Assembly (NCBI GenBank): GCA_000961655.1
Contig: LADR01000012.1
Span: forward strand, 1-64,000
DNA: 64,000 nucleotides
Source: Desulfatitalea sp. BRH_c12
GTDB lineage: Bacteria; Desulfobacterota; Desulfobacteria; Desulfobacterales; Desulfosarcinaceae
Direction of reading: 5' to 3'
Shown: positions 1 to 64,000 of the stretch, in pieces
Numbering within the stretch: position 1 is the first letter of the stretch
How the letters are laid out: every line of letters begins with the position of its first letter
Notes under the pieces: model-generated
What the model was told of the DNA's origin: nothing
Databases searched by the model: none
Seen by the model: the letters and a program-made list of their open reading frames with translations, nothing else
Program-made: the position numbers and the translations under genes

Positions 1-1605
1 CGTCCGCCACATAGGCGTAATTGCCCGCTACGGCGACGCCGTAAGCATTGCCCGGTGTATCGACACTGCCGAAAATGACCGGGTTGGCCGGATCGCTGAT
101 GTCGATCACCTGCAGGCCGGAAGCCCCGTCCGCCACATAGGCGTAATTGCCCGCTACGGCGACGCCGTAAGCATTGCCCGGTGTATCGACACTGCCGAAA
201 ATGACCGGGTTGGCCGGATCGCTGATGTCGATCACCTGCAGGCCGGAAGCCCCGTCCGCCACATAGGCGTAATTGCCCGCTACGGCGACGCCGTAAGCAT
301 TGCCCGGTGTATCGACACTGCCGAAAATGACCGGGTTGGCCGGATCGCTGATGTCGATCACCTGCAGGCCGGCACTCTCGTCCGCCACATAGGCGTAATT
401 GCCCGCTACGGCGACACCGTAAGCATTGCCCGGCGTATCGGCGCTACCGGCGATGGCCGGGTTGGCCGCGCTGATGTCGATCACCTGAAGGCCGGAACTC
501 CCGTCCGCCACATAGGCGAAATCGCCCGCTACGGCGGCACTATAGGCAGAGCCCGGTGTATCGACACCGCCAGCGATGGCCGGGTTGGCCGGATCGCTGA
601 TGTCGATCGCCTGCAGGCCGGAATCCCCGTCCGCCACAAGGATGTAATCACCCGACATGATGACGCTATAGGCAGAGCCCGGTGTATCGATACCGCTGGC
701 GACGGCCCGGTTGACCGGATCGCTGATATTGATCATCTGCAGGCCGGAACTCCCGTCCGCCACATAGGTGTAATCGCCCGTCACCGTTACACCCCTGGCA
801 GCGCCCGGTGTATCGACACTGCCGTAAATCACCGGGTTGGCCGGATCGCTGATATCGATCACCTGCAGGCCGGCACTCCCGTCCGCCATATAGGCGTACT
901 CGCCCGCTACGGCGACACTATAGGCAAAGCCCGACGTATCGACACCGCCGGCAATGGCCGGGTTGGCCGGATCGCTGATGTCAATCGCCTGCAGGCCGGC
1001 ACTCCCGTCCGCCACATAGGCGTAATTGCCCGCTACGGCGATGCTATAGGCATAACCCGGCGTATCGATGTTGCCGGCTATGGCCGGGTTGGCCGGATCG
1101 CTGATGTCGATCACCTGCAGGCCGGAAGCCCCGTCCGCCACATAGGCGTAATTGCCCGCTACGGCGACGCTATAGGCAGAGGCCGGCGTATCGACGCTGC
1201 CGGCGATGGCCGGGTTGGCCGCGCTGATGTCGATCACCTGCAGGCCGGAAGCCCCGTCCGCCACATAGGCGTGATCGCCCGCTACGGCGACACTGTAAGC
1301 ATAACCCGGCGTGTCGACGCTGCCGGCGAAGGCCGGGTTGGCCGGATCGCTGATGTCGATCGCCTGCAGGCCGGAAGCCCCGTCCGCCACAAGGGTGTAA
1401 TCACCCGATACGGCGACGCCATAAGCATTGTCTGGCGTATCGACGCTGCCTAAAATTACCGGGTTGGCCGGATCGCTGATATCGATCACCTGCAGGCCGG
1501 AAGCCCCGTCCGCTACATAGGCGTGATCGCCCGATAGGGCAACGCCTATACTGTAGCCCGGCGTATCGACGCTGCCGAAAATCCCCGGTCGAATGGTTGA
1601 TAACA
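1..1605 (-). repeat. 126-bp in-frame tandem repeat array
   Basis: This is the DNA behind the LVIVD blades: about 13 units of 126 bp (42 codons), two or more of them 123 bp because a codon is lost (SDPANP becomes SAANP). Units 1-126 and 127-252 are identical, and 253-378 differs only at its end. Units nearer the gene start are more diverged. This suggests recent duplication toward the 3' end of the gene. It can also cause assembly collapse. Confidence 0.9.
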
Positions 1606-2293
1606 CCTGTGTATAGGGAGCATCGTTGTGAACAGCGGCAATACACTTTTCTAAAAACGGCCAGTCGCGCGCGGCCTTGCCTTTATCCAAAACCGGATTC
1701 CACGCCAGAAGATCGCCCTGGTCCTTGTCGCCGTCACCGTCGATATCTTCTCTTAAAAGAACGCGGATATATTGGTCCATCTCTTGTTGGATGGTCGCTT
1801 GAGGATAGCCGGCCAGAAGCAGATAGGATATTTTATGATAGATGATGTCGGTTAAAATATTGGCGTTAAACCTGTCTGATTTGAGCTGGCTGCCGACGGC
1901 CACCAGATGAAGCGTCCCCTGGTTTTCGGTGGGGCCGGCATCGATTACACCGTCGTCGTCGGCGTCGATGTCGCTGCCGCCTGAAATCGTAATCACGTAA
2001 AGCGTATCATCTTCCAGAAGACCTTCCGGGATATCAAAAAGGCCGGCCGCGGAAAGCGTTGTTGACACCGAAGTGGTCGTGGAAAAAATAGAGCTGTTCA
2101 AATCATCATAACGGAACACATCCACGGCCGCACCGGTAAGCGGGCCTAAAAGCGCCTGGCCGGTCACCAGGGTCGATGCAGGGGTATTAGCGCCGCCACC
2201 CGAACCACCGCCGCACCCGATCAGCAAGAGAAGTACTGCAAAGGAAATACAGCTTGTTCGCAACTTCAGCGAGAACCATCGACTTGTATTCAC
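1..2293 (-). CDS. LVIVD-repeat lipoprotein (partial, C-terminus outside window)
   Basis: The reading frame is open from a GTG at 2293 to the left edge (764 codons, no stop), so the C-terminus is missing. GTG is chosen because GGAGG lies just upstream and the first 27 residues form a lipoprotein signal: a charged start, a Leu-rich core and the lipobox LLIGC (Cys27), followed by a Gly/Ser-rich linker. Residues ~45-230 are a non-repetitive domain with Asp-rich calcium-loop-like stretches (IDADDDG, IDGDGDKDQGD). From about residue 230 there are at least 13 repeats of ~42 residues of the type VDTPG..YGVAVAGNYAYVADG..GLQVIDISDPANP. This is the LVIVD family, predicted to fold into beta-propeller blades. 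It is probably a surface or periplasmic protein; ligand and function are unknown. Confidence 0.85.
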   Translation of the reverse strand, partial: MNTSRWFSLKLRTSCISFAVLLLLIGCGGGSGGGANTPASTLVTGQALLGPLTGAAVDVFRYDDLNSSIFSTTTSVSTTLSAAGLFDIPEGLLEDDTLYVITISGGSDIDADDDGVIDAGPTENQGTLHLVAVGSQLKSDRFNANILTDIIYHKISYLLLAGYPQATIQQEMDQYIRVLLREDIDGDGDKDQGDLLAWNPVLDKGKAARDWPFLEKCIAAVHNDAPYTQVLSTIRPGIFGSVDTPGYSIGVALSGDHAYVADGASGLQVIDISDPANPVILGSVDTPDNAYGVAVSGDYTLVADGASGLQAIDISDPANPAFAGSVDTPGYAYSVAVAGDHAYVADGASGLQVIDISAANPAIAGSVDTPASAYSVAVAGNYAYVADGASGLQVIDISDPANPAIAGNIDTPGYAYSIAVAGNYAYVADGSAGLQAIDISDPANPAIAGGVDTSGFAYSVAVAGEYAYMADGSAGLQVIDISDPANPVIYGSVDTPGAARGVTVTGDYTYVADGSSGLQMINISDPVNRAVASGIDTPGSAYSVIMSGDYILVADGDSGLQAIDISDPANPAIAGGVDTPGSAYSAAVAGDFAYVADGSSGLQVIDISAANPAIAGSADTPGNAYGVAVAGNYAYVADESAGLQVIDISDPANPVIFGSVDTPGNAYGVAVAGNYAYVADGASGLQVIDISDPANPVIFGSVDTPGNAYGVAVAGNYAYVADGASGLQVIDISDPANPVIFGSVDTPGNAYGVAVAGNYAYVAD

Positions 2294-2596
2294 AATTCCT
2301 CCTTTTTTGTCTGTTGAAGCTTTTTTCCCCGACCTTTCGCTTTGGGTCCACTCAGAACAGGTCGTGGTAAACCGCTCGGCGTGGGGATAGATCATTATTG
2401 CGCGGGTCGAAATAAAAGTTTGGCCTTTAAGCGCTGGTATACCAGCAAGAGACGCACAGATAGGTTACGGATTGAAGGAATTTGGCCAAACAAGGCCATA
2501 AAAGATGCTATCCGGTAGAAAATATATCATTGTACCGGAGCCTTATCAGGCCGGGTGCCTGGTGTGGTTGGCTTGAGGTGGGCAAGGCTGGAAATT
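2294..2596. other. Intergenic region upstream of the LVIVD gene
   Basis: No convincing gene is seen. A perfect 14-bp palindrome GCTGGTATACCAGC lies at 2433-2446, about 140 bp before the LVIVD start codon, and could be an operator. The region must also hold the 3' end signals of the regulator gene ending at 2597. Confidence 0.4.
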
Positions 2597-5500
2597 TCAA
2601 TCCGGATGACGGGCATCTCTTTGGATTGCGTCCCGAAGCTTCCTGGTCTCGGGAGATGGCGTCAGGCCGAGAATGGAACGCAGTGCCCGTCGGCAGCGCC
2701 GGTAAGTCAGCAGTGCTTCGGCGCGCCTTCCATGGGCAAGGTAAATGCGCATCAGGCGCCGATACAGAGGTTCTGTGGCTGCATTGATTTGGAGCCCGCG
2801 CTCATACAACCGGCGCGCACGATCACAGGTGCCATCCTGTTCGTAGTGCTCGCCCAGCATAAGGATGGCACCGTGGAATTTGTTCAGTAAACGCTCCCGG
2901 TACGAAAGCGCCCAAGTCTCGCTGACCTCATCGAGGAAGGCTCCCTCGTAGAGCATCACTGCGTAATCCAGAAGCCGGCAGGCTTCATCGGGATCGTTGT
3001 CTGCAGCGTTCCATCCATTTGGGAGAATGCATTTTTCGGCCCGGGCAAGGAGCTCTTCAAAGGCATGGGCATCGACCCAGCAAATTCGCGGGTTTATACG
3101 AAGTCTCCCGTCGCGGAGCGCAATCGCTTCATCGTTTCCCAGCAAATGCCGAAGCCGATGGAGGGCCGTGGCCAAAGACTTGAGCGCCGTGTCTCCGGCT
3201 GCCTCGGGCCAAAGCAAATCCGCAAGTGTCACCTCCGGTATGCCCAGCGGCCCGCCAGCCACCAGAGCCTTCAGGAGCAAGAGGAGCCGGCGTGGCGATT
3301 TGTTCGGGAAAACGACGGGTTGGCCGTTGCGCTGTATTTCAAAACGGCCCAGGGTAGAGATCCGCAGCTCCCACGGCCACTGCCGGCAGTGGTAAGGTGG
3401 AAAGTCGGGAATAAGGTGACGTGCCAGTACAAGGCGGCAGACATAGTCCACTTCGATGCCGGTTTCCAGCGCTTTGAGGCAGAGTTGGGTCATCCATGCC
3501 GGGACCCACCAGAGTGTGGTCAGGTAGCCGCGCAACCTTCCAATCGCCATGGCCTCGCTTAGACACCGGAGGCCATCTGTATCGCGGCTGGCTGTCTTGT
3601 CCGCAAAGCAGATTCGTGCCGCGGTGAGGCAGCACATGAAGAGCAAGTTTTCGCTGCCCGTCGCCTCGATGATGTGCCGGGCGGTCGCTATTTGAGCGGC
3701 TGCCTCGACCGGCATGTCCGACTCAAGCAGAAGGTTTGCGTATGCCAGCCTGCATATGGCTTCGGGAAAGATCGCGCCTGATTCTACAGATAAGGCAAGC
3801 GCTTGTTCGGCGTGGACGACAGCGTCGGCGCGGCTGCCCGCGAGGTACGCATACCAGGAAAATAGGAAATGGTATAATGACTGACTGTTGTGGCCATGCA
3901 TGACCGAAGCCATGCGGCCGAGGTAGCTGCCTGCCGAGTCCATGTCTTCTTTCATGAGTGAGCCTGAGGCGCCCTCACCGCAAAGAAGGAAATCCAGACT
4001 GTGGACGCCGCTTGACCTGGCGATTTCCAGACCTTCGCGAACCGCTTCCAGGCACAATGCCGGCGAAGCGCAACAGAAAGCAGCCCATGTCGCTTCCTGC
4101 CATTTATAGGTGATGGCGGTGAGCGGTGATGCAAGCGGGGAAGCCGCTGCACTGCCCAATTGTTTTACGATGGTATCCAGCATGGCGTAGTTGCCGAGCC
4201 ACCAGTAATAGATGGTTAAGCTTGTGCCGGCCTGCAGACTCGAAGGGCTGTAAAGGTTTTGGCGCATGATCCGATGAGCCGCTTGCAGCCACTGGTGCAT
4301 CAGGGGATGGTGCGGTTGTCTGACAATGAGCGCCTTGAGCATGCGGGTAGCCACGGTCGCCGCCACCTGGGGATCGGATATATTGAAAGGTGGTGACAGG
4401 TGGCCATCAAGCCAGGCGATCCATGGATCGAGGAGGCTTACATTGTCCCAAGACGCTATGATGGAATCCACAATGCCGCCCCAAGACAGAAGTTGCCCCT
4501 CTATGTGCCCGCCGATTTCAAACAGTGCAAAGGCATTCTCGAGGTGCAGACGGCTCTCTTTGAAATCTACCGGGAGTCGACAGATGCCGAGCCAATAGAA
4601 TAGCCATCCCGTCTTCCGGAGCGCATCCGGTGGCATACTGCTTATCCACCTTTCGAGGGTCTCGGTTCGGCCTTGCTCTGCCATAGCCGGGGCATGCTTA
4701 ATGATCAGAGATGCCAATGCCTCCCATTCACCAAGCTCGATGAGCAGGATGGCGGCATCTTCGGTCTGGCCTTCATTTTCGAGCAGTCGGGCAGCTTGTT
4801 TGCGAACCTCAACCAGGGCCGGTCCGGCGAGATCTTTCCCGGCCCGGGTGATTAAAAATCCCCGAAACAGCGGGTGGTATTCATAACTCGGGTCCTTCTG
4901 GCGGTGCTCGACAGTGAAGTAGCCGGTGTGACTGAGCAAGGAAAGCATATCCGCGGCATCGGCAAATCCCGTAAGCTCGCCGGCAGCGGACACGCTGATT
5001 TTTGGCAGAAAGGCGGTCTTGAGCAGAAATTCCTGAAAGCGTCTGTCAACCCGCTCAAAGACTTCGCCGGCAAAATAGTCGAAGATATCCTGTGAGGTGA
5101 AGATTCCTTCAATGGTGGGTATGGCGCCGCTCGCCTTGGTCTCTTCGATCATCATCACCAGTCCGGCGGCCCATCCCTGGACAGCTTGGTGAATATGCGC
5201 CGCCTCTTCCCGCGAGAGTTCCCGATGAGCGCGTCCCTCGGCGATTTGCACTGACTCTTGAAGGTCCAGTCTGAGGTCTTTCCAGCGCATCACAGCCACG
5301 TGGCTGTTGGCCCTGAGCCGGCTGAAGAGCGCAGGAGGCGCCTGTCGGCTCATTACCAAGACCCGGATGCCTGCTGGAATTAACGAAAGTCCGTCGCACA
5401 TAACCCGATGAACCGGCGATGTCTCAGGCATCTCATGGTAGTTATCCAGAACCAACATGCCACCCGGCCGCATCCGACTGAAAAACTGTTCAAAGAAGCG

Positions 5501-5872
5501 GGTCGTAAACGTCTGGATATCGAGCAGATACTCCGGTGTGAGCAGAGGCAACGGTCGTTTGCTGCGGGGTGAAGCCTTTTGTGCCAGGCGACCGAGATTG
5601 TAGAAAACATTTGCTACAGTGGCATCACTGCCGTCGATTTGGTACCACAGGCAGGGTATTCGTCGCGCTGCAACATAGCTGCTCACGAGACTCGTCTTGC
5701 CCGCACCGGCGGGACTTGAGATCCAGGTGATGGGTTGTACACGATGCGCGTCAATCAGATGAAAAAGCCGATGGCGTGGCACAAGTCCCACGGGCTTGGG
5801 TGCTGTTATCTTGGCAATTGATGACATAGAATTGTACCGGGTGTCAGCGACAGGTGCCAAGCGCTGGAGCAC
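2597..5872 (-). CDS. MalT/LuxR-like STAND ATPase regulator with C-terminal BTAD domain
   Basis: A 1091-residue protein with a P-loop near residues 53-60 (PAGAGKT) and a Walker B-like stretch LVLDNYHE near 140, as in the signal-sensing NTPase module of MalT-type regulators. A long alpha-helical, TPR-like middle follows. The last ~260 residues hold a winged-helix segment starting at LRISTLGRFEI and then a bacterial transcriptional activation (BTAD) domain with TPR-like helices. It lacks a C-terminal LuxR-type helix-turn-helix, so DNA binding should come from the internal winged helix. The start is uncertain: GTG at 5872, or ATG at 5827 (MSSIAK), neither with a strong ribosome site. It probably activates genes in response to a small ligand; the target is unknown. 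The LVIVD gene lies downstream on the same strand, 300 bp away. Confidence 0.8.
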   Translation of the reverse strand: MLQRLAPVADTRYNSMSSIAKITAPKPVGLVPRHRLFHLIDAHRVQPITWISSPAGAGKTSLVSSYVAARRIPCLWYQIDGSDATVANVFYNLGRLAQKASPRSKRPLPLLTPEYLLDIQTFTTRFFEQFFSRMRPGGMLVLDNYHEMPETSPVHRVMCDGLSLIPAGIRVLVMSRQAPPALFSRLRANSHVAVMRWKDLRLDLQESVQIAEGRAHRELSREEAAHIHQAVQGWAAGLVMMIEETKASGAIPTIEGIFTSQDIFDYFAGEVFERVDRRFQEFLLKTAFLPKISVSAAGELTGFADAADMLSLLSHTGYFTVEHRQKDPSYEYHPLFRGFLITRAGKDLAGPALVEVRKQAARLLENEGQTEDAAILLIELGEWEALASLIIKHAPAMAEQGRTETLERWISSMPPDALRKTGWLFYWLGICRLPVDFKESRLHLENAFALFEIGGHIEGQLLSWGGIVDSIIASWDNVSLLDPWIAWLDGHLSPPFNISDPQVAATVATRMLKALIVRQPHHPLMHQWLQAAHRIMRQNLYSPSSLQAGTSLTIYYWWLGNYAMLDTIVKQLGSAAASPLASPLTAITYKWQEATWAAFCCASPALCLEAVREGLEIARSSGVHSLDFLLCGEGASGSLMKEDMDSAGSYLGRMASVMHGHNSQSLYHFLFSWYAYLAGSRADAVVHAEQALALSVESGAIFPEAICRLAYANLLLESDMPVEAAAQIATARHIIEATGSENLLFMCCLTAARICFADKTASRDTDGLRCLSEAMAIGRLRGYLTTLWWVPAWMTQLCLKALETGIEVDYVCRLVLARHLIPDFPPYHCRQWPWELRISTLGRFEIQRNGQPVVFPNKSPRRLLLLLKALVAGGPLGIPEVTLADLLWPEAAGDTALKSLATALHRLRHLLGNDEAIALRDGRLRINPRICWVDAHAFEELLARAEKCILPNGWNAADNDPDEACRLLDYAVMLYEGAFLDEVSETWALSYRERLLNKFHGAILMLGEHYEQDGTCDRARRLYERGLQINAATEPLYRRLMRIYLAHGRRAEALLTYRRCRRALRSILGLTPSPETRKLRDAIQRDARHPD

Positions 5873-6260
5873 GAACCATATGAGTCTTCACGCATGTTTG
5901 CCCCGGCTCTTTGATTAGGCAGGCGATCATTAACTTGAAGAAGGTCAGGATTCAGGTGCACGACAGCTTCCATTCCGAATCCAAAAACATCGCAGTTACA
6001 TCCGTCCGGTCCAAAACAGCTTGAAACCGGAACTTATCAAGCACCCCATAGCCTGTCAAGGGACCTGCGCGTTATTGGTTATTGCAAAATCATTTGGCCT
6101 TTCCCGTCACCGTTTTGTGCTCGGTGATGAGGAACGGAGTGTACTTTTTTGTTTGACCACATCAGTGCGCTAAGTCGAAAACATCCTGTTCCGGATTTGC
6201 GCTTTATGGTATGCAGCGGGCATCACGGGCTGCTTGCCCGATAACTGAACGAGGTGTCCT
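5873..6260. other. Divergent intergenic region
   Basis: This 388-bp stretch separates the leftward regulator from rightward azlC. No gene, tRNA or clear hairpin was seen. It must hold the promoters of both genes. Confidence 0.4.
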
Positions 6261-6992
6261 GTGTCCACCAGATCCCGCAGACTGGAATTTTTAAACGGCG
6301 CCCGCGACACATTGCCGCTGGTGATCGGGGCTGTGCCCTTCGGCATTATTTTCGGCACCCTGGCTGAAGGGGCCGGGCTGAGCGCCTGGGGCGCCATGGG
6401 CATGTCGTTGTTTGTTTTCGCCGGTTCGTCACAATTCATCGCCGTGGGGCTGATCGGCGCCGGGACGGTTTGGCCCATGATCGTTTTGACTACCTTTGTC
6501 GTCAATTTCCGCCACCTGCTCTACACCGCAACGCTGCTGCCGTATCTGGCGCGTCTGCCGCGGCGCTGGCAGGTGGTGCTGGCCTTCGGGCTGACCGACG
6601 AGACCTTCGCGGTGTCGGTGGGGCGCTGGGGCCGATGGGACGAATCGGCTTTCAAACACTGGTATCAATTCGGTTCCATGCTCTTGATGTACGTCAACTG
6701 GAATGTCTGCACGCTGGTGGGCATTGCCGCGGGCAGGCTGCTGCGCGGCATCGGGGGATGGGGCCTGGACTTTGCGATGGTTGCGGCCTTCATCGGCATC
6801 GTGATTCCCTTCCTGAAAGACCGTCCTCATTATTGCGCCGTGCTCGTTGCAGGGGGTGTTGCGCTGGTCTTCAACGGTCTGCCGCATAAATTGGGATTGA
6901 TTGTGGCCAGCGTGCTGGGTATTGCCGCGGGGGTGGCCGCCGAAGCGCTGATGAATTCGCTTAGCAGCGGCGATGGGGTGAAGGGAGACTAG
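6261..6992 (+). CDS. azlC: AzlC family branched-chain amino acid exporter, large subunit
   Basis: A 243-residue polytopic membrane protein, about the usual AzlC length. It has the family features: an N-terminal [20 protein letters not shown] segment followed by hydrophobic helices including [13 protein letters not shown]. The start is GTG at 6261, preceded by GAGGTG. The stop lies 1 bp before azlD, so the two are translated together. AzlCD-type pairs export branched-chain amino acids or analogues; the substrate here is not shown by sequence. Confidence 0.9.
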
Positions 6993-6993
6993 A

Positions 6994-7326
6994 ATGGAAA
7001 CGGTATGGATGGTATCCGGGATGGCGCTGGTTACCTTCTCGATCCGCTACCTGTTGCTGCCGTTGTCGAGCCGCATCCACTTCAGCCCGATCGTGCAGCG
7101 TGCTCTGGGCTATGTGCCGCCGGCCGTGCTTGCGGCGATCATCGTTCCAGCTGCACTGTTGCCGGACGGGGGCGAAATTCAATTGACCTGGCGCAATCCC
7201 TACCTGATGGGGGCCTTGTTGACGGCGGCGATCGGTTGGCGGTTCCGGAACATGCTTGTGACGATCCTGGGCGGCATGGCCGGCTTTGCGGTTTGGCAAT
7301 GGGTGTTGCGCGCGGGCTGGATTTAA
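6994..7326 (+). CDS. azlD: AzlD family exporter, small subunit
   Basis: A 110-residue membrane protein with three to four hydrophobic segments, the length and layout of AzlD. It contains the arginine-bearing helix TFSIRYLLLPL and the conserved LGYVPPAVLAAIIVPA stretch. It follows azlC after 1 bp, the usual arrangement of the two-subunit exporter. Confidence 0.88.
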   Translation: METVWMVSGMALVTFSIRYLLLPLSSRIHFSPIVQRALGYVPPAVLAAIIVPAALLPDGGEIQLTWRNPYLMGALLTAAIGWRFRNMLVTILGGMAGFAVWQWVLRAGWI

Positions 7327-7393
7327 GCGCGGATTAAGGCGCTTCAAAGGGGCGCCCTGACGAGCCGATCCGGGTCTCTACTGGCCCATTCAC

Positions 7394-7527
7394 CGAACGT
7401 TCCGGCTGGCAGCGCCGGCGAAAAGTTTTTCGAACATATATCTGACTCGTGCCCGGTGTCCACCACGCGCCAGGGGAGGGTCAAGTTAATTAGTTAAGGG
7501 CGTCCCTAACTCCCCCCTAACTCCCCG
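7394..7527 (+). repeat. Dispersed repeat with GGGCGTCCC(C/T)AACT motif, copy 1
   Basis: This copy starts GAACGTTCCGGCTGGCAGCG and runs through CGTGCCCGGTGTCC to AAGTTAATTAGTTAAGGGCG and a short tandem of TAACTCCCC. A second full copy in the same orientation lies at 11464-11607 and a short one at 10283-10340. No transposase gene is seen. The rest of 7327-7770 holds nothing recognisable. Confidence 0.75.
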
Positions 7528-7770
7528 ATACGATTCCATACACGGTCGTAGCATTTTTGCATACGAGCAGGAGGCTGCGCGCTGAAAGGTGCTTGGCGGC
7601 GCTACGGCCGGCCATCCCGTTACCAGGAGGCCGGCCCGCCTATCCGCTGCTTGTAAAGGCGCGGGCATTGACATACAGCTACATAAGTTCCTATCATTGA
7701 AGATCCTCTGTCGATGCGATGGTTTCGGGAATCCTCAATGTCGCAAAGCGGTTTTTCTCGTACGAATATT

Positions 7771-8150
7771 CTGGTGGATGACGGCCCCACAGACAACATC
7801 CGGAAAAAGGTAGATCGGTTCGAAATCCCGTTCCTTTAGCTGAGGGGAATTGGATTCCGCCGCAATCTCAGCCAGACCAGTGCCATATTGGCCGATTTCA
7901 CCATGCCCGCGGAAAACATCGCCACGATGGATGGGGACTTGCAGAATAATTCGGAAGACATTCCCTTGTACGCTTTACCCGATGGAAGAAGTCGCAATGC
8001 GATATCGTCAGCGGTTGGCGCAAGCACCGCAGGACCATATAAAAAGGGTGCTGCCGTCCAGGATGGCCGGCAACAGCCAGGCCCGGATAGTCACGGTTAT
8101 TCTGATGGTCGCCGACGTCTCCACTGCAGGACCTGGAGGCTGGCAAATCA
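7771..8150 (+). pseudogene. Decayed family 2 glycosyltransferase (polyprenyl-phosphate mannosyl/glucosyltransferase type)
   Basis: Fragments of a DPM1-like GT2 enzyme appear in the correct order but in three frames. LVDDGPTDN starts at 7771. After an in-frame TAG at 7837 the same frame gives FRRNLSQTSAILADF and then IATMDGDLQNNSEDIP, matching the family's nucleotide-sugar and DxD region. DIVSGWRKHR is in another frame at 8001. IKRVLPSRMAGN is in a third frame near 8039. At least one stop and two frameshifts separate the pieces, and the first ~30 residues are not recognisable. Functional homologues are ~230-330 residues and often sit directly before a GT39-like gene, exactly as here, so the pathway has probably lost its lipid-linked sugar donor enzyme at this locus. 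Confidence 0.8.
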
Positions 8151-8204
8151 AAGACTACACGATCAAAAAAAACATATAGTGCTACAGTTTAAGCGGAGAT
8201 CATT

Positions 8205-10214
8205 ATGATTACTGATCGCGGTGTTTCTTCCGATATTGATAACCAATCGAATATCGGTGCATATGCATGGATAGGGCCGGCACTGATGATCTCGGCCATC
8301 CTGATCGGCCTTATGGCCCGTTTCAAGGGTATTGGGCGATGGCCGTTCGCCTACGACGAATTTCTCATCGCCCAATCCGTCGAGCATATCCTTAAGACCG
8401 GACTGCCCATGTTCGAAAGCGGCGGATATTATACCCGGGGTCTGTTGTATCAGTATCTATCGGCCGGATTGGTATGGTTTTTTGGTAATCCGGAATTCTG
8501 GCTGCGTGCGATACCGGCGGCATTCAACATGATGTCCGTTCCGGCCCTGTATTGGCTGGGAAAGCGTATCGGCGGCAAGGTCGTTGCTTATGCCGCCGTG
8601 ATACTGTGCATGCTGTCGATCTGGGAGATCGAATTTTCGCGCTTCGCCAGAATGTATGCGCTGTTTCAAGCCATTTTCCTGTGGTACCTGGTAGCGTTGT
8701 ATAAAGCGGTGCTCGAAGACGACTCACGAGGTGAAATTTGGATGTATGTGCTTTCAGCAACAGCCATTTTGGCCTTCGAAGGCGCCATCTTCCTGGCGCT
8801 GCTGAATTTTCTGCCGACTGTTTACCGGCGGCGGCTTAATATTTTATCCTACAGCCTGTGGGTTCCGTTGCTCATCGCCATCGGGACTTACCTGTTCATC
8901 ACGGCCGATTTCAGGCGGATGGGCTTGGATAACGCTTTGCCCGATGGCTTCGTAGCGCCCTCCGGCGGCGACACGATCCTGTTTCCGTCGACAATGCTGC
9001 CCATCCTTTTTTCGCATCCGATTTGGACAGTTAGTTTTTTTTTGCTGGCTGCAGTCAATGCATTTCTGGCGTATAGAATTGTATTTTCTGCCGCCACCCC
9101 ATTGGATAAATTTTTCTTTCTAATAATCGTTCTCGCGGCCCTCTTTCACCAGTTCGGTATCGTCGCGGGTATTTCCGTCTTGCTGGTTGCCATCTACCAT
9201 CGACGGCTAAAAGAGAGTTGGCGGGAAAACAGATACAATATCGTCACCGCAGTCGCTTTGTCATTCGCCTTCTGGATAGTAGTCGGCATTGCTGGTGATA
9301 TGTGGCACCAGATAATCCCCGGTATTGAAAACCCGGGCTTGACGAAATATTTTTTGCTTTTATTCAACTACCCCGATGTATATGCCCAAGTTTTTTACCA
9401 ATGGCTGGCCATAATGCCGAAACTTGTTCTGTTCCTCGGTGGAGGCGTAACCATAGCGTTTATAGTCGCAATCTTCAGTTCACAAGAAGACTACAGCGGG
9501 ATTCGTTTTCTGTTGGCCGTATTAGTTGCGATGGTTTTGCTGGTAGGTCTCATTCAAACCCCTTATCACAGCACGCGATATACTTTTTTCATATATCCGG
9601 GGGCGATTATTATCTTTGCGGCATCAGTATCGATAATGATGCGCAGGCGCGTGAAAACTAAAATCGGCTTCGGAATTTTCTTTTCGTTGGCGATTTCTGC
9701 ATACATTCTTCTTGCAGAGGATTACAGGTTCATGCATCTTTATAGGATCGATTCTCCGGAATATAATTTCAGACATAACTTCAGCAAAAGGTTGGAGAGC
9801 CATTACTACTTCCGGATCGATTACCGAACGCCGGCCGATATCATCGACAAAGCGGCGGCTCCAGGTGATCTCGTGGTTTCGCTCTTTACCCCGACAGCCT
9901 ATTATCTGGACCGTCTGGACTACCTCTATTTCAACGATCCCAAGTTGATAATGAACTACTCGGCTTTGAATGGAAAAAAGGAACTTTTCACCCATACCAA
10001 TTTAATTCTCGAAAAAGAGCAGTTATGGGCGCTGATCGAAAACAGCGCTACGCCTATCTGGATTATTTCAGCGTCGGATACCTATCGTCAAAACCCCTAC
10101 ATCGCAGAAATATCGAAGGAAATTGGAAACCGTTACTCCCCCAATATTTTCGGCCGCAGCGTGGATCAAAAAATACTGGTCTATCATATCAGGGATGAGA
10201 AGGGGCGGCCTTAA
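8205..10214 (+). CDS. GT39/ArnT-like integral membrane glycosyltransferase
   Basis: A 669-residue protein with about ten or more membrane segments. The N-terminal loop has the acidic pair in FAYDEFLIAQS and then FSRFARMYALFQ, the pattern of the dolichyl-phosphate-mannose/ArnT-like (GT-C) family, which moves a sugar from a polyprenyl phosphate to a lipid or protein on the outer face of the inner membrane. The last ~150 residues form a soluble domain. ATG at 8205 follows GCGGAGAT. Its natural partner, the GT2 donor enzyme just upstream, is a pseudogene, so either another GT2 supplies the donor or this gene is on its way to being lost. AT content rises in its second half relative to its neighbours. 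Confidence 0.8.
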   Translation: MITDRGVSSDIDNQSNIGAYAWIGPALMISAILIGLMARFKGIGRWPFAYDEFLIAQSVEHILKTGLPMFESGGYYTRGLLYQYLSAGLVWFFGNPEFWLRAIPAAFNMMSVPALYWLGKRIGGKVVAYAAVILCMLSIWEIEFSRFARMYALFQAIFLWYLVALYKAVLEDDSRGEIWMYVLSATAILAFEGAIFLALLNFLPTVYRRRLNILSYSLWVPLLIAIGTYLFITADFRRMGLDNALPDGFVAPSGGDTILFPSTMLPILFSHPIWTVSFFLLAAVNAFLAYRIVFSAATPLDKFFFLIIVLAALFHQFGIVAGISVLLVAIYHRRLKESWRENRYNIVTAVALSFAFWIVVGIAGDMWHQIIPGIENPGLTKYFLLLFNYPDVYAQVFYQWLAIMPKLVLFLGGGVTIAFIVAIFSSQEDYSGIRFLLAVLVAMVLLVGLIQTPYHSTRYTFFIYPGAIIIFAASVSIMMRRRVKTKIGFGIFFSLAISAYILLAEDYRFMHLYRIDSPEYNFRHNFSKRLESHYYFRIDYRTPADIIDKAAAPGDLVVSLFTPTAYYLDRLDYLYFNDPKLIMNYSALNGKKELFTHTNLILEKEQLWALIENSATPIWIISASDTYRQNPYIAEISKEIGNRYSPNIFGRSVDQKILVYHIRDEKGRP

Positions 10215-10282
10215 CTTAGCTCCAGCGGCATCTATTCGGGCTTTTCCTGGCATGCAGGGAAGCTTAAAAGGTTGTTTGTGGA

Positions 10283-10340
10283 GGGTTAAGTTAAAAAGTT
10301 AAGGGCGTCCCCAACTCTCCCAGGGCGTCCCCAACTCTCC
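10283..10340 (+). repeat. Dispersed repeat with GGGCGTCCCCAACT motif, short copy
   Basis: It begins GGGTTAAGTTAAAAAGTTA and then carries two tandem copies of GGGCGTCCCCAACTCTCC. It lacks the ~80-bp left part present in the copies at 7394 and 11464. It lies between the GT39 gene and the convergent rsgA. Confidence 0.75.
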
Positions 10341-10377
10341 TGGCAATGGATGGCATAGAATTTTTTCACAGCCTCTT

Positions 10378-11439
10378 TCAGCCCTTCATTTGCTTCTTTA
10401 CGGATTTGACGAAGCGTCCGAATGCCTTGTCTTTTTTCCGTTTGTCTACGTACGATAAGTCGTGGTACTCCGATTCCTTTTTGAGCTTCATATAGCTGGA
10501 ATAACGATCTTCAGTCAACACCCCGCTGATGACAGCGGCCCGGACTGCACAGCCGGGTTCCTGGGTGTGGCCGCAATTTTGATAGCGGCAATTCAGTGTA
10601 AGCCGCACGATCTCTTGAAAGCTTTGATCGACCTCTTCGCCCACACCGAGAAGGCCCAGTTCTCGCATGCCAGGCGTATCGATCAACATGGCGCCTTGCT
10701 CAAGAAAAATAAGCTGGCGCCGCGAAGTTGTATGGGTACCTTCGCCCGTGCCACTCACGGCCTTTGTGCCAAAAGCGTTTTGCCCGATAAGGCGGTTGAT
10801 CAGTGTTGTCTTGCCAACCCCCGACGAACCGACAAGGCAATAGGTTTTCCCCGAGACTAACATCTGTTGGAATTCGTCAAACCCGATGCCCGTGATGTTG
10901 CTAAGGGCAATGATCCTGGCGGAAATGACGCTCGATCGAATGGCAGCAATCTTCTGCACCAGTTCTTCGGGGGTTATCAAATCCGACTTGGTAAGAAGAA
11001 CAACCGGTTCAACACCCCCGTCGGCTGCCATAACAAGGTAACGATCCAGCCTCCGCACATTGAAGTCAAAGTGGCACGATTGGACAATAAAAGCGACGTC
11101 AATGTTGGCCGCTATCATCTGGAAGTCCACCTTTTCACCAGCAGATTTGCGGCGCAGAAAAGTCTTTCTCGGAAACAATTCATGGATAATTGCGGCAGTA
11201 TCGTTGCTGTGATATTGCACGGTGACCCAATCGCCGACGCATGGCAGGTCAACCGATGATTCTGCCTGAAAATAAAACTTCCCAGCGAGTTCAGCCGGGA
11301 TTTCTTTGCTTTGATTTTTGATGAGGTATGCACCGCGGTCAACTGCCGATATTCGCGCAAAGTCCCGGCCCTCTAAACGCAAATCATTAACATGCGCTTG
11401 AAACCATTGGTCGAAACCTATATCTCGTAATTTCATCAT
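10378..11439 (-). CDS. rsgA: Ribosome small-subunit-dependent GTPase A
   Basis: A 353-residue protein with the circularly permuted GTPase order typical of RsgA: G4 (LLTKSDLI) comes before the P-loop GSSGVGKTTLIN and the G3 motif DTPGMREL. The N-terminal ~100 residues match the OB-fold position. The C-terminal Cys/His cluster (CRYQNCGHTQEPGC) is the zinc site. RsgA helps mature the 30S subunit. The start MMKLRDIGF fits the family. It sits alone between copies of a dispersed repeat. Confidence 0.95.
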   Translation of the reverse strand: MMKLRDIGFDQWFQAHVNDLRLEGRDFARISAVDRGAYLIKNQSKEIPAELAGKFYFQAESSVDLPCVGDWVTVQYHSNDTAAIIHELFPRKTFLRRKSAGEKVDFQMIAANIDVAFIVQSCHFDFNVRRLDRYLVMAADGGVEPVVLLTKSDLITPEELVQKIAAIRSSVISARIIALSNITGIGFDEFQQMLVSGKTYCLVGSSGVGKTTLINRLIGQNAFGTKAVSGTGEGTHTTSRRQLIFLEQGAMLIDTPGMRELGLLGVGEEVDQSFQEIVRLTLNCRYQNCGHTQEPGCAVRAAVISGVLTEDRYSSYMKLKKESEYHDLSYVDKRKKDKAFGRFVKSVKKQMKG

Positions 11440-11463
11440 ATATAGTCACTGAAAATAGTCCTC

Positions 11464-11607
11464 AAACATTCCGGCTGTGCAGCGCCGGCTAATAGTGTTC
11501 GCGGACATTTATCTGTATCGTGCCCGGCGTCCGTCACGAGTCATTGTAAGTACAAGTTAATAAGTTAAGGGCGTCCCCAACTCTCCCAGGGCGTCCCCAA
11601 CTCTCCC
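11464..11607 (+). repeat. Dispersed repeat with GGGCGTCCCCAACT motif, copy 2
   Basis: This copy is in the same orientation as 7394-7527 and shares the order ACATTCCGGCTG, CAGCGCCGG, ATCTG..TCGTGCCCGGCGTCC, AAGTTAATAAGTTAAGGGCG, then two tandem GGGCGTCCCCAACTCTCC. Together the two copies bracket the glycosyltransferase and rsgA block as direct repeats. Confidence 0.75.
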
Positions 11608-11642
11608 CCAAGTGAATTGTTGGCAGTTTTTTCCTTTTTTTC

Positions 11643-11933
11643 TCAGAATGGAAGCACTCCATCTTCATCAAGCGCATGTTTCTCTACGCACGTGTCGGAG
11701 CCCTCCTTCATTTCTTGTGGCCCGGTGATATATTCCCACATCTCATTTTTATGGAGCCAAATCGGATCGGCATTCCGCCGAGTGAACTCATCCACATCCA
11801 AGCCATTGATTTTAGGTGCGCGCCTCACCCGTTTCTGTTTGCCATTGATGAAAATGATCTCGAATTCCTCGCGCCTCCGATCCTTCTCCCTTTTCTCCGC
11901 TTTAGTAAGCTTTCTCTTTTTCTTTTTACTCAT
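11643..11933 (-). CDS. Small Lys/Arg-rich protein of unknown function
   Basis: A 96-residue reading frame with a strongly basic start (MSKKKKRKLTKAEKREK) and a mixed C-terminal half containing RRNADPIWLHKNEMWEYI. The composition looks like a real cytosolic nucleic-acid-binding-type protein rather than a shadow, but no family is recognised and the ribosome site is poor. It lies upstream of rsgA on the same strand with a dispersed repeat between them. Confidence 0.5.
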   Translation of the reverse strand: MSKKKKRKLTKAEKREKDRRREEFEIIFINGKQKRVRRAPKINGLDVDEFTRRNADPIWLHKNEMWEYITGPQEMKEGSDTCVEKHALDEDGVLPF

Positions 11934-12477
11934 AGGTTTTAGCCAATATTCCTGCCGACATAGTTTAGACTGCCCAACAGCCTCATTATTTTACGGCTGT
12001 TTTGCACCCGAAATCGATTTAGACGTCTGTTTAGCCGTCTAATACCGGCCGTCGACCTTATTATACGATTAAGCAGCCATCTAAATCTGGAGCACATAGC
12101 AAAGAAGGAAGGGATTCATGGAAGGAATCCCGCCCTTCTCAAACCTGGTACTGCCTGCACTGGAACAGTTGTTGCGGGAACTGCCGGTAAGTTAGTCGGA
12201 AACCCTCCCTTATGTCAATGTTTGGTTCTTTTTTATTGCCTTGAAATGGGCGGGATTCAGGCGGTGGCCAGGTGATGACCGTTTTCGACCACGGCGTTCT
12301 GTCAGGTGCGCAGGGTGAGCATTGGTTGCCAGATGCCCGATTGGCAATACCCCAAAAGTGGGTAAATACCCCATTGACGCCTACCCCCAAATGGCGCGAT
12401 TAAAGGATCGTAGCGTCTTGCCATATGCCCCTCCTGCCGAGGGGATGGATGGATAACCCCCATGAGAGGAGCCGAAA
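11934..12477. other. 544-bp intergenic region with one possible micro-ORF
   Basis: No standard gene is seen. A 25-codon frame at 12118-12195 (+) starts MEGIPPFSNLVLPALEQ behind GAAGGAAGGG with good spacing and could be a micro-protein or the remnant of a longer gene. The segment near 12000-12080 has several related TTTAGACGTCT-like words. The promoter of the gene at 12478 should lie here. Confidence 0.3.
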
Positions 12478-12693
12478 ATGCCACAAATTTCTTCCACCCC
12501 GCAACATTGTCCGGGATTCGATCAGTTCAAAAACCTGAAATCCTTCATCTGCCGCTGCAATGAATGTGGAGAGGCCAAGGAGATTTTTTCGGACGAATTT
12601 AATCGCGAGCACAAGTGCGGCAAGTGCGGTGCAAAAATAGATTTTTCGCAATGTACTCTTGACGGGCAGGCTGGTGCCTCGGATCCGCGTTAG
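12478..12693 (+). CDS. Small zinc-ribbon protein
   Basis: A 71-residue protein with two Cys pairs, CRCNEC and CGKCGAK, separated by ~18 residues, which should bind one zinc. GAGGAG precedes the ATG at a normal distance. No wider family is recognised. It may be a regulator or an adaptor for a larger complex; the neighbours give no hint. Confidence 0.65.
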   Translation: MPQISSTPQHCPGFDQFKNLKSFICRCNECGEAKEIFSDEFNREHKCGKCGAKIDFSQCTLDGQAGASDPR

Positions 12694-12966
12694 CGCCCCG
12701 TTTCCTTTCACTGTCAAACCACGCGACGTGCGCTTGGTGTTGCGGAGGTGCCGCTCGCATCTCCGTTGCGGCCCACGTATGCATACCCATCCGTCGGCAT
12801 GCCCCTGCGATACGGGCCGGTATCCGGGGGCACGCTGCCGATCCCACCAGTGATCGTGCGCGCATATCCTTCTATAGGCCTCAAGCGCCACACATCTTAC
12901 TGAAAAATTTGGATATGCAGTTCGCTCCAGCTAAATTGGCGAAGTGGCGGGATTGGCACGGAGGAG

Positions 12967-13142
12967 GTGATCCGGGTGGGTGGTCCGCGCCGCGTCAGCC
13001 ATGAGATTTAGTGAGGCATAAGGTGTGCGCAGGACAGGGGGCCGCGCTGTTTGAGCGAAGCGAGTTTGCGGCCCGTCCGGAGCATACCTTATTGCCTCAC
13101 TTGATCGAATGGATGGTGGCGCGAACCACCCACCCGGATCAC
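12967..13142. repeat. Long palindromic element, copy A
   Basis: A 176-bp imperfect palindrome. The outer arms GTGATCCGGGTGGGTGGT and ACCACCCACCCGGATCAC pair almost perfectly, and the internal parts (AGGTGTGCG, GCGGCCC, CCTCAC) also pair. A related copy lies at 24084-24265 in opposite orientation, with homology reaching into the flank (GGGATTGGCACG). No ORF is present. It lies between convergent genes. It may be a MITE or a large structured repeat. Confidence 0.75.
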
Positions 13143-13230
13143 CGGGGCTTTGGCTTTTTTTACGTCACCCCACGCCCGTATCTCACCTGACCGAAGTGGA
13201 CGACCAGATTCCTGAAATAAGCCGGACCGT

Positions 13231-13875
13231 TCATCCCTTCAGGGCGGCGCCCTCGTATATATGAACGCCGGGTAGGTCGGTGCCCAGGAGAGCGATCGCC
13301 TTGCGGGCTACCGTGCGCGCCTGAACCGGCCGATACTTTGCGGGAATCAAGGGGCTGAGCGGCTTCATGAAGACACTGCCCACCACTTCGCCCATCCTGA
13401 ATTCGTCGCGTTTGCCCAACAGGAAGGAGGGCCTGAGGATATGGATGCTGTCAAAAGGAAGTTTGCGGATTTCAGATTCGAGTTCCCCTTTGACCTGGTT
13501 GTAGAAAATTATGGAATGGGGGTCCGACCCGATCGCGGAGATCAAGATGAACTTTCGACATTGATTGGCCAGGGCGATTTTGGCGATACGCAGAGGAAGT
13601 TCAAGGTCGACATGGCGGAATTTTTCTTTGGAACCCGCTTTTTTCATGGTCGTGCCCAGGGCGCAAAAGGTCGCGGTGGCGGCCAGTTCGTGTTGGTAGG
13701 TCTCTAATCGGTCGAAGTCGATGATGCGTTGCGCGATGTTGGCGGCATCCCGGACCGAAGCCATCTCCCTTCGGGCTAGCGCGATGACGCTCGGATAGGC
13801 GGCATTGTTCTTGATCATCTCCAGAAACAGTCCGCCGATCAATCCTGTTGATCCCACAACCAAGACATCTTTCAT
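13231..13875 (-). CDS. NAD(P)-binding atypical SDR (TIP30/HTATIP2-like)
   Basis: A 214-residue protein starting MKDVLVVGSTGLIGG, a dinucleotide-binding loop of the atypical short-chain dehydrogenase type, followed by TFCALGTTMKKAGS, KFILISAIGSD and YNQVKGELE. That is the YxxxK motif with an upstream serine. ATG at 13875 is chosen because a perfect AGGAGGTGATCC lies seven bases upstream; a longer frame to 13929 has no such site. The substrate is unknown. Relatives are annotated as oxidoreductases or semialdehyde-dehydrogenase-like proteins. Confidence 0.82.
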   Translation of the reverse strand: MKDVLVVGSTGLIGGLFLEMIKNNAAYPSVIALARREMASVRDAANIAQRIIDFDRLETYQHELAATATFCALGTTMKKAGSKEKFRHVDLELPLRIAKIALANQCRKFILISAIGSDPHSIIFYNQVKGELESEIRKLPFDSIHILRPSFLLGKRDEFRMGEVVGSVFMKPLSPLIPAKYRPVQARTVARKAIALLGTDLPGVHIYEGAALKG

Positions 13876-14025
13876 GATTGGATCACCTCCTCTTGGGCAT
13901 GGCCTGTTGCGAAGGCACGTTGCCTTCATTGGGCAGGGACTATCCGGTGCCAGCCCGGCCGCGTTTCATTGAAATATAATCACAAATCGGGATCTGACGT
14001 CAGCACACCCCACGATCCAGGCTTT

Positions 14026-15954
14026 TCATGCGGGCGGGGTCTGGATGGGCGGTAAAAGGAGTACGATGGTGCAGCCGTCTGCGGGATTGTTGGCGGCCTG
14101 CACGCGGCCGCCCATGGCCGTGATGAATTTTTTGACCAGGGCCAGGCCCAGGCCGGTGCCGCCGGCGTTGCGGGTCGACGCGTTGTCGGCGCGGTAAAAA
14201 TCGTCGAAAATCTTTTTGAGGGATTGGCGCGGAATGCCCGGTCCGGTGTCTGCAACGGCCAGCCGTATCCAGCCCGGCACCGGGCGGGCCTCGATGGTGA
14301 TCTGCTTGAGCGGGGCGTTGCGCCCGAATTTGATGCTGTTTTCAATGAGGTTGAGCAGGATCTGGATCAGCACTTCGCGGTCGTATACAAAGGCGGGCAG
14401 GGCCGTCGCTTCGATGCGTAGCGTAAATCCTTCCTGCGCCATTTTGGGTCCCATCACAGTCTGGACTTCGTCCAGGACATCGGTCAGGTCGCCGGTTTGC
14501 CATTCGAAGCGCCGTCGGCGTTTTTCCAGCCGGGACAGTTCCAGCACGTTGTCGATCAGCCGGCTCAGGCGGGCGCTTTCCGAGCCGAGGATGCGCAGGT
14601 AGTCCTGTTCGCGCTCGGGGGTTGCGGCAATCCCGTTTTCGAGCATTTCGATGTACATGCGGATGTTGGTCAGGGGGGTTTTGAGTTCGTGGGTGACCGA
14701 GGAGACAAATTGCGCGCGACGTTCGGACATATCCACCACCGTACGGGCGCTTTGATAGATGGCCAGCAAACCGATCAGCAACACGGCGCCGAGCGCCGCC
14801 ACGGCGAGCATGAGGGGGCGCCGCGCAGGTGATGGGGGCACGGACGCTGCGCTTAAGCTGGCCGAGAGATAACCGTAGGGGGTCGCGAATTTCCGTTCGG
14901 CGCTGAATGCGGGCGCCGGATCGGCAGCGGCGCCGGTTTGGACGACCGCGTGCCGGTGGCCGTTCTCGATGACCGCAAGGTTCAAATGCGCAAAACCGGA
15001 CAGGGGCTGGCCTTCAAAATGGGCGGCGGCCAGATGGCGTAAAAACGGGCCGGTCAGGAGTACGAACCCCTGGCGATAGATCTGGTTGTTCATGGCAATG
15101 CGCCGAAAGATGAAGACCTGTTCGCGATCGATGAGCACCGCTTGGAAGGGGGCCACTTCGACTTGCAGCAGGGTCTGCGCCGGCGCTTCGGCCATTAAAG
15201 CCCCGTCGGGGGCGGCGCGCTCTTCTCGGGGGCGTGCCGCGGGCGCGGCCGCGGATGCCCTTTTTTGCCGGTCGGGCGCGGCGTCTACCTGCGCGGCCGG
15301 TGCGGGGACATTCTGCTCGGCTTGCGGGGCGATGTTGAGTGCCTGGTGGGGTGTAATGGCTTCCAGGCGCCGCTCTTTCTGACCCAGGTAGGTTTTGGCG
15401 GTTTGGGTCGCGGGGCGCGAAAGAAAACGGTCGGAGAAGTCGGCCGATGTCCTTTGCTTGCTTTTTGGCGCAACTGCCGATTTCTTCTCCTTCACCGCAG
15501 CGTCCGGTGCACCCGCAGCAATGCTCTTGGCGACATGGTACTTTTGAGTGTTGAAGAGGTTGTTGACCTGCTGCAGCCGCGCTACCAATGGGCGGTGCTC
15601 GGCCGACACGTGGTTCAGGTCGGCCGCCAGCGGCGTCTGGAAAGAGCCATCCGGATTATTTTGCAGGTATCCCAGGATGAAATCGAGCTGGGGCGGCTCG
15701 GCCAGCGGGGAGCGGCGCGGCGCGCTGCCCGATATCAGCATGGTGTGGTGATACTCGTCGACGGCGCGATTTTCTTCCTGCTGCACCCACTGGGCCAACT
15801 CCTGTTCCATTTGGTCGAACAGGGCTTCAGCGAAGAAACTCAACTGCGCTTTTTCCTCGCGCGAAAGGCTCTCGGCCGTGCGCAGGATCACGTATGCCAA
15901 CGGGATTGAAATGGCCAGGCAGAAGATCACGATATAGCGTTTGAGCCGCTTCAT
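14026..15954 (-). CDS. Membrane sensor histidine kinase
   Basis: A 642-residue kinase with one membrane segment at residues ~7-24, a ~355-residue periplasmic part and a second segment at ~381-400. The periplasmic part contains a low-complexity Ala/Pro-rich stretch at ~205-260. The H-box THELKTPLTN (His422) follows directly after a short linker without a full HAMP domain. The N-box LIENSIKFGR, G1 VADTGPGIP and G2 GGTGLGLALV are intact, so it should be active. Its ATG overlaps the stop of the response regulator gene by 4 bp (ATGA), so the two are translationally coupled. The signal sensed is unknown. Confidence 0.93.
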   Translation of the reverse strand: MKRLKRYIVIFCLAISIPLAYVILRTAESLSREEKAQLSFFAEALFDQMEQELAQWVQQEENRAVDEYHHTMLISGSAPRRSPLAEPPQLDFILGYLQNNPDGSFQTPLAADLNHVSAEHRPLVARLQQVNNLFNTQKYHVAKSIAAGAPDAAVKEKKSAVAPKSKQRTSADFSDRFLSRPATQTAKTYLGQKERRLEAITPHQALNIAPQAEQNVPAPAAQVDAAPDRQKRASAAAPAARPREERAAPDGALMAEAPAQTLLQVEVAPFQAVLIDREQVFIFRRIAMNNQIYRQGFVLLTGPFLRHLAAAHFEGQPLSGFAHLNLAVIENGHRHAVVQTGAAADPAPAFSAERKFATPYGYLSASLSAASVPPSPARRPLMLAVAALGAVLLIGLLAIYQSARTVVDMSERRAQFVSSVTHELKTPLTNIRMYIEMLENGIAATPEREQDYLRILGSESARLSRLIDNVLELSRLEKRRRRFEWQTGDLTDVLDEVQTVMGPKMAQEGFTLRIEATALPAFVYDREVLIQILLNLIENSIKFGRNAPLKQITIEARPVPGWIRLAVADTGPGIPRQSLKKIFDDFYRADNASTRNAGGTGLGLALVKKFITAMGGRVQAANNPADGCTIVLLLPPIQTPPA

Positions 15955-16649
15955 GCCAAACCCGCCAGGCGGTAGCCTTCGCCGCGCACGGTTTCGATCA
16001 TCTCCGCATCGGGGTTCAGGGTCGTGATTTTCTTGCGCAGCTTAAGCATGTGGATGTCCACGGTGCGGGTTTCGATGTCCGCGTCCACATAATGCCAGAC
16101 CTGCATCAGCAGTTCTTTTTTGGAAACGATGCGATGCTGGTTTTGAAAAAGGTAGACGACAATATCCATTTCACGGCGGGTCAGGTCCTGCACGCGGTCC
16201 GCGCACGCCGCGCGCAGGTTGAGTCCGTCGAAGTGGATGGCGCCCCATTCGACGGTGACATCGCCGCACGCCTTGCCGCTGCGCCGCAGCAGGGCCTCCA
16301 GGCGAACCATTAACTCGCGTAATGAGAAGGGCTTGGGAACGTAATCGTCGGCACCGCACTTGAACCCGTTGACCACGTCGTCTTCGGAGCCCTTGGCCGT
16401 GATCATGATGATGGGCTGGGTGGGGCGCTTGGCGCGTACCTGGCGGCAGATCGTAAACCCATCCATGCCCGGCAGCATCACATCCAGCAGCACCAGGTCG
16501 TACTGCCCCTGCAAGGCCGCGGCGCAGCCGAGTGCGCCGTCTGCTTCGCCGTGGGCGGCATAGCCGTGAAATACCAGGACATCCAAAAGTCCGTTCAGGA
16601 TGGCCGGGTCATCTTCGACGACCAGGATATGTGCTTTGGGTGGTTTCAT
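15951..16649 (-). CDS. OmpR/PhoB-family response regulator
   Basis: A 232-residue regulator with a receiver domain (acidic pair at 13-14, phosphoacceptor Asp56 in LVLLDVMLPG, Lys in VPKPF) and a C-terminal winged helix (LTRREMDIVVYLF, DIHMLKLRKKI, RGEGYRL). The start MKPPKAHILVVEDD at 16649 fits the family; the longer frame to 16811 adds an implausible 54-residue leader. It is the first gene of the pair with the histidine kinase and is divergent from the secreted vWA gene, a plausible target. Confidence 0.93.
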   Translation of the reverse strand: MKPPKAHILVVEDDPAILNGLLDVLVFHGYAAHGEADGALGCAAALQGQYDLVLLDVMLPGMDGFTICRQVRAKRPTQPIIMITAKGSEDDVVNGFKCGADDYVPKPFSLRELMVRLEALLRRSGKACGDVTVEWGAIHFDGLNLRAACADRVQDLTRREMDIVVYLFQNQHRIVSKKELLMQVWHYVDADIETRTVDIHMLKLRKKITTLNPDAEMIETVRGEGYRLAGLA

Positions 16650-16928
16650 AACGGCTTCGCAGCCGGCTGCGCCGGAGGGGCAAGCGGAAAGACGAAAGTG
16701 GAAAGAGTCGGTAGGCAGTCGATTGGGTGCGGCATGGCTTTCTCCGTGGTCTCGTTGGCAAGTGCGTATGATGCTATGGTCATATCCGAGTTCGCATGTT
16801 CTGCAAAGCAAAAGTTTTGTAAAAATTACTGCCTAACCTTTTGCATTTCTTTGAATTGTCTTTTCATCCGCAAAGCATAGAATCGCGTTCAAATGACCTG
16901 AAGAAAACCTCAACACAGGAGAACGAGC
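16650..16928. promoter_or_regulatory. Divergent promoter region between response regulator and vWA gene
   Basis: This 279-bp region separates two divergent units. An AT-richer part (16790-16890) precedes the vWA gene. No direct-repeat OmpR-type operator could be defined by eye. Placement suggests shared control of both transcripts. Confidence 0.4.
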
Positions 16929-18365
16929 ATGCAATCCATTAAAAAAGGCCTATGGCGGATGATCACCCTCATTGGGACCCTCAGCGCTGTTCTGGTGCTG
17001 ATAGGCGCCCACGACCGAGCGCAGGCAACCCGGATTGCCCCGGCAGCCGCGGGGGCCCACGGCAACGGCGACATCGTCCAACTGAGCACCGCGCTGGTGC
17101 AGGACAAACTCCTGATCGGATCGGATGGCAAGATTTCGGTGGCGATCGATCTGACGGTCGAAGAGATGCCTGCCCTGATCACCGACCGGCCTCGGCAGCG
17201 GATCGACCTGGTGGTGGTGCTGGACCGCAGCGGCTCCATGCAGGGGCAGAAGCTCGATTATGCCCGTCAAGCCATTGTGCGCATGTTGGACTGGCTGTCG
17301 CCCGAAGATCGTCTGGGATTGATCATCTACGATGATACCATCCAGACCCTTTTACCCCTGACCACGGTCAACGAGTCGCATCGACGGATCTTCGCGGCCA
17401 CCGTCGCCCAGATCCAGGCCGGCGGCGGCACCAATCTGGGTGGCGGCCTGCAGGTCGGCATCGATGCCGCGCGGCATTTTCCGGCCGAGGGACGTCTCCG
17501 CAAGGTCATCCTGATCTCCGACGGCCTGGCCAATCACGGCATCACCGATCCGGCCGCCCTGGGGCGCATGGCCTCCGGCGCGGTTGCGCACGGCATTGCT
17601 GTCAGCACGGTAGGGGTCGGCTATGATTTTAATGAATCCCTGATGACCGCGCTGGCCGATTATGGCGCCGGACGCTACCATTTCCTGGAAAATCCGCAAA
17701 CATTCACGGCCGTGCTGCAACACGAGTTCGAGAGCACCCGCAACGTGGCCGCGGTCGGCCTTGAAATTCGCCTGCCGCTCAAAAACGGCTTGCGCCTCCT
17801 GGATGCCGGCGGCTACCCGATCCAGAAAGAGGGCAATGTGGCCGTGATCCAGCCAGGCGACCTGCTCAGCGCTGAGCGGCGGCGGATCTTTCTGACCTTG
17901 CAACTGCCCGTTGACCGCGCCCGCCAACACACCATCGGCGGCCTGACCGTACGGTATCAGCACGCCGGTCGCCCGGTTACCCTGACGTTGCCCAAACCCC
18001 TGACCGTGGCCTGCGTGGCCGATGAAGCCGCCGTGCTGGGCAGCATCGACAAGACGGTTTGGGGCAGCCAGGTCGTACAGGAGGATTTCGGACGGTTGAA
18101 GGAAACGGTGGCCGACGCCATTCGCAATGGGAAGAAAAAAGAGGCTCTGGACCTGATCAAGACCTATGAGTCCCGTACCGAAGCCATCAACAGCAGCGTG
18201 GCATCGCCGCAGGTGAGTGAAAACCTCGAGGGCGAAGTACAGATCCTGCGGCGCAGCGTGGAAGAGACCTTCAGCGGTGCGCCCGCGGCGGTGGCCGAGA
18301 AGCAAAAGCAAAATGCGAAGAGTTTGCAATACGATGGCTATAAGAGCCGCAGGGATAAGAAATAA
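16929..18365 (+). CDS. Secreted von Willebrand factor A domain protein
   Basis: A 478-residue protein with a signal peptide (charged start, hydrophobic core, cut near AQA at ~31-33). Residues ~92-270 form a vWA domain with the metal-ion site DRSGS (Asp99, Ser101, Ser103), a later GGTNLGGGL threonine and the VILISDGLAN aspartate, so the MIDAS looks complete. The C-terminal half resembles that of bacterial Ca-activated-channel-like or TerY-like proteins and ends in a Lys-rich tail. CAGGAG precedes the ATG. It is divergent from the two-component pair. It probably mediates metal-dependent protein contacts in the periplasm. Confidence 0.87.
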   Translation: MQSIKKGLWRMITLIGTLSAVLVLIGAHDRAQATRIAPAAAGAHGNGDIVQLSTALVQDKLLIGSDGKISVAIDLTVEEMPALITDRPRQRIDLVVVLDRSGSMQGQKLDYARQAIVRMLDWLSPEDRLGLIIYDDTIQTLLPLTTVNESHRRIFAATVAQIQAGGGTNLGGGLQVGIDAARHFPAEGRLRKVILISDGLANHGITDPAALGRMASGAVAHGIAVSTVGVGYDFNESLMTALADYGAGRYHFLENPQTFTAVLQHEFESTRNVAAVGLEIRLPLKNGLRLLDAGGYPIQKEGNVAVIQPGDLLSAERRRIFLTLQLPVDRARQHTIGGLTVRYQHAGRPVTLTLPKPLTVACVADEAAVLGSIDKTVWGSQVVQEDFGRLKETVADAIRNGKKKEALDLIKTYESRTEAINSSVASPQVSENLEGEVQILRRSVEETFSGAPAAVAEKQKQNAKSLQYDGYKSRRDKK

Positions 18366-18374
18366 ACAGGGGGC

Positions 18375-18415
18375 ATCAGGCCACTGGCGACTGTCGCCTG
18401 TGGCCTGATCTTTTT
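18375..18415 (+). terminator. Rho-independent terminator after the vWA gene
   Basis: A stem ATCAGGCCAC..GGCGA / TCGCC..GTGGCCTGAT with a CTG loop is followed by CTTTTT. It starts 10 bp after the vWA stop codon. Confidence 0.9.
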
Positions 18416-18473
18416 CATGCGCGCAGCCCGGATAGCTGCTGCTGCAGCAACCATCGCGCTGCGCGCCGTTTGT

Positions 18474-19040
18474 TCAGAGCACCATGGAACGTCGCGCCCA
18501 GGTACTGGAAGGATAATATCGTTGACACTTTTCCCACTCTTCGGATAGACGCGCGGGTTCGTGCGAAGCCAGGTATCTGCTCACGCCAAGATAATAGATG
18601 GCTTCCGGCGCGAAGTCACTTTGCGGGTAACGGTCAAACACCGCTTTGAAATAGGGCACGGCCTGGTCGAATTTTTTGCGATGCAGTTGATAATGACCTT
18701 GGGCGATGATCAGCATGGCAGCGCACTCGGCAGGCGAAAGCCAACCTTCACTATGGTAGACCGGTTTTTCCCTGTTCAGGATGTTCAGGTTGGGCGTCCA
18801 GATGACCTGAAACTTATCGACAAGTTTCGGGGCTTTCTCGACATTCACCTGCACCGGCACAAAATGGTCGTTCAGCATGGCAGCCACGGTGGCATCCGGG
18901 TACGTCACGGCACCCATTTTTGCGCAGCCGCCTCACCCATCCTTGAAAAAATCGAGCATGACCGGTTTTTTTTCATCGCGGGCTTTTTCGATCCCTTGAT
19001 CGTAATCTTCGATCCAATTGACTTTAATGTCCGCAGTCAT
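18474..19040 (-). CDS. Thioredoxin-fold selenoprotein (Sec36, U-G-G-C) with TPR-like tail
   Basis: Read through one in-frame TGA (18935-18933), this gives 188 residues. Before the TGA lies VNWIEDYDQGIEKARDEKKP then VMLDFFKDG, the start of a thioredoxin fold. After it come GGCAKMGAVTYPD and FVPVQVNVE, the continuation of the same fold. The TGA falls exactly at the first Cys of the usual WCxxC, giving U-G-G-C. The start ATG at 19040 has GGAGG upstream, while the internal ATG at 18917 (after the TGA) has no ribosome site and would lose the active site. Residues ~105-185 form TPR-like helices. A hairpin suited to a bacterial SECIS follows the TGA. It is probably a thiol/selenol oxidoreductase. 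The alternative is a nonsense mutation, but coding character is intact on both sides. Confidence 0.8.
18898..18938 (-). promoter_or_regulatory. Candidate bacterial SECIS hairpin
   Basis: On the minus strand, GGGT overlapping the UGA pairs with ACCC about 35 nt on. CGGC pairs with GCCG inside it, leaving an apical loop around GCGCAAAAATGG. Position immediately after UGA fits a SelB-binding element, but pairing was judged only by eye. Confidence 0.45.
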
Positions 19041-19362
19041 GACACACCTCCATTGGAAATTTTCATGCAATGACGCATGTCGTGTGTCGGTTATAGAATT
19101 TCGGATCATTTTAAAATAAGGGCTTGCGTGTATTCATGACGAGAATAGGGCGCAGGCAAGATCCGCAGGAAACCCGTGTGTTGGACGCGAACACAAGGTT
19201 CGCCCCTACGGTGCGAGACGGGGTATTGTGCTGGGGCGGCAGGTGGGAGACGGTCGAAATAGACCTTCCGCTGTTGATAGACCATTCAAAAATATCCTAA
19301 GGCATAAGATGATCTCTCCTTGGATGAAACGCGACTTTTCACAACCGTCAAAGTTCCCTAAC
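19041..19362. other. Intergenic region between selenoprotein and stress protein
   Basis: No gene is seen. It holds a fragment (19187-19207, GCGAACACAAGGTTCGCCCC) of the composite repeat family found at 45492, 55123 and 59601, here in reverse orientation. The selenoprotein promoter should lie at the left end of this stretch, just upstream of 19040. Confidence 0.4.
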
Positions 19363-19812
19363 TCATTGGTCGTTGTCAGACCGGATCAATAGAATCGGAA
19401 TGTCTGCCCCCTGCAACACCCCGGCCGCCACGCTGCCATAAGAGGCACGGGTCGAACCGCCTATCCCGTGCGAGGCAAGGGCGATAAGATCGGCGCCTGT
19501 TTCAGCGGCAGTGGCCAATATGGCTTTGACGACCGGCCCATAGACCAACCGTGTTTGCGCCTGTATGTCCTTCTCGCGCAACCTGGCTTGGAGCGTTTCC
19601 AGATAGGCACCGGACAGTTTTTTGCGTTTTTGCAAGTCTTCCTGATACTTGTCCATATCGATCACTTCGTCTCGATCCAGATACAGGATCTCTTCTTCGA
19701 CTTTCAGTAATATCACTTTCGCATCGTGTATTTTTCCCAGATTTTCGACATGATCCAAAATCGCTTCAGCCCGCTTCGACCCATCCAAGGGAATCAGGAT
19801 TGTTCGATACAT
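19363..19812 (-). CDS. Universal stress protein (UspA family)
   Basis: A 149-residue single-domain Usp with the N-terminal strand MYRTILIPLDGSKRAE and the ATP-site-like C-terminal part (SHGIGGSTRASYGSVA, then VLQGADIPILLIR). This is close to the G2xG9xG(S/T) nucleotide-binding pattern. The start is set at 19812 by AAAGGAGG upstream; the longer frame is not needed. It probably binds ATP and acts in stress survival. Nothing in the neighbours narrows this. Confidence 0.9.
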   Translation of the reverse strand: MYRTILIPLDGSKRAEAILDHVENLGKIHDAKVILLKVEEEILYLDRDEVIDMDKYQEDLQKRKKLSGAYLETLQARLREKDIQAQTRLVYGPVVKAILATAAETGADLIALASHGIGGSTRASYGSVAAGVLQGADIPILLIRSDNDQ

Positions 19813-20279
19813 TGTTGCCTCCTTTATGCATTTTTGGCGTTTTTCGCCGATCAACCACCCGGCATTGCACCACTCGTGGGCCCATCCCCCCTTTCCAGGG
19901 CGCGCATAAATCGGCCGGATGGATCACTGGCAGCAGGCGCTTTTGGAAAAAGGTGCGGGGCGATATTTTCCTTGGAGGAACTTGGAGGAACAAGATAAAA
20001 AATCGTAGAATGATTGCTCGGAAAGGTACATTGGGTGAAGGATGTATTTTTTATAGAATGTAGGGTGGGCATTGCCCACTGCTATTCCCCGCAAACAACA
20101 ACATCGGTTTCTGACACTGATCCCGCCCAGGCAATTGGATAGCCACCGGACATTGCGCGTTGATTACGGCCAATCACAGAAGCGATCAACATAATCAATG
20201 GTGGGCGATGCCCACGCTACCTGTCTGAAGCGAATTGGGTAACCCAATATTTTTATTTGGTGATGCGGTGCGCGCGTTT
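19813..20279. other. Intergenic region with paired GTGGGCA repeats
   Basis: No gene is seen. Two inverted copies of a hairpin repeat lie at 20060-20079 (GTAGGGTGGGCATTGCCCAC) and 20197-20220 (AATGGTGGGCGATGCCCACG). The same words occur as a pair at 55429-55617. A short direct repeat TTGGAGGAAC occurs near 19972-19990. Confidence 0.6.
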
Positions 20280-22832
20280 TCAGCGCCAGCGGTACCATGT
20301 GAAAGGCGCACCGCTGAGTTGTATCCGCTCTCGGGTGGGGCGTAGTTCGCGCCGGGTGCCGTCGTGCTGGAGAATGAGTTTGCGGAACGGTTCGAGCGTG
20401 TAGGGGGTGATGGCAATGTCGCCGAATCCGGTGGCGTGGGTGTGCAGGCGAAGGTGCAGGTGCTTTTGAATGCGCTGCGCCGCGATGGTGATATCGGAGC
20501 GTTTCCCTTGCAGATAGTCGAGGCTCTGGCCATCGTCGGCTCTGTAGTGGTAGGTGGCCTGGCCGGAATGGTGCCGCGAGATGCAGCAGAACAGGCCGAT
20601 GCTGGTCAGGGTGCAGCGATTGTCGCGGCGTGTGCCAGGCTGGAAGGGGATCAGCGCGCCTTCGCGTATGAAAAGCGGCGTCGTCCGCTTGTCTCTTTTG
20701 ACGGTCAGGCGCCGGCCGCCTTCGACCCAGCGTCCGGTGTCGGTGCGCAGCCAGCGGCCTTGCGGCAGCGTTATTCCGCGCGTTTGCGCCCGTTCGGTCA
20801 CAAAGGGGGCTTGCATGATGTGGGGACCGACCATGAACTGGTCGTCGATATCGCCTAAGGGCAGCGCCTTCGTATCCGTGAAGTCATGGAACAGGGGGCG
20901 CAGAATAGCCGCCCCGCTGATGTCTTGATCGATGAACAGGTTGTAGAGATAGGGCAGCAATGTATAGCGCAGGCGCACGAAGCGGCGGATAATCCGCAGA
21001 GCTTCGCGGGAGTAAGCCCACGGTTCTTGGGCGCGGCTGCCGCGCACGGTATGATTGCGCAAGAACGGGAACAGGAAGGCGGCTTTGATCCAATCGACCA
21101 GAAGATCTTCTGTGCAGTCGCCGCCGAAGCCGCCGACATCCGGGCCGTTGAAAGGAATGCCGGAAAGGGCCAGGTTCAGCGATTTGCCGATGGCGCGCTG
21201 CAGGTGATGGTAAGAGGAGAAGTTGTCGCCGGTCCAGTGGGCGGCATAGCGTTGCGAGCCGGTGCAGCCGGAACGCGACAGTAAAAAAGGACGGCGATCG
21301 GGGTGCGCGGCGATGAAGCCCTCGCGGGTCGCGCGGGCCATCAGCAGGGCATATTGGTTATGATAGACATCGTGATCGTCCCGGCCGTAAGTGAAGCGCA
21401 TGGCGTGGCAGTCAATCGGGCCGGTGGAGGGATCGTTCATGTCGATCCAGGCGCCCGCGAAACCGAGTTCGAAAAGGCCGCGGGCGTGCTCGGCCCACCA
21501 GCGGCGGGTCTCGGGCAGGCTGAAGTCTGGAAAAACGCTCAAGCCCGGCCAGACCATGCCAACGAAAGCAGTGTCATTGTCGTTGCGACAGAAGAGATTG
21601 TTCTGCCGGCCGCTGTCATAAACCGCGTAGCCTTCCTCGCGTTTGACGCCCGGATCGATGATCGGGACGACGCGAAATCCGCGTTCGGCGAGTTGGGCCG
21701 TTGTCTCGCCGGCGCGCGGCAGGCGGTCCGGATGGAGCGTAAAGACGCGGTACGCATCCAGGCAGTCGATATCCAGCCATAGCCCGTCGGCGGGAAAAGC
21801 GTGCGTTTCGAACTGATCGGCGAGGTGGTTCAAATCGGCTTCACCCGCGTAGCCCCAGCGGCTTTGGTGGTATCCCAGGGCCCACAACGGCGGCAGGGGG
21901 GTCGTGCCGATCACCTGCTGAAATTTGCAGGTCAGAGCGGAAAGGGAAGGGCCGTAGATGCAGTACAAGGATGGCCTGCCGTTTTCAGCGCCGATCAGAA
22001 TGGCGGGCGGGTAGGATGATCCGGCCTGCAGGAATCCGGACAGATCGGCATCGTCGGCCATCGAGATCTGGCCGGCATACGGGCAATCCATCAGCAGTCC
22101 GATGTAGGTATTGCCTTGTTTGACGATCAGATAGGGAATCGAGATGTAATCGGGATCGTAATCGCCATGCATGACGTCTTGCATGGGATGGTCGGCCCAG
22201 ACGTCCACATTCCAGAAAGTAAAGGCGCGCCCGGACCGTTCGAAAGGGGTGTGTTTTTCACCCAGTCCGTAAAAGCGCATGTCCGGGGTGCGTTCGAACC
22301 GGAACAGCCAGGCCGTGCCTGATGTGCCGAACCAATGGCGGTCGGCGGCCTGCAGCCAGCGCCGGCCCCGACTGGAACGCAACGTCATGCCGGCATCCGC
22401 GCTGATGTCCAGGCGGACGCTGTCGCCGTCCGGTGCCGCGCTGAGCTGCCCGGCCGGCAAGCGTTCGGTTCGGTTGTCCTGCGGCCATACAGCCGTGTTC
22501 GTGATTTCAATATGATAGATGTCCCGGCCCAAAGCAGTCAGATGTAAATCGAATGCGCCCAGGTCCGATGCGATTTTTCCATCTTGAACATGGTTGGCGA
22601 ATATGAAATTTGCCGGGTGGAAATGTTTGTTGAAGAGATACACGCTTTTATCTCCCCTCCGGAAAGGTTGTAGAACTGCGCGTTCGCGCGGCGAGGCCGG
22701 ATCGACCATGCGCTTGTTCCAACGTTGCCACTGGCGGTCAAAAAAAATTTTTACTGCGGAGCAAGGACCGATGCGGATGGGGAAGGTGTGGGCAAGCGGA
22801 GATGGGGGCTGGTGCAGGCAGATCCAAATCAA
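20280..22832 (-). CDS. Glycoside hydrolase family 31 (alpha-glucosidase-like)
   Basis: Up to 850 residues, the usual size for GH31. It has the N-terminal beta-sandwich (GLGEKHTPFERSG), the (beta/alpha)8 barrel with LWLDIDCLDAYRVF, the nucleophile motif WIDMNDPS (Asp464 by this numbering; Asp replaces the usual Glu after Asn) and the acid/base in HWTGDNFSSY (Asp536). No signal peptide is seen, so it is probably cytosolic, acting on alpha-linked oligosaccharides. The start is uncertain: the frame opens at 22832, next to the terminator of the cold-shock gene, and ATG at 22709 (MVDPASPRER) is more likely. It appears to be monocistronic. Confidence 0.88.
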   Translation of the reverse strand: MIWICLHQPPSPLAHTFPIRIGPCSAVKIFFDRQWQRWNKRMVDPASPRERAVLQPFRRGDKSVYLFNKHFHPANFIFANHVQDGKIASDLGAFDLHLTALGRDIYHIEITNTAVWPQDNRTERLPAGQLSAAPDGDSVRLDISADAGMTLRSSRGRRWLQAADRHWFGTSGTAWLFRFERTPDMRFYGLGEKHTPFERSGRAFTFWNVDVWADHPMQDVMHGDYDPDYISIPYLIVKQGNTYIGLLMDCPYAGQISMADDADLSGFLQAGSSYPPAILIGAENGRPSLYCIYGPSLSALTCKFQQVIGTTPLPPLWALGYHQSRWGYAGEADLNHLADQFETHAFPADGLWLDIDCLDAYRVFTLHPDRLPRAGETTAQLAERGFRVVPIIDPGVKREEGYAVYDSGRQNNLFCRNDNDTAFVGMVWPGLSVFPDFSLPETRRWWAEHARGLFELGFAGAWIDMNDPSTGPIDCHAMRFTYGRDDHDVYHNQYALLMARATREGFIAAHPDRRPFLLSRSGCTGSQRYAAHWTGDNFSSYHHLQRAIGKSLNLALSGIPFNGPDVGGFGGDCTEDLLVDWIKAAFLFPFLRNHTVRGSRAQEPWAYSREALRIIRRFVRLRYTLLPYLYNLFIDQDISGAAILRPLFHDFTDTKALPLGDIDDQFMVGPHIMQAPFVTERAQTRGITLPQGRWLRTDTGRWVEGGRRLTVKRDKRTTPLFIREGALIPFQPGTRRDNRCTLTSIGLFCCISRHHSGQATYHYRADDGQSLDYLQGKRSDITIAAQRIQKHLHLRLHTHATGFGDIAITPYTLEPFRKLILQHDGTRRELRPTRERIQLSGAPFTWYRWR

Positions 22833-22835
22833 AGA

Positions 22836-22873
22836 AAAAGCATCATACTCATCTCAGGGTATGATGCTTTTTT
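22836..22873 (-). terminator. Bidirectional rho-independent terminator after the cold-shock gene
   Basis: A perfect stem AAAAGCATCATAC / GTATGATGCTTTT around a ~10-nt loop, with T-runs on both strands. It ends the leftward cold-shock transcript ~16 bp after its stop and sets the likely upstream limit of the GH31 transcript. Confidence 0.9.
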
Positions 22874-22888
22874 ACAGGTTTGAAGCGC

Positions 22889-23089
22889 TTAAGCTTTACG
22901 AACGTTTTTGGCTTCCGGACCGCGAGTGCTTTCTTCAATTTCGAAAGATACGGCGTCCCCTTCGTTCAGGGTCTTATAACCGTCCATTGTTATTGATGAA
23001 AAATGCACAAAAATATCCCGACCGTTTTCTTCGTTGATGAAGCCATACCCCTTTTTGTTGTTGAACCATTTTACCGTACCATTTGCCAA
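22889..23089 (-). CDS. CspA-family cold-shock protein
   Basis: A 66-residue single OB-fold protein with both RNA-binding motifs (KGYGFI and DIFVHF) and the family start (M)ANGTVKWFN. The codon at the expected Met is TTG at 23089, eight bases after AGGAGG, so TTG is taken as the start. An out-of-frame ATG lies between the two, giving only a 7-codon frame. A 5' leader of unknown length precedes it and a strong terminator follows. It is expected to bind single-stranded RNA and DNA. Confidence 0.93.
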
Positions 23090-23367
23090 AGCATTGTCCT
23101 CCTGTCTTATACGTTCGCACTCCAATGTTACCGCCAACCTGTGAACGATGCCAAGTCTCTTCCAGATGTCTTTTTATAAAGAAGACCAAGCCATTACATG
23201 AGATGCCATCACAATAAGCGAAGCTTTACCGCAACGTCAAGAAAAATCCAGTAATTTATAGTGAATTGTACTTGCCTGCGGCCCGACTTTATCGCGGTTT
23301 TCTGTCGAATGAGCGTATTCGAAGCATGCCGGACGCCGGGCCATGCCGGTCCGCGTTGCCACAGCCG

Positions 23368-24012
23368 TCAGTAGCCCATTGCCTGATTGACCAGGACGAC
23401 GCTGATCTGGGTCAGCATGGGTTGGCGGTGTAAAATGGTGGTAATGCGGCAGATGCGTTGCGGCGAATGGCAATCGCTGCATAGACCGGTTTCGGCACAG
23501 GGGGTTTTCATGTTCAGGCTTTTGGCGCGCATGGGCGCGGCCACATCGCGGATGCGCTGCAGCGCGCCCGGAAGGTCGTTGGCCAGCTTGTTGATGCCGG
23601 CCACGATAATGACTCTGGCAGGGCCGAATCCCATGGCGCTGGTACGATTGCCGACGCCGTCCACGTTGACGATTTCACCGGTCATTGCAATGGCATTGGC
23701 GCTGCAGAAAAAGCAGTCGCAGGTCAGTTGGGCTTTGCGTGTTTCCATGATCGCTTGGGCGGAAAGATCGGTGCGCCAGTGATCGTAAACCGTCTTGCCC
23801 TCGGTCGCCAGCGTTTCGATGATATTGAGCATGCGCACCGTGTCGGAACCGCCGAACCCAAAGCTTTTGTAGGCTGCGGTCATGGACAGAACCAGACTGC
23901 GCGCCGCATCCAGATCAGCGACCCAGTGGGCATCGAACCCGTTTTTCTGAAGGTTGGAAACACATACCTGGCCGCGGCGTTCACCCAACCAATCACCATA
24001 AGACGTCTGCAT
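23368..24012 (-). CDS. LUD-domain protein (lactate-utilisation/LutC-like)
   Basis: A 214-residue protein of the LUD (DUF162) family, with FGFGGSDTVRMLN, CFFCSANAIAMTGEIVNVDG and GFGPARVIIVAGINKL in the normal order. It carries several Cys in CETGLCSDCHSP, more than a plain LutC, so a metal site is possible. Single LUD proteins without LutA/LutB are common and unassigned. LutA/LutB partners are not nearby. It lies downstream of a long palindromic repeat. Confidence 0.85.
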   Translation of the reverse strand: MQTSYGDWLGERRGQVCVSNLQKNGFDAHWVADLDAARSLVLSMTAAYKSFGFGGSDTVRMLNIIETLATEGKTVYDHWRTDLSAQAIMETRKAQLTCDCFFCSANAIAMTGEIVNVDGVGNRTSAMGFGPARVIIVAGINKLANDLPGALQRIRDVAAPMRAKSLNMKTPCAETGLCSDCHSPQRICRITTILHRQPMLTQISVVLVNQAMGY

Positions 24013-24083
24013 AGCTCTCTCCCTTCATTGAAAACTCTCTGGGCCCGAAAGAATTACTTATTCAACTTTCAGGTTCCATCGCC

Positions 24084-24265
24084 GGTGATCCGGGCGTGTT
24101 GTCCGCGCCACACGCCATTTCACTCAAGTGAGACTAAAGGTGTGCGTAGGGTCGGGCCGCAAACTCGCAGGCGCTCAAACAGTGCGGCCCAAATCACCCT
24201 ACGCACACCTAAGTCTCACTAAATCTCATGGCTGACTGTGGCGCGGACAACACGCCCGGATCACC
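24084..24265. repeat. Long palindromic element, copy B
   Basis: A 182-bp palindrome with perfect 28-bp outer arms (24084-24111 and 24238-24265, starting GGTGATCCGGGCG). Inner segments also pair: GGTGTGCGTAGG with CCTACGCACACC, and GGGCCGC with GCGGCCC. It is related to 12967-13142, which is inverted relative to this copy. No coding capacity is seen. Confidence 0.8.
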
Positions 24266-24344
24266 TCACTACGTGCCAATCCCGAAAGTTGCGATACTTA
24301 TGTCTGGCGATCAACAACTACTTTGCAACGTCGGCGCAACCGGG

Positions 24345-24821
24345 TCACGACATCAAGTAAAAGCCCAATCCCGGATCGTCGCCCTCGTTGAGCGCAAAAG
24401 AGGTTCCGACGATATTCTTCTGAACATTGCGCACGATCACGCGCTTTTCGAGAAAGGTCCGCCGCTTGTCGTCCAGGTGAAACTCAACCCGCAGGATTTC
24501 ACCTATTTTGAATTCCCGCTCCACATTGAGGCGCAGCTTGAGGCCGGTCGTGGAGACATCCACAACACGCATGATACCCTTGTCCATTTCGCCATCTTCC
24601 CGGCGATAGAAATACATTCCCGGCAAATCGGCGCTTTTGCGGTATTGGCGTCTTTTTTCGAGTGAAACCGTGAAACGGTGGCCGCAGCTGCAGTTGCATC
24701 TGACATTGACCCGCTTGTCCAGGGAGGCGAATTTAGCGACATTGGCAGTGGTGACATTGCCGCATTGCGGGCACACAAAAGTAGCGGTATTGTTGTTGGT
24801 GATAAAGACTTTGTCTACCAT
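24345..24821 (-). CDS. PilZ-domain protein with N-terminal zinc ribbon
   Basis: A 158-residue protein. Residues 15-50 hold two Cys pairs (CPQCGN, CNCSCGH), a zinc ribbon. The rest is a PilZ domain with the c-di-GMP signature RRQYRKS and DVSTTGLKL (RxxxR and D/NxSxxG), so ligand binding is plausible. It is the last gene of the leftward redox operon, 3 bp after the RseC-like gene. That would place c-di-GMP sensing beside an electron-transfer complex. The alternative is transcriptional hitch-hiking. Confidence 0.85.
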   Translation of the reverse strand: MVDKVFITNNNTATFVCPQCGNVTTANVAKFASLDKRVNVRCNCSCGHRFTVSLEKRRQYRKSADLPGMYFYRREDGEMDKGIMRVVDVSTTGLKLRLNVEREFKIGEILRVEFHLDDKRRTFLEKRVIVRNVQKNIVGTSFALNEGDDPGLGFYLMS

Positions 24822-24824
24822 CGA

Positions 24825-25328
24825 TCACTCCCGGATATCAGTATTTGCGCAAATGATCGAAGCGTTGGATGCGGTGGGGTGTTGGGGTTCGTGCCCCATG
24901 ATACGAATGATTTTAGGGCGATAGGCCTCCTGCAGTCCCATGCGCTGGCCCTTTCCGCGCACGATCAGCAAGGATGCCCCGAAACAGATCAGGGCCCCTA
25001 TGACGGCAGCGGTCGATGGATCGCACTCAAGCCGGGGCGCCAGCCAGCTGCCTATGAAACCGCCGGCCATCATGCACAAAATCGGGAACAGATAGAGCAG
25101 GAAGGTGGCTTTGAAAATGGCGCCCGAGCTGACTGAAAGCTGAATGCGATCGCCGACGGATGCGCCGGCCGTATTGATCGCCTCCACCTCCTGGGCAAGG
25201 CCCTCGCCGGAATGACAGCTATCCCGCGAAGCGCACGCTTCGCAGGCACTCGAACGCACGGTTTTGACCCATGCGGTGGTGGGGCCCTGCGGACCCAGCT
25301 TGATGACGATGCCTTGTTCGATGGCCAT
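24825..25328 (-). CDS. RseC/SoxR-reducing system family membrane protein
   Basis: A 167-residue protein with an N-terminal four-Cys motif CEACASRDSC, then two membrane helices (residues ~75-95 and ~105-120), the RseC/MucC layout. Family members occur beside Rnf clusters and are linked to SoxR reduction. Here it follows the RnfB-like fusion by 15 bp, which supports a role in electron transfer or cluster maturation for that complex. The C-terminal tail after residue 125 is longer than usual. Confidence 0.85.
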   Translation of the reverse strand: MAIEQGIVIKLGPQGPTTAWVKTVRSSACEACASRDSCHSGEGLAQEVEAINTAGASVGDRIQLSVSSGAIFKATFLLYLFPILCMMAGGFIGSWLAPRLECDPSTAAVIGALICFGASLLIVRGKGQRMGLQEAYRPKIIRIMGHEPQHPTASNASIICANTDIRE

Positions 25329-25343
25329 TGGAATTTCCTATGA

Positions 25344-27374
25344 TCAGCTGGCTATTGACTGCGGCAGGGTCTGCTGGTCGCGACGATAGCAGATCAGTCC
25401 GCATCGCAGGCACCGTTCAGCCTCGGCCTGGGCCATGGTCATGTCGAAACCGCGTTCCAGCTCTTTGCCTTGAGCCGTCTGATTGCTGTCGGTCAGGGGC
25501 ATGATCTGACGCAGGCGGGTGGCGACATTCACCACATGATCCACATTCTGTACCATCGTGTTCGGCGTGACCACGTGTTCCGGGAGATCCATGGGGATAT
25601 CGTACAGCGCGCGGTGCATCGAGGCCGCCGCGCGGCGTCCGGCGGCGATCGCCTTGATGGCGGCCGAAAAATCGGTGAGAACGTCGCCTTGGGCCATCAA
25701 CCCGGTTTCATGGTGATAGGCGGGCTGCTTATAAGGCGGCAAGGCCTGCCATGCGAGGGAAGCCGGCGCTTCGGTCGCTTCCGCAACGGTTTCGGGTGTA
25801 AAAACCAATTCGGGGATGCGCCCGGCGGTAAAGATGATGTGGTCGGCTTCCACGGTCTGCGATGTGCCGTCGGCAAGATCGATCAGCGCCACCGACGTTA
25901 ACGTGTCGTCTTGTCCATGCAGGCGGCCGATGCCGGTATTGACGCGCAGGTCCACCTGGGAGGGATCGATTTCGGAGGGGGCGGCTTCGCGCACGAGCAG
26001 TGTAATTTTACGGGCGCCCAGCTCTTTGCAGCGCGCGATCATGGCGGTGTTCAGGTTGGGGTTGCCGACGATTATGACATGGCCGTTGAGCGCGACTTCG
26101 GGGTAGCCTTCACGACCGCTTTTGACGATATCGATCAGCAGATGGCAGCCGGGCACGGGGCTGACGTCGCCCTTGCCCGCGGTGCGGGCCAGGCGGCCAT
26201 CCCACCCACCGACAGCCATGAACACGGCCTGGTAGCCCTCGGACAAGAGGTCCATCACTGACAGATCGCGTCCGAGCTGCTTGCCGGTTTCGGCTTTGAC
26301 ACCCATGTCCAGAATGCCTTCGATGTCCCAATCCAGCACGGGCATGGGCAGACGATAGCGTGCAATGGCGCTGCGCAGCAAGCCGCCCAGTTGATCCTGG
26401 GCTTCGAACACCGTGGTGTCATGTCCCAGACGCGCGGAAAAGAAAGCGGCCGACAGGCCTTCCACACCGCCGCCGATCACCGCCACCCGGCGGCCGCTGG
26501 CGGGTGCTTTATACGGTTGCACATGTTTGCCCTGGGCCATTTCGACATCGGCGGCATAGCGTTTGAGAAAATTGATGGCCACCGGCTCGTCCACGAGCTG
26601 ACGCCGGCACTCGTTTTCACACGGCCGCGGACAGATGCGTCCGATGACGGTCGGGAACGGGTTGCGTTCCTTGATAATCTGGACGGCCTTATTGTAATCG
26701 CCTTCGCTGACGGCGCCGATGTAGCCGCTGATGTTGATGCCGGCCGGGCAGGCGCGCTGGCAAGGCGTGGTGCAGTCTTCGGTGGTGTATTCTTTAAGGA
26801 TGCGGCGCGTGACCGAAGAGAGGGTGATGATATGCTTGGGGCAGACCCTTTCGCAGGTGCCGCATCCCGTGCAGCGGTTTTCGTGGACCACGGGCAGACC
26901 CTTGGGGCCCATGGTGATGGCGCCGAACGGACACACTTTGGCACAGGTGCCCAAACCGACGCATCCGATCGTGCAGACTTTCATGCCGCCATTGAGCAAG
27001 GCCACGGCACGGCAATCGTTCAGGCCGTCATAGACGAATTTTGTATCCGCATCGATGGTGCCATAGGTGCAGCCGGGCAGGGCGATGTCCGGTTCCTTGG
27101 CCTCGAGGGAGACCCCTAGAATACCGGCGATGGCAGCAGCCACTTCCGGTCCGGCCGCCACGCAGGAGTTGGCCGCGGCCCGTCCGGCCACGATGGCCTC
27201 GGCATTGGCCGAGCAGCCGGGCATGCCGCACCCGCCGCAATTGGCCCCGGGCAGGGCCGCCTCAACATCCAGGATTTTGGGGTCCACGTAGACATAGAAA
27301 ACTTTCGAGGCGATAGCCAGCCCCACGCCGACCACCAACCCCAGTGCACCCATCAATATGATTGCGATTACCAT
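25344..27374 (-). CDS. RnfB-like polyferredoxin fused to GltD-like flavoprotein
   Basis: A 676-residue protein. Residues 3-26 are a membrane helix. Cys46, 49, 54 and 71 form the Fes-type 4Fe-4S site seen in RnfB. Cys134/138/144/148 and 168/171/174/178 form two ferredoxin clusters. Residues ~200-260 hold more Cys (CTTPCQRAC, CPRPCENEC), as in the N-terminal domain of GltD/dihydropyrimidine dehydrogenase. An FAD-binding loop VAVIGGGVEG follows at 298-307. The second dinucleotide site is changed to IIVGNPNLNT, so NAD(P)H binding there is doubtful. The C-terminal CLRCGLIC (655-662) may hold another cluster. It is likely membrane-anchored and passes electrons between flavin and clusters. It sits between NuoF-like and RseC-like genes. 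Confidence 0.88.
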   Translation of the reverse strand: MVIAIILMGALGLVVGVGLAIASKVFYVYVDPKILDVEAALPGANCGGCGMPGCSANAEAIVAGRAAANSCVAAGPEVAAAIAGILGVSLEAKEPDIALPGCTYGTIDADTKFVYDGLNDCRAVALLNGGMKVCTIGCVGLGTCAKVCPFGAITMGPKGLPVVHENRCTGCGTCERVCPKHIITLSSVTRRILKEYTTEDCTTPCQRACPAGINISGYIGAVSEGDYNKAVQIIKERNPFPTVIGRICPRPCENECRRQLVDEPVAINFLKRYAADVEMAQGKHVQPYKAPASGRRVAVIGGGVEGLSAAFFSARLGHDTTVFEAQDQLGGLLRSAIARYRLPMPVLDWDIEGILDMGVKAETGKQLGRDLSVMDLLSEGYQAVFMAVGGWDGRLARTAGKGDVSPVPGCHLLIDIVKSGREGYPEVALNGHVIIVGNPNLNTAMIARCKELGARKITLLVREAAPSEIDPSQVDLRVNTGIGRLHGQDDTLTSVALIDLADGTSQTVEADHIIFTAGRIPELVFTPETVAEATEAPASLAWQALPPYKQPAYHHETGLMAQGDVLTDFSAAIKAIAAGRRAAASMHRALYDIPMDLPEHVVTPNTMVQNVDHVVNVATRLRQIMPLTDSNQTAQGKELERGFDMTMAQAEAERCLRCGLICYRRDQQTLPQSIAS

Positions 27375-27477
27375 TTATACTTCCTCCCGGAGGATATTTC
27401 GAATCTTCAAAACCATTTCAAGAGACGCCCGCCACACCGCTGTCGATCCCCGTACGCCCAATGATACCCGCGGTGGC

Positions 27478-29334
<1,857 letters not shown>

Positions 29335-29344
29335 TCCTGAAGCA

Positions 29345-29698
29345 TTACCAAGACCCGTCCAATCCTCTGATGCCGTTCATGTAAAGGCGCCCGCAAGCGA
29401 CAAACAGGGAGTATTCGGTTATTAGCAAGGGAATGTTGTACGAGTTCGCCAACGCAATGATCTCTTCGGACGGCTGTTTGCCCCTCACGATGACCAATGC
29501 GCCTACCTGTACGATTCGTGCAGTCTGGATCACATGGGTCGTGGTGACGCCGGTCAGCAGCGCACAGCCCTTGGCTGCCGCGGCCAGAACGTCGTCCATC
29601 AGATCGGCTGCGCCGCCGCCCGTGATCACTTTTTCCAGCTGGTCGTCTCCGACCAGCATATCCGCTTTGAGGATCTCTTTGAGTTCTCTGATTTTCAT
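29345..29698 (-). CDS. DRTGG-domain protein
   Basis: A 117-residue protein of the DRTGG type, a small alpha/beta domain related to the middle part of phosphotransacetylase-like and CBS-associated proteins. The N-terminus MKIRELKEILKADMLVG and the core LLTGVTTTHVIQTARIV are characteristic. Such proteins are often encoded inside NADH-linked hydrogenase operons. The function is unknown; a ligand-sensing or assembly role is guessed. It lies between the NuoE- and NuoF-like genes with 10 bp before the latter. Confidence 0.8.
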   Translation of the reverse strand: MKIRELKEILKADMLVGDDQLEKVITGGGAADLMDDVLAAAAKGCALLTGVTTTHVIQTARIVQVGALVIVRGKQPSEEIIALANSYNIPLLITEYSLFVACGRLYMNGIRGLDGSW

Positions 29699-29741
29699 GT
29701 TTGCTGTCCGGCGGAAAACCGCCTTTAAAGAGAAATGCTGT

Positions 29742-30236
29742 CTATTGATAGCGTTCGATGATTTCGATCACCTTGTCCGAACTGACATCGCCATGGGTAT
29801 CCTGATCCACCACCATGACCGGTGCCAGGCCGCAGGCACCCAGACAGCGCACGCCCTGGAGGCTGAATCGCCGGTCGTCGGTCGTCTGGCCTTCCTTCAC
29901 ATGATACTGGTTGACCACCCGGCTCATGACCTCTTTGATGCCCTTGACGTAACAGGCCGTCCCCAGGCAGAGTTTGATGGTGTGCCGGCCTTTGGGGGTC
30001 ATCGAAAAAAGGGCGTAAAAAGATGCGACGCCATACACTTCACTGCGGGGCAGGTTCATGCCCTGGCCAATGTAATCGAGCAATTCCACGGGAAGATAAC
30101 CTACAATATCCTGACATTCCCTGAGTACGGCGATGATGGCGCCGGAAAGGTTCCGGTGGCTTTTGATGATCTGGTCGATCTGAGGCCACATCGTCTCGTC
30201 GATATCGGGATGGTCTGGATGTCCGGTCCTGTTCAT
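29742..30236 (-). CDS. NuoE-like 2Fe-2S subunit
   Basis: A 164-residue thioredoxin-like ferredoxin with the NuoE cluster ligands in CLGTACYVKG and CLGACGLAPV, and the usual ALFSMTPKGRHTIKL segment before them. ATG at 30236 is preceded by AAGGAGAG; a longer TTG-initiated frame to 30275 is less likely. It opens the leftward operon NuoE-DRTGG-NuoF-RnfB/GltD-RseC-PilZ. Confidence 0.92.
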   Translation of the reverse strand: MNRTGHPDHPDIDETMWPQIDQIIKSHRNLSGAIIAVLRECQDIVGYLPVELLDYIGQGMNLPRSEVYGVASFYALFSMTPKGRHTIKLCLGTACYVKGIKEVMSRVVNQYHVKEGQTTDDRRFSLQGVRCLGACGLAPVMVVDQDTHGDVSSDKVIEIIERYQ

Positions 30237-30392
30237 GCCTTCTCTCCTTGGGCGCTTCTCCTTTTGTGCGGGCAAGATGATTATGCGTTTGGAAACGGGG
30301 CCTTGTCGCTATGGAGGCGCAATTTATCAATTCGGAACCATCTCATAAAGCCTGGTGAAAGTCAATCAGGACACATGGATAAAAATAGAGGT

Positions 30393-30578
30393 CAGGGCAA
30401 CCGTATTTGCGTGTGGCTTGATCACAGAAACGGAAATCGTTCTGCTCGTAGGGGCGAACGGGATTAAGTGCCGCGCGGGACGTCTCCCCTCGGGTACGCA
30501 CCTGTGGTGAACGGCAGCTTTTTCGAAACAATAGGGTGAGAAGTCTTAAAGCGGCGAATTTCCAAATGCGGCTACCCT
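30393..30578. repeat. Composite MITE-like repeat, diverged copy
   Basis: Ends are CAGGGCAACCGTATTTG (30393-30409) and its near complement CAAATGCGGCTACCCTG (30562-30578). The interior is shorter and diverged, but keeps GTAGGGGCGAAC. It lies in the 424-bp divergent region between the NuoE-like gene and the phosphorylase, which must also hold both promoters. Confidence 0.75.
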
Positions 30579-30660
30579 GCACTGCCGAGGCGTTGACGAG
30601 ACGGGGTGGGGTACACTATAAAGGTAAAAATTTGAATTCATCTTCTGAAAGGCCGGTATC

Positions 30661-31503
30661 ATGGAGCGACACGTAGTGTCCTATACTTATAATGATGCGC
30701 TTTACGCTGCCGATTTCGTGCGGGCCCGCTTCGGCACGTTTCCACCCGCGGCCATCCTGGCCGGCACCGGCTTGGGCGACATGATCGACGCCATGCAGGT
30801 GAACGATGCGGTGGATTACCGTGAGATTCCCCATTTTCCGACGTCGACGGTGCAATCGCATGCCGGGCGCCTGGTGTGCGGCCGCCTGGGCGGTCAGTCC
30901 GTGGCGGTTCTGCAGGGGCGCTTTCATCTTTACGAAGGTTATCCATCGACGGCCGTAACCTTTCCGATTCGCGTGCTGCAAGCCCTGGGGGTGCGCACGC
31001 TGGTGCTCACCAACGCTTCCGGCGGTTTGAATCGGGACTTCGCGTCCGGCGACATCATGCTCATCGCCGATCACATCAACCTGACAGGCGCCAATCCCCT
31101 GGTCGGACCGGAAGAGGCGCACTGGGGCCTGCGTTTTCCGGACATGACCCAGGCCTATGCCATGCAGCTGCGCCAAGCGGCCCTGGCCGAAGCCCACGCG
31201 CTGGGCATGCCCGTTCGGCAAGGAGTGTATGTCGGTCTGAAGGGGCCATCGTTGGAGACGCCTGCGGAAATGCGATTTTTGCGGATGATCGGGGCTGATG
31301 CGGTCGGTTTTTCGACGGTCATGGAATCCATTGCGGCCGTGCACGGCGGCATGCAGGTCCTGGGCCTGTCGACAATCACCAACATGTGCCTGCCCGATGC
31401 CCCGCTGCCGGCCGGTGTGGATGCCATCATCGCCGTGGCCCAGTCCGCGGCGCCGCGCCTTTCAGCACTCATTGCGGGCGTCCTCAACCGCCTGAACGGA
31501 TAA
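30661..31503 (+). CDS. Purine nucleoside phosphorylase (possible methylthioinosine phosphorylase)
   Basis: A 280-residue trimeric-type PNP/MTAP family enzyme. It has the phosphate site GTGLGD and QGRFHLYEGY, LTNASGGLN, GPSLETPAEMRF and the base-binding part FSTVMESIAAVHGG with TITNMCL. It cleaves purine nucleosides with phosphate. The next genes are MTA/SAH deaminases and, further on, mtnA, so 5'-methylthioinosine is a likely substrate, giving hypoxanthine and methylthioribose-1-phosphate. Inosine or guanosine remain possible. The stop lies 7 bp before the next gene. Confidence 0.88.
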   Translation: MERHVVSYTYNDALYAADFVRARFGTFPPAAILAGTGLGDMIDAMQVNDAVDYREIPHFPTSTVQSHAGRLVCGRLGGQSVAVLQGRFHLYEGYPSTAVTFPIRVLQALGVRTLVLTNASGGLNRDFASGDIMLIADHINLTGANPLVGPEEAHWGLRFPDMTQAYAMQLRQAALAEAHALGMPVRQGVYVGLKGPSLETPAEMRFLRMIGADAVGFSTVMESIAAVHGGMQVLGLSTITNMCLPDAPLPAGVDAIIAVAQSAAPRLSALIAGVLNRLNG

Positions 31504-31510
31504 AAAACCG

Positions 31511-32869
31511 ATGAACGAACGCGCGACAGCCCATCCCGGAATAGACTTCAGCGCCGATCTGCTGGTCAGCAATGGTACCGTGATCACCATGGACGCTGCG
31601 GGTACGCAAATTGCTGCAGGTGCGGTCGCGATCGCGGACGGCACCATTAAGGCTGCAGGACCGGCTGCCGAATTGGACGGCTGGCATGCAGCGCAGCGCA
31701 TAGACGCCTGCGGCGGGCTGATTATGCCAGGATTGATCAACACCCACACCCACGCCGCCATGGCCCTGTTTCGCGGGTTGGCCGACGACTTGCCCCTGAT
31801 GACGTGGCTGAATGACCATATCTTCCCGGCCGAAGCCAGGCTGAACGCCGATATGGTCGGAATCGGCACACGCCTGGCCTGTGCGGAGATGATCCGCGCG
31901 GGGATCACCTGTTTTTGCGATATGTACCTGTTCGAGGAAGCCGTGGCCGAAGTGGCGCGCCAGTGCGCCATGCGCGCGGTGGTCGGCGAGGTGCTCTACG
32001 ATTTTCCGTCGCCCAATTACGGACCGATCGCTAAGGGTTTCGACTATACCGCGCGCATGCTGGCGCGGTGGGCCGGAGACGCGCTGATTACGGTGGCCGT
32101 CGAGCCTCACTCGCCTTACTTGTGCGCGCCGGATCTGCTGACGCGCGCCGCGCGCCTGGCCGCCGATTACCAGGCGCCATTGGTGATCCATCTGTCCGAA
32201 ACGACCAGCGAGGTGGCCCAGATCCAGGAAAGGTATCACGCGACGCCGGTCGGGCACCTGGAACGGCTGGGGATTTTGGCGCCCAACCTGGTGGCCTGTC
32301 ATGCCGTAGTGCTGACCCCTGCGGATATCGCGCTTCTGGCGCAGCATGATGTCAAAGTCTCACACAACCCGGAAAGCAACATGAAGCTGGCCTCCGGGGT
32401 GGCGCCGGTGCCCGATCTGCTTGCAGCCGGGGTGTGCGTGGGGTTGGGCACGGACGGTTGCGCCAGCAACAACAACCTGGACCTGTTCGGCGAAATGGAC
32501 ATGGCCGCCAAACTGCACAAGGTGCATCGTTTGAACCCTACCGTGATGCCTGCGGCAGCGGTTTTACGCATGAGCACGATCGATGCCGCCCGGGTGCTCG
32601 GCTTGCACCATAAGGTTGGTTCGATCGAGGTTGGCAAGCGCGCCGACCTGATCGTGATCGATACAGACCAGCCCCATCTGACGCCCATGTACGATCCGAT
32701 TTCGCATTTGGTTTACGCGGTGCAGGGCAGCGATGTGCGCCATACGATTATTGACGGGCGCGTGGTCATGCAGGATCGCCGGCTGGTGACCATCGATCTG
32801 GCAAAAACCCTCAGTGATGCCCGGCAGCAGGCCGGTTGGATAGCCGATGTGGGACACGCTCATTCATAA
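31511..32869 (+). CDS. mtaD: 5'-methylthioadenosine/S-adenosylhomocysteine deaminase, first copy
   Basis: A 452-residue amidohydrolase with the metal site NTHTHAAMALFRG, then GLADDLPLMTWL, HLSETTSEV, NPESNMKLASG and GLGTDGCASNNNLDLF, all typical of MtaD. It deaminates MTA (and SAH or adenosine) to the inosine form using Zn or Fe. It overlaps the start of the paralogue by 23 bp. One of the two copies may prefer a different nucleoside. Confidence 0.92.
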   Translation: MNERATAHPGIDFSADLLVSNGTVITMDAAGTQIAAGAVAIADGTIKAAGPAAELDGWHAAQRIDACGGLIMPGLINTHTHAAMALFRGLADDLPLMTWLNDHIFPAEARLNADMVGIGTRLACAEMIRAGITCFCDMYLFEEAVAEVARQCAMRAVVGEVLYDFPSPNYGPIAKGFDYTARMLARWAGDALITVAVEPHSPYLCAPDLLTRAARLAADYQAPLVIHLSETTSEVAQIQERYHATPVGHLERLGILAPNLVACHAVVLTPADIALLAQHDVKVSHNPESNMKLASGVAPVPDLLAAGVCVGLGTDGCASNNNLDLFGEMDMAAKLHKVHRLNPTVMPAAAVLRMSTIDAARVLGLHHKVGSIEVGKRADLIVIDTDQPHLTPMYDPISHLVYAVQGSDVRHTIIDGRVVMQDRRLVTIDLAKTLSDARQQAGWIADVGHAHS

Positions 32870-34190
32870 CGGTATGGTGCTTACGGCCGACCGGTCGTTT
32901 ACGGTAATCACGCAGGGGGCGGTGGCCGTTCAGCAAGGCTGCATCGAAAAGGTGTGGGCGCTACCCGCCCGCGCGCCGTTGCCTGCTGCAAGGGAGACGG
33001 TCGATGCGCAAGGCAGCATCATCATGCCCGGCCTGATCAATGCGCACACGCACCTGCCCATGGCGCTCTTCCGGGGCCTGGCCGACGATCTGCCGCTGCA
33101 GCAATGGCTCAACGACCATATCTTTCCGGCCGAGGCGCAGCATATCACGCCGGCATCGGTTCGGTTGGGCACTCGGCTGGCGTGCGCCGAAATGCTGCTG
33201 GGTGGCACGACGACCTGTTGCGACGGTTACTTTCTGGCGGACAGCGTGGCCGCCGAGCTCGAACAGTGCGGAATGCGGGCGGTGGTGGGGCAGGGCGTCA
33301 TCGATTTTCCAGCCCCTGGTGTTCCCGACCCAGCGCTGAACGTGGCCGTGGCGGAGGCGTTTGTCCGACAATGGGGTGCGACTTCCGGTCGTATAAAGCC
33401 ATCTATCTTCTGTCATTCGCCCTACACCTGTTCGGCTGCGACCTTGCAGGCGGCCAAGGCGGCGGCCGCTCGGCTGGGCGTGCGCTTTCAGGTCCACGTG
33501 GCCGAAACCCGGGACGAAACGGAGCAGATGCTGCGCGAACATGGCTGCACACCCATTGGGTATCTGCACCGCCTGGGCGTGTTGGATGCCGATACCCTTC
33601 TGGTGCATGCGGTCTGGGTCGACGCGGCGGACATTGCCATCATCGCCGGCAGCGGCGCGCGCATTGCGCATTGCCCGCAAAGCAACATGAAGCTGGCTTC
33701 GGGCGTGGCGCCGGTGCCCGCTTTCCTGTCTGCCGGGATCCCCGTGGGATTGGGCACGGACGGCTGCGCCAGTAACAACGATCTGGATTTGTGGAGTGAA
33801 ATGGACAGCGCCGCCAAATTGGCCAAAGTGCAGTGCCTCGATCCGACAGTGCTGGATGCCGTGGCGATGGTGCGCATGGCCACCATCGACGGCGCACGCG
33901 CCCTGGGACTGGCTGAGACTATCGGGTCATTGACGCCGGGCAAGCGCGCCGACCTGATTCTCGTGGACATCGACCAGCCCCATCTGACGCCGCTGTATCA
34001 TCCCGCCTCGCATCTGGTGTATGCCGCGCGCGCCGCGGATGTGCGCCATGTGATGATCGACGGCCGCTGGGCAGTGCGCGACAGGAAACTGCAGACCATC
34101 GATTTGGATGTATTGTTGCCCGAAGTGAATCGATTTTGTGCGAGGATGAGAACGTGCCATGCCGATAAAACCTTTGCGCAAGATCATTGA
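32847..34190 (+). CDS. 5'-methylthioadenosine/S-adenosylhomocysteine deaminase paralogue
   Basis: A 447-residue paralogue of the preceding enzyme with the same motifs: NAHTHLPMALFRG, LADDLPLQQWL, HVAETRDETE, CPQSNMKLASG and GLGTDGCASNNDLDLW. All metal ligands are present. It starts inside the end of the first copy and its own end overlaps the adenine deaminase start by 32 bp, so the three are likely translated together. Sequence divergence suggests a tandem duplication that is not recent. Substrate difference is unknown. Confidence 0.9.
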   Translation: MWDTLIHNGMVLTADRSFTVITQGAVAVQQGCIEKVWALPARAPLPAARETVDAQGSIIMPGLINAHTHLPMALFRGLADDLPLQQWLNDHIFPAEAQHITPASVRLGTRLACAEMLLGGTTTCCDGYFLADSVAAELEQCGMRAVVGQGVIDFPAPGVPDPALNVAVAEAFVRQWGATSGRIKPSIFCHSPYTCSAATLQAAKAAAARLGVRFQVHVAETRDETEQMLREHGCTPIGYLHRLGVLDADTLLVHAVWVDAADIAIIAGSGARIAHCPQSNMKLASGVAPVPAFLSAGIPVGLGTDGCASNNDLDLWSEMDSAAKLAKVQCLDPTVLDAVAMVRMATIDGARALGLAETIGSLTPGKRADLILVDIDQPHLTPLYHPASHLVYAARAADVRHVMIDGRWAVRDRKLQTIDLDVLLPEVNRFCARMRTCHADKTFAQDH

Positions 34191-35880
34191 GGCCGCCCGC
34201 GGCGACCGTCCGGTGGATTTGCTGATCCGCAACGCGCGTCTGGTCAACGTGTTTTCGGCCAGCGTGGTTGACACCGATATTGCCGTGGACAGCGGTTATG
34301 TGGTCGGGTTCGGCGCCTATGCGGCGCGGGCCGAGGTGGATCTGCACGGCAGCTATGTGGCCCCTGGGTTCATCGATGCCCACGTGCATATCGAAAGCGC
34401 CATGGTCGGTCCGGCCGGATTCGCGCGGGGCGTGCTGCCTCACGGCACGACCACGGTGGTGGCCGATCCGCATGAAATCGCCAATGTGCTGGGGACGGCC
34501 GGAATCGATTATATGCTGGCCGCCAGTGTGGATCAGCCCCTTAATTTCTATTTCTCACTCTCTTCATGCGTGCCGGCCACCGATCTGGAAACCTCCGGCG
34601 CCCGTTTGAACGCCGCTGCAATAGAGGCTTACGTGCATGATCCGCGCATCGTGGCGCTGGCCGAAATGATGAACTTTCCCGGCGTGTTGGCAGGCGATGA
34701 CGATGTTCTGGCCAAGATTGCGGCCATGCAGCGTGCGGGCAAACCGATCGATGGCCACGCCCCGGGATTGGCGGGGCGTTCCCTGTTTGCCTACCTGGCT
34801 GCGGGCATTGGCAGCGACCACGAGTGCACCACTATCGCGGAGGCCCGCGAAAAACTGGCCGCAGGCATGCACATCATGGTTCGCGAAGGCACCGGTGCGC
34901 GCAATCTGGATGAACTGCTGCCGCTGGTTACGCTGTACACGGCCCGGCGCATGATGTGGTGCACCGATGATCGGCATCCGCACGACCTGATGGCCGAAGG
35001 CCACATCGACAGCATGGTGCGCCGGGCGGTGCGCGGCGGATTGGACCCGATCGCCGCTATCCAGATGGCCACGCTCAACCCGGCGGAGTACTTCCGTTTG
35101 ACCGACGTGGGCGCCGTCGCTGCGGGGCGACGCGCCGACCTGGTGGTGATCGATGACCTGTGCGACCCGGTGGTTCGGCAGGTTTACTTTGGCGGCCGGC
35201 TGGCGGCCGATGCGGGGCAGGTGATCGAATATGGCCGACCCGCGGAGGTGCCGGTACCACCGGGGACCATGCACCTGGCGCTGGATCGCCTCGACTTTGG
35301 CATACCGGCCCAAAGTGGGCGCATGCGTGTCATCGAAGCGTTTGCGCATCAGATCGTGACCGGTAGTGCAACGGCCGAAGCGCTGATCGTCAACGGTCAG
35401 GCCGTAGCCGATCCGGCGCATGATCTGCTCAAAATTGCGGTGGTTGAACGCCATCGCGGCACGGGCGCTTTGGGCCTCGGGTTTATACGCGGCTTCGGTC
35501 TGAAACATGGCGCCCTGGCATCCAGCGTGGCGCATGATTCGCATAACATTGTCGTTGTGGGCGTGGACGATAGCGATCTGCGCACCGCCGTTGAGGAAGT
35601 GGCAGCGATGGGCGGTGGCCTGGCGGTCGTCGCCCAGGGCCAGGCACTGGCCCGTTTGCCGCTGCCCATCGCCGGTCTGATGTCTGATCGACCCATTTCC
35701 GAGGTCTGCCGCCAAATGGATGGGCTGCAGACTGCGGCGCGTACTTTGGGGGCAACCTTGCCGGACCCTTTCATGACCTTGAGTTTTATGGCACTGCCCG
35801 TTATACCGGCCCTGAAAATGACCGACCAAGGGCTGGTGGATGTCGCGTCGTTCAAGCATGTCCCGTTGTTTATGGCATAA
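34159..35880 (+). CDS. ade: Adenine deaminase
   Basis: A 573-residue Ade-type amidohydrolase with GFIDAHVHIESAMVGP, GTTTVVADPHEIANVLG, the catalytic-site GHAPGLAG and CTTIAEAREKL, plus the C-terminal domain with HDSHNIVVVGVDD typical of the family. It converts adenine to hypoxanthine, using a dinuclear metal centre. It is translationally coupled to the second MTA deaminase, so the operon covers both nucleoside and free-base deamination. Confidence 0.93.
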   Translation: MPIKPLRKIIEAARGDRPVDLLIRNARLVNVFSASVVDTDIAVDSGYVVGFGAYAARAEVDLHGSYVAPGFIDAHVHIESAMVGPAGFARGVLPHGTTTVVADPHEIANVLGTAGIDYMLAASVDQPLNFYFSLSSCVPATDLETSGARLNAAAIEAYVHDPRIVALAEMMNFPGVLAGDDDVLAKIAAMQRAGKPIDGHAPGLAGRSLFAYLAAGIGSDHECTTIAEAREKLAAGMHIMVREGTGARNLDELLPLVTLYTARRMMWCTDDRHPHDLMAEGHIDSMVRRAVRGGLDPIAAIQMATLNPAEYFRLTDVGAVAAGRRADLVVIDDLCDPVVRQVYFGGRLAADAGQVIEYGRPAEVPVPPGTMHLALDRLDFGIPAQSGRMRVIEAFAHQIVTGSATAEALIVNGQAVADPAHDLLKIAVVERHRGTGALGLGFIRGFGLKHGALASSVAHDSHNIVVVGVDDSDLRTAVEEVAAMGGGLAVVAQGQALARLPLPIAGLMSDRPISEVCRQMDGLQTAARTLGATLPDPFMTLSFMALPVIPALKMTDQGLVDVASFKHVPLFMA

Positions 35881-36133
35881 CCGCTGAAGTATGATTATCC
35901 TGGTGTTGTAATCCGGCAGCGATCCTGTTAAGGGTCTTGTACCTTGTGCTCTTGATAGAAGCGATCCTTGTCCTGACTTTCAGAACGTCTTCCCGCAAAG
36001 AACCCCCCATTCATTCCTGATCCATCGATCCCGAAGCCACACAAGACAGAAGCATTGCTGAATAACGGCTGCGGCGTCTGGCGCTGCTGTTCAGCCGATA
36101 CATATCCATTACGGGGCCACAAAAGGAGGGTTC

Positions 36134-37741
36134 ATGGAGTCACAGCGCAGAAATATCGCCATCGCCTGCCAGGGCGGCGGCAGTCAGACGGCGTTTACGG
36201 CCGGCGTTTTGAAATCACTCTTTGACCAGGGAATCCAGAACACCCATCGCATTGTCAGTTTCAGCGGCACATCGGGAGGTGCGATCTGCGCCACGCTGGC
36301 GTGGTATGATATGATTAAATCCGCTAAAAGCAACGCGACTCCGGACCTGCGGCGCCTGAGTGATTTTTGGGAAGATAATGCCACCCAATACCCACACGAA
36401 GATCTTTTTAATGATTGGATGATAGGGGCATTGCAGTTGATTGACAGCGGTTGCCTGCCCCATTGGGAAACATCTTTGGAGACCCCCATGGCTGGTTTCT
36501 GGCCGGGGATCTCCGCCATGCTGCCACATCCGAATTTTTACAACTTCAGATCGCTGCTGGAAACGCATATCGATTTCGAGGAGATTCGATCGTGGGGCCG
36601 CGTCGACACGCCTGCACTGCTGATCGGCGCTGCCAACGTGCTTACTGGCGATTTTAAGAAGTTCAGTTCACTCAAGGGAGAAATCCAGGTGGAAGCCCTG
36701 CTGGCCTCGGCCGCTGTACCCACGCTGTTTTCAGCGGTGACCATCGGCGCGGACACCTATTGGGATGGGCTTTTTTCGGATAATCCGCCGACAGATGAAC
36801 TGCTCGATGAAGAATTGGTCGGCGCGGACAATTTGCCTGATGAAATTTGGATTATCCAAATCAACCCCGTCACGTGTGATCGCGTGCCACGACAGCCCAA
36901 GGAGATCGCCGACCGCCGCAACGAAATGATCGGCAATCAATCCCTGCTGCAGGATCTTCAAAAGATCACCATGATCAACCGATTTCTGGAAAAAGGGGCG
37001 TTTACGCCGGAGTTTCAAGCCAAATACCGGCCGGTGCGCATCCGCATGATCGAGATGCCGTTCGAGCGCAAGCAGCAATTGGATTATGCCACCAAACTGG
37101 ATCGCAGCCGCCGCTTCATTAAAGGACTGATGGCAGATGGCGAGCGACAAGGCCGACAGTTCCTGCAAGAGATAGCCGCTGAAATGGCGTCTGCGCCGAT
37201 CTCGCGGTCGGATATGCTATCGGACATCACGTCGGATATTTCGTCGGATATTTCGTCGGATATTCCATCAGAGATTCCATCGGATATTCCATCGGAGATT
37301 CCGTCGGAGATTCCATCGGATATTCCATCGGATATTCCATCGGATATTCCATCGGATATTCCATCAGATATTCCATCAGATATTCCATCAGAGATTCCAT
37401 CGGATATTCCATCAGAGATTCCGTCGGATATTCCGTCGGAGATTCCATCGGATATTCCGTCGGATATTCCGTCGGATATTCCATCAGAGATTCCATCAGA
37501 GATTCCATCAGATATTCCATCAGAGATTCCGTCGGAGATTCCCTCGGAGATTCCATCGGAGATTCCGTCAGAGATTCCATCAGACATCTCGTCGGATATT
37601 CCGCCGGATATTTCTACGGACATGCCACCAGACGTTTCTCCGGATATTCCGCCGGTTAAATCCAAGCCGGTTAAATCAAAGCCGGTCAAGTCGAAGATGC
37701 CAAAAGCGGTCACATCCAAACGCAAGAAAACGCGTAATTGA
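36134..37741 (+). CDS. Patatin-like phospholipase with (S-D/E-I-P)n tail
   Basis: A 535-residue protein. Residues 1-~350 are a patatin domain with the oxyanion loop QGGGSQTAF, nucleophile GTSGG (Ser47) and the Asp-Gly dyad YWDGLF (Asp211), so it should be an active acyl hydrolase. Residues ~359-500 are ~35 tetrapeptides SDIP/SEIP, acidic and probably extended. The end (~505-535) is strongly basic, with three KPVKS units then KMPKAVTSKRKKTRN. No signal peptide is seen. The tail may mediate binding to a surface or polymer. AAAGGAGG precedes the ATG. It splits the salvage cluster between ade and mtnA. Confidence 0.87.
   Translation: MESQRRNIAIACQGGGSQTAFTAGVLKSLFDQGIQNTHRIVSFSGTSGGAICATLAWYDMIKSAKSNATPDLRRLSDFWEDNATQYPHEDLFNDWMIGALQLIDSGCLPHWETSLETPMAGFWPGISAMLPHPNFYNFRSLLETHIDFEEIRSWGRVDTPALLIGAANVLTGDFKKFSSLKGEIQVEALLASAAVPTLFSAVTIGADTYWDGLFSDNPPTDELLDEELVGADNLPDEIWIIQINPVTCDRVPRQPKEIADRRNEMIGNQSLLQDLQKITMINRFLEKGAFTPEFQAKYRPVRIRMIEMPFERKQQLDYATKLDRSRRFIKGLMADGERQGRQFLQEIAAEMASAPISRSDMLSDITSDISSDISSDIPSEIPSDIPSEIPSEIPSDIPSDIPSDIPSDIPSDIPSDIPSEIPSDIPSEIPSDIPSEIPSDIPSDIPSDIPSEIPSEIPSDIPSEIPSEIPSEIPSEIPSEIPSDISSDIPPDISTDMPPDVSPDIPPVKSKPVKSKPVKSKMPKAVTSKRKKTRN
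37207..37656 (+). repeat. 12-bp in-frame tandem repeat
   Basis: About 36 copies of a 12-bp unit (TC[GA]GA[TG]ATTCC[AG]) code for the SDIP/SEIP tail. Each unit keeps frame, so copy changes alter tail length only. The reverse strand also stays open because of the periodicity. Confidence 0.95.
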
Positions 37742-37831
37742 ACCCTCGAACGCGTGTCGCCGGACTTGACAAAAGTATCTCACCCGCATAAGCCAATCAT
37801 TCGAATTCACGCACAGTTCGCCGGGGAGATC

Positions 37832-38917
37832 ATGACTCAGACAATGCGCACCATATGGTTGGATCAAGACGGCTGCACCGTTCAGGTGATCGATCAACGT
37901 TTATTGCCGCATCGCTTGGAAACTTTGCCGTTGACCACGGTTGACCAGTTCATTTACGCCATCCGTGAGATGGTGGTGCGCGGCGCGCCTCTGATCGGGG
38001 TGACGGGTGCCTACGGCGTTCTGGCCGCGCTGTTGACCACTGGCGATGACGATCTTTTCATGCAGGAATGTCAACGCCTGAAAGCGGCCCGTCCCACAGC
38101 CGTGAACCTGGCGTGGGCCATCGACCGGATGCTGGCGGTGGTCATGCAGGCCGAGTGGGGCGCAGCGCGCATCGCCAGCGGCCGCCGGGAGGCGGCTGCC
38201 ATCGCCGAAGAGGAGGTTGTGCGCTGCCGACGGATCGGCGAGTATGGCGCCCGCTTACTGGCAGATCTGAGCCGTGCCCGGCGAGGCCGCACGGTCAACA
38301 TTCTGACGCATTGCAATGCCGGGTGGCTGGCTTGCGTAGAGTGGGGCACGGCCACAGCGCCGGTCTATGTGGCCCACGAACAGGGGATCGATCTGCATGT
38401 GTGGGTCGATGAAACACGCCCCCTCAATCAGGGCGCTCGGCTGACCGCCTGGGAACTGGGGCGCGCCGGCATCAAGCACACGGTCGTGACCGATAACGCC
38501 GGTGGCCACCTCATGCAGCACGGGCTGGTGGACATGGTGATCGTGGGCACCGACCGCACCACCTATACCGGCGATGTGGCCAATAAGATCGGGACCTATC
38601 TCAAGGCACTCGCCGCCAAGGACAACGACATTCCCTTTTACGTCGCCTTGCCTTCGTCGACCTTCGACTGGCAACTGCGCGACGGCGTGCGCCAAATCCC
38701 CATCGAGGACCGGCATGCGGACGAGGTCCGTTTTGTTCAAGGCCTCTACCAGCATGCGCGGGCATCCGTCCTGGTGCCGCCCCAGGACAGTCCGGCCGCC
38801 AACCCGGCCTTCGATGTCACGCCGGCGCGCCTTGTCACCGGCTTTATCACCGAACGAGGCGTTTGTGCGGCGAATGAACAGGCGATTCTGGCGCTGTTTC
38901 CCGAAAGAAAAGAATGA
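37832..38917 (+). CDS. mtnA: S-methyl-5-thioribose-1-phosphate isomerase
   Basis: A 361-residue aldose-ketose isomerase of the MtnA/eIF2B-like family with VVRGAPLIGVTGAYG, THCNAGWLACVEWG (catalytic Cys) and VIVGTDRTTYTGDVANKIGTY-type residues around the catalytic Asp (DRTT). It turns methylthioribose-1-phosphate into methylthioribulose-1-phosphate, the step after the nucleoside phosphorylase encoded upstream. ATG at 37832 follows GGGGAGA; the longer frame from 37754 adds an unlikely leader. No MtnB/C/D is nearby, in keeping with an anaerobic outlet. Confidence 0.93.
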   Translation: MTQTMRTIWLDQDGCTVQVIDQRLLPHRLETLPLTTVDQFIYAIREMVVRGAPLIGVTGAYGVLAALLTTGDDDLFMQECQRLKAARPTAVNLAWAIDRMLAVVMQAEWGAARIASGRREAAAIAEEEVVRCRRIGEYGARLLADLSRARRGRTVNILTHCNAGWLACVEWGTATAPVYVAHEQGIDLHVWVDETRPLNQGARLTAWELGRAGIKHTVVTDNAGGHLMQHGLVDMVIVGTDRTTYTGDVANKIGTYLKALAAKDNDIPFYVALPSSTFDWQLRDGVRQIPIEDRHADEVRFVQGLYQHARASVLVPPQDSPAANPAFDVTPARLVTGFITERGVCAANEQAILALFPERKE

Positions 38918-38930
38918 GAGATGACAGAAA

Positions 38931-39425
38931 ATGAGTGAGCTGTTGACCGACACCGAAAAACAAGTGATCGCCTCGATTCAGGGCGATATGCCCATCGTCG
39001 AACGCCCTTACGAACAGATTGCCAGCCGGCTTGGCATGAGCGAAGCGCGCCTGCTCGAAATCCTGCGCGACTTGGTGGATAGGGGCATTATCCGCCGGTT
39101 CGGAGCCACCTTGCGCCATCAAAAATCAGGATTTCGAGCCAATGCCATGGTGGCCTGGCAGGTGGACGAAACGCGCATCGATGCCGTCGGTAAACTTATG
39201 GCCTCGTTTCAAGCGGTGTCCCATTGCTATCGCCGCGACCCAACCGACGAGTGGCCCTATAATCTCTACACCATGGTCCACGGACAGGATGAAGCCGATT
39301 GCCGCCAAACCGCCGAAAAAATGGCGCGCGATGCCGCCGTCGATCGCTACGAATTGCTGTTCAGCCGCCGTGAACTGAAAAAGACTTCGATGCAGTATTT
39401 TCGGGAAGTAAAGAGTGAAGTGTAA
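38931..39425 (+). CDS. Siroheme decarboxylase-like AsnC-family protein (AhbA/AhbB type)
   Basis: A 164-residue protein with an N-terminal winged helix (QIASRLGMSEARLLEILRDL) and a C-terminal ferredoxin-like domain holding WPYNLYTMVHG and CYRRDP, typical of AhbA/AhbB rather than of Lrp regulators. AhbAB decarboxylates sirohaem to didecarboxysirohaem in the alternative haem pathway of sulfate reducers and archaea. Only one subunit is encoded here; the partner must be elsewhere. It starts 13 bp after mtnA, and the radical SAM gene follows by 12 bp. Confidence 0.85.
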   Translation: MSELLTDTEKQVIASIQGDMPIVERPYEQIASRLGMSEARLLEILRDLVDRGIIRRFGATLRHQKSGFRANAMVAWQVDETRIDAVGKLMASFQAVSHCYRRDPTDEWPYNLYTMVHGQDEADCRQTAEKMARDAAVDRYELLFSRRELKKTSMQYFREVKSEV

Positions 39426-39437
39426 AGTCCAAACTCT

Positions 39438-40784
39438 ATGACCACCCCCCCTCATATCCTCCTCGTCAATCCCTGGATTCATGATTTCGCGGCGTACGAT
39501 GTGTGGGCGCATCCCTATGGGCTTTTGAGTATTGCGGCCCTGCTGCGCGACCACGGCGTCAAGGTGACCTATGTCGATTGCCTGGATCGGTTTCATCCGA
39601 ACATGGCGTCAGCGGATCCGCATGCCCGGCATGGTCGCGGGCCTTACCTCAAAACCCGACTGGCCAATCCCAAGGGGCTCGAAAACATTGCCCGCACTTA
39701 CAGTCGCTACGGCATTCGACCGGAATGGTTGCGCGCCGAGTTGGCTGCTGTCAGCCCCACTCCGGATCTGATTCTGGTCACATCGATCATGACCTACTGG
39801 TATCCGGGGGTGTTTGAAACCATTGCCGCTTTGAAAGATTTTTTTCAGGGTGTTCCGGTGATTTTAGGCGGCATCTATGCCCGCTTGTGGGAGGCGCATG
39901 CGCGCGCGCACAGCGGGGCCGATCATGTCGCCAGCGATGATGGTCGCAGCCTGCCGGACCTAATGGCGCGCTATACCGGATTTGACCTGAAACTGCGCTA
40001 CGATTGGGCCGATCTGGACGCGTGGCCCTATCCTGCTTTTGACCTGCAGCGTCGCATCGCGGCCGTTCCGCTCCTGACGGCACGGGGCTGCCCATTCGAC
40101 TGTGCTTACTGTGCCTCCGGTTTTCTGGAGCAAAGCGTTCGCCGCCGATCGCCCATCCAGGTTGTCGATGAAATTCAGTATTGGCACAGGGCGTACGGTG
40201 TGCAGGATTTTGCTTTTTACGACGACGCACTGTTGGTGGATGCGCACAATCATGCGATCCCCATGCTGGAGGCGATCGTCCGTTCGGGGCTGAAGGTGCG
40301 TTTTCACACGCCCAATGCACTCCATATCCGGTCCATCACTGCCCAAACGGCGCGTTTGATGTTTTTGGCCGGGTTTCACACCATACGTCTGGGGTTGGAG
40401 ACGGCGGCTTTCGAGGCTGGCAGCCGACTGGATCATAAGGTGACTGCCGCGGAATTCAAAGCAGCAGTGGCCCATTTGAAATCAGCCGGATTCCGGGGAC
40501 AGCAGATCGGGGCCTATCTGTTGGTCGGGCTCCCCGGGCAAAGTGTGGCCGCGGTGGAAAGCTCCATTCAAACGGTTAAAGAGGCCGGCATCATGCCGGT
40601 GCCGGCCCATTACACACCCATTCCCCACACCCGTTTGTGGGACGCGGCAAAAACGGCTTCGCGCTATGATCTGGCGGCGGATCCCTTGTTCAGCAACAAT
40701 GCCATTTTTCCATGCCAACAGGGGTTTTCGTGGGAAACCCTGTCGCACCTCAAGCAAATGACCTCGTCAGACAGCGCTGCCTGA
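39438..40784 (+). CDS. B12-binding-domain radical SAM protein
   Basis: A 448-residue protein: an N-terminal Rossmann-like domain of the cobalamin-binding type (ILLVNPWIHDFAAYDVW, VTYVDCLDRFHP) without an obvious DxHxxG cobalamin motif, then a radical SAM core with CPFDCAYC (CxxxCxxC) near residue 215. The C-terminal part includes GLPGQSVAAVESSI and IPHTRLWD. The reaction is unknown. Pairing with a siroheme decarboxylase could suggest tetrapyrrole chemistry, but it does not match AhbC or AhbD closely by eye. Confidence 0.85.
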   Translation: MTTPPHILLVNPWIHDFAAYDVWAHPYGLLSIAALLRDHGVKVTYVDCLDRFHPNMASADPHARHGRGPYLKTRLANPKGLENIARTYSRYGIRPEWLRAELAAVSPTPDLILVTSIMTYWYPGVFETIAALKDFFQGVPVILGGIYARLWEAHARAHSGADHVASDDGRSLPDLMARYTGFDLKLRYDWADLDAWPYPAFDLQRRIAAVPLLTARGCPFDCAYCASGFLEQSVRRRSPIQVVDEIQYWHRAYGVQDFAFYDDALLVDAHNHAIPMLEAIVRSGLKVRFHTPNALHIRSITAQTARLMFLAGFHTIRLGLETAAFEAGSRLDHKVTAAEFKAAVAHLKSAGFRGQQIGAYLLVGLPGQSVAAVESSIQTVKEAGIMPVPAHYTPIPHTRLWDAAKTASRYDLAADPLFSNNAIFPCQQGFSWETLSHLKQMTSSDSAA

Positions 40785-40810
40785 CGCCGGTGCCAATCAG
40801 AAAAGGCCGT

Positions 40811-40880
40811 ACCTTTCCCCTAAGGAAGAACGATGTTCCATTTCTGAAAATGAGGCCCATACGCAAATGCGGTTACCCTG
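40811..40880 (-). repeat. Composite MITE-like repeat, end fragment
   Basis: Read on the minus strand it gives CAGGGTAACCGCATTTGCGT (40880-40861), then the block GCCTCATTTTCAGAAATGG and ATCGTTCTTCCTTAGGGG, matching the start of copies at 55123 and 59601. The other end is missing. It lies between the radical SAM gene and the glucan synthase. Confidence 0.75.
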
Positions 40881-41070
40881 TGCGGGTGTGTAATCCTCAT
40901 TGACTTTTTGTTCATTTTGTCGGCTAATAAAGGGCTCGAAACAAGGTTTTTCGATCATCAGGAGGCCGGTCGACCTGCCAACATGCCGAAAGAGTAAGTC
41001 ATCCCGCAGCAGTCGGCAGGTTTTTCAAATCGCTTTTCAATTAAAATGCCTATCGGAAATCAACGACGAT

Positions 41071-43671
41071 ATGAGAGCTAATATTATTACCGGAGTGGCG
41101 GTTGCCGTCCTTTCTTTTTGCATTTGGGCCTATTTGAACAAGCCCGAGCAGGAACCTGCCTGGCCTGAACGAATTCAGGGGTTTTCTTTTCAACCCCTGC
41201 GCGCCGACCATGATCCTGTGGCCAAAAACTATCCTACCGAAGCCCAAATCGACGAAGATCTGGCGCTGCTGGCCGGCAAAACGCACGCTGTCCGGACCTA
41301 TACGGTCGAGTCCACGATTGCCAAAATCCCCGAGTTGGCCAAGAAGCACGGCATCAACGTCACTTTAGGCGCGTGGATTGAAACGGATACGGTTCGCAAT
41401 GAGTTGGAAATCGGAAAACTCATCGAAGTGGCACAGACCAACAACAATGTGGTGCGGGCGGTGGTCGGCAATGAATCCTTGCTGCGCAATGATCTGCCGA
41501 TCGAACAGATGATCGGGTATCTTGACCGCGTGCGCGAAGCGCTCTGGATCCCAGTCAGCACGGCCGAGCCCTGGCATGTGTGGAAAAAACATCCCGAACT
41601 GGCCGAGCATGTGGATTATCTGGCCGTCCACATGCTGCCTTATTGGGAAGGGATCAGTCTGGATCATTCTATTGATTACATCGTTGAAAAAATAGATGAG
41701 CTCAAGGTCATGTTTCCCGATAAACCGATTGTTATCGCTGAAGTGGGGTGGCCGAGCAATGGTCGCACGCGCTATGACGCGGTGGCATCGATGGCCAACG
41801 AAGGGGCCTTTCTCAGGCGTTTTCTGGATCGCGCCCAAGAAGAAAATTATACGTATTACATCATGGAGGCCTTCGATCAGCCGTGGAAGCGGGTCAACGA
41901 AGGGGCGGTCGGCTCTTATTGGGGCGTATACGATGTCCTGCGCAGACCCAAATTCCCTTTCAGCGAACCGATCGTGGCGATTCCCAACTGGTACTATCTG
42001 GCCGGCATCTCAGTGGTCGTGGCGGGCATCATGCTGACCCTGCTGCTCAGCGACAGCCAGACCCTTCTGCGGCGCGGGCGCAGCTTCCTGGCCATCGTCG
42101 CATACCTGGCAGCCACGGCTGCGGTTCTCATCGTGTACGATTATATCCACCAATATTTGACCTTCAGTACCGTGATCGTCGGCGTCATGATGTTCATGGG
42201 CATGATCGGGGTCATTCTGGTACTGCTCACCGAGGCGCACGAGTGGGCTGAAGCCCTGTGGGTCAACAACCGGCGACGTTCTTTCCGTCCGGTTCTGCTG
42301 CCTGAAAATTCACTGCCGTTCGTGTCCGTGCATGTTCCGGCCTACAATGAACCGCCCGATATGCTGATCGAAACTTTGAACGCGCTTGCCAAGCTCGACT
42401 ATCCCCGTTTCGAGGTGCTGGTCATCGACAACAACACCAAAGACCCCCAGGTGTGGGAACCGGTCGCTGAGCACTGCCAAAAACTGGGCGCGCAGTTTCG
42501 CTTCTTCCATGTGGACCCCCTTGCGGGTTTTAAGGCGGGCGCCTTGAACTTTGCATTGCGGAACACCGATCCGCAGGCCGGCATCGTGGCCGTGATCGAC
42601 AGCGATTACGTGGTCAATCCGGCCTGGTTGCGAGATCTGGTACCGCAATTCAGCAATGAACGCGTGGGTGTCGTGCAGGCGCCTCAGGATTATCGTGACG
42701 ATCAGGAGAACGCCTTCAAGGCGATCTGCTTTTCTGAGTACCAGGGTTTTTTCTATATCGGCATGGTCACCCGCAACGAACGCAACGCCATCATTCAGCA
42801 CGGCACCATGACAATGGTCCGGCGCAAGGTACTCGAAGAGACCGGCGGATGGGGTGAGTGGTGCATTACCGAAGATGCCGATCTGGGCCTGCGGATTTTC
42901 GAGCATGGCTACGATGCGATTTACATCCCCAAAAGTTACGGCAAAGGATTGATGCCGGATACTTTCGTCGATTTCCAGAAACAACGCTTTCGCTGGGCGT
43001 ATGGTGCCATTCAGATCATGCGCCGCCATATGGGACACTTTCTGGGGCGCAAATCAAATCATCTGACTCGCGGACAGCGCTATCATTTTCTTGCCGGATG
43101 GCTGCCCTGGGTCGCCGACGGTTTCAATCTGCTGTTTAACTTCGGGGCGCTGGCCTGGTCGATCGCCATGATCGTGGCCCCCAAGAGCATCGACCCGCCC
43201 TTGATGGCGTTATCCTTTTTCCCTCTGTCGCTGTTTACCTTCAAGGTGGGCAAAATCGTCTATCTTTACCGAACACGCGTGCAGGCGACCTTCGCCGAAA
43301 CCGTAGCGGCGGCGCTGGCTGGATTTGCCCTGTCGCACACGATTGCCAAGGCGATCTTATGGGGATTTTTCACCAGCGACAAACCGTTTTACCGCACACC
43401 CAAGATGGTCCCCAAAACGGCATTGCTGCAGGCGCTGATCAATGCTCGCCAGGAAGTACTGCTTCTGCTGGCTTTCTGGGCCGCGATTATCGGTCTGCAT
43501 ATCCGGCAGCCATCCACGTCCTTCGATCTACAATTGTGGATCATCGTCATGCTGGTGCAATCCATTCCCTATGGCGCCTCCCTGGTGCTTTCGCTGATCA
43601 GCGGTTTCCAGGGGGTCTCGGCCAAATGGGTTCGCTTGCAACGCCCCATACGTGACCCGGAAGTACTGTAA
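41071..43671 (+). CDS. GH17-GT2 fusion, beta-glucan synthase-like membrane protein
   Basis: An 866-residue protein. After an N-terminal helix (4-20), residues ~30-300 form a GH17-like barrel with GNESLLRND (acid/base Glu) and IAEVGWPSNG (nucleophile Glu). Three helices follow (~310-380). A processive family 2 glycosyltransferase is next (VPAYNEPPDM, IDSDYVVN, TEDADLGLR, QKQRFRWAYG), then more helices at the C-terminus. This architecture is found in enzymes making beta-1,3-linked or cyclic glucans (NdvB/NdvC-type activities in one chain). It is probably an inner-membrane exopolysaccharide or periplasmic glucan synthase. ATG at 41071 is preferred over the 57-residue longer frame from 40900. Confidence 0.87.
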   Translation: MRANIITGVAVAVLSFCIWAYLNKPEQEPAWPERIQGFSFQPLRADHDPVAKNYPTEAQIDEDLALLAGKTHAVRTYTVESTIAKIPELAKKHGINVTLGAWIETDTVRNELEIGKLIEVAQTNNNVVRAVVGNESLLRNDLPIEQMIGYLDRVREALWIPVSTAEPWHVWKKHPELAEHVDYLAVHMLPYWEGISLDHSIDYIVEKIDELKVMFPDKPIVIAEVGWPSNGRTRYDAVASMANEGAFLRRFLDRAQEENYTYYIMEAFDQPWKRVNEGAVGSYWGVYDVLRRPKFPFSEPIVAIPNWYYLAGISVVVAGIMLTLLLSDSQTLLRRGRSFLAIVAYLAATAAVLIVYDYIHQYLTFSTVIVGVMMFMGMIGVILVLLTEAHEWAEALWVNNRRRSFRPVLLPENSLPFVSVHVPAYNEPPDMLIETLNALAKLDYPRFEVLVIDNNTKDPQVWEPVAEHCQKLGAQFRFFHVDPLAGFKAGALNFALRNTDPQAGIVAVIDSDYVVNPAWLRDLVPQFSNERVGVVQAPQDYRDDQENAFKAICFSEYQGFFYIGMVTRNERNAIIQHGTMTMVRRKVLEETGGWGEWCITEDADLGLRIFEHGYDAIYIPKSYGKGLMPDTFVDFQKQRFRWAYGAIQIMRRHMGHFLGRKSNHLTRGQRYHFLAGWLPWVADGFNLLFNFGALAWSIAMIVAPKSIDPPLMALSFFPLSLFTFKVGKIVYLYRTRVQATFAETVAAALAGFALSHTIAKAILWGFFTSDKPFYRTPKMVPKTALLQALINARQEVLLLLAFWAAIIGLHIRQPSTSFDLQLWIIVMLVQSIPYGASLVLSLISGFQGVSAKWVRLQRPIRDPEVL

Positions 43672-44288
43672 CAGCGGGTTTACCGTGACGTCCTTTATCG
43701 CAGGGGACACTCCTGTAGGGGCGCCCGGCGGTCGCCCACGCTGCGCAAGGATTTGGGATGTCGGCACGCTGTGGCGCGACCCTTGGTTTTTCGCACCAAT
43801 GATTGCCTGGGGGTGTTGGTTTGTGCACCCGCACCGGGCGACCGCCGGTCGCCCCTAAACCGGTTCTCATCGCTATGGGCCGTTTACCCATCGGCGCCGA
43901 TTTTCCGGCAACTGCGTACCTGGCTCGTCCTGGCGGGCGAGGCACTTTTATCGTCTTTGTTTACCGGTATCGCTGAAAGGCCGCGTCAGCAGGCTGTCGG
44001 TTCCGGCGTTTGGGTGAGTATGAGGATATTGGGTGGGTCTCATCTTCTGGGCAGTCAGTTCAGACTATAAATTGTTCACGGGCAGAATGCAAGGAAAATT
44101 GCAAGAGGTCCGATGACGCCAGCAACAGTTTCTCTTTGATGTCACACGTAATTTGTCGCAGGTACCACTTCAAAATGTCCTTAACCGGCTGCTGAAAACT
44201 GCGTTTGAGACCGCCATTTTGCATTGCGCGGCTCATGAAAATGCCTACGTACGACGTGTATGCTGCGTTTTCAAAAGCCGCGCGCCGT
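43672..44288. other. 617-bp intergenic region
   Basis: It lies between the convergent glucan synthase and HD genes. It holds one paired-hairpin repeat (43714-43857). The remaining ~430 bp show no gene or clear signal. Confidence 0.5.
43714..43857. repeat. Paired hairpin repeat (BIME-like), copy 1
   Basis: Left hairpin TGTAGGGGCGCCCGGCGGTC and right hairpin GGGCGACCGCCGGTCGCCCC lie in inverted orientation about 100 bp apart. The interior shares words such as ATGATTGCCTGG and GCACCCGCACCGGG with copies at 45694 and 55263. Confidence 0.85.
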
Positions 44289-44936
44289 TCAGGGCAGCAG
44301 GTAGCCCCGGTTCACGGCGTCGTCGATGAGGGTGCGGACGAACTGCCACAGGAGCGGCGCTCCACGCGCGACCGGCTGCATACGCGCCACAACCTGAGGC
44401 CGCTGAATGCCATGCGCGCGCCACATCTGGCCCTCGGTGGCATAGTTGTGCATAAAGGCCTGAAAGCGATCCATGGCATGTGCGTAGCGCGCCTCGGCCG
44501 TTTCCGCTGCCTCGAACTCGTCCCAGAGCGCGCGGAAGTCGGCTGACTGCTGGCCAGGCAGCATGCCGAACAGTCGGTCGGCTGCGCGGCTTTCCCGCTC
44601 GTGCTGGTCACCTTTGCCGTGTTCATCGTAGCAATACGTGTCCCCGGCATCGATCTCCACGATGTCATGCAGGAGCAGCATGCGGAGTGCGCGGCACAGA
44701 TCGAAATCATCGTCGGCGCCGTGCTCGGCAAAGAGCAGGGCCGCAACGGCGATATGCCACGAATGTTCCGCCGTGTTTTCATGGCGGCTGCGATCGATCA
44801 GCAGTGTCTGACGGAACGTGTGCTTGAGTTGGTCGATTTCGAGCAGAAATGCGACCTGCCGTTTGAGCCGGTCGTTTTGATCGGGGATCAATCCGGAATC
44901 CAATTCCTGGTGCTGTCCGTCTTTTCGTCTGGCCAT
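44289..44936 (-). CDS. HD-domain nucleotidase/hydrolase (YfbR/HDDC2-like)
   Basis: A 215-residue metal-dependent phosphohydrolase with RHENTAEHSWHIA, LLLHDIVEIDAGD (HD pair) and the second Asp after YDEHGK, the pattern of 5'-deoxynucleotidases. ATG at 44936 (MARRKDGQ) has AAGGACGG upstream; the longer frame from 44999 is less likely. It probably dephosphorylates deoxynucleoside monophosphates. Confidence 0.85.
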   Translation of the reverse strand: MARRKDGQHQELDSGLIPDQNDRLKRQVAFLLEIDQLKHTFRQTLLIDRSRHENTAEHSWHIAVAALLFAEHGADDDFDLCRALRMLLLHDIVEIDAGDTYCYDEHGKGDQHERESRAADRLFGMLPGQQSADFRALWDEFEAAETAEARYAHAMDRFQAFMHNYATEGQMWRAHGIQRPQVVARMQPVARGAPLLWQFVRTLIDDAVNRGYLLP

Positions 44937-45073
44937 CAGCCGTCCTTTTTTTACAATAGTCTGCTTTACAGCCTCAGCCCGGGCTTGCATGGGATCCATG
45001 GGGGGCGCCAGTCGCGGCGTCCGATGTCATCATGCTCCGATAGATGCCGGTTTTTGCAGGTGACCAGGGCTCG

Positions 45074-45379
45074 TCATTCAGGCCTGTCCAATTTTTCTTG
45101 AACAGAGGCCACCTTGCGCTTCAGGCGATCGGAAGTTCCTTTGCGATAATCCGCTTTTACCGTCAGATAGATCCGGCTGCTGTCTTTTTGAAGCTCTTGA
45201 AAACAGTGATCGACAACCTTCAATACGTCTGGCCAGTCACCTTCGACACACGTGCCCATGGGATTCAGTTCATACGGCAACCCTGAGGCTTGAACGATTT
45301 TCACAGCCCGGGCGACATATTGACTCACACTTTCGCCTTTATCCATCGGAAAAATCGAAAAGTCCACGATAACGCTCAT
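45074..45379 (-). CDS. MTH1187/YkoF-family thiamine-binding protein
   Basis: A 101-residue single ferredoxin-like domain starting MSVIVDFSIFPMDKGESVS, with YELNPMGTCVEGDW and CFQELQKDSSRIYLTVKAD, matching the MTH1187 family reported to bind thiamine-like ligands. ATG at 45379 is preceded by GGGAG. The role (sensing or carrying thiamine precursors) is not settled. It is monocistronic. Confidence 0.88.
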   Translation of the reverse strand: MSVIVDFSIFPMDKGESVSQYVARAVKIVQASGLPYELNPMGTCVEGDWPDVLKVVDHCFQELQKDSSRIYLTVKADYRKGTSDRLKRKVASVQEKLDRPE

Positions 45380-45491
45380 GGGATCGCTCTCCCTTCGTCT
45401 CACTGGTTACTATCTGGTTAACAATAGGCTTTAAATCCAAGCGCGTCCAGCGGTCTTGGGTGCAGGGATTTCTCAGCGGTTGCCACCTTGA

Positions 45492-45839
45492 CAGGTAACC
45501 GCATTTGCCTATGGGCCGCATTTTAGAATGGAAGCGCTTTTACTTAGGGGCGAACCGTGTGTTCGCGGGGTTAGTAGATGTCGGCTGATCACTGGGGCAA
45601 TGGACACCTTGATGATCACGATGCTTATGGTCTTAATGGTTGTGGAGCACGATGCTTGGATTGCAATCGCAATGCTTATAGGCACGATGCGGGCTGTAGG
45701 GGCGACCGGCGGTCGCCCACGCGAAGCACTGTATTTAGGTCATCGCCCCAACATGGCGCGGCCTTGTACTCCCGCACCCCTGATTGGCTGGCATGCCGTC
45801 TTTGCACCCGCCCCGGGCGACCGCCGGTCGCCCCTACAG
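45492..45839 (+). repeat. Composite repeat: MITE-like end plus paired hairpin repeat, copy 2
   Basis: It starts CAGGTAACCGCATTTG (one G lost), then GGGCCGCATTTTAGAATGG, GGGGCGAACCGTGTGTTCGC and GGACACCTTGATGATCACGA. It ends with the hairpin pair 45694-45839 (CTGTAGGGGCGACCGGCGGT and its inverted partner). The block order is the same as at 55123 and 59601. The remaining DNA to 46103 shows no gene. Confidence 0.85.
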
Positions 45840-46103
45840 GTGGAAGCCCCTGCGATTGCACGGCAACGAGGTCCCCGTAAAGGCCGAGTAAAGGTGCGGC
45901 CACGCCCTCGATGCCACCTTGAAATGGCCTCTTCCATGAGGTATGTTTTGGGCCAACGAGATCGATAATGGGCCTGATGGCTTGGTTGCCGATCTTGGGG
46001 CACACAATGGCATTCGTGTATCGGGATGGGGATGCACAGGGCGGATGATTTGCAAATCGGCAGCCTATGATTTGCTGATCACCGGCTTACATGGGATTTC
46101 GCC

Positions 46104-46814
46104 ATGGCATATTTACCTGATGAAGACACTTTCCGGCCATTCAAAGACTTGGATCGTCTGCTTAAGCGCAAGAAGATTGCCGTGAAGAGTGCACCGGCGC
46201 CGCAGCCATCATCCAGGGCTACGGCACCGGTTTTATCCGCGCAGCAGGAAATCGAACTTTTCTTGGAGGCCATGGCCGATGTGACCCCGCTGGCTTTCGA
46301 CGCCCACTGGCAATGGCCCCAAAAGCATCAAAGCGACCACTGTGCTGAATACGACGAAGAACAGGAAACAGTCGCCGCCCTGGACCGGCTGATTATAAAC
46401 GGCCAGGGTTTTATTGTGGCCGATACAGCTGAATACATGGAAGCGACCGCACCGGGCGTCGGTCGCGAAATCGCGCGGCGGCTTCATTCAGGCCGCTATT
46501 CCGTCCAGGATCATGTCGATCTGCATGGTTTGTCAGCACGGGAAGCCGATGACGTGATGCATGCCTTTCTCAAAAAAGCCATCCACGAGGGCAAGCGGGC
46601 CGTTCTCGTGATCCACGGCCGAGGACTGACGTCGCCCCATAAACCGATTCTCAAGCAAAAAGTTTACCATTGGTTGACCCGCGGGCCGTTGCGAAAACAT
46701 GTCATCGCGCTTACCAGCGCGCGATCCTGCGATGGCGGCGCCGGCGCCACCTACGTTTTGTTGCGGCAGCGCCCTGTGAGCAAACGCATGCGCAAGATGG
46801 CGGTCCCTAAATGA
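46104..46814 (+). CDS. Smr-domain protein
   Basis: A 236-residue protein. The C-terminal ~95 residues form an Smr domain with DLHGLSAREAD, VLVIHGRGL and GGAGATYVLLR, the motifs of the MutS2-type small nuclease domain. The N-terminal part is a linker with little motif content. It may nick or bind branched DNA, or act on RNA as some bacterial Smr proteins do. Confidence 0.9.
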   Translation: MAYLPDEDTFRPFKDLDRLLKRKKIAVKSAPAPQPSSRATAPVLSAQQEIELFLEAMADVTPLAFDAHWQWPQKHQSDHCAEYDEEQETVAALDRLIINGQGFIVADTAEYMEATAPGVGREIARRLHSGRYSVQDHVDLHGLSAREADDVMHAFLKKAIHEGKRAVLVIHGRGLTSPHKPILKQKVYHWLTRGPLRKHVIALTSARSCDGGAGATYVLLRQRPVSKRMRKMAVPK

Positions 46815-46920
46815 AACCCCGCCGCGGGACATCTATTGGATTTCGGTCCTGGCCAGGCGGCTTTTGGGCCGATTGTCAACCGGGATATCTGATAGATGCC
46901 ACCTTCGAAACGCGGGAAGA

Positions 46921-49368
46921 TCAAAACAGCACCTGAATGCTTTTGAGGCGAGCCACCATGTCGGTCAGTTGGTAGTTAATCTGCTTGGTAAACGCCTTTG
47001 CATCGGGCATTTTTTCATGATCGAAATCGTTCATGACGCCAGCCACGCGCAAATCGACGGACACGCCGCACACATCCAGCGGCGAGGCGTGAAGCAAACG
47101 CAAAATGCGCGATAAGGCTTTTCGGGCTTCTTCCTTAGCTATCATGGGCAGCAGCACTATCATCTTGTTCTTGCCGACCTGACCGATATAATCCACCTGG
47201 CGAATAATGGTTGACAGTCTATACAAAGCGGCATCCAGAACAGCTTCCTGGGTGACAGTCCCTTTCTGGTGCTGGGTCTTGGGCTTAGCGCTCACGAAAG
47301 CAAACGCCAATGCGGAAAAGAAGGATCCGTAGCGTTGTGCGCGGGCGATCTCCTTGTCGAGGATGAACATAATCTCTTCAGCGTCCAAAACCCCTTCGGG
47401 AATGTTTTTTTCTTCCGCCAGGGCGTCAGTGGTCTGTTTTTGACGGATGATCTCCTCGTGAATCTGGCTGTAGTTGTTTTCTTCGATTTCTCCGGCGTCC
47501 ACTCTGGCGCGCACGGCTTTCAATATTGGCGCCAGGATTTCATCCTGGCTGACATTATGCTCGAGCGTCTGCAAAACGCTGAGCATTTTAACTTTTTCCT
47601 GGCTGGTGCGGCTGTTCAGCCATTGGACGCGCATGCTGTCGAGGATTGACTCCATGCGGGCATTAAGCCGTTCTTCCATGCGGACCAGCAGGGTGGTGTT
47701 GACATTCATGTGGCTCAGCTTTTTGAGAATGGTCGATTCCACATCATTCATCACTTTTTTTAAGTGCGCGGCCCCTTCCGGAGAGCTGTTATCGGCATCG
47801 CGGGCCATGCGTTCGCCTAATTTTTCTATATACTCCACAAGAATATCGGAGAGTGCGGACTCATCGCCGCTGCCCTTGCGGATTTCCGAGGCCAGATAGA
47901 TCAATTCGGCGGCATGGGCCGGATTGCGTTTGACCTCTTCGATCATCATGTCGCCATCCAGACCCATCGCTTCGGAACTTTCCTGGAGTATTTTGGAAAG
48001 TTCTTCGCTTTCAAGCTCATTGCGCAGTTCATGCACCAGCTTCAGGTAGTCGGTCGGGGTCATGCCTTCATGCAGCAGTGTCCGTTTGATTTGAGGCAGC
48101 AGGCGTCTGAGTTCTTCGGCCTCGGGAATCAAGCGCCGTATGATTTGGGCCAGCCGCCGGGTTGTGATGGCGCCTGCCTGGTATTCTTCCTTGATCAGTT
48201 CGACCAGAACCTGGTCTGTGAGTTGGTTGGCGGCGCTGACGATATCCGCTTCATTGGCGTATGCAATGCCCAGGGCTTTCTGCGTTTGGATGCCTTCCAT
48301 GAGCTGCTTTTTCATGTCGAAAATTGCTTGGGCCAGATCCGGCAAGGTGATCTCACTGCCACCGGAGAGCTGTTTTTCGACCTCATGATGCATGACTTCG
48401 ATTTGCTTGAGCAGCAATGTGCCGCGTTCGGCGGTCGGCGGCGCTGCGGCATCCTGTGCGGTCGGTGTGACATCTGCCATATCTGCGGATAACGTGACTT
48501 GCGAACGATCGTTTTCGTCAAGACCGTGTTCACCGGGGCCATCCTTAACCGGCGAGGGCATAACCGGGTGCGGTCCGTTTCCGTCCCCTGCCAAAGTCGT
48601 CTGGCCGATCACTTTGCCGGACGGTTTGGTTGCTGCTGGCGAAGCGGATGCACCGGCTGGCGAATGGAATGTGCCGCCTGGCGAATCGGATACATGGGGA
48701 TTTGCGCGGTCATTCAATGCCAACGTACCGGCCAGATCGGTATCGATCATGTGTTGCCCCAAAGCCTTGGGATTGGCGAGCAGGCTGGTGATATTGAGGG
48801 TTTTGGCAAACTCTTCGCTCACAATGCTTTCCAGCAGCGTTTCCATGAATTTACGGCGATTCTGAGGGTCGTCCGAATCCAATATTGGCGTAACATTTTT
48901 CAGGGCATCCCGGGAGACAATCTGATCATCCTGAGTCACCTTTTTGAAGACGACATGATTGACCTTGATATTGAACACGCCTTTTTTGATGAGATCTTCC
49001 TGAACCGAGGCGACTGTCGTCAGCTTGGTCATCGCTCCGAATATTTCTGAAAAAATGGATAATTCGGTTTCCATGATCCCTTTTTCAAACGATATGGATT
49101 GCAGGCCGGCGCTTTTGAATATTGCTATGGTTCGATTGACATTGATCCGTGGGTCGAGCAATTCGTCGTCCATATAGAATTGGTCGCGGTTCAGAATGAA
49201 TACCAGGGGCGAAGTATTCTCCAGCAGTCGTGTCGCCACGCTCAGCAGGTCGGTGATCGACTGTTTGATGAAAGGATGATTGGCCTGGTACATTAAGGTC
49301 CGGTTCAGCAGCAGGGCAAAAAAACGCCCGAATTGCGCCAGCTGAATTTTGTAGGCTCTTTGATCCAT
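46921..49368 (-). CDS. Large helical protein with degenerate GGDEF-like C-terminus
   Basis: An 815-residue protein. Residues 1-~185 form an alpha/beta N-terminal region, ~220-310 is a Pro/Ser/Gly-rich linker, and ~315-640 is mainly helical. The last ~150 residues have the frame of a diguanylate cyclase domain (LDKEIARAQRYGSFFS, then LSTIIRQVDYIGQ, VLLPMIAKEEARKALSRIL). At the GGDEF position, however, it reads QVGKNK, so it should not make c-di-GMP. It may be a sensor or scaffold. It lies downstream of a Ser/Thr kinase on the same strand and could be its substrate or partner. No full-length family is recognised. Confidence 0.75.
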   Translation of the reverse strand: MDQRAYKIQLAQFGRFFALLLNRTLMYQANHPFIKQSITDLLSVATRLLENTSPLVFILNRDQFYMDDELLDPRINVNRTIAIFKSAGLQSISFEKGIMETELSIFSEIFGAMTKLTTVASVQEDLIKKGVFNIKVNHVVFKKVTQDDQIVSRDALKNVTPILDSDDPQNRRKFMETLLESIVSEEFAKTLNITSLLANPKALGQHMIDTDLAGTLALNDRANPHVSDSPGGTFHSPAGASASPAATKPSGKVIGQTTLAGDGNGPHPVMPSPVKDGPGEHGLDENDRSQVTLSADMADVTPTAQDAAAPPTAERGTLLLKQIEVMHHEVEKQLSGGSEITLPDLAQAIFDMKKQLMEGIQTQKALGIAYANEADIVSAANQLTDQVLVELIKEEYQAGAITTRRLAQIIRRLIPEAEELRRLLPQIKRTLLHEGMTPTDYLKLVHELRNELESEELSKILQESSEAMGLDGDMMIEEVKRNPAHAAELIYLASEIRKGSGDESALSDILVEYIEKLGERMARDADNSSPEGAAHLKKVMNDVESTILKKLSHMNVNTTLLVRMEERLNARMESILDSMRVQWLNSRTSQEKVKMLSVLQTLEHNVSQDEILAPILKAVRARVDAGEIEENNYSQIHEEIIRQKQTTDALAEEKNIPEGVLDAEEIMFILDKEIARAQRYGSFFSALAFAFVSAKPKTQHQKGTVTQEAVLDAALYRLSTIIRQVDYIGQVGKNKMIVLLPMIAKEEARKALSRILRLLHASPLDVCGVSVDLRVAGVMNDFDHEKMPDAKAFTKQINYQLTDMVARLKSIQVLF

Positions 49369-49380
49369 AGGGTATCCTAA

Positions 49381-49452
49381 TTAGGCCGCCGGCGTTGTAA
49401 GGTGACGGGCAGTGTGAGAAGTGGAAGGTACGCTGTCGCTGTTATTCGCCAT
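49381..49452 (-). CDS. Possible 23-residue micro-ORF
   Basis: ATG at 49452 follows AAAGGACG at short spacing and runs MANNSDSVPSTSHTARHL to a TAA 12 bp before the 815-residue gene. It may be a leader for translational coupling or chance. No homology can be judged. Confidence 0.25.
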   Translation of the reverse strand: MANNSDSVPSTSHTARHLTTPAA

Positions 49453-49489
49453 GAACGTCCTTTGTGGGGCACGCCTTTGATGCGGCTAT

Positions 49490-50410
49490 TTACGGTAACG
49501 GCTGGGCTTGGGCTGAACGTTTGTTGTAGTTTTGAAGGTAGCGCCTGAGATCACGCGCGAACTCCCGACACGAAGAATAGCGACGTTCCTTATCATATGC
49601 GACGGCTTTCAAGACGATTTCATCCAATACGCGGTCGACATGCGGATTGACCTGCGAGGGGGTTTTGCTGAACAGGCGGTCCTGCAGGCGCAATTTGATT
49701 TTAAGCAGCTTCACGGCCGAATCGTAAGGCGGGTAGGGCAGCCCGCCGCTAAGCATCTCCAGCAGCATTACCCCGGTGGCATAGACATCGGCGCGCCCGT
49801 CCACAACGCCCGATAAAATTTGTTCAGGGGCCATGTACGTCGGCGTGCCCACGAGAACGCGCGTATCGTCGTCCGACCCACCATAGGATCGGGCCACTCC
49901 GAAATCGGTGACCATCGGGCGGCGCGAGTGGGTTTCGATCAAAATATTGCGCGGTTTGATATCCCGGTGCACAATGCCCAACCCATTGGCGTAGTCAAGC
50001 GCATCCAGGATCTTGACCACGATCTTGAGAGAGGTCTCGACCGGAAGCATTCGTTTGGACGGCAGCGGATGGTGGCGGGCCTGGCGGATGTAATCCGACA
50101 GGGATTTGCCCTTGACCAGTTGCATGGTGAAAAAAAGAAATTCGTCCGTTTCGCCGATTTCGTACACGGGAATGATGCATGGGTGCGACAGGAAGGCAGC
50201 CGCTTCGGCCTCCTGCTGAAAGAACTCGGCCACCCGGTGGGTCAGCAGGATTTTGGGCAGAATCTTGACAGCGATCTGGCGTCTGAGCGTCGTCTGATAC
50301 GCTACAAAGACGACCGACATGGAACCGTTATCGAGTTTTTTCAATAGGCGGGAGGTGCCGACGGTTTGCCCGATCAGATGATCGAAAGTCATTTCCTTGA
50401 TGGAAGCCAT
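49490..50410 (-). CDS. Soluble Ser/Thr protein kinase (Hanks type)
   Basis: A 306-residue kinase domain with little else: catalytic Lys in IAVKILPKI, catalytic loop HRDIKPRN, metal-binding DFGVARS, and GTPTYMAPEQ in the activation segment. The Gly-rich loop is weak (DNGSMSVVF in place of GxGxxG) but the catalytic residues are complete. No membrane helix or sensor domain is present. It is the first gene of a leftward pair with the degenerate-GGDEF protein. Confidence 0.92.
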   Translation of the reverse strand: MASIKEMTFDHLIGQTVGTSRLLKKLDNGSMSVVFVAYQTTLRRQIAVKILPKILLTHRVAEFFQQEAEAAAFLSHPCIIPVYEIGETDEFLFFTMQLVKGKSLSDYIRQARHHPLPSKRMLPVETSLKIVVKILDALDYANGLGIVHRDIKPRNILIETHSRRPMVTDFGVARSYGGSDDDTRVLVGTPTYMAPEQILSGVVDGRADVYATGVMLLEMLSGGLPYPPYDSAVKLLKIKLRLQDRLFSKTPSQVNPHVDRVLDEIVLKAVAYDKERRYSSCREFARDLRRYLQNYNKRSAQAQPLP

Positions 50411-50585
50411 ACCCGGATTCTCCGCCGCTCAATTCAGACCAAGGCCAGCGTGGAAGCGATTCACTGCCAGTGTATGCGCATATCGGTCAATATGAACAAT
50501 TGTCGCTATCTTAACAACAGGTGTGTGCGACGTCTACATTTTTATCGGGTGGTGCTGGCTGTCCGTTCGATTCGCTGCAACGCAA

Positions 50586-50876
50586 TCACTGATTGCCAAA
50601 GCCGTTCATGTCGCCGCAGTCCGGGCACTGCCAGGTAATGTGATTGCAGGACATGCCCCATACATTGGCCTGCATGCAGGACTGGCATATTTCAAAACCG
50701 CAGCGGCACCGCCAGCAGAAAGTCAAAAATTGACCACAGCAATGGCATTGCTGTTGGCCGGTGCGGCGCCAGCGGCGCTTGCGGGGTGTGTTCTGGTTGT
50801 CCGTCATGTCGCTCTTGATCCGTTTCAGTGAATCGGGCCGGGTTGTCTGGTAATCTTGTCGTTTCCAGTCATCCAT
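50586..50876 (-). CDS. Small Cys-rich zinc-binding protein
   Basis: A 96-residue frame whose C-terminal 55 residues carry four Cys pairs (CHCC, CWRCRC, CQSC, CPDC) and a His in CNHITW, enough for two zinc sites. The N-terminal part is basic. The start is uncertain: 50876, or Met24 at 50807. The spacing looks like a real treble-clef or ribbon protein, but no family is recognised. Confidence 0.55.
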   Translation of the reverse strand: MDDWKRQDYQTTRPDSLKRIKSDMTDNQNTPRKRRWRRTGQQQCHCCGQFLTFCWRCRCGFEICQSCMQANVWGMSCNHITWQCPDCGDMNGFGNQ

Positions 50877-51006
50877 GTTAGTAATTGCATTTTGCGATAA
50901 AGGCCCAACCTTTAAGCGGATCGAATTTATGCCAATGGCTGGCAGCTGTCAAGCCGGGGCGTCTTTGGACACATAGCCATAGGATTCATTTACGGGATTA
51001 ACGACC

Positions 51007-53706
51007 ATGCCATCACCAGCAGATACCTCAGCGCCCGCCGCTTGCCTCTATTTAATTGACGGCAGTGCTTACATGTACCGCGCCTTCCACGCGATTCGCC
51101 ATTTGAGCAACTCAAGGGGGATGCCGACCAACGCCGTCTATGGGTTCACGCGCATGCTGATCAAGCTGATGCAGGAGCGTGCACCCCGGCATGTGGCCAT
51201 GTTCTTCGATGCCAAGGGTCCCACGTTTCGCCATGAGATGTATGCCGACTACAAGGCCAACCGTCCGAGCATGCCCCAGGAAATGGCGGTACAAATTCCC
51301 TTCATCAAAAAGGTGACCGCCGGGTTTAACATCCCCGTGATCGAGAAAGAGGGGTTCGAAGCCGACGATCTGATCGGCACCTATGCCCGGTTGGCCGAGG
51401 AGGCTGGTCTGGACGTGGTCATGGTGACGGGCGACAAGGATTTCATGCAGTTGGTCACGGACAGCACCACCATCTGGGATCCGATGAAAGACCTGGTCAT
51501 CGACAAGGCCGCCATCGCGCGAGATTTCGGATTGGAACCCGACCAGATGATCGACATGATGGGCCTGTGCGGCGACACCTCCGACAATATACCGGGCGTG
51601 CCGGGCATCGGCCCCAAAACGGCCTTAGCGCTGATTCAGCAGTTCGGCAGTCTGCAGGCGCTGTACGACCGCATCGACGAGGTCACGGCCAAAAAGCAGC
51701 GCGAGAAGCTGCTTGCCAATAAAGAGCAGGCTTTTCTGAGCCGCTGGCTGGTGACCATCGACCGACAGTCGCCGGTGGATTTCAAACTGGAGAGCTTCCA
51801 GGTCCAGCCTCCTGACCCGCAGGCGCTGACCGATCTTTTCCAGGAGTTGGAGTTCAGGCAGCTGCAGCAGGAATTTCAGCATGCCCAGCCGCCCGCGGCC
51901 ACCAATTATCACACCATCCTCGATGAGAACGATCTGCAGGCGTTGATCGATCGATTGACCCAGTGCGGTCTTTTCGCCATAGACACCGAAACCACTTCGC
52001 AATATCCCATGCAAGCCGTGTTGGTTGGCATTTCCGTCTCTTATGAACCCAATGCGGCCTATTACATTCCCTGCGGCCATCGCTACATCGGCGCACCCCG
52101 GCAGTTAAGCCGCGACACCGTTCTATCCCGGTTCAAGCCGTTGCTGGAAAATCCCGCCGTCGCCAAGGTGGGGCAGAACATCAAGTATGACTGGACGGTT
52201 CTCCGCCGCCATGGCGCCGATTTGAAAGGGGTCACCTTCGACACGATGCTGGCGTCCTATCTGCTCGACCCCTCCAAGCGCGCGCATGGCCTGGACCAGA
52301 TTGCCTTGGATTTTCTCAATCATAAGAATGTCACCTTCGAGTGTGTGGCCGGCAAAGGCAAGTGCGCCCTGACATTCGACCAGGTCACGCTCGACAAAGC
52401 CGCGCCCTATGCCTGCGAGGATGCCGACATTACCCTGCGGGCTTACCAGGTGCTGCGGCCCAAGTTGGAAGCCTTGGGGCTTATGCCACTGATGGATCAG
52501 GTGGAAATGCCGCTCGTATCGGTGCTGATGGAGATGGAAATGGCCGGGGTGCTGCTGGACCAGGATTTGCTGCACGATTTGTCCAAATCCCTGCAGCATC
52601 AGTTGCAACTTCTTGAAGAGCAGATTTGCAGCCTGGCCGGGGAGAAATTTAACCTGCAATCCTCGCAGCAACTGGGCCGCATCCTGTTCGAAAAACTGCA
52701 GCTGCCCTGTTCCAAGAAGACCAAAAAGAAAACCGGGTATTCTACGGACGTGGAGGTGCTGACGCGCCTGGCCGAACAGCACGAACTGCCGGCATTGCTG
52801 CTGCGGCACCGCACCCTGGCCAAACTGAAATCCACCTATGTTGACGCGTTGCTCCAAATGGTGGACCCCGAAACCGGACGCATTCACACCTGCTTTAACC
52901 AGACGATAGCGGCCACCGGACGCCTGAGCAGTTCGGAGCCCAATTTGCAGAACATCCCCATCCGCACCGAAGAGGGTCGCGAGATTCGTAAGACATTCGT
53001 GGCCCGCCCCGGCTGGCATCTGCTTTCGGCCGACTACTCCCAGATCGAACTGCGCATTCTGGCGCACTATGCCGATGACGCCATTCTGATCGAATCGTTC
53101 GAACGCAACGAAGATATTCACGCCCGCACCGCCAGTGAAGTCTTTATGGCGTCGCGGGAGCAAGTGCCGGGTGAGTTGCGCCGGCAGGCCAAGGTGATTA
53201 ACTTCGGGATCATTTACGGGATGAGCGCCTACGGATTATCGCGTGAGTTGGGCATCAGTCCCAAAATGGCCCAGACCTACATCGATAACTATTTCGTGCG
53301 CTACAGCGGCGTTAAAAACTATATGGATCGCACCGTCGCGCAAGCGCGCGAAACGCAGCAGGTCGGAACCCTGCTGGGCCGGTTGCGTCTGCTGCCCGAT
53401 ATCAACAGCCGGAATCCGAACGTGCGCCAATTCGCGGAGCGAACGGCGATCAACACGCCCATCCAGGGCACGGCCGCCGATCTGATCAAAGTGGCCATGA
53501 TCCGCACGGCGGCCTTTTTAAAAGAGCGGCGGCTCAAAACGGTCATGCTGCTCTCCGTGCATGATGAAATTGTCTTCGAGGTTCCGGACGATGAGTTGGA
53601 TACAATCCGGCATTTGGTGCCCGATATCATGGAAAATGTATGGGCCTTGAAAGTGCCCTTGAAAGTGAATGTATCCTGGGGAAGCAATTGGGCTGAAGCC
53701 CACTAA
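51007..53706 (+). CDS. polA: DNA polymerase I
   Basis: An 899-residue three-domain PolA. The 5'-nuclease is N-terminal (FFDAKGPTFRHEMYADYKAN, GDKDFMQLV, GIGPKTA). The 3'-5' proofreading domain keeps ExoI DTET, ExoII NIKYD and ExoIII YACEDAD, so it should be active. The polymerase has motif A SADYSQIELR, motif B RRQAKVINFGIIYG and motif C SVHDEIVFE. It functions in repair and Okazaki fragment processing. It is followed by sppA after ~95 bp. Confidence 0.98.
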   Translation: MPSPADTSAPAACLYLIDGSAYMYRAFHAIRHLSNSRGMPTNAVYGFTRMLIKLMQERAPRHVAMFFDAKGPTFRHEMYADYKANRPSMPQEMAVQIPFIKKVTAGFNIPVIEKEGFEADDLIGTYARLAEEAGLDVVMVTGDKDFMQLVTDSTTIWDPMKDLVIDKAAIARDFGLEPDQMIDMMGLCGDTSDNIPGVPGIGPKTALALIQQFGSLQALYDRIDEVTAKKQREKLLANKEQAFLSRWLVTIDRQSPVDFKLESFQVQPPDPQALTDLFQELEFRQLQQEFQHAQPPAATNYHTILDENDLQALIDRLTQCGLFAIDTETTSQYPMQAVLVGISVSYEPNAAYYIPCGHRYIGAPRQLSRDTVLSRFKPLLENPAVAKVGQNIKYDWTVLRRHGADLKGVTFDTMLASYLLDPSKRAHGLDQIALDFLNHKNVTFECVAGKGKCALTFDQVTLDKAAPYACEDADITLRAYQVLRPKLEALGLMPLMDQVEMPLVSVLMEMEMAGVLLDQDLLHDLSKSLQHQLQLLEEQICSLAGEKFNLQSSQQLGRILFEKLQLPCSKKTKKKTGYSTDVEVLTRLAEQHELPALLLRHRTLAKLKSTYVDALLQMVDPETGRIHTCFNQTIAATGRLSSSEPNLQNIPIRTEEGREIRKTFVARPGWHLLSADYSQIELRILAHYADDAILIESFERNEDIHARTASEVFMASREQVPGELRRQAKVINFGIIYGMSAYGLSRELGISPKMAQTYIDNYFVRYSGVKNYMDRTVAQARETQQVGTLLGRLRLLPDINSRNPNVRQFAERTAINTPIQGTAADLIKVAMIRTAAFLKERRLKTVMLLSVHDEIVFEVPDDELDTIRHLVPDIMENVWALKVPLKVNVSWGSNWAEAH

Positions 53707-53801
53707 ACGATCTGACGACTTAACGAATCAACGCGACCCATTAACGGTTAACGCATCGACAAATTAACGCATGAACGAACCTTCAACGGAGGCATGCACG
53801 C

Positions 53802-54794
53802 ATGAATATAAAATTCCGGTTATGGCCGATAGTTATCTTCGCAGGCATCCTGACGGTGACAGGATGCTCCATGCCTAAAGTGACATTGTTCGGAGATCGG
53901 GATGAGCCGCTCAAAGAGTTCACTTTGCAAGGCAGCGGCAAAGGCAAAATTCTGGTGCTTTCCATTGATGGGGTGATTTCGGATAAACCTGAGGAGCATA
54001 TGCTGCGCGGCAGCCAGCCCAGCATGGTTCAGCAGACCGTGGCCTACCTCAAGCATGCCGAGCAGGACCCGGAGATCAAGGCCCTGTTGCTCAAAATCAA
54101 TTCGCCGGGCGGAACCGTCACGGCCAGCGACATTCTTTACCATGAACTGGTCCGCTACAAGCAGCGCACCGGGGTCAAGGTGGTGGCGGCCATGATGAAT
54201 GTGGCGGCCTCGGGCGGATATTACGTCGCCTTGCCGGCCGACCACATTCTGGCCCATCCGACGACGATCACGGGTTCCATCGGGGTTATTTTCATGCGCC
54301 CGGGCGTGAGCGGTTTGATGGAGAAGGTCGGGCTTTCTGTCAATATGAACAAGTCGGGGGCCCAAAAGGACATGGGATCGCCTTTCCGTCCGCCCACGGA
54401 CGAAGAAATCGCGCTTTTCCAGGACCTGACGGATGGGATGGCCGACCGCTTCTACAATTTGGTCATGCAGCACAGGAGCCTTGCGCCGGAGCAACGTGCG
54501 CAGGTCATCACGGCGCGAGTATTTCTGGCCCAACAGGCTGTTGAGGCAGGCTTGGTGGATCAGGTCGGTTATCTGGACGATGCGATCGTCAAAGCCAAGG
54601 AGATTGCCGGGTTGTCCGAAGATGCGCGTGTGATCGCCTTCCGGCGCCAAAAGAAAGAAGATGATACGATTTACAATCCTGCCATACGACAGGCGGGCGG
54701 TGGTTTTACAGCGCTTCTTCCGGGGCTGGCATCGTTGAGTGCCGTGGCCGCAGCCGACTTTTACTATATCTGGCCGGCCGCCATCGGGCAATGA
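53802..54794 (+). CDS. sppA: Signal peptide peptidase SppA-type serine protease, lipoprotein form
   Basis: A 330-residue S49 protease with a lipoprotein signal (lipobox TVTGC, Cys22). The catalytic Ser137 lies in AASGGYY and the Lys189 in KSGAQKDMGSP. The oxyanion-side KINSPGG is present. The length is that of the short bacterial SppA. As a lipoprotein it should act at the periplasmic face. GGAGG precedes the ATG. Confidence 0.93.
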   Translation: MNIKFRLWPIVIFAGILTVTGCSMPKVTLFGDRDEPLKEFTLQGSGKGKILVLSIDGVISDKPEEHMLRGSQPSMVQQTVAYLKHAEQDPEIKALLLKINSPGGTVTASDILYHELVRYKQRTGVKVVAAMMNVAASGGYYVALPADHILAHPTTITGSIGVIFMRPGVSGLMEKVGLSVNMNKSGAQKDMGSPFRPPTDEEIALFQDLTDGMADRFYNLVMQHRSLAPEQRAQVITARVFLAQQAVEAGLVDQVGYLDDAIVKAKEIAGLSEDARVIAFRRQKKEDDTIYNPAIRQAGGGFTALLPGLASLSAVAAADFYYIWPAAIGQ

Positions 54795-54828
54795 AGCCTT
54801 AAGCTTTCGGTCCTATCTTAAACGACGA

Positions 54829-55023
54829 TCAAGGCTTGCCGGCGGCGCCCGTATTGGTGCCGCCGGTCTGCGATCCGCCGCGAACCGTCGCATCGACGGC
54901 ATCGTAAATGGTCTTGAAGGTTTCTGCAAAGTTGCTGGGTGAGATCCTGCCGACCTCGATGAACTTAACGGCAATCTCTTTGCTGGCTCTTAAAACCTGT
55001 TCCTGCGTCGATTCTTTTCCCAT
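54829..55023 (-). CDS. Small conserved-looking protein of unknown function
   Basis: A 64-residue protein starting MGKESTQEQVLRASKEIAVK, with KFIEVGRISPSNFAETFKTIY, then a Gly/Thr-rich tail. The pattern looks like a small helical regulatory protein seen in related bacteria, but no name is assigned. The start at 55023 is chosen over the longer frame (55092) because GAGAG precedes it and the extra residues look non-coding. It converges with sppA. Confidence 0.6.
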   Translation of the reverse strand: MGKESTQEQVLRASKEIAVKFIEVGRISPSNFAETFKTIYDAVDATVRGGSQTGGTNTGAAGKP

Positions 55024-55122
55024 ACGTTCTCTCTCGGCCTTTTTGAAGTGGTGTGATTCTCGGGTGTTAACAAGTGGGACCGTGCAAGTCAATGAGTATC
55101 ATGTCACTTCCTTGTCACTTCC

Positions 55123-55405
55123 CAGGTTAACCGCAATTGCGTATGAGCCTCATTTCAGAAATGGACATCGTTCTTTGTTAGGAGCGAACCTTGTGTTCGC
55201 TCGGTGCGTAGGTATCGGTGGATCCCTGGTGCGAATGGACACCTTTATGATCGCGATGCCCGCTGCAGGGGACCGGCGGTCGCCCGGGCGACCCACTGTA
55301 TTCGGGTCATCGCCCAACATGGCGAGGTTTTATTCTCCCGCACCCATGATTGCCGGGGATGATGGCTTTGCCCCCGCACCGGGCGACCGCCGGTCGCCCC
55401 TACAG
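55123..55405 (+). repeat. Composite repeat: MITE-like end plus paired hairpin repeat, copy 3
   Basis: It starts CAGGTTAACCGCAATTGCGT, then GAGCCTCATTTCAGAAATGG, GGAGCGAACCTTGTGTTCGC and GGACACCTTTATGATCGCGA. It ends with hairpins at 55263 and 55381-55405 (GGGCGACCGCCGGTCGCCCC). The closing inverted end seen at 59902 is missing. Confidence 0.85.
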
Positions 55406-55428
55406 GTGGGGCCCCTTGCGATAGCCAG

Positions 55429-55617
55429 GTAGGGTGGGCATCGCCCACCATTTATTTGCAAATGATTATAGGTGATCTGTGGTGCGAATGCGCGACTACT
55501 TTTTTTTATCGTGGTAACTTACCAGCGCCAGAAATTTCTTAACCTGCCGGAAAACCAGGCATGCTTTGCGAATCCCTTCAATATAGCGCCTATGATGGTG
55601 GGCAATGCCCACCCTAC
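55429..55617. repeat. Inverted GTGGGCA hairpin repeat pair
   Basis: GTAGGGTGGGCATCGCCCAC (55429-55448) and GATGGTGGGCAATGCCCACC (55594-55613) lie in inverted orientation, as at 20060-20220. Confidence 0.75.
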
Positions 55618-55735
55618 AACTCATAACAGCACGCTGCGTGCCAAGGTTTACATGCGATGGCCCTGTGTCCCCGGCTTGTCCCCGCCTGTCTCCATTGACA
55701 CCGGTCTTTAAATTCTCTATGTACTATAGGCATTT

Positions 55736-56194
55736 ATGCCAAACACAGTCACTCATCTGATTGACTATACTCAGGAGATCGAAAAACACATGGCCACGCA
55801 AAAAAATCATGATGTGCCATATACGATCGGAACGATCGAATCGGTGCGACCGGATATGCTCGAACCGATTGAATATGCCTACAAAGGCCGCAGGGACATC
55901 GTTATCACCATTCATCAACCGGAATTTACCTCGGTATGCCCGATGACCGGATTGCCCGATTTCGGCACCATAACGGTCCGCTACCGCCCCAACGCATCGA
56001 TCATAGAACTCAAATCCTTGAAGTTTTATTTGTTGCAATACCGCAATGTCGGCATTTTTTACGAGCATGTCGTCAACCGGATTCTGGACGATCTGGTCAC
56101 GGTGCTGGCGCCTCAATGGATGGAAGTGCAGGGGGGGTTTACCGCCCGGGGCGGCCTTACCACGGAAGTGGTCGCGCAGTTCAACATGGAATAA
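55736..56194 (+). CDS. queF: NADPH-dependent 7-cyano-7-deazaguanine reductase
   Basis: A 152-residue (or 134-residue from ATG 55790) type-I QueF. The catalytic site EFTSVCPMTGLPDFG has Cys68 and Asp75, and the QueF signature LKSLKFYLLQYRNVGIFYE follows. It reduces preQ0 to preQ1 in queuosine synthesis. The start is uncertain because neither ATG has an ideal ribosome site. The lipoprotein gene begins 13 bp downstream. Confidence 0.93.
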   Translation: MPNTVTHLIDYTQEIEKHMATQKNHDVPYTIGTIESVRPDMLEPIEYAYKGRRDIVITIHQPEFTSVCPMTGLPDFGTITVRYRPNASIIELKSLKFYLLQYRNVGIFYEHVVNRILDDLVTVLAPQWMEVQGGFTARGGLTTEVVAQFNME

Positions 56195-56207
56195 GGAGAA
56201 AACGTTA

Positions 56208-57134
56208 ATGCGCAGAACAATTGGCCTGCTCGGTCTGATTTTGTTGACAGGGTTTTTCATCAATGCGTGCGCCAAGCCGTTGTATGAGCGCGGCGAGCAG
56301 CGCTCCGCGTACTGGGAAGCACCCAATAAAAATGGGCGCTACCAGAAAAAAACAGCCATCGCTATCCAAACGAACTCCCCGGGGCCTTACATTCGCGAGG
56401 GCGAAGAACTCTTAACGCAGACCATGGTTCAAACCATTAGGGACAAAGGAAAACGGCTGTTGTTGTTGACCGCGCAGGACCCGGGGTTTCCGGCCGCTTT
56501 GCAGAACCCGGATTCTCTTTCAACCAGCCAAGGTGCGTTCATGGCCCTGCAGGCGGCACGCCTGCAGGGATATCATTGTCTTTTGCAAGCCAAGCTGATC
56601 GGTATCCAGCCGGACGAAAGGAAAACCGGTCTCTGGTGGTTCCGCAAAAACAGGTTTTTTATGACCGTTGTAGTCGCGTTGGATGTGTATGACACGTTTT
56701 TGGGCGCCAAAGCCGCCAGCTATGTCCGGCAACAAACGGTGCAGGTGGACGAGGGCCACTATCGTGCTTTTGTGGACGGTACGCCGCAAGCCATGGCCGC
56801 GGTTGACGAGATGATCGTCGACTTAAGCGAGGATCTCGGCGAGCAGGCGGCCGAAGCCGTTGAAGCGATAAAATGGATCGCATCGGTGGCCGATATCCAG
56901 GGACAAAATGTTTATCTGGGCGGCGTGCAAGAAACCGGGCTGCGCGTCGGCGATCGTCTGTCGATTTACGAAGGCCGCCGTGTCATGGAAGGTTCGAACG
57001 GTGAAAAATTTATCGTGCCGGGTTACAAAGTGTCGGATATTTTAATTCAGTCACTGAACGGCGACACCGCTGAAGCCGTTATGGACGAGGCCGCCGACAT
57101 CCAGCCCGGCGATATCGCGGTGCCCGCCGGTTAG
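56208..57134 (+). CDS. Lipoprotein with FlgT-like C-terminal domain
   Basis: A 308-residue protein. ATG at 56208 has AAGGAGA upstream and begins a lipoprotein signal (FFINAC, Cys21). The longer frame overlaps queF and is not credible. The C-terminal part (VYLGGVQETGLRVGDRLSIY, ..IQPGDIAV) resembles the C-terminal domain of FlgT and similar periplasmic proteins. The middle resembles the nucleotide-fold-free part of curli-assembly or LpoB-like lipoproteins. The function is unknown; an outer-membrane assembly role is plausible. Confidence 0.8.
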   Translation: MRRTIGLLGLILLTGFFINACAKPLYERGEQRSAYWEAPNKNGRYQKKTAIAIQTNSPGPYIREGEELLTQTMVQTIRDKGKRLLLLTAQDPGFPAALQNPDSLSTSQGAFMALQAARLQGYHCLLQAKLIGIQPDERKTGLWWFRKNRFFMTVVVALDVYDTFLGAKAASYVRQQTVQVDEGHYRAFVDGTPQAMAAVDEMIVDLSEDLGEQAAEAVEAIKWIASVADIQGQNVYLGGVQETGLRVGDRLSIYEGRRVMEGSNGEKFIVPGYKVSDILIQSLNGDTAEAVMDEAADIQPGDIAVPAG

Positions 57135-57272
57135 CATCTTCTGCGCCGATCGAGGCTGCACGGCTCGCGTCACTCCCTGTCAATTGGCACGCAGAGGCGA
57201 TTCCCGGTGGGGCGGTCCGGATTTCCGGCGTTTGAAAACCAAAAAAGCTGACTTGCTCCGATGTGAGAAGAC

Positions 57273-58277
57273 CTAAAAGGCTGACCCTCCCAATGCGGAT
57301 ACCCCGTCGTATTTTTGCAAAAGTGTTGCGCGATAGTCTTCCACAAGCGCGTGGGCCTCTGTTTCAGAAGTAATCTGCCGGATGGCGTTCCTGAACTGCG
57401 CCGCTTGCGGCAAACCTTTGGTGAACCAGCCCAAGCGGCTGCGCAGCGTAAAACAGGCCGTGGTTTCTCCCAGGTAGGCCACCGAGGCGTCCACATAGCC
57501 GGCCATGGCGTCAAAGCGTTCTTGCAGGGTCACCGTCTGCACGCTGCCTCCGTCCAGAAGACTTACGATGTCGCGGAAAATGAACGGGTTGCCGATTGCC
57601 GCCCGGCCGACCATCACCGCATCGCAGCCGGTCTCCGCCATCATGCGGGCTGCATCTTGCGCTGTTACCACGTCGCCATTGCCGATCACCGGGATGCTCA
57701 GCATCGCCTTGATGCGCGCGATCAGAGACCAATCCGCGCGGCCGCCGAACGCTTGGCGCGCAGTGCGCGGGTGCACGGCGATCGCATCCACGCCGCAATC
57801 CTGCGCGATGCGTGCCAAAGCAATGCCATCGCTGCCGGAAGCGTCCCAGCCGCTGCGTATTTTAATGGTCAGAGGGACGTTGACCACCTTACGCACAGCC
57901 TTCAACAGGGCTTCAGCTTTAACCAGATCGCGCATCAGGGCCACTCCGGACCCGCTTTTAAGGATCTTTTTCACTGCGCAGCCAAAATTGATGTCGATGA
58001 TGTCCGCTCCGGCCGATTCGACCTGGCGGGCGGCCTCGCAGAGCAAATCGGTCTCACCGCCAAACAGTTGCACGCTCAGCGGCTTTTCGTCGGCCGTGCT
58101 GCGCAGGAGTTGCCAGGTTTTGTCCGCCCCGTGAATCAGGCCATTGGCGCTGATCATTTCAGAGTACACCAACGCACAGCCGGCGGATTTGGCCAGCAGG
58201 CGCATGGGCAGGTTGGTGATGCCCGCCAGGGGGGCAAAAACTGTGGGGTTTTGGAGTAAAATAGGGCCAATGTTCAT
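57273..58277 (-). CDS. dus: tRNA-dihydrouridine synthase
   Basis: A 334-residue FMN enzyme of the Dus family, DusB-like. It has VFAPLAGITNLPMR, the Cys-bearing INFGCAVKKILKSGSG (catalytic Cys), KIRSGWDAS, HPRTARQAF and IGNGDVVTAQDA. It reduces uridines in tRNA D-loops. The Cys loop reads GCAVKK where many Dus have GCPxxK. ATG at 58277 is set by the family start MNIGPILLQNP; the frame continues to 58613 without support. Confidence 0.94.
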   Translation of the reverse strand: MNIGPILLQNPTVFAPLAGITNLPMRLLAKSAGCALVYSEMISANGLIHGADKTWQLLRSTADEKPLSVQLFGGETDLLCEAARQVESAGADIIDINFGCAVKKILKSGSGVALMRDLVKAEALLKAVRKVVNVPLTIKIRSGWDASGSDGIALARIAQDCGVDAIAVHPRTARQAFGGRADWSLIARIKAMLSIPVIGNGDVVTAQDAARMMAETGCDAVMVGRAAIGNPFIFRDIVSLLDGGSVQTVTLQERFDAMAGYVDASVAYLGETTACFTLRSRLGWFTKGLPQAAQFRNAIRQITSETEAHALVEDYRATLLQKYDGVSALGGSAF

Positions 58278-58341
58278 AAAAAATTTCTCAATCTGGTTAT
58301 GCCGTTCGCTCAGGTGAAGGCGAAGTGTTAAGTGTGTTTCA

Positions 58342-59202
58342 TCATTTTCCGGAATTCGCGTAGCAGAACAGGCAATTGTGCCGGCAGGGGTGCAGGCGGT
58401 AGCTGCCGATATCTTTGGACAGACGGCACCCGCAGCCCGCTGCGACGCGTTGCCCGCTATCTTTGCGCAGGGTAATATCGGGGCCGTAAAGCGAGGCCAG
58501 AAGCCGGTTAGGGATACAGGCTGCGCTGTGCACGTTACCCCCAGGCGGCAGGTGGGCAAGCAGATCTTTTTCGCAGCACAGGTGCAGTTGTATGCGCAAC
58601 TTTTCAAGTTCATGCGCCATGTCGGCCACTTGTCTGGCTTTCTGCGCCATGGGCGGGTCGATCAAGACGATATCCGCGGCAGCGGCGCGACGCTGGACTT
58701 TTCTGTATAGATCCACAAAGCTGGTGATGCAGACCCGGATGCCTGCGGCGGCGGCGCGCGCGGCGATGGCTGCAAAGCTTGCCAGGTTGTCGCCGGTTGC
58801 ACCATTTTTGTGTTGAAAATAGCAGATGGGATCGAAGCGCCAGAAAATGCTTTGCGGTCCAAACCGTTCGCTCAATCGGGACAATTGATCCAGACGGGCG
58901 TCCAGGGCCGGCACGTCCGGTTCCAGGGTGGCATCGGGCGAATTGATCGTGAAATTGAAAAAAAGGTTGTATCCGCGCGCGACCAGTTGCCGGTCATAGC
59001 CCCCGTCCAGGAAAGGGCCGAAATCCTTTGACCAGAAGACAATCGTGTGGACCTGGGCGGGCGTTGCCGGCACGTGCGCGGCTGGCCGCCCGAAAGGATG
59101 GTCGATCTCGAAGAAACCACACGCGATGCGTTCCATGAACCATGGCATGTAGAAAGCCGGAATATCGGTTCGACGGGAAGCTGAGATGACTATCCGTTGC
59201 AT
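58342..59202 (-). CDS. DUF1848 family protein (radical-SAM-like Fe-S protein)
   Basis: A 286-residue protein beginning RIVISASRRTDIPAFY, with GYNLFFNFTIN, and a C-terminal Cys group (CGCRLSKDIG, then CRHNCLFCYAN) that can hold an Fe-S cluster. This is the DUF1848 pattern; the reaction is unknown. Its ATG abuts the stop of the upstream small gene (59203), so they are co-translated. Confidence 0.88.
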   Translation of the reverse strand: MQRIVISASRRTDIPAFYMPWFMERIACGFFEIDHPFGRPAAHVPATPAQVHTIVFWSKDFGPFLDGGYDRQLVARGYNLFFNFTINSPDATLEPDVPALDARLDQLSRLSERFGPQSIFWRFDPICYFQHKNGATGDNLASFAAIAARAAAAGIRVCITSFVDLYRKVQRRAAAADIVLIDPPMAQKARQVADMAHELEKLRIQLHLCCEKDLLAHLPPGGNVHSAACIPNRLLASLYGPDITLRKDSGQRVAAGCGCRLSKDIGSYRLHPCRHNCLFCYANSGK

Positions 59203-59526
59203 TTATTTCTTTTTGAGATCCTTGAGCGAAATGACTTTGCTTTTGCCGGCGCCGGGGTGATCCGGCGGGGTTTGGTCGTGGGCTTTGGCGCTGATCGGGC
59301 TGACCACTTTTTCCAGGCGTATCGGGTTGCCCTCCATCGTGAAGGTTTCACCATTGATATAGACGTCACGCAAAATCCATGTGACGACCGTCGGCGGGAC
59401 CTGCAGCAGCAGAAGGCTGACATGATACCAGCCGCGTTTGACATCGGGCTCTATGGCCTCGATGCGGGCAAAACCCTGTGGTTTGTCTTCCATGTAAATC
59501 AATACAATGTCGTTGATATCGGTCAT
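59203..59526 (-). CDS. Small protein of unknown function
   Basis: A 107-residue protein starting MTDINDIVLIYMEDKPQGFA, with RGWYHVSLLLLQVPPTVVTW and DVYINGETFTMEGNPIRLEK, an alternating beta pattern. The C-terminus is Lys-rich. It looks like a real conserved soluble protein in an operon with the DUF1848 gene. No function can be assigned. Confidence 0.7.
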   Translation of the reverse strand: MTDINDIVLIYMEDKPQGFARIEAIEPDVKRGWYHVSLLLLQVPPTVVTWILRDVYINGETFTMEGNPIRLEKVVSPISAKAHDQTPPDHPGAGKSKVISLKDLKKK

Positions 59527-59600
59527 GGGTTGCTATTTTCCTTTCAAAGGTGCGCAATGATGGCATAAAGGGCGGGTTTTGTAAATTCGTTAATACGTTT

Positions 59601-59922
59601 ACGTCAGGGTAACCGCATTTGCGTATGGGCCGCATTCCAGATGGACCATCGTTCTTTCTTTGGGGCAAACCATGGGTACGCGCGGTGTGGAAAGATGTCC
59701 GTTGATACCTGGGGCGAATGGACACCTTGGTAGTCACCAGGCTTATGGTCATGATGCTTATGTAGGGGCGGCCGGCGGTCGCCCCTACAGGTGGAACCCT
59801 AAGATAACACGGTGAAAAGGGTTCGCCTAAGGTCCGCAGGAGATAGCGCCTTTTTTTTAGCTCAGAGTAACGCTTATTGCAAAGTACAGTAATGAAAATT
59901 CCAAATGCGGTTACCCTGACGT
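59601..59922 (+). repeat. Complete MITE-like composite repeat with 21-bp inverted ends
   Basis: The ends ACGTCAGGGTAACCGCATTT (59601-59620, extends one base) and its complement ending 59922 match perfectly over 21 bp. Flanking the CAGGG...CCCTG ends is ACGT on both sides, a possible target duplication (also self-complementary). The interior has GGGCCGCATT, GGACCATCGTTC, GGCGAATGGACACCTT and a single hairpin TGTAGGGGCGGCCGGCGGTC at 59761-59790. No ORF is present. This is the most complete copy of the family. Confidence 0.85.
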
Positions 59923-60247
59923 TAAACGCAATAATCATCGCAAAATCGTCCTTCCTGCAGGGGGTAAACCTTGGGTTCGCCCGTATGGTGACAATCCCTG
60001 GCTATCCTAATGTTGAAACGTTGGTAGGGAGTTATCAATCGTGGTCGTTCTAAGGCGCCTAGGAATACGGCACAAAATTTTCGCATGATCCATTAAACGA
60101 CTACGTTAAATATTGTTAGGAATCGACACAAAAATTGCAAACGTATAAAAAAGAATCACGGCCATGAACAAAGTTCAGTATATTTGGAAAAATTATTGAA
60201 GATGCTGAAAGCATGGGAAATTTCTTGGGGCGCGCAGGGCTTTATGC
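59923..60247. other. AT-rich leader region before fadN
   Basis: About 325 bp, richer in A and T than the neighbours from ~60060. No gene is recognised; an 11-codon frame at 60164 is probably chance. It may contain upstream regulatory sites. Confidence 0.35.
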
Positions 60248-60276
60248 TTGACAGGAAAACGGGGGGTCTGGTAAAT
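60248..60276 (+). promoter_or_regulatory. Candidate sigma-70 promoter of fadN
   Basis: TTGACA at 60248-60253 is a perfect -35. With a 17-bp spacer the -10 would be GTAAAT (60271-60276), which is weak and touches the palindromic operator. That geometry suits repression by a bound regulator. Confidence 0.5.
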
Positions 60277-60294
60277 GAATGAGTGTTCATTCAT
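60275..60294. promoter_or_regulatory. FadR-like (TetR-family) operator
   Basis: A perfect palindrome ATGAATGA-GTGT-TCATTCAT. It contains TGAATGA-N4-TCATTCA, the arms of the operator used by the TetR-type FadR of Bacillus, where fadN-fadA-fadE is a target. Here it overlaps the predicted -10 of a fadN-fadA operon. Confidence 0.75.
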
Positions 60295-60374
60295 AATGTG
60301 TCGGCACCACCATCAGGCCGGACGCTCTTCATGGTAATCCGGCGATAACTGCATATCGGTATTTAGGAGGGGTC

Positions 60375-62780
60375 ATGACAAGAAAGATAAGACAAGCAGC
60401 GGTCATCGGATCTGGCATCATGGGCGGCGGCATTGCCGCTTTATTGGCCAGCGCCGGTATCAGAACACTTTTACTCGACATTGTCCCGTTTGATCTCAAA
60501 GAGGACGAAAAAAAAGATCGCAAAGCCCGCAACCGAATTGTCGCCGCTGGTCTTGAAAATCTGCGCAAAGCCCGGCCAGCCGCTTTGATGCAAGCAAAAG
60601 ACATCAATTTGATCTCCATTGGCAACATGGAAGATGACTTCGATAAACTGGCCGAATGCGACTGGATTGTTGAAGTGGTGGTGGAAAATCTGAAGGTCAA
60701 ACAGGATCTGTTCAAACGCATCGAGAAAATTCGTAAAAAAGATGCTGTCGTATCCTCGAACACCTCCGGTATCCCGTTGAAAGCCATGAGCGAAGGACTC
60801 AGCGACGATTTCAAGAAACATTTTCTGGGGACCCATTTTTTCAATCCCGTGCGCTACATGAAATTGTTGGAAATTATTCCTGGCGAAAAAACATCGCCTG
60901 AAATTCTGCAGTTCATGGCTGATTTCGGCGAACGCAAGCTGGGCAAAGGCATCGTATGGGCCAAAGATACCCCCAACTTCGTGGGCAACCGCATCGGCGT
61001 TCAATCCTCGGCGCGCAGCATGCAACTGATGCTCGAACATGATTTGACCATCCCGGAAGTCGACGCCCTGTTCGGACCGGCCATGGGACGCCCCAAAACC
61101 GGAATGTTCAAAACCACTGACCTTGTGGGGCTGGATATCGCCTATCATGTGGCCAAGAACACTTACGACCTGGTCAAGGATGACGAAGCCCGCGAGACCT
61201 TTATCCTTCCCGATTTTGTCCAGAAGATGATGGACAAGAAAATGCTGGGCAACAAGACCAAGGGCGGCTTTTACAAAACCGATTTGACCCCGGAATGGAA
61301 GAAAATCCGCAAGGTCCTCGATCTGAAAACATTTGAATACACAACTTACGATAAAGTGACGTTCCCCTGCCTCGAGGCCGCTGCCAAGGCCAAAAATCCG
61401 GCCGAAAAGATCCAGGCCATGGTGTTCGGAGACGACAAAGGGTCCAAGTTCGTATGGCGCTCGGTCGCTGAAAACCTGATCTATGCCACCAACCGCATTC
61501 CGGAGATTGCCGACAGCATCGTTGAAATCGACAATGCCATGCGCTGGGGCTTCGGCATGGAGCGTGGTCCGTTCCAGGGTTGGGACCTGCTGGGTGTTGC
61601 GCGCGTTGTCGAGCGCATGGAGAAAGAGGGCCTGAAGGTGCCGGCCAAAGTCAAAAAGATGCTGGCCGCCGGCAACACCGCCTTCTACAAAATTGAGAAC
61701 GGCCAACGTTTCTTCTATGATTTCGCCAGTGAAAGCTACAAACCGATCGCGGTCAGCGCGACCATGATCGATCTGGCCATGCTCAAGGCCGCCAATAAAG
61801 TCGTATTGGGCAATAATTCAGCGTCGCTGATCGATTTGGGCGACGGTGTTTTCTGTGCGGAATTCCACACCAAGATGAACTCGCTCAATGACGAGATCGC
61901 CGATTTTCTGGAAAAAGCCCATGACTACGTCGATGCCAATGGTGTCGGTCTGGTCATTGGCAATCAGGCCGGCGGCATGCCCGGTGCTTTTTCGGCTGGC
62001 GCTGACCTTCGTCAGGTGCGTGAAGCCGTATCGCAAGGCGCTTTTGCCGAGATCGAGGCGGCCGTCAAGCGTCTGCAGACGATCATCCAACGCAGCCGCT
62101 ACTGCCATTATCCGGTTGTCGCGGCCCCCTTCGGCCTGGCCTTGGGTGGCGGTGCGGAAGTTTGCCTGGGTGCCGACCGTATCGTCGCCCATGCCGAATT
62201 GTATATGGGACTCGTCGAAATCGGCGTTGGTTTGCTGCCCGGCGGCACGGGTTGTTCCGCGTTGTGGCGCAAAGTTATGGAGAATATTCCCGAGTCGGCG
62301 GGCGAAGTGGAATTGGGTAAATTCTTTATCCCGGTGTTCCAGGCTATCGGCATGGCCCAGGTGTCCACCTCTGCAGCCGAAGCCCGTTCCAGGGGCTTTC
62401 TGGGGCCGAATGACCGCATCGTCTTCAATCGCGATCATTTGATCGGCGAAGCCAAAAAAGAGGTTCTGCGCATGGCCGACGACGGCTACACCCCGCCGGT
62501 TAAAAAACCTATCCGGGTGTTCGGCGAAGCTGCCTGGGGCATGGTCAATGCGGAACTGCTCAATATGCAGGCGGCCGGTTTTGTCAGTGAATACGACTCT
62601 TATCTGGCCGGCCGGGTTGCCTACGTCATCGCCGGGGGTGAGGCGCGCACCGGCAGTTATGTGAGCGAAGATGGCCTGCTGGCTCTGGAACGCGCCACTT
62701 TCGTGGATCTGCTGCGCCAGGAAAAGACCATTGCCCGGATCGACCACATGCTCAAGACCGGAAAGCCGCTGCGTAACTAA
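60375..62780 (+). CDS. fadN: 3-hydroxyacyl-CoA dehydrogenase/enoyl-CoA hydratase fusion
   Basis: An 801-residue fusion with the dehydrogenase first (NAD loop IGSGIMGGGIAALL, HFFNPVRYMKLLEI, KDTPNFVGNRIG) and the crotonase-like hydratase last (GAFSAGADLRQ, LALGGGAEVCLGADRI, IGVGLLPGGTG). This is the FadN order, opposite to FadB of Escherichia coli, and the length fits FadN. It does the hydration and oxidation steps of fatty acid beta-oxidation (or the reverse). AGGAGG precedes the ATG. fadA follows after 53 bp; a FadR-like operator precedes. Confidence 0.94.
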   Translation: MTRKIRQAAVIGSGIMGGGIAALLASAGIRTLLLDIVPFDLKEDEKKDRKARNRIVAAGLENLRKARPAALMQAKDINLISIGNMEDDFDKLAECDWIVEVVVENLKVKQDLFKRIEKIRKKDAVVSSNTSGIPLKAMSEGLSDDFKKHFLGTHFFNPVRYMKLLEIIPGEKTSPEILQFMADFGERKLGKGIVWAKDTPNFVGNRIGVQSSARSMQLMLEHDLTIPEVDALFGPAMGRPKTGMFKTTDLVGLDIAYHVAKNTYDLVKDDEARETFILPDFVQKMMDKKMLGNKTKGGFYKTDLTPEWKKIRKVLDLKTFEYTTYDKVTFPCLEAAAKAKNPAEKIQAMVFGDDKGSKFVWRSVAENLIYATNRIPEIADSIVEIDNAMRWGFGMERGPFQGWDLLGVARVVERMEKEGLKVPAKVKKMLAAGNTAFYKIENGQRFFYDFASESYKPIAVSATMIDLAMLKAANKVVLGNNSASLIDLGDGVFCAEFHTKMNSLNDEIADFLEKAHDYVDANGVGLVIGNQAGGMPGAFSAGADLRQVREAVSQGAFAEIEAAVKRLQTIIQRSRYCHYPVVAAPFGLALGGGAEVCLGADRIVAHAELYMGLVEIGVGLLPGGTGCSALWRKVMENIPESAGEVELGKFFIPVFQAIGMAQVSTSAAEARSRGFLGPNDRIVFNRDHLIGEAKKEVLRMADDGYTPPVKKPIRVFGEAAWGMVNAELLNMQAAGFVSEYDSYLAGRVAYVIAGGEARTGSYVSEDGLLALERATFVDLLRQEKTIARIDHMLKTGKPLRN

Positions 62781-62833
62781 GGACGTATTGAAGCACCAAC
62801 ACGCCAATAATCAACATATCCTGGAGGGATACC

Positions 62834-64000
62834 ATGAAAGACGCTTATATTGTCAGTGCCGTCCGTACCCCCGGCTGCAAACGGGCCAAGGGTGCGCTAA
62901 AAGATACTTTGCCCCTGGATCTGATCTCGTTTATTCTGAAATCATCCGTTGCGAAAGTGCCCCAACTCGATCCGAACGATATCGACGATGTTATGGTCGG
63001 CTGCGCATTCCCCGAAGCGGAGCAAGGTCTCAATATCGGTCGCAATGCTTCTAAAATCGCCGGTTTCCCCGACAAGGTGTCGGGTGCCACGGTGAACCGC
63101 TTCTGCGCCTCGGGCCTGGAAGCCATCGCCGACGCCGCCATGCGCATCATGTGCGGTTGGTCGGAGGTGACCATCGGTGCCGGTGTCGAGTCCATGACCT
63201 ACGTGCCCATGGGCGGTAACCTGCCGCGGCCGTATCCGGATGCCGAAAAGAAAGAGATCGATCTGTTCATGTCCATGGGCACCACCGCGGAAAACGTGGC
63301 CAAGCGCTACAATATCTCCCGCCAACAGCAGGATGAATTTGCCTACAATTCTCAGATGAAGGCCGTCAACGCTCAGAAAAATGGGCTGTTCGCAGAGATC
63401 GTGCCGACACCGGCCGCCAAGTACGTGACCCAGGCCGATGGCACCGTCAAACGCGAAACGTTCCTTCAGAGCTTCGACGACGGCGTCCGTGAGGAAACCA
63501 CCTTAGAGGGTTTGGGCAAATTGCGTCCGGCCTTCTCCCTGACCGGCTCCGTCACCGCCGGCAACTCTTCTCAGACGACCGATGGCGCGGCCGCCACTGT
63601 GTTGATGAGCGGCGATAAAGTCAAAGCGCTGGGCATCAAGCCGTTGGCCAAACTCAAATTGTACACCACCATCGGCTGCCGTTCCGACGAAATGGGTGTG
63701 GGCCCGCGTTACGCCATCCCCAAACTGCTCCAACTGGCCGGTTTGACCGTCGATGATATCGGGGTGTGGGAGATCAACGAAGCGTTTGCTTCGCAGGCGC
63801 TCTACTGCATCCGCGAACTGGGCCTCGAAAAATACATGGACCGCATCAACATCAACGGCGGTGCGATCGCCCTGGGTCACCCCCTGGGATGTACCGGCGC
63901 CAAGTTGGCGGCCACGCTGGTCACGAACATGCGCGCGCGCGGTGCCAAGTACGGCGTTGAGAGCATGTGTATCGGCGGCGGCATGGGCGCGGCAGCTCTG
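62834..64000 (+). CDS. fadA: Acetyl-CoA C-acyltransferase (thiolase), partial at right edge
   Basis: The first 389 residues of a thiolase; the stop lies just outside the window (family length ~391). The acyl-binding Cys is in NRFCASGLEAIADAA, the His in GHPLGCTGAKL, and the final CIGGGMGAA loop is present. It cleaves 3-ketoacyl-CoA in beta-oxidation. ATG at 62834 follows GGAGGG. Confidence 0.94.
   Translation, partial: MKDAYIVSAVRTPGCKRAKGALKDTLPLDLISFILKSSVAKVPQLDPNDIDDVMVGCAFPEAEQGLNIGRNASKIAGFPDKVSGATVNRFCASGLEAIADAAMRIMCGWSEVTIGAGVESMTYVPMGGNLPRPYPDAEKKEIDLFMSMGTTAENVAKRYNISRQQQDEFAYNSQMKAVNAQKNGLFAEIVPTPAAKYVTQADGTVKRETFLQSFDDGVREETTLEGLGKLRPAFSLTGSVTAGNSSQTTDGAAATVLMSGDKVKALGIKPLAKLKLYTTIGCRSDEMGVGPRYAIPKLLQLAGLTVDDIGVWEINEAFASQALYCIRELGLEKYMDRININGGAIALGHPLGCTGAKLAATLVTNMRARGAKYGVESMCIGGGMGAAAL

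Follow-up and report, generated by a model that had tools for sequence, protein, structure and literature searches.

A prokaryotic selenoprotein listed under the name 'Thiol:disulfide interchange protein' is the nearest described counterpart of the gene presented here. Its entry in a 2026 inventory of prokaryotic selenoproteins, which credits it to a 2004 paper, gives the domain PF13098, a UxxC motif and the sequence WP_011366075.1 (PMC13188914), and a table published in 2006 holds three sequences under that name, from Syntrophus aciditrophicus, Geobacter metallireducens and G. uraniumreducens (PMC1794560). Other described proteins share a single part with the gene product, namely DsbD, with its thioredoxin-like C-terminal (gamma) domain carrying a CxxC motif, TsoB, a rhodanese/DsbD-like selenoprotein (NF045694), and the TPR domain of CpoB/YbgF. 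The latter domain is larger and periplasmic.

The gene, from Desulfatitalea sp. BRH_c12, occurs in what is called here the window, i.e., the whole stretch of 64,000 nucleotides that was analysed. With the listed 'Thiol:disulfide interchange protein', its family shares the PF13098 domain (48 of 48 members scanned) and a UxxC motif with selenocysteine (Sec) in the first position, and the hosts appear to belong to the same broad group; unlike the window protein, the protein is described in the corresponding entries of both sources (PMC13188914, PMC1794560) with no mention of a TPR tail. Owing to this fit of domain and motif, the family is probably identical to the listed selenoprotein. The resemblance to DsbD is confined to profile matches with the C-terminal domain (2fwe and others); among the NCBIfam models, NF001419 (DsbD) gives the window protein its highest score, 37.2 bits against a cut-off of 330, but the protein has no transmembrane or alpha domain and carries a TPR-like tail in their place. 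Similarly, the thioredoxin-like C-terminal part of TsoB (positions 457-544 of 572) matches with 34.6 bits against a cut-off of 805, whereas the rhodanese/DsbD part is missing and one Sec is found instead of two. The tail matches CpoB/YbgF by profile (6g5s, E 4e-11; 2xev, E 7.5e-8) but is short and attached to a redox domain. When six members, the window protein and five others, were compared with the NCBIfam models, every score stayed below the respective cut-off.

Gene structure and domain organization

The features of the locus, all located on the minus strand, are as follows:

18474..19040, minus: full predicted selenoprotein gene, 188 codons and terminal TGA (18474-18476), start ATG at 19038-19040
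19047..19051, minus: Shine-Dalgarno sequence GGAGG, 6 nt 5' of the ATG, read from the sequence
18933..18935, minus: in-frame TGA, residue 36, predicted Sec in the first UxxC position; the column holds TGA in 97 and TGC in 9 of the 108 members
18924..18926, minus: Cys39, second redox Cys and predicted resolving residue, nearly invariant in 48 aligned members
18898..18915, minus: core of the predicted SECIS hairpin, GGGUGC-CGUGAC-GUACCC; in 96 distinct Sec windows, 94.1% of the pairs are standard ones, and compensatory changes occur
18474..18917, minus: truncated form in the standard ORF list, 147 residues, starting 3' of the TGA
18711..19034, minus: thioredoxin-like domain, residues 3-110, over Pfam cut-offs, with profile matches to thioredoxin structures and to the C-terminal domain of DsbD
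18792..18794, minus: Pro83, invariant in 48 members
18483..18719, minus: TPR-like helical tail, residues 108-186, by TPR_6 and by CpoB/YbgF profile matches

The coordinates given in the original prediction are correct, and the strand is minus. Read through with the TGA as U, the 188-residue translation contains the motif D-F-F-K-D-G-U-G-G-C. However, a TGA-interrupted open frame is unremarkable by chance: the window holds 160 TGA codons with at least 25 open codons 5' from a start and at least 30 open codons 3', so that the case must rest on relatives. Among these 160 frames, 35 combine a Cys near the TGA with a fold energy of -8 or lower, and a Shine-Dalgarno core precedes a start in two of the 35, the selenoprotein gene and a frame at 38297. 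The latter, a short frame on the minus strand with 40 codons before and 50 codons after its TGA and a Cys nearby, is probably due to chance. The selenoprotein gene is taken as real because its two halves are parts of a single protein family, in which the TGA column is conserved.

In this respect, the GGAGG in front of the ATG agrees with the strong ribosome site claimed for the upstream start, and a Shine-Dalgarno core occurs 5' of the full-length start in 106 of 108 family members, a count partly due to construction since the script favoured such cores in choosing the start. Conversely, as expected for a downstream start devoid of a ribosome site, no such core occurs between -16 and -5 at the first ATG, GTG or TTG after the TGA in 96 of the 97 members of the Sec form. 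A promoter and terminator scan of 18340-19380 returned a single promoter-like minus-strand site, which lies within the gene; upstream of the gene there was none.

By comparison of sequences, the N-terminal part of the protein is thioredoxin-like and the C-terminal part TPR-like. The window protein scores above the Pfam cut-offs for Thioredox_DsbH, Thioredoxin_7, Thioredoxin_2 (PF13098; 42.4 bits, cut-off 27) and Thioredoxin, and reaches 22.4 bits for TPR_6, below the cut-off of 26.3. In a scan of 48 members, a subset of the 108 excluding the two whose redox column holds Thr or Glu, Thioredoxin_2 and Thioredoxin_7 were found in all 48, TPR_6 in 37 and TPR_14 in 24 (E <= 0.01), in line with both the thioredoxin-like and the TPR-like assignment of the original prediction. 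The profile built from these 48 rows matches DsbD and thioredoxin structures over residues ~5-110, and CpoB and YbgF over ~113-184. W9, F31, the redox column, T82, P83, G99, L165 and W181 are invariant in the alignment, and Pro83 stands at what we take to be the place of the thioredoxin cis-proline. The conserved residues of the tail are A127, E146, A147, L165 and W181. The N-terminus displays neither a hydrophobic stretch nor an evident signal peptide in the translation. A single-sequence structure model reached a pLDDT of 40.5, too low to be used for the fold.

No conserved partner gene was found when the ORFs of at least 80 residues were clustered from ~7 kb around the window gene and from the flanks of the 108 members (roughly 1.5 to 3 kb, shorter where a contig ended). 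The largest cluster comprises 9 loci at varied distances, including the response-regulator gene of the window; a second one, of 7 loci that are all antisense, resembles reading-frame noise. The gene next upstream codes for a universal stress protein (19366-19854, minus). Elsewhere in the window, a RseC/MucC-domain gene adjoins a large Fe-S/FAD pyridine-nucleotide oxidoreductase gene (24828-27374, minus), accompanied by a LUD-domain gene at 23371-24012. Repeats include ~12.6 copies of a 126-bp unit with 82-86% matches at the window edge (1-1582), a 12/24/36-bp array at 37207-37614 whose adjoining frame encodes repeated Y-P-T-K, and the 20-bp unit AGGGCGTCCCCAACTCTCCC, present as two tandem copies at each of 10302-10340 and 11568-11607, ~1.25 kb apart.

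Conservation of the TGA, the hairpin and the selenocysteine machinery

A search with the protein as query matched 89 of 97 genomes, its own included, at E <= 0.001, mostly through other thioredoxin-like proteins; full-length matches occurred in 6 of the 97 genomes, each with exactly one internal TGA. A six-row profile recovered 20 full-length places in 19 genomes, again with one TGA each, among 389 genomes drawn from the class. In a draw of 395 genomes from the phylum, presumably Desulfobacterota, 95 matched the profile at E <= 1e-18, of which 11 (G594 among them) gave shorter or partial matches only and were left out; the family thus occurs in 84 of the 395 genomes, counted from the places listed, 75 with a full-length TGA form and 9 with a full-length form lacking the TGA. 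A plasmid search returned two partial matches. Two further loci came from one contig scan for relatives: L050 (KSB1) matches the tail part of the profile only, with 15 matches in one frame among the matches listed, and L051 does not appear among the matches listed at E <= 1.

From 113 loci within the start and end limits of the profile, minus 5 that repeated a place already taken, 108 members were extracted; G230:C58 and G618:C135, listed with one TGA each, lie outside this set. The median identity between members is 41%. At the aligned column, the codon is TGA in 97 members, TGC (Cys) in 9, ACG (Thr) in one and GAG (Glu) in one, and in each of the 97 Sec-form members the conserved TGA is the single in-frame one. 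The Cys that was to be looked for at the TGA position of homologues is thus present, and the occurrence of the same TGA in other genomes speaks against a sequencing error at 18933-18935. Homologues also extend upstream of the TGA and do not all start after it. Comparison of close pairs gave dN/dS values well under 1 both before and after the TGA, as expected under purifying selection: the window gene compared with G001 gives 0.065 upstream (35 codons) and 0.123 downstream (152 codons), and the highest values among 18 pairs chosen by eye, at least one side being not computable in three of them, are 0.387 upstream and 0.425 downstream, the latter in a Cys-Sec pair.

At the RNA level, the stretch located 20-37 nt past the T of the TGA is strongly conserved, with an invariant G at +27. 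Its six-pair stem, the best among the 6-bp hairpins scanned in 60 nt, is standard-paired in 94.1% of cells, the cells being sequences counted and not independent events. Exchanges on both sides of the stem were observed at pair 21-36 (G-C 82, A-T 11), pair 22-35 (A-T 59, G-C 20) and pair 23-34 (T-A 78, A-T 4). A seven-pair version of the stem is paired to a fraction of 0.878 in the 96 Sec windows, and resampling of synonymous codons gave 0.625 (sd 0.014) for seven pairs, with a maximum of 0.665 in 300 resamplings, below the observed value. Sliding the 3' side gave 0.22-0.38, except for the -2 register, which is paired to 0.69 and shows 39 double changes, equal to the true register. The 11 non-Sec members do not share the pairing (0.364). 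For the window sequence alone, the fold energy is ordinary over 48 nt (z -0.22) and reaches z -1.94 over 26 nt, and no Rfam match was found in the window at gathering cut-offs. The hairpin falls inside the stretch 18898-18938 that had been pointed out for a SECIS check. We read the conserved hairpin, from its comparative pattern, as a putative SECIS element to which SelB would bind.

The genome contains the complete set of genes named in the original prediction as selA, selB, selC and selD, all over cut-off: SelA (613.8, cut-off 268), SelB (379.5 bits, cut-off 242), tRNA-Sec (72.4, cut-off 47) and SelD (372.6, cut-off 125). An in-frame TGA occurs inside SelD and is followed by A-S-K-L, which presumably corresponds to the SelD active site. 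SelB scores above cut-off in 353 of the 395 genomes drawn from the phylum, so that finding it says little by itself. Among the 75 Sec-form genomes, 72 possess SelB and the other three (G665, G720, G430) possess tRNA-Sec; among the 9 genomes of the non-Sec form, SelB is missing in four (G667, G580, G662, G752), in which no tRNA-Sec was found at E <= 1e-9, and the other five possess both. The difference in SelB between the two forms has a Fisher p of 0.002, but G580, G662 and G752 belong to one genus. Two species placed in one genus differ in this respect, G738 having the TGA, SelB and tRNA-Sec, and G667 having TGC and neither of the two. The machinery persists in five of the nine non-Sec genomes, so that the loss of Sec from this protein needs no loss of the Sec trait.

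Proposed function and alternative readings

The gene structure, the conserved TGA, the conserved hairpin, the Sec machinery and the domain homology are established by comparison, and the TGA at 18933-18935 almost certainly encodes Sec at the thioredoxin-like active site. Taken as one reading, a genuine selenoprotein gene with a SelB-bound hairpin, Sec insertion, a U-G-G-C oxidoreductase and a docking tail is an explanation that we hold with high confidence. Accordingly worded as a model, SelB bound to the hairpin 20-37 nt past the UGA would deliver Sec-tRNA, so that translation would continue to 188 residues. The product would be a thioredoxin-like oxidoreductase, probably cytoplasmic in view of its N-terminus, and presumably active in the direction of reduction. 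The chemistry of thioredoxins, in which one residue acts as the nucleophile and the other resolves the intermediate, suggests that Sec36 of U-G-G-C would attack a substrate disulfide or similar bond and that Cys39 would resolve the mixed intermediate. Given the usual role of TPRs, the most likely function of the short TPR-like tail is to dock a partner or client.

A pseudogene or a sequencing error, in which the TGA would be a nonsense mutation or a misread base, is suggested by the break of the gene at the TGA in the standard ORF list and by the frequency of such open frames by length alone; nevertheless, the TGA shared at one column by 97 members from many genomes, the low dN/dS that close pairs show before as well as after the TGA, and the hairpin conserved in the RNA render it extremely improbable. 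The same negligible credit is given to a true start at 18917, where an ATG is indeed present and from which a protein of 147 residues, lacking the first redox residue, would be made: the 35 upstream codons encode a conserved protein sequence that is homologous to the strand-helix part at the beginning of thioredoxin domains, the members without TGA run through in one frame, and the first later start is devoid of a Shine-Dalgarno core in nearly all Sec-form members. A read-through or reassignment of the TGA to another amino acid such as Trp or Cys, with no selenium involved, likewise predicts the full-length protein. TGA also serves, however, as the terminal stop of the window gene and of 40 of the 108 members, the hairpin points to Sec, and SelB, tRNA-Sec and the TGA are jointly absent in four genomes, so that this explanation is hardly credible either.

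A quite different credit has to be given to a selenoprotein as proposed, the tail of which would be a structural cap or an oligomerisation helix bundle devoid of any docking function. With ~75 residues, the tail accommodates about one to two TPR-like units only, it is shortened in two members (G760:C102 and G690:C2), and no conserved partner gene accompanies it; on the other hand, the vast majority of the 108 members retain it, and it has conserved residues. We consider such a non-docking tail a serious, though the less probable, option, and retain the selenoprotein with a docking tail as the preferred reading.

Non-Sec forms and significance of the family

On the tree, the Sec/non-Sec label changes three times, at a clade of 9 rows from family f127, at G667 and at G404, the row of the latter (L112) being flagged as a long-branch join with L066. 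The TGC form of G667 clusters with two Sec forms, those of G720 and G738 (support 100/83). The window gene belongs to a divergent group together with G001 and G003 of the same genus, G056 and G625, which the long branch of L128 from G733 joins at lower certainty. The nine members of f127 (L111, L113-L120) keep the full-length scaffold, one with CxxC, six with CxxS and two without the first redox residue, and most of them can therefore not perform a classical dithiol exchange. Since the root of the tree is arbitrary, no direction of change is claimed for f127.

The combination of a thioredoxin and a TPR-like part with Sec had been called unusual in the original prediction. This does not hold for the family as such, which is frequent in the phylum (84 of 395 genomes) and probably already listed under another name, but the tail was not found described: a narrow literature search, with most subscription papers outside its coverage, revealed no mention of a TPR tail in a thioredoxin selenoprotein, and the word 'tetratricopeptide' is absent from the prokaryotic selenoprotein papers PMC13188914 and PMC9312934. 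The family also extends beyond the three species tabulated in 2006 (PMC1794560). As anticipated, a standard gene caller yields only the last 147 residues of the window protein, and in Sec-form members it would lose the active site. With the active site dropped in this way, and with all NCBIfam scores of the six members staying under the cut-offs, mis-annotation of the gene is probable throughout a large phylum. In this respect, the alignment and the hairpin consensus could help annotators to correct the annotation of the family.

The pair of G738 (TGA) and G667 (TGC) within one genus offers a natural test of the exchange of Sec for Cys. With regard to the role of the family, we tentatively suggest, as a rather speculative view, that it is ancient and phylum-wide and that its selenoproteins are reductases dedicated to clients, the TPR-like tail bringing a specific partner to the Sec site; the f127 lineage would have given up the classical dithiol chemistry. 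In this view, the scaffold kept by f127 without this chemistry suggests that the protein may possess a second, non-redox function.
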